In this document: positions 1 through 38,565 of the stretch, piece after piece | How positions within the stretch are numbered: the stretch's first letter is position 1 | How the letters are laid out: every line of letters starts with the position of its first letter | DNA from: Ferroacidibacillus organovorans | GTDB taxonomy: Bacteria; Bacillota; Bacilli; Alicyclobacillales; SLC66 | Assembly: GCF_001642725.1 (NCBI RefSeq) | Contig: NZ_LSUQ01000024.1 | Coordinates: 1 to 38,565 of the forward strand | Reading direction: 5' to 3' | Length of the DNA stretch: 38,565 nucleotides | Translations under genes and position numbers: made by a program | The notes under the pieces: model-generated | Databases searched by the model: none | What the model was told of the DNA's origin: nothing | What the model saw: the letters and a program-made list of their open reading frames with translations, nothing else

Positions 1-1162
1 CGAGGACTGCATCACCTTGCGCCGCGCCACTGCAGATCGCAGCCACGCCGAGTCCGCCACCGCGTCGCCGAAGTTCATAGAGAAGCGTGAGCAAGATGCG
101 CGCGCCACTCGCACCAATCGGATGTCCGAGCGCGACTGCACCGCCGTTTACGTTCACGCGCTCCAAATCCCACGGCACATGGTGACGGCTCACCAAAGGA
201 ACCGCCGCGAATGCTTCATTGATCTCAAAGAGCGCGATGTCATCCAGTGACCGCCCTGTCTTTTCAAGCAATTTTGCCACAGCTACCCCAGGCGCCGACG
301 CGATGTACTTCGCTTCGAGCGCAACTTCCGCGTGTCCGCGAAGTGTCCCAAGGATCTCCCTTCCTTCGCGGCGCGCCCGCGCCTCACTCATCAAAAGCAG
401 AGCTGCAGCCCCGTCATTGACCCCTGGCGCATTCCCCGCCGTTACGGTGCCATTCAGATCGCCCACTGGGCGCAGTGCGGCCAGTCTCTCAAGCGATGTG
501 TCGCGACGCGGCGCCTCATCCATGTCCACCTTCACTGTACCCGCTTTCACAGAAACGGACACAGGAGTAATCTCCTCAGCAAATTTCCCTTGGTCCATCG
601 CCTCGACCGCGCGCGCGTGAGAGCGATAGGCCCACGCGTCTTGCGCTTCACGCGAAACATGATATTCTTCCGCCACCGTTGATCCGTGCACCACCATCGG
701 AACATGGTCAAACGCGCAGGTCAGTCCGTCATGCTGCATCAGGTCAACAAACGATGCGTCCCCCATCTTCAAACCAAACCGCGCGCCCCGCACAAAATAC
801 GGGGCGTTTGACATGCTCTCCATACCGCCCGCAAGCGCCACATCAAGATCGCCCGCACGCACCATCTGATCCACGAGCGTGATCGACCGCAGCCCTGATG
901 CGCAGACCTTGTTGATCGTTTCTGTGCGCACCGCCCACGGCATCCCTGCCAAACGTAACGCCTGGCGCGAAGGAATCTGTCCGGCGCCCCCTTGCAGCAC
1001 CATCCCCATCACGACTTCCTCTACTTCTTCCGGCGCAACGCCGCCGCGCAAAAGAGCCTCGCGCAACGCAACAGCCCCCAACTCGACGGCAGTAACGCCC
1101 GCGAGCGCACCGCCAAGTTTGCCAAACGGCGTTCGTGCCCCTGAGACAATCACGGTGTTCAT
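1..1162 (-). CDS. Acetyl-CoA C-acyltransferase (thiolase), 3' end cut by the window edge
   Basis: The product condenses or cleaves acyl-CoA/acetyl-CoA, the last step of beta-oxidation or the first of acetoacetyl-CoA synthesis, in the cytoplasm. The N-terminus reads [15 protein letters not shown]. The nucleophilic cysteine lies in NKVCASG (Cys87), the [11 protein letters not shown] block follows, and [11 protein letters not shown] holds the active-site His. The second catalytic Cys is in [10 protein letters not shown], only a few residues before the window edge, so the 387 visible residues are almost the whole protein. The ATG is preceded by AGGAGGCT. A 16-bp TetR-type palindrome lies just upstream. 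Its neighbours fdhD and fadF lie upstream on the same strand, and fadF points to fatty-acid catabolism. The family is certain; substrate chain length cannot be read. Confidence 0.93.
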
Positions 1163-1185
1163 TCAGGCCGAGCCTCCTAAGCACT

Positions 1186-1201
1186 GACTGAGCGTTCAGT
1201 C
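1186..1201. promoter_or_regulatory. Palindromic operator upstream of the thiolase
   Basis: The 16-mer GACTGAGCGTTCAGTC is an inverted repeat with 14 of 16 positions symmetric. It lies 24 bases upstream of the thiolase ATG and next to its ribosome binding site. Palindromes of this ACTGAnCGnTCAGT type are typical TetR-family operators in acyl-CoA metabolism. The cognate repressor is not in the window. Confidence 0.55.
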
Positions 1202-1255
1202 TTTTTGTTCAGCGTATCACAATTTACTGAGTGAGAGAAGAACCTTTGACAAGGG

Positions 1256-2050
1256 TCACAAAAGCTGTACGCGCTCCGGGTGCGTGTATACGGAAAAAGC
1301 GCCCCTGCGCACAAATCCGACGGTCGTCAACTGCAAATCGTCCGCGATCTGCAGCGCAAGCGCCGTTGGCGCCGATTTGGAGAGCACGATGCCGATCCCC
1401 ATTTTGGCGACTTTCAAGAGCACCTCCGACGAGATACGCCCACTAAACGCGATCACCAGTTTGTCACTCGTCCATTTCTCGCGAATCTGATACCCGTAAA
1501 GCTTGTCGAGCGCGTTGTGACGCCCGATGTCAAAGCGGGACAACAGCACCTGATCCACCGTGCACAGAGACGCGTTGTGCACGCCTCCTGTTGTGCGAAA
1601 AAGATCCGATGCGCGTTGCATCCGCTCGATCAGCGACACAATCTGCCTGGGTGCGATCACCGGAGCCACTTCGACTGGTTTGGCGAGCGCTGCATCCTGA
1701 TAAAAATAGAACGACTGTCGCCCCTTGCCACAACACGAGGCGATGTACCGCTTCCCAAACATCTGCGGGTCGATCGTGACAGGCGTCACGAGCCGGACAT
1801 ACGCCACACCGTCTTCTTCTGACAGCGTGAGACTGCGAATCTCCTCATACGACGTCAACACACCTTCTGACGCGAGAAATCCAATCACTAGATCCTCCAG
1901 ATCCGACGGCGTGCAGACGAGCGTGACAAACTCCTGTCCATCGACAAACACCGTGAGCGCATACTCCGTCACAACTTCGACTTCGCGCTGTTCTGTGACC
2001 CCGTTTTCATAGCGAAGGATTCGACGTTTCACAATCTGCGGCAAATCCAC
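1256..2050 (-). CDS. fdhD: Formate dehydrogenase accessory sulfurtransferase FdhD
   Basis: FdhD passes sulfur from a cysteine desulfurase to the bis-MGD molybdenum cofactor so that formate dehydrogenase becomes active. The protein has the family landmarks: an EYALTVFVDG N-terminal strand, DLVIGFLASEGV, the cysteine loop SCCGKGRQ (Firmicute form with adjacent cysteines), TGGVHNASLC, FDIGRHNALDK and the C-terminal FSGRISSEV and SKSAPTALA segments. The GTG at 2050 was chosen because AAAGGAG lies 7 bases upstream; it gives 264 aa, normal for the family. An in-frame start at 2122 would overlap fadF and has no better site. It follows fadF by 68 bases and is probably co-transcribed. No formate dehydrogenase structural gene is in the window. 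Confidence 0.95.
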   Translation of the reverse strand: MDLPQIVKRRILRYENGVTEQREVEVVTEYALTVFVDGQEFVTLVCTPSDLEDLVIGFLASEGVLTSYEEIRSLTLSEEDGVAYVRLVTPVTIDPQMFGKRYIASCCGKGRQSFYFYQDAALAKPVEVAPVIAPRQIVSLIERMQRASDLFRTTGGVHNASLCTVDQVLLSRFDIGRHNALDKLYGYQIREKWTSDKLVIAFSGRISSEVLLKVAKMGIGIVLSKSAPTALALQIADDLQLTTVGFVRRGAFSVYTHPERVQLL

Positions 2051-2118
2051 GACAGCACTCCTTTCGACGTGAGGACAAGGCAAGTCACCTCGCCTGGTCT
2101 TCATGCGCGATACACGGT

Positions 2119-4092
2119 TCAAATCGCCATGAATAGCAGTTCCGCGATATCATTTGTATCGATTTCCTCTTCGACACCCTTTGCCTTTGTTCCATCGATC
2201 ATCATCGTCATACAATACGGGCACGCCGTGGCAATGGTGGTGGCGCCAGTCGCAAGCGCCTGTTCGGTGCGCTCCACGTTGATGCGCTTTTCGCCCGTCT
2301 CTTCTTTAAACATCGAGCCGCCACCCGCGCCGCAACACATGCTCTTATTGCGACTGCGCTCCATTTCGAGCACGGTGAGGCCAGGAATGTGTTCAAGAAT
2401 ATAGCGCGGCGCGTCATACTCTCCATTATACCGCCCGAGGTAGCACGGGTCGTGATACGTAACCGTCTTTTCCACGCGCTGCTTCGGAATGATGCGTCCC
2501 TCTTTGAGCAATTCCGCCAAAAACTGTGTGTGATGCAGCACCTCAATGTCCAGTCCGAAATCCTTGTATTCCTTGGAAAACTGATTGAACGCGTGCGGAT
2601 CCGTGGTGATGATTTTTTTTACGCCGTACGCTTTAAAGAGTTCCACATTGCGCTCGACCAACTCCTGATAGAGAAACTCATTGCCGAGACGGCGCGCTGA
2701 ATCTCCATCGCTCTCTTCCTCTTTTCCGAGGATGGCAAAGTCGACATTCGCCTTTTGCAAAAGTTTCACAAAGGACTGCGCGATCTTTTGATTGCGCGGA
2801 TCAAAGGACACAGCCGTTCCAACATAGTATAGGTAGTCCACGGCGCCTTCCACATCTTCCATCGCGCGAATGCCAAGACCCTCCGCCCACTCCGCGCGCG
2901 CGGAACGCGGACGCCCCCACTCGTTGGAGTGACGCTCAAGGTTTGTGAACGTGCGGTTGACTTCTCCCGGCGCGTTGCCCTTGGTCAAGACAAGGTCGCG
3001 ACGAAGATCGACGATCAGACTGACATGCTCATTAAAGACCGGGCACGCCTCCTCACACGCGCGACATGTCGTGCACGCCCAAATCTCATCTTCGGTGTAC
3101 ACTTCGCCCACCAGATCAGGAAGGCTCGCCGTGTAATCCTCGCCGCCTGCGGCCATCTTCAAAAGAGACGGGCCCTGATCGACAAGATGATCCTTCATTT
3201 TCAGGATCAGGTACTTAGGCGAGAGATCCTTCCCCGTGAGCGTGGCGGGGCAGGATACATGACAGCGCCCGCACTCCGTACAGGCGTACCCGTCGAGAAG
3301 TTGCTTCCAACTCAACTGTGTGACTTTGGCGACACCAAACTCTTCCACCGTCTCATCCGACAAGTCAAGCGTTTTCAGCTTGCCGACAGGCCCAAGGTTG
3401 CGATAGTACGTGTTGAAAACGGCGCCAATCATATGCAAGTGTTTTGAGCGTGGTATAAAAACGAGAAAACCAAAGATGGATAGCGTATGGATCCAGAAAA
3501 AAACCTGCGCAAGATTTCCCGCAACGGCTGGCGACATGCCAGAAAACCAATACGCGACCAACGTTGACATCGGCGCGGCTGGCACGCTGCTTGCGCCACT
3601 CGCGACTGCGTCGAGCCCCGTCGTCAAGAAGAGTGTCGCCACGATGATAAAGATGAGTCCGAGAATAAAGCCCGCCTCAAACGTAGGTTCAATCCGCATC
3701 GGTCGCCACACGTAGCGGCGAATCAGCGCAACGATCACAGCCACCATGACAAACGCCGCAAACAACTCCTGGGTATGCGTGAACCACCCCTGCGTAAACC
3801 CTGGAATGTGCCTGCCAAACAGGTCAAAGCCAAAAAAGTCGAGTTCGCCAAACCCGAGGATGATGAATCCCCAGAAGATGAAAAAGTGTCCAATCCCTGA
3901 CGGTTCAGCCAATACCTTACCCTGTCCCAGCACGTATTTAAAAAAGCCTCTCATACGCTCTTCGCTGTGGTCTGAGCGATGCTCAGCCTGTCCGAGCCGC
4001 AAAAAGCGATAGCGTTGGTAGATACCCGAGAAAAAACCGATAAGTGCCGCAATCAACAAGACAGTAAACGCAATGATACGCAGCGGTTGCAT
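2119..4092 (-). CDS. fadF: FadF-type membrane Fe-S reductase (ETF:menaquinone oxidoreductase)
   Basis: This membrane protein of 657 aa is predicted to take electrons from reduced electron-transfer flavoprotein and pass them to menaquinone during acyl-CoA oxidation. The N-terminal third has about five hydrophobic helices resembling the nitrate reductase gamma (heme b) domain. Two [4Fe-4S] motifs follow, CTECGRCHVSCP and CTTCRACEEACP. The C-terminal half carries two CCG-type domains, with HDPCYLGR then MCCGAGGG, and ACPYCMTM at the end. The ATG at 4092 has GGAGG 8 bases upstream; an in-frame start 6 codons earlier is less well placed. The promoter carries a FadR-like palindrome, matching the known FadR control of Bacillus fadF. 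The role is inferred from family and operator. Confidence 0.9.
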   Translation of the reverse strand: MQPLRIIAFTVLLIAALIGFFSGIYQRYRFLRLGQAEHRSDHSEERMRGFFKYVLGQGKVLAEPSGIGHFFIFWGFIILGFGELDFFGFDLFGRHIPGFTQGWFTHTQELFAAFVMVAVIVALIRRYVWRPMRIEPTFEAGFILGLIFIIVATLFLTTGLDAVASGASSVPAAPMSTLVAYWFSGMSPAVAGNLAQVFFWIHTLSIFGFLVFIPRSKHLHMIGAVFNTYYRNLGPVGKLKTLDLSDETVEEFGVAKVTQLSWKQLLDGYACTECGRCHVSCPATLTGKDLSPKYLILKMKDHLVDQGPSLLKMAAGGEDYTASLPDLVGEVYTEDEIWACTTCRACEEACPVFNEHVSLIVDLRRDLVLTKGNAPGEVNRTFTNLERHSNEWGRPRSARAEWAEGLGIRAMEDVEGAVDYLYYVGTAVSFDPRNQKIAQSFVKLLQKANVDFAILGKEEESDGDSARRLGNEFLYQELVERNVELFKAYGVKKIITTDPHAFNQFSKEYKDFGLDIEVLHHTQFLAELLKEGRIIPKQRVEKTVTYHDPCYLGRYNGEYDAPRYILEHIPGLTVLEMERSRNKSMCCGAGGGSMFKEETGEKRINVERTEQALATGATTIATACPYCMTMMIDGTKAKGVEEEIDTNDIAELLFMAI

Positions 4093-4189
4093 GTTTCTTT
4101 CCTCCCTCACCAGACAGAAACCCTTCTTGATCTTATTAAACCACGATCAGCGAAGAGAACGCGAGGTGTCGTATTTTCCACTCCTCTCA

Positions 4190-4218
4190 ATAATGAGTGA
4201 ATGGCCATTCATAGTCAA
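4190..4218 (-). promoter_or_regulatory. Sigma-A promoter of fadF with an embedded FadR-like operator
   Basis: On the minus strand TTGACT (4218-4213) and CATTAT (4195-4190) are separated by 17 bases. The spacer contains the perfect 14-bp palindrome TGAATGGCCATTCA (4198-4211). Its TGAATG/CATTCA half-sites match those of the Bacillus FadR box. A repressor bound there would block RNA polymerase. The start codon of fadF is about 100 bases downstream. Confidence 0.6.
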
Positions 4219-4318
4219 CTGAAAGATGTAGATCTCGCTTCTTTTCGCTTGATACGCGCTTTTGTTATCCGTTTAAGGTTATCATTTACGAATCAGAATA
4301 TCTTTATATTTAACGAGA

Positions 4319-5380
4319 TTGGTGAACCGTTTGTCCTCCTTTACACCGCTTTATTTGGATCATCTCGTGATGAAATCCGAGGTGATCCTCTTGGCTACTA
4401 AGATCAGCGAATTTAAGGGAAAACAAGGCTTATTTCAACGCCAGGTTCCTCAGGTACTTGAAACGTTGCAGCAGAATGCGTTCATTCAAAGCACGGAGTC
4501 GTCCAATCGAATCGAAGGAATCTACGTTTCTTCCAAACGATTGGAGTCAATTGTTTGGAATGCAGCAAATCCCGAGAATCGCCCCGAAGGTGAGATTGCT
4601 GGATATCGCGACGTTTTGAATACCATTCATACACATGCTGAACTCATTCCGCTCGCACCGAGCGTGATTCAGCAATTGCATCGCGATTTAATGAAGTACA
4701 GTGGAACGGGGGGCCGCTGGAAACTGATTGATAATTTTATTGAAGAGAAACTTTCAACCGGTGAGACGCGAATTCGCTTCAAGCCAACCCCCGCGTGGCG
4801 TACGGATGAAGCGATGCGGGAACTTTGTGACGCGTTCAAAAGAGCCAGAGATCGCGGCGATTTACCGGATTACGTCTTGATTGGACTGTTTATCTTAGAT
4901 TTTTTTTGTATCCATCCCTTTTCCGACGGCAATGGGAGAATGGCTCGTCTTTTAACTTTGTTGCTGTTGTATCAGAGCGGCTACGCTGTTGGAAAATACA
5001 TCAGCCTGGAAAATGTCATTGAGGATACAAAAATACAGTATTACAATACCCTTGAAATCTCCTCTCAAAATTGGCATGACAGTGCTCATGATTGCAATCC
5101 TTGGATCAATTACTTCCTCACCATGCTCCTAGAAGCGTATCATCGATTTGATAGTCGTGTAGGGACACTGGAGAGCTCCCAGAAGAGGGGGTGGAAAAAG
5201 GAGCGTATCCTCAACATCGTCGATGGTTTTATCGCCGATTTTACGATCGCTGACGTTGAGGAGTTATGTCCGGGGATAAGCCGGCCTACCATAACGAAAA
5301 CCCTGAATGAGTTGGGCCGAAAAGGCACCATCATGTGTATCGAGCACGGTCGCCACGCAAGGTGGGTGAAAAAGTTGTAG
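4319..5380 (+). CDS. Fic family protein (probable AMP-transferase)
   Basis: Fic proteins transfer AMP (or another nucleotide) to hydroxyl side chains of target proteins. The catalytic signature HPFSDGNGR lies at residues 199-207 of 353. The motif SNRIEG (residues 62-67) matches the (S/T)xxxE(G/N) inhibitory helix on the N-terminal side of the Fic core, the self-inhibited class II layout. The C-terminal 60 residues (from about IADFTIADVEELC) look like a winged helix, common in stand-alone bacterial Fic regulators. The start is uncertain: TTG 4319, GTG 4322, TTG 4331 and ATG 4370 are all in frame, and none has a strong ribosome binding site. No separate antitoxin gene is adjacent. Base composition is more AT-rich than the surrounding metabolic genes, suggesting acquisition. 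Its target is unknown. Confidence 0.88.
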   Translation: MVNRLSSFTPLYLDHLVMKSEVILLATKISEFKGKQGLFQRQVPQVLETLQQNAFIQSTESSNRIEGIYVSSKRLESIVWNAANPENRPEGEIAGYRDVLNTIHTHAELIPLAPSVIQQLHRDLMKYSGTGGRWKLIDNFIEEKLSTGETRIRFKPTPAWRTDEAMRELCDAFKRARDRGDLPDYVLIGLFILDFFCIHPFSDGNGRMARLLTLLLLYQSGYAVGKYISLENVIEDTKIQYYNTLEISSQNWHDSAHDCNPWINYFLTMLLEAYHRFDSRVGTLESSQKRGWKKERILNIVDGFIADFTIADVEELCPGISRPTITKTLNELGRKGTIMCIEHGRHARWVKKL

Positions 5381-5515
5381 AACTTGGAATGGTGAAGGAA
5401 CATGATAAATACAGACATTCCGTTAAGATGGAAACCCATGCGAAAGGTGTGATTATCCATCCAATCCCACATCAACGGCCGCGTTTATTCGTATCTTCGC
5501 ACACCGTACGGGATC

Positions 5516-6070
5516 TTGCTTGGTTTGTTCCTTGCCATCTCTTTTGGCATAGGCCTCATCACGATGATTCATACGCAATCATTGAACACAACACTTCCAT
5601 CAAATTGGCTATTATACGATCTTCCTTGGCTTGTGACCTCCCTATTCGGGTGGGTTCCCGTCGCGCAAAGCTTACACTACCGACGGACGGACGTGAAACT
5701 CACATTCGATGCGAACGACACCTCATGCTTGGTGGATAGCGGCCCATTTCAAGACTGGTGGCGGATTCACAAAAATTCTCCCCGTTCGATGAAAAAATGG
5801 AGAGTGCTTTGGCTGCTGTTGATTCTCATGATCAGCGGGTTTTCTGTCATCGATACATTAAACCTGTACCACGCGGTCATTTCTCCAGCCAATCGCTTGA
5901 GCGAGGTGTCAAAAATTACTGCCGTTCAAGGTTTATGCGATGCCTTTTTGTTGCTCGGACTCGTGGTATCTCTATGCTCGTTTTGGAACTATCCTTATCT
6001 TATTGCCCTGCGCCAAAATGGTCGGTGGCTGACCATCCAATGTAAGGATGTTAAAAATTTTCCAATCTAA
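5516..6070 (+). CDS. Unknown four-helix membrane protein, start uncertain
   Basis: I do not recognise the family. The 184 residues contain about four hydrophobic segments: ILLGLFLAISFGIGLI, WLVTSLFGWVPVAQSL, WLLLILMISGFSVID and LLLGLVVSLCSFW. A polar loop lies between the second and third. The reading frame is open upstream back to a TGA at 5450, and the codons between (encoding RVYSYLRTPYG just before the first helix) look like genuine protein. TTG 5516 may therefore not be the true start. An ATG at 5438 is in the same frame but is followed by MRKV and then the TGA. This may be a gene with a nonsense mutation near its start. It lies 135 bases after the Fic gene on the same strand. Confidence 0.45.
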   Translation: MLGLFLAISFGIGLITMIHTQSLNTTLPSNWLLYDLPWLVTSLFGWVPVAQSLHYRRTDVKLTFDANDTSCLVDSGPFQDWWRIHKNSPRSMKKWRVLWLLLILMISGFSVIDTLNLYHAVISPANRLSEVSKITAVQGLCDAFLLLGLVVSLCSFWNYPYLIALRQNGRWLTIQCKDVKNFPI

Positions 6071-6089
6071 AAATGTCCGGATTGTTCAT

Positions 6090-6353
6090 TTACCCAATTT
6101 CATCCAAGGAATCGAGTGGATGGACGCGTCCTTTTTGAAGATCTTCGTCCGCTCGTCGCTCGCGTTCTTGCCATTCCTCTGTCCAGTAGTACGCCTGATC
6201 AGGATCCAAAAGCATCATCTTCTTCGGTCGAAGTAAGATACCTTCCTGGCTGTCAATCACATCCACATAATCGCCTTCTTCAAGATGGAGTTTTTCACGA
6301 ATGATTTTTGGGATGGTGATTTGCCCATTTCGAGTGATTTTGCTGAGCGTCAT
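6090..6353 (-). CDS. AbrB/MazE-type DNA-binding protein, orphan antitoxin-like
   Basis: This 87-aa protein begins with a swapped-hairpin AbrB domain: SKITRNGQITIPKIIREKL and then EEGDYVDVI. The C-terminal tail EEWQERERRADEDLQKGRV is the acidic toxin-binding type seen in small antitoxins. AGGAG lies 9 bases before the ATG at 6353; two earlier in-frame ATGs (6362, 6374) are badly placed for that site. No toxin gene follows: only 12 codons after an ATG in the TAAATG junction (start 6089) before a stop, then the unknown membrane protein on the opposite strand. It may be a surviving antitoxin or a solitary regulator. It has its own sigma-A promoter. Confidence 0.8.
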   Translation of the reverse strand: MTLSKITRNGQITIPKIIREKLHLEEGDYVDVIDSQEGILLRPKKMMLLDPDQAYYWTEEWQERERRADEDLQKGRVHPLDSLDEIG

Positions 6354-6388
6354 GATTTTCATCTCCTGACTCATGCATTTTAGTAATT

Positions 6389-6417
6389 ACTATAATGTAT
6401 GCGCGGTCAAGGATCAA
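6389..6417 (-). promoter_or_regulatory. Sigma-A promoter of the AbrB-like gene
   Basis: Reading the minus strand, TTGATC (6417-6412) and TATAGT (6394-6389) are separated by exactly 17 bases. They lie about 40 bases upstream of the chosen start at 6353. Between 6375 and 6583 I see no gene, only this promoter. Confidence 0.5.
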
Positions 6418-6583
6418 TGTGCAGCGATCTGATCTAAAGGGAATTTTGACTAAGCGATGAGACTGGGTCAGATCCACGCCTATTTTCACAAAAATCCGAT
6501 TACAGAACTCACCATTTTCGAGAATAGCGGATATTTTCCTCACGCGGAGGAAGCCGAAATATTTTCTACAGAAATTTATCTTT

Positions 6584-6829
6584 TTATCGGTTGCTTTCCA
6601 TCTGCGCCGCGATCGCGGCCAGCAACTTCATCCGATCAAAACCCTGAATCCACGTCTCGCCGATGCGAAACACCGGCAACGTTTCCATCTTCTGATCCCG
6701 CAACAGCGCGATGTGTTCAGGCTCTTGGTAAATATCGATCACGTCAAACGGGAGATGCAACGATCCGAGCCAAACCTTGGCTGCCTGACAACGCACTCAG
6801 GTCGCCTGGCTGTACATCTCGATGCGCAT
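6584..6829 (-). CDS. Glutaredoxin-like protein with in-frame UGA at the first redox Cys (candidate selenoprotein)
   Basis: The full frame is 81 residues beginning MRIEMYSQAT, then TGA (6799-6797), then VRCQAAKVWL. Glutaredoxin/NrdH proteins have a CxxC motif in exactly this place, so the TGA replaces the N-terminal, attacking cysteine (UxxC). The rest is a normal thioredoxin fold: FDVIDIYQEP strand, the cis-proline loop ETLPVFRIGE, and GFD before the last helix. The ATG has GAGGAGG 7 bases upstream; a start after the TGA would lack the first beta strand and the redox motif. A GGU-loop hairpin lies 14-28 bases past the TGA. The gene is 28 bases after kamE and appears to be the last of the lysine operon. 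The alternative is a nonsense mutation or sequencing error. Function would be thiol-disulfide exchange; the partner is unknown. Confidence 0.75.
6768..6782 (-). promoter_or_regulatory. Candidate bacterial SECIS hairpin
   Basis: On the minus strand AGCCAAGGTTTGGCT folds into a perfect 6-bp stem with a GGU loop (loop at 6776-6774). The loop begins 21 bases after the UGA at 6797-6799. Known bacterial SECIS elements lie inside the coding region, with the apical loop about 16-37 bases after UGA and a G in the first two loop positions; both conditions are met. The stem below it is interrupted by mismatches, so this is suggestive and not proven. Confidence 0.55.
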
Positions 6830-6857
6830 AAAAAAACCTCCTCGCGAGTCACTCTCA

Positions 6858-7601
6858 CTATTGTAACCCGCGACGGATCATCTCGTGAACAATAAACGAA
6901 GAAACCTCAGGCGCCAGCGTCCCCGACCCAAAGCCCGCGTCATAACCGAGCTCAAGCGCAAGCTCATGGCCAATGCGCGGCCCCCCACAAATCACAATCA
7001 GCTTTGAGCGCAAGCCTTCCGCTTCCAGCATGTCGACGAGTTCACCGAGGTTTGAGATGTGCACATCCTTTTGCGTCACCACCTGCGAAACCAGGATCGC
7101 ATCCGCGTTTAGCTCGCGCGCCTTGCGCACCAACACTTCATTCTCCACCTGGCTCCCCAGGTTGTACGCGTCAATCTCCGGATACCGCTCAAGCCCATAC
7201 TCTCCCGCGTATCCCTTCATATTCATGATCGCATCAATCCCGACCGTGTGCGCATCCGTCCCCGTGCACGCGCCGATCACCACGATCTTGCGCTTGATCT
7301 TCTCGCGGATGAGCGCGTTGACCTCGACGAACGAGAGCACGGGGCTCTCCACTTTCGGCACGCGAATCGACGTGTAATCCACCTCGGTCACGACCTTGCC
7401 ATACAGCACAAAAAAGCTCATCTGCTCTCCCAAGTCCGCCATGTGCACAACCTGCGGTTCAAGCAGCCCCATGCCCGACGCCACCTGCCGGGCGCACTCG
7501 CGCGCCTCTTCGCCAAAAGGTACCGGGAGCGAAAAGCTCACCTGCACAACACCGTCATGGAGCGTATCGCCATAAGGCTTGACGCGCGTCAAATCATTCA
7601 C
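6858..7601 (-). CDS. kamE: D-lysine 5,6-aminomutase beta subunit
   Basis: KamE carries the cobalamin-binding Rossmann domain of the adenosylcobalamin- and PLP-dependent lysine 5,6-aminomutase, which moves the terminal amino group of lysine or beta-lysine. The motif TGTDAHTVGIDAIMN contains the base-off cobalamin His118. Lys129, in NMKGYAGEYG, sits 11 residues later, the spacing of the His133/Lys144 pair in the characterised enzyme, so it should form the PLP aldimine. At 247 aa it is near the usual length. The ATG at 7601 overlaps the kamD stop by four bases (ATGA), indicating translational coupling that suits a 1:1 complex. Confidence 0.95.
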   Translation of the reverse strand: MNDLTRVKPYGDTLHDGVVQVSFSLPVPFGEEARECARQVASGMGLLEPQVVHMADLGEQMSFFVLYGKVVTEVDYTSIRVPKVESPVLSFVEVNALIREKIKRKIVVIGACTGTDAHTVGIDAIMNMKGYAGEYGLERYPEIDAYNLGSQVENEVLVRKARELNADAILVSQVVTQKDVHISNLGELVDMLEAEGLRSKLIVICGGPRIGHELALELGYDAGFGSGTLAPEVSSFIVHEMIRRGLQ

Positions 7602-9211
7602 GCGTTGACCCCCTCACTTTCCCGCGCAACATGGCCGGCGTCTGTCTCATCGAGCTTTAGCGCAGCGCGCAGCGCGTCTTCCAGCGGATTGAAGTAATCC
7701 TGCTCGCGCAGCACCACGCCGCGCAGCCCTTTGCCACTCTCAAGCGTTCGCTTCACATCCGCAAACTCGCCTTCTGCAATGGCCTGAAACAAACCCTTCG
7801 ACCGCACATCGCGTAAAAGATCAAGCGCCTCATCCAGCACCTGGCGCGCGCGCGCCACCATCTTTCCCTCCGGGTGGAACATCAGCTCATCGCCCAAATG
7901 GCGCGCATTGTTGAAAATATAGCGCGCCGCTTCGAGCGCAAGCTGCCGATCGTGAATCAGCGGGGTATGGATCGCCTCGGTCATCATGCCAAGCAGTTGG
8001 ATGCCTTGCCCCGACGCCACGCCAACCAGGTTGAACAACGCGTCTTGCACGTGGCCGCGAAAAATGTTGCCCGTCATGTGCTTCGTCGGGGGCATATACT
8101 TGAGCGGCGCTTCCGGGAAGATTTCGCGCGCCATCAGCGCCTGCGCCCACTCGAGAAGAAGTCCGTCTTCTATCTCCGGGTCCATCTCAAACGCGTGCCC
8201 AAGCCCCAGTTGGCTTGACGGAAGTCCTGAGCGAAACGCCAGTTGCTCATTGATCAACTGTGACGCAAGCACGGTGTGTGCGGATTGCACCGCATCTGCC
8301 GTGGTGAGGTAGTTGTCCTCACCCGTGTTGATGATGATCCCGGCATACGCGTTGATCATACGGCTAAACGATTGGTCGACAAGCGTCCGCTGCATGTTGA
8401 TGTCGCGAAAAAGGATGCCGTACAGCGCGTCATTGAGCATCACGTCAAGCCGCTCAAGCGCCCCCATCGCAGCGATTTCTGGCATGCAAAGCCCCGAGCA
8501 GTAGTTGCACAGGCGGATATAGCGGCCGAGCGATTCACCGATCTCGTCGAGCGCCGCGCGCATGATTTTAAAGTTCTCCTGCGTGGCGTACGTTCCGCCA
8601 AAGCCCTCCGTCGTCGCCCCATACGGCACGTAGTCAAGCAGCGACTGACCTGTGCTGCGGATGACCGCGATGATATCCGCCCCTTGGCTTGCCGCGGCGC
8701 GCGCCTGCACGACATCTTCATAGATATTACCTGTCGCGACAATCACGTAGAGAAGCGGTGACTGCCCGCCTGAGAGACGTGCGAGATACGCCTCGCGCTG
8801 TGTGCGTTGCGCCGCAATCCGCGCAAGCGCCTCGACTGCCAACTGCGCCCCGCGCGCGCGAATCTCCGCTTCTGGCAGCGTTTGAAACGAGAGAATGTCT
8901 GCATCGCCGCGCGCCACATCACTGCACAGCGCCGCCACATCGCCCCCTGTTTGCGCCAAGGCCTGTATGAAGTAGCGAGTAACCCCGCGCGCCAGCTTCC
9001 CCTGCTTTAGCACCTGATCGACCATCAGGTTCGCTACCGGGACGCCTTCCTCATCCACACCGTCGACACCGAGCAACCGCAAGACCGTGCGCTCCACGGC
9101 CACCGTCGAACGCTTGCGAATATAGCGCGTGACATCATCGGCGATGCGCGACGCCTCCGCGCGCGCTTCTTCAATCTTCCCTTCTGCAAGCAACATCTTC
9201 GCAGTCGGCAC
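7598..9211 (-). CDS. kamD: D-lysine 5,6-aminomutase alpha subunit
   Basis: This 537-aa protein forms the TIM-barrel catalytic half of lysine 5,6-aminomutase. It begins VPTAKMLLAEGKIEEAR. Recognisable alpha-subunit segments include SGGQSPLLYVIVATGNIYEDVV, YVPYGATTEGFGGT, LCNYCSGLCMPEIA and PPTKHMTGNIFRGH. The GTG at 9211 was chosen because GGAGG lies 9 bases upstream and the reading beyond it overlaps kamC without conservation. It overlaps the kamC end by 41 bases and the kamE start by 4. The subunit pairs with KamE and needs PLP and adenosylcobalamin. KamB and KamC, encoded just upstream, are expected to reactivate the enzyme when the cofactor is inactivated. Confidence 0.95.
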   Translation of the reverse strand: MPTAKMLLAEGKIEEARAEASRIADDVTRYIRKRSTVAVERTVLRLLGVDGVDEEGVPVANLMVDQVLKQGKLARGVTRYFIQALAQTGGDVAALCSDVARGDADILSFQTLPEAEIRARGAQLAVEALARIAAQRTQREAYLARLSGGQSPLLYVIVATGNIYEDVVQARAAASQGADIIAVIRSTGQSLLDYVPYGATTEGFGGTYATQENFKIMRAALDEIGESLGRYIRLCNYCSGLCMPEIAAMGALERLDVMLNDALYGILFRDINMQRTLVDQSFSRMINAYAGIIINTGEDNYLTTADAVQSAHTVLASQLINEQLAFRSGLPSSQLGLGHAFEMDPEIEDGLLLEWAQALMAREIFPEAPLKYMPPTKHMTGNIFRGHVQDALFNLVGVASGQGIQLLGMMTEAIHTPLIHDRQLALEAARYIFNNARHLGDELMFHPEGKMVARARQVLDEALDLLRDVRSKGLFQAIAEGEFADVKRTLESGKGLRGVVLREQDYFNPLEDALRAALKLDETDAGHVARESEGVNA

Positions 9212-10793
9212 CCTGCATCCCCTCCACGTCTTCACTCTGCCCATCCCCGCGCATAAACCTCGACGCCTCTGCGACAAGCGCCGCGGGAAGCCCAAGCCAG
9301 GCGGCGACTGCGATCCCTTGTCGCAGCTCAGTCCCCGTCGCCTTTGTCAATCGGTAATCCATATGCGTCTTGAGATCTTCCGGCGTGTGACACATCGCAA
9401 GCGCCTCTTTGCTGATCCCGCGCACGGTGAGGTGCGTCGCACCCGGCAAACGCCGCGAAAAGTGCGTCACTGCAAAAGTGACGCCGCTGCGCGCCGTCTG
9501 ACGCTTTTGCAAGATCGCGAAAAGCAGCGCCTCGCCCTCCTGCGGATTCGTCGCGCGCCCCACTTCATCCAGGCACAAAAAGACCTCTTCCTCCGCGAGC
9601 GCTTCCTTGATCGCGAGCACCTCCGCCGCAAACGTGGAGATGCCCGCGTCCAGCGCCTGCTGGTCGCCGCCGATATAGCGCAGCGCCTTGTAGAGCGGCG
9701 CGCGATACGCCGAGGCATACACAGGCGCGCCCCACTGGTGCAGCAGTTGCGCGCTGAGCAGCGTGCGAAGCGCAGCGCTCTTTCCACCCATGTTCATCCC
9801 GGTCAGCAGCGTGACACGCGTTTTGAGCGCGATATCCACAGGTTGAAACGCAGCATAAAAAGGGGGGCGTCCGGCATACAGCTCCGGCGCGTCACCAAGC
9901 TCTGACCACACAAACCCGGCGCGCTGCCTTGCCGCGACACGTCCGAAAAGATCATCCAGCCGCCCGATCTGCACCATCAGCGCGTCCAGCGTCTGCGAAT
10001 CTTTCGCAAGAGTCGCTGAGACGCGCGCGAGCACCTCTGCGCGCAACCGTCGAACGACCCCTTCGCACGCGTCGCGTTGCGCCGTTGCGCGCGTCAGCGC
10101 GGCATCTTCCACCACATCGTACACCCGCTCTTCGCGCGTCGTAAGGCGCAGTCGCAGACGCGGATCACGCAGCATCTCTGCTTCGCGCGCGTCATAAAGC
10201 GGCGCGATCAGCGTGCCGTCGCGGCGCATGGCGCGACCGTACGCTTCGTGAAGCGCGCGACTCACGTTTCGCTTCCCTTGATCAAGCGCCAGGCGCGCGC
10301 GCGCGGATGCATCCGACGCCGCACGGAGCGTAGCGTCCAGCGCATCAAGACAAAAGGCAGGCTCCCCGCCGACAAGCTGAATGAAAGGTGGCGCCGCCGC
10401 ACTGTCCCACCAAGAAAAGCGCAGTGACGCCTGTGCCAACGCGGCGTCAAGAGCGATTGCCAAATGGATTGCGCGATGGAGCGTCGCGAGTTGCGCCTCC
10501 GAGAGTGTGCGTCCTTGCGCAACAGCGGCGCACGCCGCTTCCGTATCGGGAAACAGATCGAGCAACTCTGCCAGACGCTCGTAAAGCGACGCGCGTTCAG
10601 GCGACGAGTAGGAAAACGCTGCATCAAGCGCCCGCGCGTCTGCCTGATCGCACCGCCACGCTTCCTCATCCCCCAGGGAAAACGGCCCACGCGCGCTGCG
10701 ATACGTAGCGCCGCACGCCGTTCGCGTCGGAAACAGCGTCTGCAGCGTTCCCCACGCCACGTAGGCGTCCGTCTCAGCCGTCGTAAAGCGCAC
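9171..10793 (-). CDS. kamC: Lysine 5,6-aminomutase reactivase ATPase (MutS-like)
   Basis: The C-terminal half is a MutS-family ATPase: Walker A TGMNMGGKS, Walker B EVFLCLDEVGRATNP, and a downstream VTHFSR switch. The N-terminal half is a poorly conserved helical lever region. MutS homologues between kamA and kamD are a hallmark of lysine-fermentation operons and are assigned as the ATPase that reactivates the B12 mutase; I infer the same job here, not mismatch repair. Start choice: GTG 10793 lies 9 bases after GGAGG, whereas ATG 10799 is only 3 bases away; both are possible. The gene overlaps kamB by about 20 bases and kamD by 41. Length (540 aa) is usual for KamC. Confidence 0.85.
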   Translation of the reverse strand: MRFTTAETDAYVAWGTLQTLFPTRTACGATYRSARGPFSLGDEEAWRCDQADARALDAAFSYSSPERASLYERLAELLDLFPDTEAACAAVAQGRTLSEAQLATLHRAIHLAIALDAALAQASLRFSWWDSAAAPPFIQLVGGEPAFCLDALDATLRAASDASARARLALDQGKRNVSRALHEAYGRAMRRDGTLIAPLYDAREAEMLRDPRLRLRLTTREERVYDVVEDAALTRATAQRDACEGVVRRLRAEVLARVSATLAKDSQTLDALMVQIGRLDDLFGRVAARQRAGFVWSELGDAPELYAGRPPFYAAFQPVDIALKTRVTLLTGMNMGGKSAALRTLLSAQLLHQWGAPVYASAYRAPLYKALRYIGGDQQALDAGISTFAAEVLAIKEALAEEEVFLCLDEVGRATNPQEGEALLFAILQKRQTARSGVTFAVTHFSRRLPGATHLTVRGISKEALAMCHTPEDLKTHMDYRLTKATGTELRQGIAVAAWLGLPAALVAEASRFMRGDGQSEDVEGMQGADCEDVACRRED

Positions 10794-11904
10794 CCGCATC
10801 CACCTCCATCGCGTCGACCACAGGGACATTCACCTCTGCCTTGAGCGCGCGCATCAGCGCGCCGCGTTCAAGGCGTTGCCCGCCGCGCGGCGTCATCGGA
10901 TTGACCGCGACACCAAGCAATGGAACAGACTTCAAGACGCGCAGTCGGTGTCCCCCACGCGCAAACTGCCGCATGGTCTCATCGCTGCAAAAAAGATGGG
11001 CGGCACTGCGCACAATCACCACCTGCGGACGCCTTTGCGCCGCGACGCGCGCAAGCCATGCGTCCGTTACGGCGCCGCCACAATAGAACACACTGTGCGC
11101 ATCCGTTACACGCCCGTCTCGCGCAAAATCGTCTGTGAGCAGACTGCCTTCAGGCAGAAAAAGCGGATCTCCCCAGACCGTCTCACCGTCGCGGTCACAC
11201 GGCAATGCGACAAGGCCATTTACAGATGCGAGTTCCGGCAGTTGCCGCGCGAGTTCCGGCTCTAGTTCGGATAGACGCAGGCGCAAAAGTGCGGATTTTG
11301 CGACCGCAACCGTCTCTTGGAGCGAGCCGCGCACGTTTCCCACCGCGAGAACGACACCATCGGCAAGCTCCGAATCGACCGCAGCCATCCGCGAAAGCGC
11401 TCCATCGATCAGCATGTAAGCCGCTCCTCGCGCAAAAAACTGCGTCTTGAGCGCTAGCAACTGCTCCTTTTGCCGGACGCCTGCCAAAACGACCGAACCG
11501 GGTGTGCGCGTCTGCCCGATCCACACCTCGCCTAAGGGCGAGGTGATCGACGTTGGCGCGTGCCAAGCCATGGCTGCCGACGAATCGGCATTCGCCGTGA
11601 TCACCGTCGCAACCCATGTCCCCTGTCGGCAGACGATCTGCGGCTTTGGCGTACCCAAGATCACGTCAGCCCGCTCGCCATCCACGCCGATGCTCACCAG
11701 CGCAAGCGACGCGCGAGGTGCGCACTGGAGCAGCGCGCCAAGTAGTGTCGTCTTCCCGGCATGCTTGTTCGTGCCGACCACGGCCAGCGCGCGTACGCCT
11801 AATGCCTCAGCCCGCGCCCAGATCTCCGTGATCACGTCGCGCTTCGCGAATACGTCGCGTGCCACGAACACGTCGCGCCGGTTTGGCGTCGCGCGCGACC
11901 GCAC
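10774..11904 (-). CDS. kamB: Lysine 5,6-aminomutase reactivase subunit
   Basis: A P-loop protein of 376 aa is found in the kamA-kamD interval, the position of KamB in lysine-degradation operons. The P-loop is VVGTNKHAGKTT at residues 42-53. The C-terminal part includes VVIVRSAAHLFCS and ends AMEVDAGALYDG. It is thought to act with KamC in reactivating the aminomutase; this rests on gene order and the family assignment. The start is the weakest part: GTG 11904 lies 13 bases after GGAG, a long spacing, and a GTG at codon 24 is an alternative. Residues 9-26 are three imperfect copies of a six-residue xRDVFx unit, an unusual N-terminus that may not be translated or may be recent. The stop overlaps kamC. 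Confidence 0.8.
   Translation of the reverse strand: MRSRATPNRRDVFVARDVFAKRDVITEIWARAEALGVRALAVVGTNKHAGKTTLLGALLQCAPRASLALVSIGVDGERADVILGTPKPQIVCRQGTWVATVITANADSSAAMAWHAPTSITSPLGEVWIGQTRTPGSVVLAGVRQKEQLLALKTQFFARGAAYMLIDGALSRMAAVDSELADGVVLAVGNVRGSLQETVAVAKSALLRLRLSELEPELARQLPELASVNGLVALPCDRDGETVWGDPLFLPEGSLLTDDFARDGRVTDAHSVFYCGGAVTDAWLARVAAQRRPQVVIVRSAAHLFCSDETMRQFARGGHRLRVLKSVPLLGVAVNPMTPRGGQRLERGALMRALKAEVNVPVVDAMEVDAGALYDG
11827..11880 (-). repeat. Three imperfect 18-bp tandem repeats at the kamB N-terminus
   Basis: Three consecutive 18-base units share CGCGACGT(G/A)(T/A)TC and encode RRDVFV, ARDVFA and KRDVIT. They precede the P-loop domain of KamB. Confidence 0.6.
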
Positions 11905-11923
11905 CCATCACGCACTTCTCCCA

Positions 11924-13276
11924 TTACGCATCGCCATCCCATGTCCCGCCACGCATCGCCTGATTTTGAGGCGCCTGCCGCCCTGCACCCTCACCTTGGT
12001 GCCCCGCCGCGCGGTGCAAGCCCTTCGGCTCAAGGCTCAGTGCCTGATTGTTAAGCAGCTTCGCGACGCCAATCGCCTCTTCTTCGTGGTTGTGCGTGCA
12101 CGTCGGCGGACACCCTTGATCCTCGTAGACCGGCTCGTTGTAAACTGAGATGACCCCTTCAAAATTGCGCAAGATCACTTTGCTGTGCCCTTGCGAGATC
12201 AGGTATTGCGGCATGACCGGAATCTTGCCGCCGCCACCCGGCGCATCGACGACAAAGGTGGGAACAGCGTAGCCAGACGTGTGACCACGCAGTTGCTCCA
12301 TGATTTCGAGCCCTTTGGAGACGGTCGTCCGGAAATGGCTGATGCCCTCTGACAGATCGCACTGATAGATGTAATAAGGACGGACGCGAATTTTGACAAG
12401 GTCGTGCATCAGTTTTTTCATGATGTGCGCGCAATCGTTCACGCCGCGCATCAGCACCGACTGATTGCCCAAGGGCACACCCGCGTCAGCGAGTCGCTCG
12501 CACGCAAGTTTTGCCTCCGGCGTGATCTCATCCGGGTGGTTGAAGTGCGTATTGATCCACACCGGGTGGTACTTGCGCAGGATGTTGCAGAGGTTCTCCG
12601 TGATGCGCTGCGGGAAGACGACAGGCGCGCGCGTTCCGATGCGAATGATCTCGACGTGCGGGATCGCGCGCAGGCTTGAGATGATGTATTCGAGGATCTT
12701 GTCATTGACGAGCAGCCCGTCGCCGCCAGAGAGCAGCACATCGCGAACGGCTGGCGTGCGGCGGATGTAGTCGATCGCCGCGTCGAGTTGCGGCTTTGGC
12801 ACCGCGTGCCCGACAGCGCCTGAAAAGCGGCGGCGCGTGCAGTGACGGCAGTACATCGAGCACTGATTGGTGATTAAAAAGAGAACGCGATCCGGATAGC
12901 GGTGCGTCAAACCGGGCGCGGGAGCATCCTCGTCTTCTGCGAGCGGGTCCTCCATATCCCACGGCGAGCGAGACATCTCATGCGACAGTGGAACCGCTTG
13001 CAAACGAACGGGACAGTTCGGATCATCCGGGTGCATCAGCATCGCGTAATACGGCGTGATGCGCAGCGGAATAGTCTCCTTGACACGCGAGACGCCAATT
13101 TTTTCCTCAGGCGTCAGATTGACCACTTGCGCAAGATCCTCCATGGTATCAATCGTGTGCGTGAGTTGCCACTTCCAGTCGTTCCACTGCTCATCCGTGA
13201 CGTCCTTGTAGAGCGGAATATCGCGAAAGTGTCGCTGTTTTTTTCCGTACAAAATCTCGTGTGGCGCAAGGCTCAT
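11924..13276 (-). CDS. kamA: L-lysine 2,3-aminomutase (radical SAM, PLP)
   Basis: KamA converts L-lysine to L-beta-lysine, the first step of the pathway. The radical-SAM cluster motif CSMYCRHC has Cys139, Cys143 and Cys146. LSGGDGLL (from residue 182) and GTRAPVV follow, and Lys351 in PGGGGKIPV is the PLP lysine. CPPTC near the C-terminus matches the zinc-binding cysteines of the dimer. A Gly/Gln-rich tail of about 35 residues extends beyond the core. The ATG at 13276 overlaps the kdd stop by four bases. The product passes to KamDE and then Kdd. Length is 450 aa, slightly above the clostridial enzyme because of the tail. Confidence 0.97.
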   Translation of the reverse strand: MSLAPHEILYGKKQRHFRDIPLYKDVTDEQWNDWKWQLTHTIDTMEDLAQVVNLTPEEKIGVSRVKETIPLRITPYYAMLMHPDDPNCPVRLQAVPLSHEMSRSPWDMEDPLAEDEDAPAPGLTHRYPDRVLFLITNQCSMYCRHCTRRRFSGAVGHAVPKPQLDAAIDYIRRTPAVRDVLLSGGDGLLVNDKILEYIISSLRAIPHVEIIRIGTRAPVVFPQRITENLCNILRKYHPVWINTHFNHPDEITPEAKLACERLADAGVPLGNQSVLMRGVNDCAHIMKKLMHDLVKIRVRPYYIYQCDLSEGISHFRTTVSKGLEIMEQLRGHTSGYAVPTFVVDAPGGGGKIPVMPQYLISQGHSKVILRNFEGVISVYNEPVYEDQGCPPTCTHNHEEEAIGVAKLLNNQALSLEPKGLHRAAGHQGEGAGRQAPQNQAMRGGTWDGDA

Positions 13277-14331
13277 TGTGGTGTTCCTCCCCCGGTTGGT
13301 TGTGCGAGTTTCGCTGCAAAGACAGCCTGCAATTTGGGTTCATTCCGCACGAGTTCAAACGCCAGCTCTGCGTGCCCCTCTGCGTATCCGTTGCCAATCA
13401 GCATGTCGACGTCTTTGCCAACACCCTCCGCCCCGAGCGCGGCCGCTGTGAAGGAGGTCGCCATGCTAAAGAAGTAAACCAGCCCGCGCGTGCGGGTCAC
13501 CAGAATGGAAGCAAGTTCCGTGCCAGGTGCACTTACACAGTTGATGGTGACATCCGCAAGCACCCCGTCTGTCACATTCATCATCGCGTTCAGCGTTTGC
13601 ACAGGGTCACGCGCGTCCGCCAATACCACATGGTCCGCACAACCGAGTTCGCGCAGCGCTTGCGCCGATTTTTCGGCAGTTTCAAACGCGATCAGCCGCC
13701 CCGCTTCGCCGATTTTTCGGCGCGCCTGAACGGCGGACAGCATCCCCGATTTGCCGCCTCCGCCGAAAATCGCCACCGTCTGCCCCGGTTGACAGATGCG
13801 CGCCACCTGCGCTGGCGCCCCGCACACATCACACACAGCGAGCGCGAGCGCTTCAGGTAAATCACTCGGCAGGCGCGCAAGCAGTCCGCTTGAAAAAAGA
13901 ACGGCGGTGCCGCTACAGACGACTTGGCCTGTATCTAGATGAATCGAGTGAATCGCCTCTATGTGCAGCGGTGTGAGCGAGAGTGACACGAGGGTCGCAA
14001 TGCGATCTCCTGGCGCAATGGCCGCTCTATTTTCATAGTTGACGCCGATTTCCCTTACCGTGCCAAGCAGCATGCCGCCGGACCCAGTCACTGGGTTGTG
14101 AAGCTTCCCGCGCTCACGGATGATAGACAGGATGCGCTCGGAAACGGCGTGCTCGTCACGTCCGACATCCGCGATGATTTGCTGAAACGACGCGGCATCT
14201 ACATTGAGCGCCGACACGTCGATCAGCACTTCATCCTCGCTGCACACCGCTGTGGCGTCGAGCCGCCACGCGGGTTGCGGCATTGCACCGCGCGGTTCGA
14301 GCACACGCCTTATGCCGTATGGATCAGACAC
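13273..14331 (-). CDS. kdd: L-erythro-3,5-diaminohexanoate dehydrogenase
   Basis: Kdd oxidatively deaminates 3,5-diaminohexanoate to 3-keto-5-aminohexanoate with NAD(P)+, the step after the two aminomutases. The dinucleotide-binding loop is VAIFGGGGKSGMLS, in a medium-chain dehydrogenase-like fold with an N-terminal DEVLIDVSALNVD strand pair. NPVTGSGGMLLGTV is a family block. The GTG at 14331 is preceded by AAGGAGG with a 7-base spacer; the in-frame ATG at 14352 lies upstream of that site and is rejected. It is the first gene of the operon, about 40 bases after the expected sigma-54 transcription start, and is coupled to kamA by an ATGA overlap. Clostridial clusters usually place kdd after kamE; here it is first. 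Length is 352 aa. Confidence 0.93.
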   Translation of the reverse strand: MSDPYGIRRVLEPRGAMPQPAWRLDATAVCSEDEVLIDVSALNVDAASFQQIIADVGRDEHAVSERILSIIRERGKLHNPVTGSGGMLLGTVREIGVNYENRAAIAPGDRIATLVSLSLTPLHIEAIHSIHLDTGQVVCSGTAVLFSSGLLARLPSDLPEALALAVCDVCGAPAQVARICQPGQTVAIFGGGGKSGMLSAVQARRKIGEAGRLIAFETAEKSAQALRELGCADHVVLADARDPVQTLNAMMNVTDGVLADVTINCVSAPGTELASILVTRTRGLVYFFSMATSFTAAALGAEGVGKDVDMLIGNGYAEGHAELAFELVRNEPKLQAVFAAKLAQPTGGGTPQ

Positions 14332-14383
14332 AAAAAATCCTCCTTGCGCCATCGTTTCGTCATCAACGATCTTGCAAGAAGGT

Positions 14384-14402
14384 AAGCAATTTTCATGCCA
14401 AA
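14384..14402 (-). promoter_or_regulatory. Sigma-54 promoter of the kdd-kam operon
   Basis: On the minus strand TTTGGCATGAAAATTGCTT fits the sigma-54 consensus TGGCAC-N5-TTGCT: the invariant GG (-24) and GC (-12) are separated by exactly 10 bases. Transcription should start near 14374, about 40 bases before the kdd GTG. Such a promoter needs an AAA+ activator; one is encoded at 20290-21768. Confidence 0.8.
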
Positions 14403-14406
14403 TAAT

Positions 14407-14459
14407 ATCAAAAAGGAAACTCTCCCTTCGTCATTTGAAATGACGCTTGAGAAAGTTCC
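14407..14459 (-). terminator. Terminator after the 55-aa gene
   Basis: A long inverted repeat (GGAACTTTCTC near 14459 against GAGAGTTTCC near 14415, with CGTCATTT/AAATGACG at its tip) is followed on the minus strand by TTTTTGATA. It lies between the small gene and the sigma-54 promoter, so it would insulate the kam operon. Being just upstream of the -24 box it might also serve the activator, but the T-run favours termination. Confidence 0.65.
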
Positions 14460-14480
14460 CTTTTCCGCAATTGGGCTGAC

Positions 14481-14648
14481 TTAATACTCTTTCCGATTAA
14501 TACCTCGAATCGCTCTCGCGATTTCAACGAGACTATCGGCCAATTCATCCTCAGCTCGCTCGAACTTACGATGCAAAAGAAAGCGTTTCGCTTCTTGCAG
14601 TTCCTTGATGGCTTCATTGATGTCTCGAACAGGATGGTGGTGTGTCAT
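14481..14648 (-). CDS. Unknown 55-aa helical protein
   Basis: I do not recognise this protein. It starts MTHHHPVRDINEAIKELQEA and ends AIRGINRKEY. It is highly charged, predicted to be almost entirely helical, with heptad-like Leu/Ile spacing in both halves, so a helical hairpin is likely. The ribosome binding site AAGGAGGTGAT (14664-14654) is a complete match to the 16S 3' end, with 9 bases from GGAGG to ATG, which strongly supports translation. It lacks the SxxxD signature of Spo0E phosphatases. It stands alone between marR and the kam operon, with a terminator behind it. Confidence 0.75.
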   Translation of the reverse strand: MTHHHPVRDINEAIKELQEAKRFLLHRKFERAEDELADSLVEIARAIRGINRKEY

Positions 14649-14770
14649 AAGATATCACCTCCTTACTATTCGTACATCATACGTCGCTCAGAGAAACTTG
14701 CGTATGCGAGTATCCTAGTCCATCATCACGTTGTTGCAAATTATAATCTGGCAACCACTATGGAGATAGG

Positions 14771-15307
14771 CTAGCGCAGCGCCTTTAACGCGTTTCGCAC
14801 ATCGCCGTAGAGGCGGTAGAAGTCGTCGCGACTGTGCGTCGGAAGCGCGCCAAGAAACGCTTGAACATTCGCTTGGCGGTGCGCGATGACTTCGCGAATC
14901 AACGCCTCTCCCCGCTCTGTCAGCGCAAACCACACGACGCGTCGATCATCGACATCCACGGTGCGCTCCAGCAACTGCTTCTCGACGAGTCCGTGCGTAA
15001 GCGTCGTGACGGGCCCCGACGTGATGCCCATCATCTCGCCGATCTGGCTCGCCGTTGCGCGCGACACCTGGCGAACCTTCCGCAAAAGGATTGTCTGCTT
15101 TGGCGTGATGCCGTGAATCTCTGGCTCTGAGCCGAGCAGTTGCAGTTCAAGGTCTTTCAAAAGATCATAGATCACAATGTCAAGATCCTGAATGCCGTTT
15201 GGCAAAATCCCTTTTCCGCACGGAGTCTGTTGCTCCGTTAAGAGCGAACCCCCATTTTGCGACTCCTCTTCTTGCCGACATGAGCATTCTGGTCGCTGTT
15301 CTTTCAT
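14771..15307 (-). CDS. MarR family transcriptional regulator
   Basis: A 178-aa winged-helix repressor. The core reads ITPKQTILLRKV, then the recognition region ATASQIGEMMGITSGPVTTLTHGLVEK, and the wing VDVDDRRVVWFALTERG. An N-terminal extension of about 40 residues is rich in Glu, Gln and Cys (CSCR, PCGKG) and could be disordered or thiol-sensitive. The stop of the upstream glycosylase overlaps its start (TGATG); a GTG one codon earlier is also possible. It is the third gene after the MMPL exporter and the glycosylase, with tight spacing, so it probably controls that operon, perhaps through the palindrome in front of the exporter (inference). Confidence 0.9.
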   Translation of the reverse strand: MKEQRPECSCRQEEESQNGGSLLTEQQTPCGKGILPNGIQDLDIVIYDLLKDLELQLLGSEPEIHGITPKQTILLRKVRQVSRATASQIGEMMGITSGPVTTLTHGLVEKQLLERTVDVDDRRVVWFALTERGEALIREVIAHRQANVQAFLGALPTHSRDDFYRLYGDVRNALKALR

Positions 15308-15861
15308 CACGCGTCACCTCTCTCATCCCGCATCGGCCACGGATGTTTTACAACTTCCCATGCCAGCGCGCGATACGCTTCGACCTGCTCTTCCAATTTC
15401 ATTCGCACCAAGCCGCTCGTTGCCGGCGCGACAAAATAGCGCGTTTCTTCATCGATTTGAGATTCCACTAGCTGAGACTCCACAAAGCCAAACGCCCGAA
15501 TCGCCTTGCCAAAAAACGCTTGCGCAACCCCTTTTCCGACGAGACAGGCGATCTTTGGTCGATAGGTTTCAACCTTTGCGCGCAATAAGATTGCCCCTTC
15601 GCGATACTCTTCACGCGACAGTTCATCCGCCCTGCGCGTCGGGCGCGCGACAATATTCGTAAACCCATAGCCGTATTCCGGCAAGAGAAGGGGACTCTCC
15701 TGCGGCGTAAAGAGCCGCGTTGTGAGTCCCGAGTGATACAGTATGGTATAAAAGCGGTTGGATCGTCCAGCATAGTTAAAACCAGATTCGTGCGAGCGAA
15801 GAGAAGGGTTGAAACCGATGAAGAGAACGCGCAATCCTGACGCTAAACGCTCCGTTTTCAT
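15307..15861 (-). CDS. mug: Mismatch-specific uracil/thymine DNA glycosylase (Mug/TDG family)
   Basis: The enzyme removes uracil or thymine mispaired with guanine. The active-site loop LFIGFNPSLRS corresponds to the GINPG(L/P) motif of Mug, and the intercalating loop appears as APATSGLVRMK near the C-terminus. GRSNRFYTILY and TNIVARPTRRADEL are further family blocks. The length (184 aa) matches bacterial Mug. It begins 33 bases after the MMPL gene and ends overlapping marR. Why a repair enzyme sits in an exporter operon is not clear. Confidence 0.9.
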   Translation of the reverse strand: MKTERLASGLRVLFIGFNPSLRSHESGFNYAGRSNRFYTILYHSGLTTRLFTPQESPLLLPEYGYGFTNIVARPTRRADELSREEYREGAILLRAKVETYRPKIACLVGKGVAQAFFGKAIRAFGFVESQLVESQIDEETRYFVAPATSGLVRMKLEEQVEAYRALAWEVVKHPWPMRDERGDA

Positions 15862-15894
15862 CCGATTTCGCCCCTTCCTCTCTCAAGCTTTTTC

Positions 15895-18800
15895 TCAGTC
15901 TACCATTAGCGCGCCATCGCGTGCACGCGCGCGGCGCCCGTCCGTCTCATCCCCTGCTTCATCGCGCGTGAAAAACGGCCAGTGGTGTGCGCGACCAATC
16001 ACCGAAACGGCTGACGGAACGAAGAATCCTAGCAAGAGCCCCGTGTAAATAAAAAGCCCTAAAACTACGGAGGAACCAATCTCAAGAAGTGCGGTAACTC
16101 CAGCGACGGTCATCGAACCAAACGTTCCCGCCATGATGATCGCAGCCGCAAAGACGACGCCCCCCATACGCTGCATCGCGAGCCGTATCGCCGCGCGCGG
16201 TGCCAAGCCCTCTTTTAATATCTCATCGAAGCGCGCCATTAAAAAGATGCTGTAATCGACGCCGAGCGCCACCAAGAGAAGCAGGGAGAAAAAGGGCACC
16301 GTCCAGTCGATTCCCGTGTAGTGAAGTATCGAGACAAACACAACCTGCATGACGCCCATCGTCACAAAATAGCTGGCGATCAGCGACACCAGGATGTAGA
16401 GCGGCGCGAGCAGCGATCGCAACATGATGGCGAGCAGGACGAAGATGGCGAGGAAAATGAGAGACACGGTGCGTAAAAAATCGGCGTTTGAGATCTGATT
16501 AAGATCCTGCTGGCCTGCGCTCGTTCCGCCCATATACACCTGACCTGTGTGAAGTGGGCTCATTGCAAGCGCCACTTGCGCGACATTGCGGAGTTTCGCC
16601 ACATCTGAAAGAGCAGCCGCACTGTACGGGTTGACCGTGAGATCGACCGTAAACTGCGCAATATGACCGTTTGGCGAAACGAACGCATTCAGCGCTTTTC
16701 GTAAAGACGCATTGTGCGCCACAACCGACGCCGGGACATAGAATCCTGGATTGCCGTTTTGCGTGGCATTCTGTGATTGATTCAGCGCCTGATTGGCAGA
16801 GCTTAACCCGCTGTGAAGGTGTGTCGCACCGCTCGCCGCTTTGGCGATTCCGTTTTGCAATTGCGAAGTACCTGCCGCAGACTGTGCCACGCCTGACGCC
16901 ACCTGCGCGGCGCCTGTCGCCAATTGTCCTGAGGATGTCGCGAGTCGCGTGGCGCCTGTCGCAAGTTGTTGCGCGCCATTCGCGAGTGCAGTTCCACCCT
17001 GATGGAGTGAAGACGCACCCGCCGTAAGCTTACCAGACGCAGTTGCGAGCGCCTGCATGCCTTGGGATAGCGGGGCCATCCCTGTCGCGAGTTTGACGGT
17101 CGACGCGTGGATTATCGACGCGCCTGACGCCAATTGAGCCGTGCCACTCGCCGTTTGCGAAAGTCCCTGCGCGAGCGCGTCCGACATCCCAAGAATCTGT
17201 TGTAGCGATGCGTCACTCGAACTTGGATGCGCTTTGATCCACGCTGCGAGCGCCTGGTTCATTTGTGCTGACAGTCCTGAGAGTTTAGCGCTTGAAGACT
17301 GGAGACTTTGCAACCCTGTCGCTACTTGCTCTGTACCTGGCGCAAGCTTTGTAAGACCCGCCGATACTTGGGAGAACCCTGCGCCTTCTTGCGTGATCCC
17401 TGATTGCAGTTTGGTCAGGCCTGCGTCAAGCGCCGACGCGCCTGTGGCTAAGGCGTTTGCACCTGTCGCAAGTGCAGGCGTGTGAGAGGAAAACTGTGTA
17501 ACACCTTGGTGGTATTGTGCGAGTCCACGCGAGAGACGCTTTGCGCCCGAGACAAGCTTTGACTGACCAGACACGCCTTGCTGTAGTTTCGAAGCGGTCT
17601 GTGCGAGGCCGTTTGAGAGTTGCCCGAGCCCTGAATTGATTTTCGTGACGCCCTGCGCGATCTGCCCGTTTTGGTGCGCGAGTTCAAACGCGTGAAGCAG
17701 CGTTCCTGTCGGTCTCGTCGCACTGTCCACCTGAGAGACAAGCGGCGCGTGAGCAAGCGCTTGAGAAATCTGCTCAATCGTCGCCAGCCCCTGCGATGTG
17801 CGCAGATTGGAAGGACTCTTCAGGACGACCTGGACTGGCATCACCCGCCCGATGCCAAACGCGTTTGCTACTTCGTTAAATCCTTTGACGGACGGCGCCT
17901 GAGGAATCTCTTCAAGCGAGTTAAACGAACGCAGGTTGGTAAACTGCGCAGCGATTGGCGCGAGCAAGACAATCGAGAGCAAGATCGTCCACCACGGGTG
18001 ACGGGTGGCGATGCGACCAGAGAAACTCCAGATCGCGGAAGGCTTGTGCGCTGCTCCCACGACGGGTCGACGCGGCCAAAAAAGAGTGCGCCCGAAGACC
18101 GCCATGATCGACGGAATCAGTGTCATGCACGCGAGAATCGCAAAAAACACGCCAACGCTTACGCCAACAGCCGAGCGGTAGAGGCCAAAGTTTGCAAAGT
18201 AGAGCACTGCAAATGAGACAAACACGGTCGCCGCGCTAAAGAGAATGGTTTTCGAGACACCGCGCATGGCGGCCGTCATCGCGGCGGGCACATCCGGGTG
18301 ATCTTGCGTCATCTCTTCGCGAAAGCGATTGAGCATCACGATCGAGTAGTCTGTCCCTGCGCCAAACAGGATCGCGATGAGAAAGGTCTGCGTAAATGTA
18401 GAAACCGGAAAACCGTGTAGTGCGAGTTGCGCCACGATCCCTGACGTAATCAGAAAGGATACGCCAATGGTGAGTAGTGTGACAACAGGTGCGATGACCG
18501 AGCGGAACACGAGAAACAGAATGACGAGAATGAGCGCTACCGTGATACCTCCACTTTTGCTCACACCATTCATTGAGATCGTCATGTTATCGACGGTAAT
18601 CGGTGTATCGCCCGTCAAGCTCACATGCGCGCCCTGCGGTGGGTGTGCAAAGAGCGTTTGCATCTTTTGATACCCAGTCTGTGCCGCCTTCGTGGTGTCA
18701 CTCTGTGACATCCCTAGAAAGGCGATCTCTGTCGTTCCGTTTTTACTAAAAAACGATGACTTGGCCTGCGGTGTCTGCGCCGCCGACTGAATGGTGCTCA

Positions 18801-19113
18801 CACCGTATTTCGCTTGATCCTGCTTGAGCAATGCGAGTTGTCCATTTAAATACTGCTTGTCGCTTTGCGTCAATCCGTGCGGATTGACAAGCACCACAAT
18901 TGCAGAAGACTTATAGGGGTGTTTTCCCTGAATGGTACCCGCGAGTCGCGACGCAATCTGCGACTCTGCCGTCGAAGGAAGAAACGGCGTGCTGTGGTGC
19001 GCGACGACCGAATTGAGGTTTGGCAGGAGCTTGACGGAGAGAACTGCACCTACGATCCAAAGAAGAATAATGAGAAAACGCAGTTTATAAATCCACGACG
19101 CGTACGATTTCAC
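15895..19113 (-). CDS. MMPL/RND family transporter
   Basis: A 1072-aa inner-membrane exporter with duplicated RND topology. One hydrophobic helix at the N-terminus precedes an extracellular domain, then a helix bundle containing GAGTDYSIVMLNRFREE. The second half has the matching ALGVDYSIFLMARFDEI motif; these aspartates belong to the proton relay. Between the halves (about residues 480-800) is an extracellular stretch of degenerate LA(T/S)GA..L repeats, like those in YhgE/Pip-type proteins, likely a long coiled-coil stalk. GTG 19113 is preceded by AAAGGTAGG about 9 bases upstream. Candidate cargo is lipids or drugs; it cannot be read from sequence. A perfect palindrome lies 70-100 bases upstream. 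Confidence 0.93.
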   Translation of the reverse strand: MKSYASWIYKLRFLIILLWIVGAVLSVKLLPNLNSVVAHHSTPFLPSTAESQIASRLAGTIQGKHPYKSSAIVVLVNPHGLTQSDKQYLNGQLALLKQDQAKYGVSTIQSAAQTPQAKSSFFSKNGTTEIAFLGMSQSDTTKAAQTGYQKMQTLFAHPPQGAHVSLTGDTPITVDNMTISMNGVSKSGGITVALILVILFLVFRSVIAPVVTLLTIGVSFLITSGIVAQLALHGFPVSTFTQTFLIAILFGAGTDYSIVMLNRFREEMTQDHPDVPAAMTAAMRGVSKTILFSAATVFVSFAVLYFANFGLYRSAVGVSVGVFFAILACMTLIPSIMAVFGRTLFWPRRPVVGAAHKPSAIWSFSGRIATRHPWWTILLSIVLLAPIAAQFTNLRSFNSLEEIPQAPSVKGFNEVANAFGIGRVMPVQVVLKSPSNLRTSQGLATIEQISQALAHAPLVSQVDSATRPTGTLLHAFELAHQNGQIAQGVTKINSGLGQLSNGLAQTASKLQQGVSGQSKLVSGAKRLSRGLAQYHQGVTQFSSHTPALATGANALATGASALDAGLTKLQSGITQEGAGFSQVSAGLTKLAPGTEQVATGLQSLQSSSAKLSGLSAQMNQALAAWIKAHPSSSDASLQQILGMSDALAQGLSQTASGTAQLASGASIIHASTVKLATGMAPLSQGMQALATASGKLTAGASSLHQGGTALANGAQQLATGATRLATSSGQLATGAAQVASGVAQSAAGTSQLQNGIAKAASGATHLHSGLSSANQALNQSQNATQNGNPGFYVPASVVAHNASLRKALNAFVSPNGHIAQFTVDLTVNPYSAAALSDVAKLRNVAQVALAMSPLHTGQVYMGGTSAGQQDLNQISNADFLRTVSLIFLAIFVLLAIMLRSLLAPLYILVSLIASYFVTMGVMQVVFVSILHYTGIDWTVPFFSLLLLVALGVDYSIFLMARFDEILKEGLAPRAAIRLAMQRMGGVVFAAAIIMAGTFGSMTVAGVTALLEIGSSVVLGLFIYTGLLLGFFVPSAVSVIGRAHHWPFFTRDEAGDETDGRRARARDGALMVD

Positions 19114-19182
19114 CGTTTTTTTGCCTACCTTTCAGAGACCTTCGCATGCGCACACGCGCTATTTCTACAGGCGAACTTGAAC

Positions 19183-19215
19183 AACCAATTATCTTTAGTA
19201 TAAAGATAATTGGTT
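19183..19215. promoter_or_regulatory. Perfect 15-bp inverted repeat upstream of the MMPL operon, probable operator
   Basis: AACCAATTATCTTTA and its exact complement flank the 3-base centre GTA. On the minus strand the centre contains TATACT, a good -10 hexamer, so the palindrome may overlap the exporter promoter. No T-run follows on either strand, which argues against a terminator. A MarR repressor encoded in the same operon is the natural candidate ligand (inference). Confidence 0.55.
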
Positions 19216-19344
19216 TGTCTCTTTCCGGCAAGGTGTGCGACCAATATTTCATGAGATCGACACGATTCAACCACTTCATGAAAAGCGTACAAGACACGGC
19301 TTATCGTTTCACGATGACCGTAATTTGATACGGGATGCCATCGC

Positions 19345-19551
19345 TCAACATTCGCTCGGTTGACAAACGGTCACTCCATCAACGTTGAAATCCTTCACAT
19401 TAAAGGTGACGATCTGTGCAGGTTTCTTGACTTTTACGTATGCGCAGAGATACGCGTCAACAAAATCGACTTCCTTCTCACGACCAAATCGCTGAAATGC
19501 TTCAACCATGGTGAATCTACGAATTTCACGCACAAAAGGCCCCTTTTTCAC
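19345..19551 (-). pseudogene. Truncated PIN-domain toxin remnant
   Basis: The 68-residue reading frame matches only the C-terminal half of a PIN ribonuclease: EVDFVDAYLCAYV carries the late acidic residues and IVTFNVKDFNVDGV is the typical last strand. The N-terminal half with the first catalytic aspartate (usually DTNVL) is absent, so it cannot form the active site. The start GTG overlaps the stop of the AbrB-like gene by four bases (GTGA), the layout of an intact toxin-antitoxin pair, so an in-frame internal deletion removed the front of the toxin. PIN toxins are normally about 130 aa. Confidence 0.7.
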
Positions 19552-19835
19552 CGCGTCTCGACCTTTTCTTTCTTTGCCGCGTCAAGGATTTCATTCCAAT
19601 CTCGATTTCTCATCTCCGGCGCAACGCCACTGGCCAAGATACCATAAACTTCGTCAGATGTAGGTAGCTTCTCAATACTTACCACCATCATTTGATCATT
19701 GATAACACGGAATACCATACGATCACCGTTCTCCATGCGTAAAGCATTTCGAATTTCACTCGGTATGACAACTTGCCCTCGACTCGAAAGGATACTCGTT
19801 GCATTCACACCATCCGAAGATTGGAACGCGATCAT
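19548..19835 (-). CDS. AbrB/MazE-type antitoxin of a decayed PIN pair
   Basis: The AbrB-like swapped hairpin is seen in TSILSSRGQVVIPSEIRNALRMENGDRMVF. The C-terminal tail DWNEILDAAKKEKVETR would contact the PIN partner. Such proteins bind their own promoter and neutralise the toxin. The start is not firm: ATG 19835 gives 95 aa with a weak site; a frame extending to 19874 is also open. The partner toxin is truncated, so this copy may persist only as a regulator or be decaying. No link to the neighbouring MMPL operon is evident. Confidence 0.75.
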   Translation of the reverse strand: MIAFQSSDGVNATSILSSRGQVVIPSEIRNALRMENGDRMVFRVINDQMMVVSIEKLPTSDEVYGILASGVAPEMRNRDWNEILDAAKKEKVETR

Positions 19836-20289
19836 CTGACCAGCCCGACCTCGTATCACGTTCAACGACCGCAATCAAAATCCTCTTTTTTGATGATGTT
19901 TTAATCGAAAAAAATCTTGGTACTTTACCACAGGCACAAACTCCTATCAATCGACGTCTTATTCTTAGTATATTCCATACTATTTCTCGAAATAAGATAC
20001 ATTTATATCGTCTTTAGAATTTTTTTATTCTTACTGTGTTGCCTCGTTTGCACACAAAAAATCAAAGAGGACCCGAAGGTCCTCTTTTGTCGACGGATGA
20101 TTGGCCGTACGTGTTTCCTCGTACTAAGCTGTGAGGCTTGAACCTTCACCGAGGAGATCAAAGACGTGGAAACAACCGTAATTGTCTTTAGCACATCCCT
20201 CCAACTTCTTTAACGAAGTGGAATGACCATCCTACCTTGAGTGAGACGTTACGTTTTCCAACGCAACCACACCCTCTCTTCCATCGACC
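19836..20289. other. Gene-free AT-rich spacer
   Basis: About 450 bases between the AbrB-like antitoxin and the sigma-54 activator. The left part (19875-20040) is very AT-rich and probably contains the antitoxin promoter, though I could not fix -35/-10 boxes. A strong terminator lies at 20064-20087. From 20088 to 20289 I see no open frame with a ribosome binding site, no tRNA and no clear fold. Confidence 0.6.
20064..20087 (-). terminator. Rho-independent terminator of the speE-to-activator operon
   Basis: AAAGAGGACC and GGTCCTCTTT form a perfect 10-bp stem around a CGAA (plus) or TTCG (minus) tetraloop. On the minus strand the stem is followed by GATTTTTTG, fitting termination of the transcript coming from the activator gene some 200 bases upstream. 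A shorter T-run on the plus side could also work. Confidence 0.8.
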
Positions 20290-21768
20290 TTAGTCATTCT
20301 GTCCAGTGCGCGTTGTCTTATTCACCTCTGCAGAGCGCACTCCAGAAGCCGCAATGTTTCGTGAAATACCCCACTTCTTCATCTTGGACTGCAGCGTCTG
20401 CCGCGGAATCTCAAGCATGGCCGCGGCAGCGCTTAAGTTCCATTCGCAAGCGGCGAGCGCATGCACAATCATGTCACGTTCAAGCGCCTCCACACTGGCT
20501 GCAAGCCCCTGCTGCCGCCTGTCTGCAACAGGCTGTAGGCCCTTCGGCGCGTCCGTACCACCGCGCGGCGCGTGATGCTGTGTGAGATATTGCGGCAGGT
20601 GGCTCACATCGATCCACGCATCTTCCACCAGATTCATCGCGGACTCGAGCGCGTGACGCAATTCCCGCACATTCCCAGGCCATGTCGCGTCACGCAACAC
20701 CCGCAAGGCGCCTGGGGTCAGTCCGCGCACCGTCATGCCAAACCGCGCATTACAATCCCCCACAAAGTGATCGATCAGAAGTTCCAGATCCCCTCGTCGT
20801 TGCGCGAGCGCGGGAAGGCGCAAAGAAACCACCTGAATGCGATAAAAGATATCCTCGCGCAACATCTTCTCGCGCACCGCCGCCTCCGGTTCCACATTCA
20901 TCGCCGCCAAGATGCGCACATCAATTGCGCGCGACTTTTGATCCCCCAAGCGGCGAACGTGCTGGTCGTCGAGCACACGCAGGAGTTTTGCCTGAAGGTC
21001 AATCGGAAGCGCGTGGATCTCATCTAAAAAGAGCGTGCCTTCACTCGCCAATTCAAACAGTCCGGCGCGGTTTTCGGCGCCAGTGAAACTCCCCTTCACC
21101 GTGCCAAAAAGTATACCTTCAAGGAGCGGGCCAGGGAGCGCCGCGCAATTTTGCGCGATAAAGGGTCCGTTTGCGCGCGGACTCGCCGCGTGAATGCCCT
21201 GTGCAAAAAGCTCCTTTCCCGTGCCTGTCGGCCCATAGATCAAGACCGGGGACGACGTGCGCGCCGCGCGTTTTGCACGCGCTTTCATCTCAAGCAAAGT
21301 AGGGTCCGCAGTGAGTACGTCATCAAGCGTATAGCGCACCGCCGCCGAGCGCTCCCCTGAGCGTGGCGGACGCGTGGCCGCCTGGAGTTCGACGACGCGT
21401 TCTGCGAGATGCTGCACCTCCGTAATGTCTTGCGCGATCTCCAAGGCGCCATAGAGCCGCCCATCGCGGTACACGGCACGCGTCGCATTCGCGGTGTGCA
21501 CCTCATCCCCGCGAAAGTTCCGATACGATTGCCGGCGCAAGAGCACTGGATCACCTGAGCGCAACACCCGCAGCAGCGAGCTTGTCTCTTCCGTCAACGA
21601 AGGATACACATCGAGCACATGCCGCCCTAGCACCTCCTCGCGCGAAAGGCCGTCAAGCGTTGCCGCCGTTTGATTGTAGAGAATTGTCACTCCACAGTCA
21701 TTGACCGCATGAACGCCAACGCGAACGGATTCGAGCAGCGCGTGAAGCCATACATCCTCATCCTTCAT
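20290..21768 (-). CDS. PAS-domain sigma-54-dependent transcriptional activator (RocR-like)
   Basis: The 492-aa protein has three parts. Residues 1-130 form a PAS sensor (LLESVRVGVHAVNDCGVTILYNQ). The AAA+ module has Walker A GPTGTGKE (179-186), the sigma-54 contact loop GSFTGA (226-231; usually GAFTGA) and Walker B LFLDE (246-250). A C-terminal Fis-type HTH ends the protein (AAAAMLEIPRQTLQSKMKKWGI). It hydrolyses ATP to open promoters held by sigma-54 RNA polymerase. Close relatives control amino-acid catabolic operons (RocR, BkdR). The only sigma-54 promoter I find is that of kdd-kam, so it is the likely target (inference). ATG 21768 has GGGAG 8 bases upstream and overlaps the HD gene. Confidence 0.92.
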   Translation of the reverse strand: MKDEDVWLHALLESVRVGVHAVNDCGVTILYNQTAATLDGLSREEVLGRHVLDVYPSLTEETSSLLRVLRSGDPVLLRRQSYRNFRGDEVHTANATRAVYRDGRLYGALEIAQDITEVQHLAERVVELQAATRPPRSGERSAAVRYTLDDVLTADPTLLEMKARAKRAARTSSPVLIYGPTGTGKELFAQGIHAASPRANGPFIAQNCAALPGPLLEGILFGTVKGSFTGAENRAGLFELASEGTLFLDEIHALPIDLQAKLLRVLDDQHVRRLGDQKSRAIDVRILAAMNVEPEAAVREKMLREDIFYRIQVVSLRLPALAQRRGDLELLIDHFVGDCNARFGMTVRGLTPGALRVLRDATWPGNVRELRHALESAMNLVEDAWIDVSHLPQYLTQHHAPRGGTDAPKGLQPVADRRQQGLAASVEALERDMIVHALAACEWNLSAAAAMLEIPRQTLQSKMKKWGISRNIAASGVRSAEVNKTTRTGQND

Positions 21769-23065
21769 CTAACCACTCCCTAGGGAAAAGCACGCGCGAT
21801 ACACTGGCGCGACGCGACTTTACCGCCTCGACAATGAACGATTGACGCGCGAGTTCCGTCGCGTTCCCGCTTGCGTCAAACAAATAAATCTGCTCAAACG
21901 TTGGGTCGTGTTCATCCGAACCGAGATACGAATCCTTATATGCCTGACTCCCCGCCTGATCAAAGATGACGTAAGACGCGGCTGGCAACCCCTTCTTTTT
22001 CGCAATGCGTCCCATGCGCGCCAGCCACCTCTCCGCCTCTTCCATCGAGTGAACATCCACGCTGTGAAAGAGATGCCGATTCAAAAGACGCTGCGACAAA
22101 TCAGCCAGCACCGGGTCTTCATGCCGCGTGAACGCACGCAGCGCAGACCACAGGAGGTGATCATCCAGTTCCAAATAATCCGAGATCACAGACCACTCTG
22201 CCGTGGCTGCACTCACGCCATTCACCTCTGCCATGCGCAAATCCCCTCGCAAGAGCGCGCGCATCGCTGGAAAGCCAGGGAGATCCGCGCCGACTTCCGC
22301 CGCGCGCGCAAGCGTGCGCTCGACTTGCACCTCGGCAGAGCGCGTCAAACGATGAAAATAGACATGAAGATACATATAATAGCGACACATGATATAGTCC
22401 TCAGCGATGCTCTGACCGCGCGCCAAGTCAAGTCCAATCTCCGGCTCCCCCTGCACCTCGCCGATGCGCATGACATGAAGGAGCCACTCCACGTCAAACG
22501 TCCCATAACCCGCCCCCGTCATCAGGGCATCGCGCAAGAGATAGTCCGTGCGATCCATATCAAGCTGTGAAGAGAGCAACTTTACAATCGCGCGGCTCTC
22601 CGGAAAATCCTTTTCAATCAGTCGCGCCACCTGTTCGGCGAATCCGCTGGCGTACGCTTCAAGCACCTGATGAACCTCTGTCTTTTTACTGCGGATCATT
22701 GCCGACGTGAATCGTTCGTGGCGAATGCCCGTAACTGCTTCGAGAGCGTGTGAGAATGGCCCGTGACCGATATCGTGAAGCAAAGCCGCCGCTAGCGCGA
22801 GATGGCGATACTCGCGCAGTGCATACGCCCCGCGCGTTTGCTCTCCCGCGCGATCCTCATCGAGAAAGCGGCGCGTGAGATGGGCGACGCCAAGCGAGTG
22901 TACGAAGCGGGAATGCTCGGCGCCTGGGTACACGATGTTGCTGAGTCCCAACTGTCGAATGCGCCGCAAGCGCTGAACTTCCGCCGTATTGATCAGATCG
23001 ATAAGCAATTGGTCATCCTCGCCAAACGCGATGAGATTGTGCACAGGATCGCGAAAACTCTTCAC
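21758..23065 (-). CDS. HD-domain phosphohydrolase (YwfO/dGTPase-like)
   Basis: A 435-aa HD superfamily protein. The metal site is spread over HSRFVHSLGV, AALLHDIGHGPFSH and the downstream LDMDRTDYLLRDALMTG, the arrangement of SAMHD1/dGTPase-like enzymes and of Bacillus YwfO. Members hydrolyse nucleoside triphosphates or related phosphomonoesters; the substrate here is unknown. GTG 23065 has an AAGGGGG site 8 bases away; a GTG at 23098 overlapping the DUF1934 stop (GTGA) is the alternative. It ends inside the start of the sigma-54 activator gene, so the two are translationally linked. Confidence 0.88.
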   Translation of the reverse strand: MKSFRDPVHNLIAFGEDDQLLIDLINTAEVQRLRRIRQLGLSNIVYPGAEHSRFVHSLGVAHLTRRFLDEDRAGEQTRGAYALREYRHLALAAALLHDIGHGPFSHALEAVTGIRHERFTSAMIRSKKTEVHQVLEAYASGFAEQVARLIEKDFPESRAIVKLLSSQLDMDRTDYLLRDALMTGAGYGTFDVEWLLHVMRIGEVQGEPEIGLDLARGQSIAEDYIMCRYYMYLHVYFHRLTRSAEVQVERTLARAAEVGADLPGFPAMRALLRGDLRMAEVNGVSAATAEWSVISDYLELDDHLLWSALRAFTRHEDPVLADLSQRLLNRHLFHSVDVHSMEEAERWLARMGRIAKKKGLPAASYVIFDQAGSQAYKDSYLGSDEHDPTFEQIYLFDASGNATELARQSFIVEAVKSRRASVSRVLFPREWLDEG

Positions 23066-23094
23066 GTCACCCACCCCCTTGAGACGATCTCCGT

Positions 23095-23505
23095 TCACGG
23101 TTCAAAATCAAGTTCAATCGCAATCGTCAGCGGATGCTCATCCACGCCATGCATGACCATCGACGCGACGATCTCCGCCTGAATGCCTTGATTGGTCACA
23201 AACACCGCGAGCGTTGACGTGTACACACGCAGTTCGATCTTCCCTTCCGGAAAATCGTAGAAACCGTCTGTTGTCTGCTCCAGTTCAAAATCGTAGGAGG
23301 CGCGAACACCGCCCACCCGCTCCACACGGATGAACGGTCGGCGCGTGAGTGAAAAGGTAACGGTCGTTTCCGTCTGCGCAAAGTTCTCCTCAGGCTCGTG
23401 ATAACTCGCCTGATAAAGCGATCCCCGCATGCGAATGCGCGCGGGCGCCTTCGTATCAAGCTCCCCCGACACAATGCGAATCGTCCCTGCTCGTTCCCGC
23501 TCCAT
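23095..23505 (-). CDS. DUF1934 protein (YwiB-like)
   Basis: A 136-aa beta-rich protein of the YwiB family, a lipocalin-like small barrel of unknown function common in Bacillales. Typical segments are the N-terminal TIRIVSGEL, a central RYxF-like strand series (ASYDFELEQTTDGFYDF), and the C-terminal HPLTIAIELDFEP. It overlaps the speB stop (TGATG) and the next gene by a few bases. Its regular link to polyamine or arginine genes is an observation only; no catalytic residues are evident. Confidence 0.85.
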   Translation of the reverse strand: MERERAGTIRIVSGELDTKAPARIRMRGSLYQASYHEPEENFAQTETTVTFSLTRRPFIRVERVGGVRASYDFELEQTTDGFYDFPEGKIELRVYTSTLAVFVTNQGIQAEIVASMVMHGVDEHPLTIAIELDFEP

Positions 23506-24383
23506 CAGTCAGCAAACGCCAGCAGTGCTTCACGCACCACTTTGGCCGCGACAATCTGGGTTTGCTCACTCGCGTCAAGCACAGGCGCGACCTCAACGAG
23601 ATCAAATCCGACCACATTGAGCCCCTTCATTGCGTGAATCGCCGCGAGCAACTCTTTCGATGAGATGCCGCCCGCTTCCGCCGTCCCTGTTCCCGGCGCG
23701 TGCGCAGGATCAAGCACATCGATGTCAACCGTGACATAGATCGGTCGCCCCTCTAGCTGCGCCAGGCATCCGCGCAGTGGCTCAAGCACGTCAAACGGGT
23801 GAAAGTTCGTATGCTCCTTTGCCCACGCGAACTCCTCGCGCGTACCTGAGCGAATCCCGAACTGATAGATGTTCACCGGATCGACAAAGCCTGCGATTTT
23901 TTTGATAACCGCCGAGTGGGAGAGCAGTTCACCCTCATACTGATCACGCAAATCGGTGTGCGCATCAACGTGCACAATCACGATTTCCGGGATGCGTTTT
24001 GCCACAGCGCGGACCACCCCGAGCGTTACAAGATGCTCGCCGCCGAGTCCGAGCGGGAATTTCCCGTCATCAAGCCACTGACCGACATACTGCTCGATCA
24101 TAGTGAGGCTGCGCTCTGGGTTGCCGAAAGGCAGCGGGATATCTCCCATGTCAACAAAACTCGCATCCAAAAGGCTGCGGTCGAGATAGGGACTGTACTC
24201 TTCTAGTCCAAGCGATACTTCGCGGATGCGCCGCGGCCCGAGACGCGTACCTGGACGAAACGACGTCGTCCAGTCCATCGGCATGCCATAGATTACAGCG
24301 CGCGCCGCATCGTACCCCTCTTTTGCGCTGATAAACGTCTGCCCTGCGTACGCAGGGTCAAACGGTTCGCGATGCCCTCTCAC
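23505..24383 (-). CDS. speB: Agmatinase
   Basis: The enzyme hydrolyses agmatine to putrescine and urea using two Mn2+ ions. The metal ligands are present: [17 protein letters not shown] and [15 protein letters not shown]. The C-terminal [13 protein letters not shown] completes the ureohydrolase fold. Length is 292 aa, as in Bacillus SpeB. The GTG start overlaps the speE stop by four bases (GTGA), so the two steps of polyamine synthesis are coupled. Arginine decarboxylase is not in the window. Confidence 0.95.
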
Positions 24384-25213
24384 TTTGCGATCAACTCCTT
24401 GGCGAACCGCGGGAGCGCAAACGCTGCGGCGTGCAGATCGGGCGTGTAATACTTTGTCTCAAGCGAATTTGCGCGCGCAGGATCGGCAATCATTTTAGGA
24501 TCATACTGCTTACTGCCAATCGTGAAGCTCCAAAGTCCGCTCGGATACGTCGGAATCGAAGCCAGGTAGAGGTGCGTGTGTGTAAACAGCGATGAGAAAT
24601 CGCCATAGACGCGAGAGATCAGTTCACCATTAAAAAATGGCGACTCCGTCTGCGCGACGACAATGCCATCCGGGCGTAGAGCGCGATGAATTGCTTCATA
24701 AAAATCGCGCGCAAAAAGCCCCACCGCAGGTCCGATCGGATCCGTCGAATCAACGATAATCACATCATACTGGCCTTCACTCTCGTTGACATGTGCAATG
24801 CCGTCAATCACGCGAACCGAAACGCGCGGATCATCAAGCGCACATGCAATCGCCGGCAAATACTTCTTCGAGACATCAATGACGCGCCCGTCAATCTCTG
24901 CGAGCACGGCGTGTGTCACACTCGGATGCTTGATCACTTCGCGAATCACGCCACCATCCCCGCCACCGACGACGAGCACTCTCTGCGGGTTTTTGTGTGC
25001 GCTAAGCGCCACATGCGAGATCATCTCGTGATACACAAACTCGTCGCGATCGGTCGTCATCACACAGCCGTCAAGCACGAGCATGCGTCCCCACTCCAGC
25101 GTATCAATCATCGCGATGTCTTGAAACTCACTCGTCTCTGTGTGAAGAGACTCTTTAATCTTCGCTGTGATGCCGTAATTCGCCGTCTGTTTTTCCGTAT
25201 ACCAAAGTTCCAT
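24380..25213 (-). CDS. speE: Spermidine synthase (polyamine aminopropyltransferase)
   Basis: SpeE transfers the aminopropyl group of decarboxylated S-adenosylmethionine to putrescine. The protein begins [34 protein letters not shown] and the nucleotide loop VVGGGDGG follow, then [10 protein letters not shown] with the catalytic aspartate, and AQTESPFF. The ATG at 25213 has GAGGAG 9 bases before it; ten upstream codons were discarded. The length is 277 aa. It heads the minus-strand operon with speB, the DUF1934 gene, the HD gene and the activator. Confidence 0.96.
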
Positions 25214-25250
25214 CGTGACACTCCTCATTCTCACAATAAACACCTTCGCT

Positions 25251-25259
25251 AGTATAACA
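25251..25259 (-). promoter_or_regulatory. Extended -10 promoter element of speE
   Basis: TGTTATACT on the minus strand is an extended -10 (TGnTATAAT-like) element, about 38 bases before the speE ATG. No convincing -35 hexamer stands 17 bases upstream, as is usual for extended -10 promoters. Confidence 0.45.
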
Positions 25260-25387
25260 AATCAAGCGATCCCGCGACGACTTCTTTCTTGCGACAGAAT
25301 TTTGCCTGACCACCTTTTGAACTCGCACACACGGTGATTTCGCTTCACGAATCTGGGGCATACTGGAAACGCAAGGAGGCGATCGCA

Positions 25388-27478
25388 TTGCGCAAATGGA
25401 AACTTCACCCACTCTTACTGACGCCTGCCACACTTTTTCGCATCACCGTCGAATCCCCACGCGCGCCGCGCGCGCGTGAAGCTCGCCGCATGCTGCGCGT
25501 ATTCCACGCAAAACCGTTGATTCTCATCGGTTCAAGTTTGTGCAGTTTCCTTCTATGCACGCTGGGTTACTTAAAATACGCGCCACTTCCTAAGGGGATC
25601 ATCATGGATCCTTCGCGCATTCTCGCATCTGATGGAAAGGGGCTTGCTGATCTTGTATCCGCGGGAGTCACGCGTCAAGTGGTCACTCTCGCCGACATTC
25701 CCCTGAGCCTTCAAGAGGCGACGGTCGCGATCGAAGACCGCCAGTTTTACGCGCATCACGGCGTCAACCTAAAAGGCATTACGCGCGCGCTCTTGGCAAA
25801 CGTCGGCGCGGGCCACGTTGTGCAAGGCGGCTCTACGATCACGCAACAACTCGCCAAAAATCTTTTCTTAACGAGTGATCGCACACTGTCGCGCAAGATG
25901 CGCGAGTTGCTCCTCGCCATGCAACTGGAGTGGCACTATACAAAATCACAAATCCTTAGTGACTACTTGAATGTCATCTACTATGGAGAAGGCGCCACAG
26001 GAATCGGAACCGCCTCCCTCTCCTATTTTGGAAAACCCGTCTCTCACTTGACCCTGGCGGAAAGCGCGATGCTCGCAGGACTTCCCAAGGGCCCTAGTCT
26101 CTATGATCCGCTCACGCATCCAAAAGCGGCAAAGGAGCGACAAACTACGGTGCTCTCCGCCATGGTACACGCAGGTTTCATAACGACGGCGGCGGCGCGC
26201 GCCGCAGAGCGGCAACCGCTCACGTATATCCGGCGCTCCGCGGCGCAAACGGATGCGCCCTATTTTGTCGACGCGGCAACGCGCGACTTAAAACAGCAGT
26301 TTCATCTGACGAGTGACGACCTTTACCGCGGCGGTCTCATGATCCACACGCCCCTTGATGTTACACTTGCGCATCACGTCGATCAGATCATCAAGGCAAA
26401 ATTGCGGCCGTTTCCGGGACTGCAGGCGGCGGTCGTCGTAATGGACCCGCAAAACGGCGATATTTTGGCCTATTCGGGTGGCCGCGACTATCGCACAAGC
26501 CCCTATGATCGCGCGCAAGCCATGCGGCAACCGGGCTCCACCTTTAAGGCGATGGTCTATGCGGCGGCGCTCGATGGTGGAAAGACACCGGCGACCCGCT
26601 ACAAGAGTGCCCCAACTGCATTTTCCCTCTCCCGTGCGTCAGGCTCTGCCTATCTTGTGCACAATTTTGCAGATGACTACGCTTATCACAACCTCGACAT
26701 GCAGCAGGCGATCGCGCGCTCCGACAACGTGTACGCTGTGCACACAGCAATCGACACAGGTCTTCTTCACGTCATCCAGACGGCGCGCGCGCTTGGACTG
26801 CCAGATGACATGAAACCTTATCCGAGTCTCGCGCTCGGCGTGTTTCCTGTCTCAACGCTGCAAATGGCGCGCGCCTACGCGGCGTTTGCAAACGGCGGTC
26901 TGCTCGTTCATCCGCATTTTGTCTCGCGTGTCACCGATTCACAAGGTCACGTGCTGCGCCGCGCGCCAGACGATCGCTTACAAGTGTTGCGCCCAAGCAT
27001 CGCCGCGCAGATGACCCAGATGTTGACGCACGTCATGAAACCGGGCGGAACCGGATATCGCGTCTCCAACATCTTGACTGAGCCTGTCGCCGCAAAGACG
27101 GGAACCACCGACACTGACGCGTGGATGGTCGGCTATACGCCGCGCGCCGTGTGCGCCGTGTGGGTCGGATATGATCAGATGCGCCCGCTCAGTTCACTCG
27201 CCTCACACGTGGCCGCCCCGATTTTTGCCAATGTGATGGAACAAACGATTCTCAAGTACCCAAGTGGCGGCTTTGAGACAACGACTGCAACCGGAATCGA
27301 AAACGTGGCGATCGATCCGGAGACGGGCCAGCGCGCCACTTCGATGTGCCCCGACCGCGATGTCTTACCGTTTCGCGCTGGCACGGCGCCAACTGTCTCG
27401 TGTGTGGCGCACCCAGAGAAAAATGCTCCCGTGTGGGAGCGCGCCTGGAATGCGGTGCGCTCACTTTTCGGTGGATAA
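25388..27478 (+). CDS. Class A penicillin-binding protein (glycosyltransferase/transpeptidase)
   Basis: A bifunctional peptidoglycan synthase of 696 aa anchored by one helix (LILIGSSLCSFLLCTLGYL). The GT51 domain has the catalytic glutamate in AIEDRQFYAHHGV and the GGSTITQQLAKN block. The transpeptidase domain has the nucleophile SxxK in QPGSTFKAM, SDN in ARSDNVYA and KTG in AAKTGTTDTDAW. The TTG at 25388 is preceded by AAGGAGG with an 8-base spacer, better than any earlier codon. The N-terminus is basic and cytoplasmic. It stands alone on the plus strand, diverging from speE. Which Bacillus PBP it equals is not clear. Confidence 0.94.
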   Translation: MRKWKLHPLLLTPATLFRITVESPRAPRAREARRMLRVFHAKPLILIGSSLCSFLLCTLGYLKYAPLPKGIIMDPSRILASDGKGLADLVSAGVTRQVVTLADIPLSLQEATVAIEDRQFYAHHGVNLKGITRALLANVGAGHVVQGGSTITQQLAKNLFLTSDRTLSRKMRELLLAMQLEWHYTKSQILSDYLNVIYYGEGATGIGTASLSYFGKPVSHLTLAESAMLAGLPKGPSLYDPLTHPKAAKERQTTVLSAMVHAGFITTAAARAAERQPLTYIRRSAAQTDAPYFVDAATRDLKQQFHLTSDDLYRGGLMIHTPLDVTLAHHVDQIIKAKLRPFPGLQAAVVVMDPQNGDILAYSGGRDYRTSPYDRAQAMRQPGSTFKAMVYAAALDGGKTPATRYKSAPTAFSLSRASGSAYLVHNFADDYAYHNLDMQQAIARSDNVYAVHTAIDTGLLHVIQTARALGLPDDMKPYPSLALGVFPVSTLQMARAYAAFANGGLLVHPHFVSRVTDSQGHVLRRAPDDRLQVLRPSIAAQMTQMLTHVMKPGGTGYRVSNILTEPVAAKTGTTDTDAWMVGYTPRAVCAVWVGYDQMRPLSSLASHVAAPIFANVMEQTILKYPSGGFETTTATGIENVAIDPETGQRATSMCPDRDVLPFRAGTAPTVSCVAHPEKNAPVWERAWNAVRSLFGG

Positions 27479-27515
27479 AGCGTCGCTCCTGCGCTGCGCC
27501 AGTACGGTGTGCATA

Positions 27516-27524
27516 TGCTATACT
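27516..27524 (+). promoter_or_regulatory. Extended -10 promoter element of the aminotransferase
   Basis: TGCTATACT lies 26 bases before the aminotransferase ATG, suggesting the gene has its own promoter rather than relying on read-through from the PBP gene. Confidence 0.4.
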
Positions 27525-27550
27525 TTCAGTAAAAAATGAGGAGAACGCAC

Positions 27551-28756
27551 ATGACACACACGCTAGCTCGACGCGCGCAGGCGATCTCTCCGTCGCCCAC
27601 CCTGTCACTGGATACAAAAACCAAGGCGTTGATCGCACAAGGGCATGACGTCGTCAATCTTACGGTGGGCGAACCTGACTTTCCCACGCCGCTCGCCGCT
27701 TCTTACGCGGCGATTCGCGCGATTACCGAAGGCTTTACAAGGTACACGGCGCCCGCCGGGATTGTCGAATTGCGCAAGGCGATCGCCGAGAAACTGGCGC
27801 AGGAAAACGGCCTCTCTTATTCACCCGATGAGATTATTGTAAGCACTGGTGCAAAACAATCTCTTTATAACATCTTCATGACCCTTCTTGATCCGGGCGA
27901 CGAAGTGCTTCTGCCAGCCCCTTATTGGGTGAGCTATCCGGAACAGATTCGCCTTGCAGAAGGTGTCCCTGTCGTTCTTGAGACGGATGAACAGAGCGGT
28001 TTCAAAGTTACCCCGGAACAAGTGTTGCGCGCGATCACGCCGCGCACCAAAGCCATTCTTATCAACTCCCCGAGCAATCCGACAGGGGTCACATACACCC
28101 CCGAAGAGATCGATGCGTTGGCGGAGGCGCTCACTTCAACCTCACTCTATGTGGTGAGTGATGAGATCTACGAACAGCTAACCTATGGCGTGACGCACAA
28201 GAGCATCGCGACCTCGAGCGAGGAACTGCGCAAACGCACCCTCGTCGTAAACGGTTTCTCCAAAACGTTTGGCATGACGGGCTGGCGGGTGGGTTATGTG
28301 GCGGGCGATCGCACATTGATTCAGGCCATGTCAAGCTTTCAATCCCATACGACTGCAAACCCGTCGTCCATCTCTCAACGCGCAGCACTCGGGGCGCTTG
28401 GCACCTTTTCTCCGCAAACGCGCGAGACCATGCGCGAGCGACTGCAGTTTGTCACGCGCGCGCTCGCAGAGCTTCCAGGAATCACGTGCGCACAGCCAAA
28501 CGGCGCGTTCTATGTCTTTCCAAACGCGTCCTCATGGATTACAAAGACCTATACCAAAATGTCGGGCGAGTCGATCGTCATTCGCGACGGCGACCATCTC
28601 GGTGAACTGCTTTTGTCTGAAGCGCTGATCTCCGTCGTTCCCGGTTCAGGTTTTGGCGCGCCAAACAATTTCAGAATTTCTTATGCGACATCCATGCCAA
28701 ACCTAGAGAAAGCGATGGAGCGTTTGCGCGACTTTGCGAAACGCATCGCGCACTAA
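27551..28756 (+). CDS. aspB: PLP-dependent aminotransferase (aspartate aminotransferase, class I)
   Basis: A fold-type I aminotransferase of 401 aa that moves amino groups between aspartate (or a similar donor) and 2-oxoglutarate. It shows the N-terminal VVNLTVGEPDFPTP, the cofactor-contact NSPSNPTGVTYT, VSDEIYEQLTYG with the PLP-binding Asp and Tyr, the Schiff-base lysine in NGFSKTFGMTGWRVG, and the carboxylate-binding Arg in NNFRISYA. These fit the Bacillus AspB subgroup. The ATG at 27551 has GAGGAG 8 bases upstream. The exact donor cannot be read from sequence. Confidence 0.92.
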   Translation: MTHTLARRAQAISPSPTLSLDTKTKALIAQGHDVVNLTVGEPDFPTPLAASYAAIRAITEGFTRYTAPAGIVELRKAIAEKLAQENGLSYSPDEIIVSTGAKQSLYNIFMTLLDPGDEVLLPAPYWVSYPEQIRLAEGVPVVLETDEQSGFKVTPEQVLRAITPRTKAILINSPSNPTGVTYTPEEIDALAEALTSTSLYVVSDEIYEQLTYGVTHKSIATSSEELRKRTLVVNGFSKTFGMTGWRVGYVAGDRTLIQAMSSFQSHTTANPSSISQRAALGALGTFSPQTRETMRERLQFVTRALAELPGITCAQPNGAFYVFPNASSWITKTYTKMSGESIVIRDGDHLGELLLSEALISVVPGSGFGAPNNFRISYATSMPNLEKAMERLRDFAKRIAH

Positions 28757-28869
28757 CGCATACCGCTTTCAATCCCCATTTTTTCACTCGAGGTACGCCA
28801 CGCATCACGCGGCGCGCCTCGTTTTCATATACTGCGCAAAGAAGGCACTGCGCAGGAGTTGACACGAAA

Positions 28870-29526
28870 ATGGCCTCCAAAATTACTACCCAGCAGCGAA
28901 ACGAACGCATCAAAGCGCTGCGTGCGCGTCTACAGCAACTGGACAAGACAGATGAGAATGAAAAAGAGCGCACACGCCTGCGGCGCGAACTCCAACTGAT
29001 TCGCGCGGAAGCGAATGCGCCTGCGAAAAAGACGGTCGATGCGATCCAATCGATCAGCAAAACGCTCACGCCAAAATCGATCGAGGATTCGCTCGGCACG
29101 ATCACTTCTTTGCGCGAGTTTTGTAAGCATTGCATACGCTATGTTCAACAGGCCGATCAGGTCTTGGACACACTGTCAGTCACAACCAACTCCTTGAAGG
29201 ATTCAGGCGTACTCAAAAAACTGATGGAGTCAAAAGGAAAAAACCTTGACACATCCGATTTTACAAACATTCTCATGGCGTTGATGAACTCCCCGCTTGG
29301 TGCGACGGTGTTCAACCGTCTTGGCAATGGGAAAAAGGAAGATGACAAAGCGTCCCCGGTGACCGACCCGCCAAAGCGCACCATAAAGCGTCGCTCGCGT
29401 AGCGTAGCGCGTCGACCCGTAAAGCGCAGCAACGCGAAACGCGGCCGATCCTCGCCACGCGCGCAATCGCCACGCGCGCAATCGCCACGCGCACAATCGC
29501 CACGCGCACAAAAGACAGCCCGCTGA
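28870..29526 (+). CDS. Unknown helical protein with basic repetitive tail
   Basis: I do not recognise the family. Residues 1-50 are highly charged and helical (RNERIKALRARLQQLDK), probably a coiled coil. The middle (about 60-155) is helical, with FCKHCIRYVQQ and a LMNSPLGATVFNRLG segment. The last 50 residues are Arg/Lys/Ser-rich and end in four SPRAQ repeats, the kind of tail that binds nucleic acid or other polyanions. GGAG lies about 12 bases before the ATG. It faces the gene at 29611-30054, which is also basic and helical, across a shared terminator; the two may be distant relatives or serve the same structure (for example spore or nucleoid). No function is assigned. Confidence 0.7.
   Translation: MASKITTQQRNERIKALRARLQQLDKTDENEKERTRLRRELQLIRAEANAPAKKTVDAIQSISKTLTPKSIEDSLGTITSLREFCKHCIRYVQQADQVLDTLSVTTNSLKDSGVLKKLMESKGKNLDTSDFTNILMALMNSPLGATVFNRLGNGKKEDDKASPVTDPPKRTIKRRSRSVARRPVKRSNAKRGRSSPRAQSPRAQSPRAQSPRAQKTAR
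29452..29511 (+). repeat. Four tandem 15-bp repeats (SPRAQ) in the coding tail
   Basis: TCGCCACGCGCGCAA occurs twice, followed by two copies of TCGCCACGCGCACAA, in frame and encoding SPRAQ four times. The near-identity indicates recent slippage expansion, so the number may vary between strains. Confidence 0.85.
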
Positions 29527-29550
29527 CGCATATCAGTCGCCAGCATCTCT

Positions 29551-29586
29551 AAAAGGGGGCATCGCCTTGCGGCGGCGCCCCCTTTT
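29551..29586. terminator. Bidirectional terminator between convergent genes
   Basis: AAAAGGGGGC and GCCCCCTTTT pair around an inner ATCGCC/GGCG stem with a TTGC loop. Run-off T tracts occur on both strands. It lies midway between the stop of the repeat-tailed gene and that of the convergent gene. Confidence 0.85.
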
Positions 29587-29610
29587 CAATCGCGTTACGA
29601 ATCTAAGGCC

Positions 29611-30054
29611 TCATTTAACAAATTTTTTGATTTCCTTGATGGTCTTGTCATCCACCGCATCGCCACCATATTTCTTGGCAATTTCCTCAACGGACACTTT
29701 CGGACCCTTGTCATCTGCGTTTTTCGTCGCATCAGTGAACGCGTTCAAAAAAGCGTTCATCCGCTTTGGATCGACTTTGATTCCGATATCTTGCGCGATA
29801 TTTTGCGTAAGGTCGCGCACTGTGGTAGGATCGCGCCACGCTTCCGGCTTCATGTCCTTCACCCGTTTTAACGCGTCAAACAGATTTCCTTTATCAATGC
29901 GTTTCATGTTTTCCTTCAGTGTGTCAAATGAGCCGCCTGGCGTTCCTTGCGAACGCGTGGCTTCAAGTGGAGCTTGCACGTTTTTTTCAACACGCGCGTC
30001 CGCTTTGCTCGGACGTTTTTTAGCAATCCGTGATTTACCCGTATTTTTTTGCAC
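29611..30054 (-). CDS. Unknown lysine-rich helical protein
   Basis: Not recognised. The 147-aa product has a basic, probably disordered N-terminus (VQKNTGKSRIAKKRPSKAD), then a helical domain: DTLKENMKRIDKGNLFDALK, DPTTVRDLTQNIAQDIGIKV, and MNAFLNAFTDATKN near the end. GTG 30054 was preferred since GGAGGGG lies 8 bases upstream; earlier in-frame ATGs lack such a site. No signal peptide or membrane helix is seen. It converges with another basic helical protein, and nothing in either indicates catalysis. Confidence 0.7.
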   Translation of the reverse strand: MQKNTGKSRIAKKRPSKADARVEKNVQAPLEATRSQGTPGGSFDTLKENMKRIDKGNLFDALKRVKDMKPEAWRDPTTVRDLTQNIAQDIGIKVDPKRMNAFLNAFTDATKNADDKGPKVSVEEIAKKYGGDAVDDKTIKEIKKFVK

Positions 30055-30176
30055 GCTTGCCCCTCCTGGATTCCATCGTTTCATCCCTCTCATGCTATGC
30101 AAAAACACGCAGAGCGCCTCTCGCCTTTGCCCATTCTACGAAAAAACGGGCACCCAGCGACTCCGAATGAGCGTTC

Positions 30177-30260
30177 AAGAGTGACCCGTACTCTTCTAAG
30201 CACGTATCCGTGCAATACGCCCTGTCTCCCTCTGAGCAAATGGCATACGCTTAGAAGAGG
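30177..30260 (+). promoter_or_regulatory. Leader with competing hairpins before the SGNH hydrolase
   Basis: CTCTTCTAAGC (30191-30201) is an exact complement of GCTTAGAAGAG (30249-30259), which touches the ribosome binding site AGGAGGGG of the hydrolase. The same left segment can instead pair with AAGAGT (30177-30182) in a 6-bp hairpin. A third small hairpin, GCACG-TATC-CGTGC, lies at 30200-30213. The two large pairings exclude each other, which is how riboswitches and attenuators control ribosome access. I do not recognise a known riboswitch class. Confidence 0.45.
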
Positions 30261-30270
30261 AGGGGAGAGG

Positions 30271-30939
30271 ATGAACCAAATCACCGTTTATGGGGATTCC
30301 ATCGCGGCGGGCTACGGTGCCCCACTGTCGCACGGCTTCGTACCTGTGCTCACGCGCCTGTGTTCGCGACAAGTGAATCTTCCGATCGACTATCGCAATT
30401 ATGGTCAATCCGGCATGACATCGTATGCGTTATCATCTGCGCTGCGCTTCAATGATGCCTGGGTGACAGGCGGTCTCACTGCGCGTACCGTATGTATACT
30501 CATCGGCGGTGACGATCTCATTCAAAACGTTCCGATTCTACTTTCCGGACAGCGCGCCGCCGTAGAACGTGCGCTTAAAGCGAGCGCCTTCGCCTATACA
30601 GCATCCCTGCGCCGCATCCGCGCGCTTACTCGACGTCCCCTGGTGGTCGGCACGATCTACAATCCTTATCCCGCCACTAAAGCTGCTGACATTGCTGTGG
30701 CCGTGTACAACGAGCGTGTCATTCTGCCAGCGGCAGAGCACGTCGGTGCAGCAGTCGCACCGATCGCAGAAGCCTTTTCCGGGCGCCAGGCCGAACTCAT
30801 TGATGGGTATGGAACCGGAGTGGCCGGCGCTCCCGGCAGAAATGGCGTCGCCTTTCCGATTCACCCAAACCTGCAAGGTCACGCCGTCATCGCCGAAACC
30901 TTTCTCCCCTTCGTCGCTCCCGCATTTTCACGCGAGTAG
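30271..30939 (+). CDS. SGNH/GDSL-family hydrolase
   Basis: A 222-aa esterase-like protein. Block I is VYGDSIAAGYG with the nucleophile Ser10. The block II glycine is in NYGQSGMTS. Block III is IGGDD where GxND is usual, so the oxyanion-hole Asn is replaced by Asp. Block V is IHPNLQGHAVI with the catalytic histidine. No signal peptide, so it is probably cytoplasmic. The ATG has a strong AGGAGGGG site. Substrates of the family include lipid, sugar and peptidoglycan esters; none can be picked here. The gene stands alone on the plus strand. Confidence 0.85.
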   Translation: MNQITVYGDSIAAGYGAPLSHGFVPVLTRLCSRQVNLPIDYRNYGQSGMTSYALSSALRFNDAWVTGGLTARTVCILIGGDDLIQNVPILLSGQRAAVERALKASAFAYTASLRRIRALTRRPLVVGTIYNPYPATKAADIAVAVYNERVILPAAEHVGAAVAPIAEAFSGRQAELIDGYGTGVAGAPGRNGVAFPIHPNLQGHAVIAETFLPFVAPAFSRE

Positions 30940-30955
30940 CATGCGCTGGCACAAG

Positions 30956-30985
30956 AAAAGGGACAGGGTGCGCGCTCCCTGTCCC
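30956..30985 (-). terminator. Terminator of spoVT
   Basis: GGGACAGGG pairs with CCCTGTCCC around an 8-base loop. On the minus strand the stem is followed by TTTTC, so it ends the spoVT transcript 25 bases after its stop codon. On the plus strand no T-run follows. Confidence 0.75.
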
Positions 30986-31009
30986 GCATGAATGAGGCCG
31001 TAAAATCCG

Positions 31010-31552
31010 CTATTGTTCCATTTGCTTCGAGAGAAATCCAGCCGCCGTCTCTGCCAACTTTGTCTCAAGCTCCCCCATGTGCACTTGCTCGTCCCGCGAA
31101 AAGAGGATGACACTGCCGATTGGATCGCCGTTATAGATAATTGGGGCGATGACGCGCGATGAGATATGTTCGCTTCGATCTTTGACAATCTGCATTTCAC
31201 TGGCGGTTGTGGCGACACTCAACTTCCGGTCTTCCATGGCTTTCTCAACTTCAGGACCGATCGATTTTTCGAGATAGTCTTTCTTCGGTGCACCCGCCGT
31301 GGCGATAACCGCGTCACGATCCGTAATAAGCGTCGGATGTCCAAGCGTCTCATTCAACGACTCCGCATACTCTTTTGCAAAATCGCCCAGCTCGCCAATC
31401 GGTGAATACTTTTTGAGGATCACCTCACCGTCGCGATCCACAAAGATCTCCAGTGGATCCCCTTCGCGAATGCGCAGCGTGCGCCTGATCTCTTTAGGAA
31501 TGACCACCCGTCCTAGATCGTCAATTCTACGTACTATACCTGTTGCCTTCAT
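31010..31552 (-). CDS. spoVT: Stage V sporulation protein T, AbrB-type regulator with GAF domain
   Basis: SpoVT tunes sigma-G-dependent gene expression in the forespore. The N-terminal 50 residues are an AbrB swapped hairpin (MKATGIVRRIDDLGRVVIPKEIRR). The rest is a GAF-like domain with LITDRDAVIATAG and IYNGDPIGSVILFS. The ATG at 31552 has GAGGAGG 8 bases upstream, giving 180 aa, close to the Bacillus protein. The upstream stretch 31553-31679 holds no gene; I looked for a sigma-G promoter and did not find a convincing match. Its place after mfd is conserved, apart from the inserted lipoprotein gene. Confidence 0.95.
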   Translation of the reverse strand: MKATGIVRRIDDLGRVVIPKEIRRTLRIREGDPLEIFVDRDGEVILKKYSPIGELGDFAKEYAESLNETLGHPTLITDRDAVIATAGAPKKDYLEKSIGPEVEKAMEDRKLSVATTASEMQIVKDRSEHISSRVIAPIIYNGDPIGSVILFSRDEQVHMGELETKLAETAAGFLSKQMEQ

Positions 31553-31679
31553 GAGATACCTCCTCACTTTCCTTTCGAATCTGCCCATTCATCCTTCTTT
31601 CGCATGAGGTTCATCGCTTGACGTTATCATGTCCTAAATGAACGCAAACTTTCCATATCTTTTTCACCCAATAATTAGG

Positions 31680-31710
31680 AAAAGCGCCCCGCCTTGCTGG
31701 GACGCCTTTT
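31680..31710 (-). terminator. Terminator after the PrsA-like gene
   Basis: AAAAG and CGCCCC pair with the facing GGGACG and CTTTT with one bulge around GCCTTGCT. It lies 50 bases after the lipoprotein stop and would end the ctc-to-prsA-like transcript before spoVT. Confidence 0.65.
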
Positions 31711-31760
31711 CGTTCAATCCGGGAAACGCAAAACCTCATCGCGTAGCCACAACAAGGGAT

Positions 31761-32690
31761 CTACGCTTTTGGCAGTGTCACTTTGATGTTTGCCGTTTTC
31801 AGCTTCTGATTATAGAGCGCAAGGAAAGCGCTCTTCTCGTTTTGTTGAACCAGCGCCGACATCACGGAGGACTGTACTTTTGAAAAAGGTTGCGTGGTAC
31901 GCGAAATGACACGCATGACAAACCACCCATACGTTGAGTTAAACGGTTGCCCAACCTGGCCAATCGGCTGTGTCATCGCGTGCTGCGCAAACGGTGCCAC
32001 CCAGTTTGTCGGATTCTGGTTTGTGTAGATTCCACTGTTTTTGGCGGATCCTGGGTCTTGCGAGTACTTAGCGGCGAGCGTCTTCCAACTCGCGCCTGCG
32101 CGCAACTGATTGGCGAGCGATTGCGCCAAGCTCTGTGACTTAACAAGAATCGCCTGTTCCGTAATCGTCGTGTACTGTTCCAGGTTATTTTTATAGTAGA
32201 GCTGCTGTTCCGAAAGCGGAATGGTTTTAACGAGCGTCTGCGCGTAGGAAGACAGCGTCAGTTGCTCCTGAACGTACGTTTCAAGATCCGCCTCAGTCAA
32301 TTTCAGCGACTGCATTTTCTGGTTGAATGTCGTCGAATTGTTGCTGTAAAGCCCACTGATAATATTCTTTTCGAACTGGAGCGTATCCTGGTGAAGCACA
32401 GACGTTTTCATTTTGGGAACCGCCTTCTGCGCAACTGGCAAGAGAAGGCGCGCCAGCACAATATACTGCTTGGCGATATCCGTCTGAATCGTGGCAGACG
32501 GTGTCATCGTCGGGTTTAGAAGCTGCTCGATATGTACCTGTGTCTCAAACTCCGGCTGGGAGAGTGTCCCCCCATTATACGTCGCCACAGTCGCGGCGCT
32601 GACATTCGTACCGCATCCCGCGAGAACGAGCAGAGCACTAACCATGGTCACCGCGAATGTACTTTTATGAAAGCGTGTTTTGTTTGGCAT
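31761..32690 (-). CDS. PrsA-like foldase lipoprotein (parvulin-type peptidyl-prolyl isomerase)
   Basis: A 309-aa secreted lipoprotein. The signal peptide ends in the lipobox LAGC, with Cys26 as the lipid-modified residue. The SurA/PrsA-type helical N domain follows, then a parvulin-like domain (ILVKSQSLAQSLANQLRAG, AKYSQDP, GQPFNSTYGWFVMRVI). Such proteins help fold exported proteins outside the membrane. The ATG at 32690 has AAGGAGG 9 bases upstream, and this start lies inside the last codons of mfd. The gene is not part of the Bacillus spoVC-mfd-spoVT block, so its insertion here is a lineage feature. The GxNPxxWxxxF region is divergent, so isomerase activity is uncertain. Confidence 0.88.
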   Translation of the reverse strand: MPNKTRFHKSTFAVTMVSALLVLAGCGTNVSAATVATYNGGTLSQPEFETQVHIEQLLNPTMTPSATIQTDIAKQYIVLARLLLPVAQKAVPKMKTSVLHQDTLQFEKNIISGLYSNNSTTFNQKMQSLKLTEADLETYVQEQLTLSSYAQTLVKTIPLSEQQLYYKNNLEQYTTITEQAILVKSQSLAQSLANQLRAGASWKTLAAKYSQDPGSAKNSGIYTNQNPTNWVAPFAQHAMTQPIGQVGQPFNSTYGWFVMRVISRTTQPFSKVQSSVMSALVQQNEKSAFLALYNQKLKTANIKVTLPKA

Positions 32691-35600
32691 GAGGCAATTC
32701 CTCCTTATTCTCGTAAACCTTGTCGAGCTGTGACAAGACACGAATCGTCATGTCGAGAATCATGTCGTCTTTCAAACCTCGCCCTTCAAGAATGAGCGTG
32801 TACACATCCCCCGTTGACTTGAGGCGCATCCGTCGCGGATAGAGTTGAGTCAGCTCAAACAAACGCGCGCCCGACATCTTCTCTGTGCGCTCTGACCTGA
32901 AGGTGATATGCATATCATGCCCCTGTTTGACGATGGAAGCCAGATCATGCTCGTGCGCAAAGGCGCGAATTCTTGCAATCATGACCAACTGGTGCACCGG
33001 GTCAGGCAAATTTCCAAAACGATCTTCCAATTCTTCGTACAGATCATCCACATCTTGACGTCGAATCGCCGCGACAATCTTCTTGTACATCTCGATTTTT
33101 TGCATCGGATCGGTGACATAGTCATCCGGCAAATACGCGTCCATCGAGATTTCCACCGTTGGCTCCGGCTTTTCCTGCACGCTATCGCCGCGCAATTCGC
33201 GCACCGCTTCGGCGAGCATCTCCGTGTACATGTCGAATCCAACCGCACTGATAAATCCGTGCTGTTCTGCGCCCAAAATATTGCCCGCACCGCGAATGGA
33301 CAGATCGCGCATGGCAATTTTGAACCCACTGCCAAGCTCCGTGAACTCTTTGATGGCTTGGAGCCTTTTTTCCGCCACTTCCGTGAGCACCTTGTCCTGT
33401 TGATAGGTGAAATACGCATATGCAATGCGATTGGAACGACCTACGCGACCGCGCAATTGATACAATTGTGAAAGTCCCATACGATCCGCATGAAAGACAA
33501 TCAACGTGTTAACGTTCGGAATGTCGAGCCCCGTTTCAATGATTGTCGTCGACACGAGCACATCCGTATCACCCTGAAGAAAATCGAGCATCACCCGTTC
33601 TAACTCATCCTCTGCCATCTGACCGTGCCCAACGGCCACCCGCGCATCCGGAACGAGACGCGCCACCCGCTCTGCAATCGAGTCGATGCCCTTGACCTGA
33701 TTGTAGAGTACGTATACTTGTCCACCTCGGCTGATCTCGCGCTCTATGCTTTCTCGAAGCAATGCATCACTGTATTCTACCACATAGGTCTGGACAGGAA
33801 AACGATTCTCCGGCGGCGTCTCAATCACCGATAGATCGCGAAGGCCTACCATCGACAGGTGGAGGGTGCGCGGAATCGGTGTCGCAGTAAGCGTCAGACA
33901 GTCCACATTGGCGCGCAATTGCTTGAGCCGCTCTTTGTGTGTGACGCCAAATCGCTGTTCTTCATCCACGATAAGAAGACCGAGGTCTTTGAATGCAATC
34001 TGTTTTTGTAGCAAGCGATGCGTCCCGATAACGATGTCGACCGCGCCTGTCTTAAGACCCTGCATCACGCGCGTCGTTTCCGTTTTTGAGCGAAATCGAC
34101 TCAGCACCTCAACCGTGACGGGATAGCCGGAGAAGCGCTCGCGAAACGTCTCATAGTGCTGTTGCGCAAGGATCGTCGTCGGCACGAGCACAGCGACCTG
34201 TTTGCTGTCAAAAACAGCTTTTGACGCCGCGCGAATGGCCACTTCCGTCTTGCCGTACCCCACATCGCCACAGAGCAACCGATCCATGGGGCGCGCCCGC
34301 TCCATGTCACTTTTGATGTCGCGAATGGCGCGCAGTTGATCCGGCGTCTCTTCATATGGGAACATCGTTTCAAAGTCGCGCTGCCAGTCGGTATCCTCCC
34401 GGAACGGGTAGCCGGGTGTCGCCTCGCGCTGCGCGTAGAGTTTGATCAGTTGTTCTGCGATATCCTGCACTGATTTCCTGACCTTGCTCTTTGCCCGGGC
34501 AAAATCCGTTCCGCCGAGATGGTGAACGCGCGGCTCTTTCTCCTCATTGCCAAGATATTTCTGGACGAGATTAATCTGCTCGACAGGGACATACAACTTG
34601 TCATTTCCTGCATAGCGAAGATTGAGATAATCCCTGTGATTGCCTTCAATGACGAGCGTTTCAATTCCGAGATACTTTGCGATGCCGTGCGTGGCGTGCA
34701 CAACATAATCGCCCACCTGGAGATCCTGATAGCTCTTAATCTTTGCGGCTTCCGACGCGTCACTGCGGACGCGACGCGCCCGCTTTTTCGTCGCGAACAC
34801 CTCGTTTTCCGAGATGACCGCAAGGTGAACGCCCGACCATTCAAACCCCGCAGAGAGTGCGCCGATGAGGATCATCGGTTTCTCAAGCGCTGGATCAAAC
34901 GTCTCCACAATGGTTGCCGAGATGGAAAAATCCTCAAGTACGCGAAGGAGTCGCTCTGACCGCTCCCGATCGCTCGCGAGCAACACGACCTTTTCATTCG
35001 CCTTCATCATGCGCGCAATCTCGCTCTTTAAAAGTGGCAACTGTCCGTGAAACTGCTGCATGACGCGCGTGCTCACCGTGAGACTCTCGGTGAGTGCAAT
35101 CCCCGACATATGGCGCGGGAGAAGGCTGACATAGAGATGACGCTGAAGCGGTCTTGTCACAAACAAGCGCGTCGGATCGATCGCCTCCACCAAATTGGGG
35201 AGAATCTCGCCGTGCTCAAGCGCCCCCGCGGTCCACTCGGCCTCTTCGCGGGCGATGCGTTCCATCGTTTCGCGCAAGCGCGTCGGTTCATCAAATAGAA
35301 TGATCGCATCCTGCGGCACGTGATCCAAAAGCTTCGCATCCCGCTGCTCAAGCCACCCTGCATACCGCAACAAGCCGGGAAAATGCACCGCGCTGCGCAT
35401 GCGCTCAAGATCGCGGCCAAGGTGCTCGCGCAGGTGCTCGCGCGTCTCAACCGATGATACGCGCTGAATCTGGTCGTGAAGGCGCGCCTCTACAAGATCT
35501 GCAAGCGCATGCAATTCCTGGGCCGTGGCAATCAACTCGCGCGCGGGCCAGAGGCGAACTTCGTTCATCTTTTCGAGGCTTCGCTGCGTCTCCGGATCAA

Positions 35601-36213
35601 AAAAGCGGATCGAATCAATCTCCAAATCAAACCACTCCACGCGCACCGGTTGCCCGTATAGCGCGTACACATCGAGAATGCCTCCGCGCAGGCTGCACTG
35701 CCCGCGCGCCTCAACCCGCTCGACGCGCTCATAGCCCATGTCGATAAGATGGATCATCACATCTTTTGGATCATGCGTTTCTCCACACACAAGTTTCGTG
35801 GCAGCATTTTGCAGATGTTGAGGTGAAAAGATGCGTTGCGAGAGCGCCCGAATCGTCGTCACGATCACAGGGGTTGCGCGCTCAGACAGGCGCGCGAGTG
35901 TACTCATGCGCAGCGCCGCAAGCTCTGGACTAAAAGCAATCATCTCACTGTGGGAAATTTCCCGCTCCGGGAAAAGGCATACCTCCTCATCTCGCAGCCA
36001 CTCTGTCAAATCTCCCGCAATCACTTCTGCCGCCTGCATGGAGTGCGCTGCGATAACGACTGGGTAGCCGCGTTTACAAACTGTCGCATAGAGCAGATGA
36101 CGCGCGGCTCCGCCAATCCCCGAGAGTGCGACGCTTGCCCCCGGTTTCTCAAGCGCGCGATGGATGCTTTTTACATCAGGAACAGACGCTACATGAAGCA
36201 CCAACTCGCGCAT
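32665..36213 (-). CDS. mfd: Transcription-repair coupling factor
   Basis: Mfd pushes stalled RNA polymerase off damaged DNA and recruits UvrA. The 1182-aa chain has the UvrB-like N-terminal modules, the polymerase-interacting domain (LQVGDYVVHATHGIAKYLG), and the RecG-like translocase. That contains Walker A GDVGYGKTEVA, the DEEQRFGV box, TATPIPRTL and the arginine-finger motif RGRVGRS. A C-terminal TRCF domain follows (AYLPDDYV). The ATG at 36213 has GGGAG 8 bases upstream; earlier in-frame ATGs are less well placed. It lies between fin and spoVT as in Bacillus, and its end overlaps the lipoprotein gene by 26 bases. Confidence 0.97.
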   Translation of the reverse strand: MRELVLHVASVPDVKSIHRALEKPGASVALSGIGGAARHLLYATVCKRGYPVVIAAHSMQAAEVIAGDLTEWLRDEEVCLFPEREISHSEMIAFSPELAALRMSTLARLSERATPVIVTTIRALSQRIFSPQHLQNAATKLVCGETHDPKDVMIHLIDMGYERVERVEARGQCSLRGGILDVYALYGQPVRVEWFDLEIDSIRFFDPETQRSLEKMNEVRLWPARELIATAQELHALADLVEARLHDQIQRVSSVETREHLREHLGRDLERMRSAVHFPGLLRYAGWLEQRDAKLLDHVPQDAIILFDEPTRLRETMERIAREEAEWTAGALEHGEILPNLVEAIDPTRLFVTRPLQRHLYVSLLPRHMSGIALTESLTVSTRVMQQFHGQLPLLKSEIARMMKANEKVVLLASDRERSERLLRVLEDFSISATIVETFDPALEKPMILIGALSAGFEWSGVHLAVISENEVFATKKRARRVRSDASEAAKIKSYQDLQVGDYVVHATHGIAKYLGIETLVIEGNHRDYLNLRYAGNDKLYVPVEQINLVQKYLGNEEKEPRVHHLGGTDFARAKSKVRKSVQDIAEQLIKLYAQREATPGYPFREDTDWQRDFETMFPYEETPDQLRAIRDIKSDMERARPMDRLLCGDVGYGKTEVAIRAASKAVFDSKQVAVLVPTTILAQQHYETFRERFSGYPVTVEVLSRFRSKTETTRVMQGLKTGAVDIVIGTHRLLQKQIAFKDLGLLIVDEEQRFGVTHKERLKQLRANVDCLTLTATPIPRTLHLSMVGLRDLSVIETPPENRFPVQTYVVEYSDALLRESIEREISRGGQVYVLYNQVKGIDSIAERVARLVPDARVAVGHGQMAEDELERVMLDFLQGDTDVLVSTTIIETGLDIPNVNTLIVFHADRMGLSQLYQLRGRVGRSNRIAYAYFTYQQDKVLTEVAEKRLQAIKEFTELGSGFKIAMRDLSIRGAGNILGAEQHGFISAVGFDMYTEMLAEAVRELRGDSVQEKPEPTVEISMDAYLPDDYVTDPMQKIEMYKKIVAAIRRQDVDDLYEELEDRFGNLPDPVHQLVMIARIRAFAHEHDLASIVKQGHDMHITFRSERTEKMSGARLFELTQLYPRRMRLKSTGDVYTLILEGRGLKDDMILDMTIRVLSQLDKVYENKEELPHAKQNTLS

Positions 36214-36324
36214 ACCTATCTCTCCCATCCCAAGCCCACGAAAGAAGTTCAAATCCTACAACGCAAAAAGGCCCATTCCGAATCGGAGAAGGGCATGTAT
36301 TAGCTATAGCGACCGTTCCAAGCG

Positions 36325-36558
36325 CTATTGAAGCGGCGTTTTTTCAAGCACCAGACTGGGGTGTTTGGCAATCGCCGACTCACAGTACTCGCAGACCGTC
36401 GTAACGTAGAGGTTCTGATCTGTGACATCATAATAAATGATATCCGCTCTCTCTTCCGGAGTCAAAGATGTAAAACCAAGCACGCTTGCAGAGAGCCCAT
36501 CTCCGTCAATTTCACCCACAAGATTTTTGCAATAGCGGCAAGTATACACAATCTTCAC
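36325..36558 (-). CDS. fin: Anti-sigma-F factor Fin
   Basis: Fin inhibits sigma-F during the switch to sigma-G in the forespore. The 77-aa protein has two zinc-type cysteine pairs, YTCRYCKNLVG and CEYCESAI, with the family block LGFTSLTPEERADIIYY between. GTG 36558 has GGAGAG about 10 bases upstream; the longer frame (from 36615) has no family support. Located between pth and mfd as in Bacillus (yabK). Confidence 0.93.
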   Translation of the reverse strand: MKIVYTCRYCKNLVGEIDGDGLSASVLGFTSLTPEERADIIYYDVTDQNLYVTTVCEYCESAIAKHPSLVLEKTPLQ

Positions 36559-36630
36559 GATACGCTCTCTCCGATCTTGGTGCACGCCGAGCGCTTTGTC
36601 TTCGGCGGCGTCCAAACGGACACGCTATCA

Positions 36631-37209
36631 TTATTTTACATTTGATGCGGAATTAAACCTATTCATGACAAGTGGGAACGATTCCACACAAAATGCATGC
36701 GCCGCCTCTACGGCGCGCTCGACTGCCGCTTCAACACGGATGCGGTCGTCCCGCGAAAAAGGGTGCAGGACGTGATCGATGACGAGCGTTCCCGGTTCGG
36801 GACGGCCAATCCCTACGCGAATGCGCGGAAACGTTTGTGTGCCTAATTCTTGAATGATCGATTTCATTCCGTTGTGCCCACCAGAACCGCCCTTCTCGCG
36901 AAGTCGCAACGCACCTGCGCTTAGATCCATATCGTCATAAATCACAAGCAAGTCCTGTTCTGGGTCGAGACCCTTCTCTCGCACGGCGCGCGCGATCGAA
37001 AGTCCACTGCGATTCATGAAGGTTTGCGGCCGCATAAGAATGACTGCCTCACCGCGCACATCCGTCTCGGCGATCTGTGCATCCCACTTACCTTTTTCAC
37101 GCACGCCTGGAAGCGTTTTGAGCCACGCCTCAACGCACCAAAACCCGACGTTGTGTCGGGTCTTTGCGTATTCTTTTCCCGGATTCCCAAGACCTACAAT
37201 CAGTTTCAC
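36631..37209 (-). CDS. pth: Peptidyl-tRNA hydrolase
   Basis: Pth releases tRNA from stalled peptidyl-tRNA. The start KLIVGLGNPGKEYAKTRHNVGF contains the catalytic histidine. The motifs RPQTFMNRSG, YDDMDLSAG and GGSGGHNGMKSI, followed by RIRVGIGRP, are all present. The GTG at 37209 gives the usual N-terminus and 192 aa, although GGAG lies 13 bases upstream; a TTG at 37221 is too close to that site. In Bacillus this gene is spoVC, between ctc and fin, as here. Confidence 0.96.
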   Translation of the reverse strand: MKLIVGLGNPGKEYAKTRHNVGFWCVEAWLKTLPGVREKGKWDAQIAETDVRGEAVILMRPQTFMNRSGLSIARAVREKGLDPEQDLLVIYDDMDLSAGALRLREKGGSGGHNGMKSIIQELGTQTFPRIRVGIGRPEPGTLVIDHVLHPFSRDDRIRVEAAVERAVEAAHAFCVESFPLVMNRFNSASNVK

Positions 37210-37257
37210 GGCTCTGATCAAACTCCCCCATAGCCCCTACGAGAACAAAATCACGCA

Positions 37258-37863
37258 CTATGCGCTTGGCGTTGTCGTCCGTTCTACAGCGTCTGGAGCG
37301 GCGCCTACATCTGCCACAGTCGCCTTTGGCGCGAGCACTGAGATGACGATTTCGCCTGGATCTTCTGCCAGATCCACGCCTGACGGCAATGTCACATCAC
37401 GCATGTGCATGACTTCGCCTACGTTTAGATGGCCGATGTCTAACGCGATCCACTCTGGAATGTCATCGAGTTTCGCGGAGATGGTAACCTCCAACGTCTG
37501 TTGTTGAACGATGCCACCGCGTTTTTCTACTGCTTCGAGTCCTTGTAAGATGAGCGGAACGCTGGCTTCTGTTTTCTCATCGCCCACAACCTCATGAAAC
37601 TCTACGTCTAGGATGTGACGCGAGATCGGATGGCGATGGATTCGCTGAACGATCGACGGATGAACCACCCCGTCACACTCGATTCGTACAACGCGATGAC
37701 CTGCGATGCGCTGGCGCACAACATCCTCCGCGAGCATAATCGAAAGCGGCGCGTGGCCACGACCGTAAATGACTCCCATCACCGTCCCCGCTTTGCGAAG
37801 ACGTTTGCGCGTCCCTTTGTTGGAAGGCGAGCGCATCTGAGCCTCGATTGTCTGTGCCGTCAT
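37258..37863 (-). CDS. ctc: Ribosomal protein bL25 / general stress protein Ctc
   Basis: bL25 binds 5S rRNA; the two-domain Ctc form is stress-linked in Bacillus. The N-terminal domain reads KGTRKRLRKAGTVMGVIYG, then the strand SRHILDVEFHEV. The C-terminal domain has the typical LDDIPEWIALDIGHLNVGEVMHMRDV. The ATG at 37863 follows AAGGAGG by 9 bases; 35 upstream codons lack conservation. The length is 201 aa. It lies between prs and pth, the conserved order. Confidence 0.95.
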   Translation of the reverse strand: MTAQTIEAQMRSPSNKGTRKRLRKAGTVMGVIYGRGHAPLSIMLAEDVVRQRIAGHRVVRIECDGVVHPSIVQRIHRHPISRHILDVEFHEVVGDEKTEASVPLILQGLEAVEKRGGIVQQQTLEVTISAKLDDIPEWIALDIGHLNVGEVMHMRDVTLPSGVDLAEDPGEIVISVLAPKATVADVGAAPDAVERTTTPSA

Positions 37864-37971
37864 TCCAAGTTCCTCCTTCGTGTGGCAGGTGCAAGACCTG
37901 CTCCCCCACAGGATTCCCAAAGGATGACGTTTCCAATCGATTCGCTCAGAAGACTCGGCCACCCTCACGGC

Positions 37972-38565
37972 TCAGTCAAACAATTCACTGATGCTGCGCA
38001 TGTCGTTCACACGCATGATTGCTTCAGCGATAATCTCTGCCACGGAGAGCGTCACCAGCTTGTCCATCGTTTGATAATCGCGCCGCGCGATCGTGTTTGT
38101 CACAACGACCTCTTCAATCGGCGCCTGATTCAGTCGGTCGAGCGCCGGCGGAGACAGTACGGCGTGCGTGCAACACGCGTAGATGGACGCCGCACCCTGC
38201 TCGCGAAGCGCCTCAGCGGCGAGCGCAATCGTGCCCCCCGTGTCGATAATGTCATCAATTAAAATCGCGTGACGGCCGCGCACGTCCCCGATAATATTCA
38301 TCACTTCTGAAACATTGGGCTCTGGTCGCCGTTTGTCAATGATCGCAAGCGTTGCCCCGAGGCGCTCGGCCAGCTGCCGCGCGCGCGTGACGCCGCCGAG
38401 ATCCGGCGAGACCACCACCACGTTCTCCATATTCTTATGCTCGAAATAGCGCGCGAGAATCGGCATGCCCACCAAGTGATCCAGCGGAATATTAAAAAAT
38501 CCCTGAATCTGTCCGGCGTGCAGATCCATGCAAATGACACGGCTCGCGCCTGCCGTCTGTATGAG
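37972..38565 (-). CDS. prs: Ribose-phosphate pyrophosphokinase, 5' end cut by the window edge
   Basis: Prs makes PRPP from ribose 5-phosphate and ATP. The visible 197 C-terminal residues contain [35 protein letters not shown], the flexible loop [10 protein letters not shown] and the PRPP-binding loop [13 protein letters not shown]. The reading frame runs off the right edge, so the N-terminal third is missing from the window. The gap to ctc (37864-37971) is 108 bases. Confidence 0.96.

Follow-up and report, generated by a model that had tools for sequence, protein, structure and literature searches.

Glutaredoxins that contain selenocysteine (Sec) are already known. In particular, a selenoprotein glutaredoxin, Grx (PF00462), which has a UxxC motif, is listed as experimentally verified (Table 1 of PMC13188914). 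The UXX-star selenoproteins (NF041212 and NF041211) are also glutaredoxin-like and have a Sec motif near the N terminus. Other small redoxins are described by the curated families NrdH (TIGR02194) and YruB (TIGR02196). To our knowledge, the well-studied members of NrdH and YruB are cysteine proteins.

We analyzed a 38,565-nucleotide stretch of the genome of Ferroacidibacillus organovorans (the window), which contains a gene for a putative Sec-containing redoxin (Table 1). Its product reads MRIEMYSQATUVRCQAAKVWLG...MESNR*, and the sole interruption of its frame is a TGA at codon 11. We are highly confident that this TGA is decoded as selenocysteine, and with the Sec machinery, the conserved TGA, the hairpin, and the operon position described below, this reading is as secure as sequence permits. 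Sec would then take the attacking position within the CxxC motif (U11-V-R-C14). A preliminary description of this DNA had reported a complete glutaredoxin-like frame with a strong ribosome binding site, broken only by a TGA at the first residue of the CxxC motif (TUVRC). Its coordinates and frame were correct, the upstream sequence does include GAGGAGG, and the translation bears out the position of the TGA. It also stated that a gene finder would miss the first 12 codons. The truncation is real, but 11 codons would be missed, because the open reading frame that remains without the TGA has 70 amino acids and begins at a GTG at position 6796. In standard annotation, this predicted selenoprotein would be truncated or labeled as broken.

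Like the selenoprotein Grx, the redoxin has a glutaredoxin domain above the Pfam gathering score (29.8 bits for PF00462, versus a gathering score of 22.9) and Sec as the first residue of its CxxC motif. It differs from that Grx in that its sequence is NrdH/YruB-like, with no match to any NCBIfam model at its cut-off, and in that its gene has a fixed site in the lysine-fermentation operon of one family, in the class of Tumebacillus. YruB and NrdH are its nearest curated families, but the redoxin falls short of both cut-offs (46 bits versus 88.55 for YruB and 41.5 bits versus 85.75 for NrdH). Its best solved relative is a structure of NrdH (PDB:1h75; E = 1.4e-5). It is also below the cut-offs of both UXX-star families (21 bits versus 66 for NF041212 and 15 bits versus 100 for NF041211), and its UxxC motif differs from theirs. 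A single-sequence structure prediction gave the order of strands and helices as b-a-b-a-b-b-a, in a low-confidence model (pLDDT of 64). From its family relationships, we expect the redoxin to be a two-residue (Sec/Cys) thiol-disulfide reductant that is nearer to NrdH and YruB than to the glutathione-binding glutaredoxins. It is a new and unannotated subfamily of Sec-glutaredoxins with a new conserved context.

Table 1. Features of the redoxin gene and its surroundings (coordinates within the window)
Feature	Coordinates	Strand	Details
Sec-glutaredoxin/NrdH-like gene (predicted)	6584..6829	-	ATG start, 81 residues plus stop; PF00462 above gathering score; 8 orthologues
TGA codon 11, very probably read as selenocysteine (UVRC)	6797..6799	-	TGA in 8/8 orthologues in the family and in 4 copies from family f28
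Ribosome binding site GAGGAGG	6837..6843	-	7 nt before the ATG of the redoxin gene
SECIS-like hairpin AGCCAA-GGU-UUGGCU	6768..6782	-	6 bp; starts 14 nt, and loop 20 nt, after UGA
kamE, lysine 5,6-aminomutase beta subunit	6858..7601	-	NF052385, 397 bits
kamD, lysine 5,6-aminomutase alpha subunit	7598..9220 (exact start uncertain)	-	NF052384, 870 bits
kamC-like reactivase ATPase with MutS domain V	9171..10829	-	NF052383, 227 bits (below cut-off of 300); PF00488
kamB, lysine 5,6-aminomutase reactivase subunit	10774..11904	-	NF052386, 234 bits
kamA, lysine 2,3-aminomutase (radical SAM)	11924..13276	-	TIGR03820, 629 bits
kdd, L-erythro-3,5-diaminohexanoate dehydrogenase	13273..14352	-	NF052381, 249 bits
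Membrane iron-sulfur oxidoreductase, heterodisulfide-reductase type	2119..4110	-	The gene next downstream of the redoxin in six relatives
fdhD	1256..2122	-	TIGR00129, 215 bits

The redoxin gene begins 28 nt after the end of kamE. Its placement at the end of the lysine aminomutase operon, which was part of the preliminary description, is kept in all eight genomes that have the gene: in each of them it is downstream of kamE, beside kdd-kamA-B-C-D-E. (In one of these genomes, G002, about 770 nt separate kamE from the redoxin gene.) In six genomes, the next gene found after the redoxin, about 90 to 430 nt on, encodes the iron-sulfur oxidoreductase. In the F. organovorans genome, the oxidoreductase is 2.5 kb beyond the redoxin, with fic and other genes intervening, and in G001, where the contig ends after another 2.5 kb, it was not found within that distance. 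The intervening region of the window (4319-6374) contains fic, a gene of unknown kind, and a gene for a MazE/AbrB-like antitoxin. This block was probably inserted later, because the redoxin and oxidoreductase genes adjoin in most relatives.

Some kam operons do without the redoxin. In genus g7 (G007, G013, and G016), kamE is followed by the oxidoreductase with no redoxin between them, and G010 has kamE with no redoxin beside it; a single-sequence search found no match to the redoxin elsewhere in these four genomes. Because g7 keeps the operon without it, the redoxin is dispensable, and its gene is an accessory one. We also considered whether linkage to kam is a rule across the phylum, and we rejected this: among the other families of this phylum, 29 kamE loci had no convincing redoxin in the short regions just 3' of kamE (the best tblastn hit had E = 0.086; some of the flanks were short or masked).

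What might the redoxin do? The operon linkage suggests a dedicated role in the lysine pathway, which we view as having, at best, an even chance of being correct. The redoxin would serve the enzymes of lysine fermentation, probably by thiol/selenol-disulfide reduction. Most likely, it would keep or restore the reduced state of the thiols, cobalamin, or iron-sulfur centers of KamA and KamDE (with the reactivase KamBC), and the membrane iron-sulfur oxidoreductase may receive electrons from the pathway in these cells. Both the radical-SAM aminomutase and the B12/PLP aminomutase with its reactivase are oxygen sensitive. A more specific and rather doubtful proposal is that the redoxin is a dedicated aid to the B12/PLP and radical-SAM lysine aminomutases (with KamBC), which it would keep working in the presence of oxygen. 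If this is true, then a dedicated Sec-redoxin would link selenium to lysine fermentation. We did not find any report in the open-access literature that links a Sec-glutaredoxin to lysine fermentation or to lysine aminomutase.

Alternatively, this could be a general Sec-redoxin that acts on ribonucleotide reductase, methionine sulfoxide reductase, peroxiredoxin, or arsenate reductase, and that lies in the kam operon by chance. We consider this a serious contender, if somewhat short of an even bet: its nearest curated families are NrdH and YruB, the related Sec and Cys redoxin genes of other families sit away from kam, and g7 has the operon without the redoxin. On the other hand, the linkage to kam persists in 8/8 genomes from four genera, while outside of genus g1 the identity of KamB and KamC has fallen to 31-42%. 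This lasting linkage offers a Sec-redoxin a concrete partner that can be tested; for this class of proteins, the physiological targets are mostly unknown.

The evidence for Sec begins with the conservation of the TGA codon. We searched for homologues among 300 relatives. The eight best matches, which include the window's own gene, are from four genera of one bacterial family, and all eight have TGA at the position of codon 11 (none have a cysteine codon). These genes are intact, and the seven other orthologues range from 94% down to 40% identity to the window's protein, with sequence conserved both upstream of the TGA (YSQ) and downstream. In a second family, f28, four copies of a Sec-redoxin have TGA at the same codon. 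(Two of these copies, L056 and L057, are from the same genome, G215, and neither is near kam.) The preliminary description had proposed an alignment of homologues to look for exchange between Cys and TGA, and cysteine does occur at this position in four genes of another family, f37 (L052-L055; G177 is Tumebacillus lacus). All four of these genomes carry SelB, so the Cys form there is not forced by a lack of machinery. Thus, as expected for a selenoprotein, the in-frame TGA aligns with the catalytic cysteine of homologues and is conserved in relatives. Could the TGA be a genuine stop codon, with the gene being a pseudogene, the sequence being in error, or a shorter protein being made from the GTG at 6796? 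A 70-residue frame does begin there, but truncation would remove the catalytic residue together with the first strand, and the TGA is common to eight genomes from four genera that have kept the frame on both sides of it. We consider a genuine stop to be very improbable.

The genome (3.03 Mb in 98 contigs, and 97% complete) also encodes the complete Sec machinery expected for a bacterial selenoprotein. As the preliminary description had suggested, we looked for selA, selB, selC, and selD, and all four are present. None of the findings that the description had named as refuting its reading turned up. The tRNA-Sec (selC) scores 63.3 bits, which is over the gathering score, and ARAGORN also calls it as tRNA-SeC. 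The selA and selD genes (567 and 388 bits) are adjacent to each other, and selB scores 372 bits. The hairpin immediately 3' of the UGA would direct SelB and tRNA-Sec to place selenocysteine at that codon. Furthermore, selD (L040, on contig C34) has an in-frame TGA (L040:1531) within the active site (TDKSGUGCK), and it is thereby another predicted selenoprotein of this genome, independent of the redoxin. It is exceedingly unlikely that the redoxin's TGA is instead recoded as cysteine, tryptophan, or another amino acid by an altered code or a suppressor: nothing specific favors this, of the window's 31 long open frames, 17 end in TGA (it is their commonest terminator, which implies the standard genetic code), and a true tRNA-Sec, SelA, SelB, and SelD are present, with the TGA in SelD being at a known Sec position.

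Sec has other users besides the redoxin, as selA is above its cut-off in 16 of 18 genomes of the family, including some without the redoxin. Formate dehydrogenase does not seem to be one of them in F. organovorans. The nearby fdhD had been taken to point to a Sec-type enzyme, but both full-length genes for the alpha subunit that are above the family cut-off (L113 and L114) are open frames without TGA. The presence of fdhD is therefore uninformative about Sec, and the case for Sec does not depend on it.

Finally, we examined the SECIS-like hairpin. We compared the 12 Sec genes (eight from the window's family and four copies from f28) to the four Cys genes from f37. In 10 of the 12 Sec genes, a 6- or 7-bp stem of the AGCCAA/UUGGCU type carries a loop, GGU or GGC, that lies 20 nt past the UGA; the other two retain a GCC/GGC core, with a loop of 7 nt. 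The hairpin is absent from all four Cys genes, although the residues encoded there are almost identical, AK(A/T)W(L/M), and are spelled with GCA/GCG-AAA. At the alanine codon of the stem, GCC is used by 12/12 Sec genes and 0/4 Cys genes, while GCC accounts for only 12-32% of the alanine codons near the Sec genes. The hairpin is just 3' of the UGA and has G at the first two positions of its loop, as expected for a bacterial SECIS element. Under synonymous recoding, a 6-bp hairpin at this exact site has P of about 0.03 for the window's gene, and P is about 0.01-0.12 per gene for the ten genes with the hairpin (these are relatives, so the values are not independent). The features given in the preliminary description (6 bp, a GGU loop, and a start 14 nt after the TGA) are all there, but folding of the single sequence is not significant. 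When the 40 nt are folded freely, they do no better than shuffled sequences (z = 0.29), and the minimum free energy of the whole region is not unusual compared to shuffles or synonymous recodings. Covariation in the stems of the Sec genes is slight: three pairs are invariant, there are too few changes, and shuffled alignments score equally well. Rather, the case for this putative SECIS element is its recurrence in the Sec genes and its absence from the Cys genes. The TGA in selD is also followed by a hairpin, GGUCC-GGC-GGACC, with a GGC loop.
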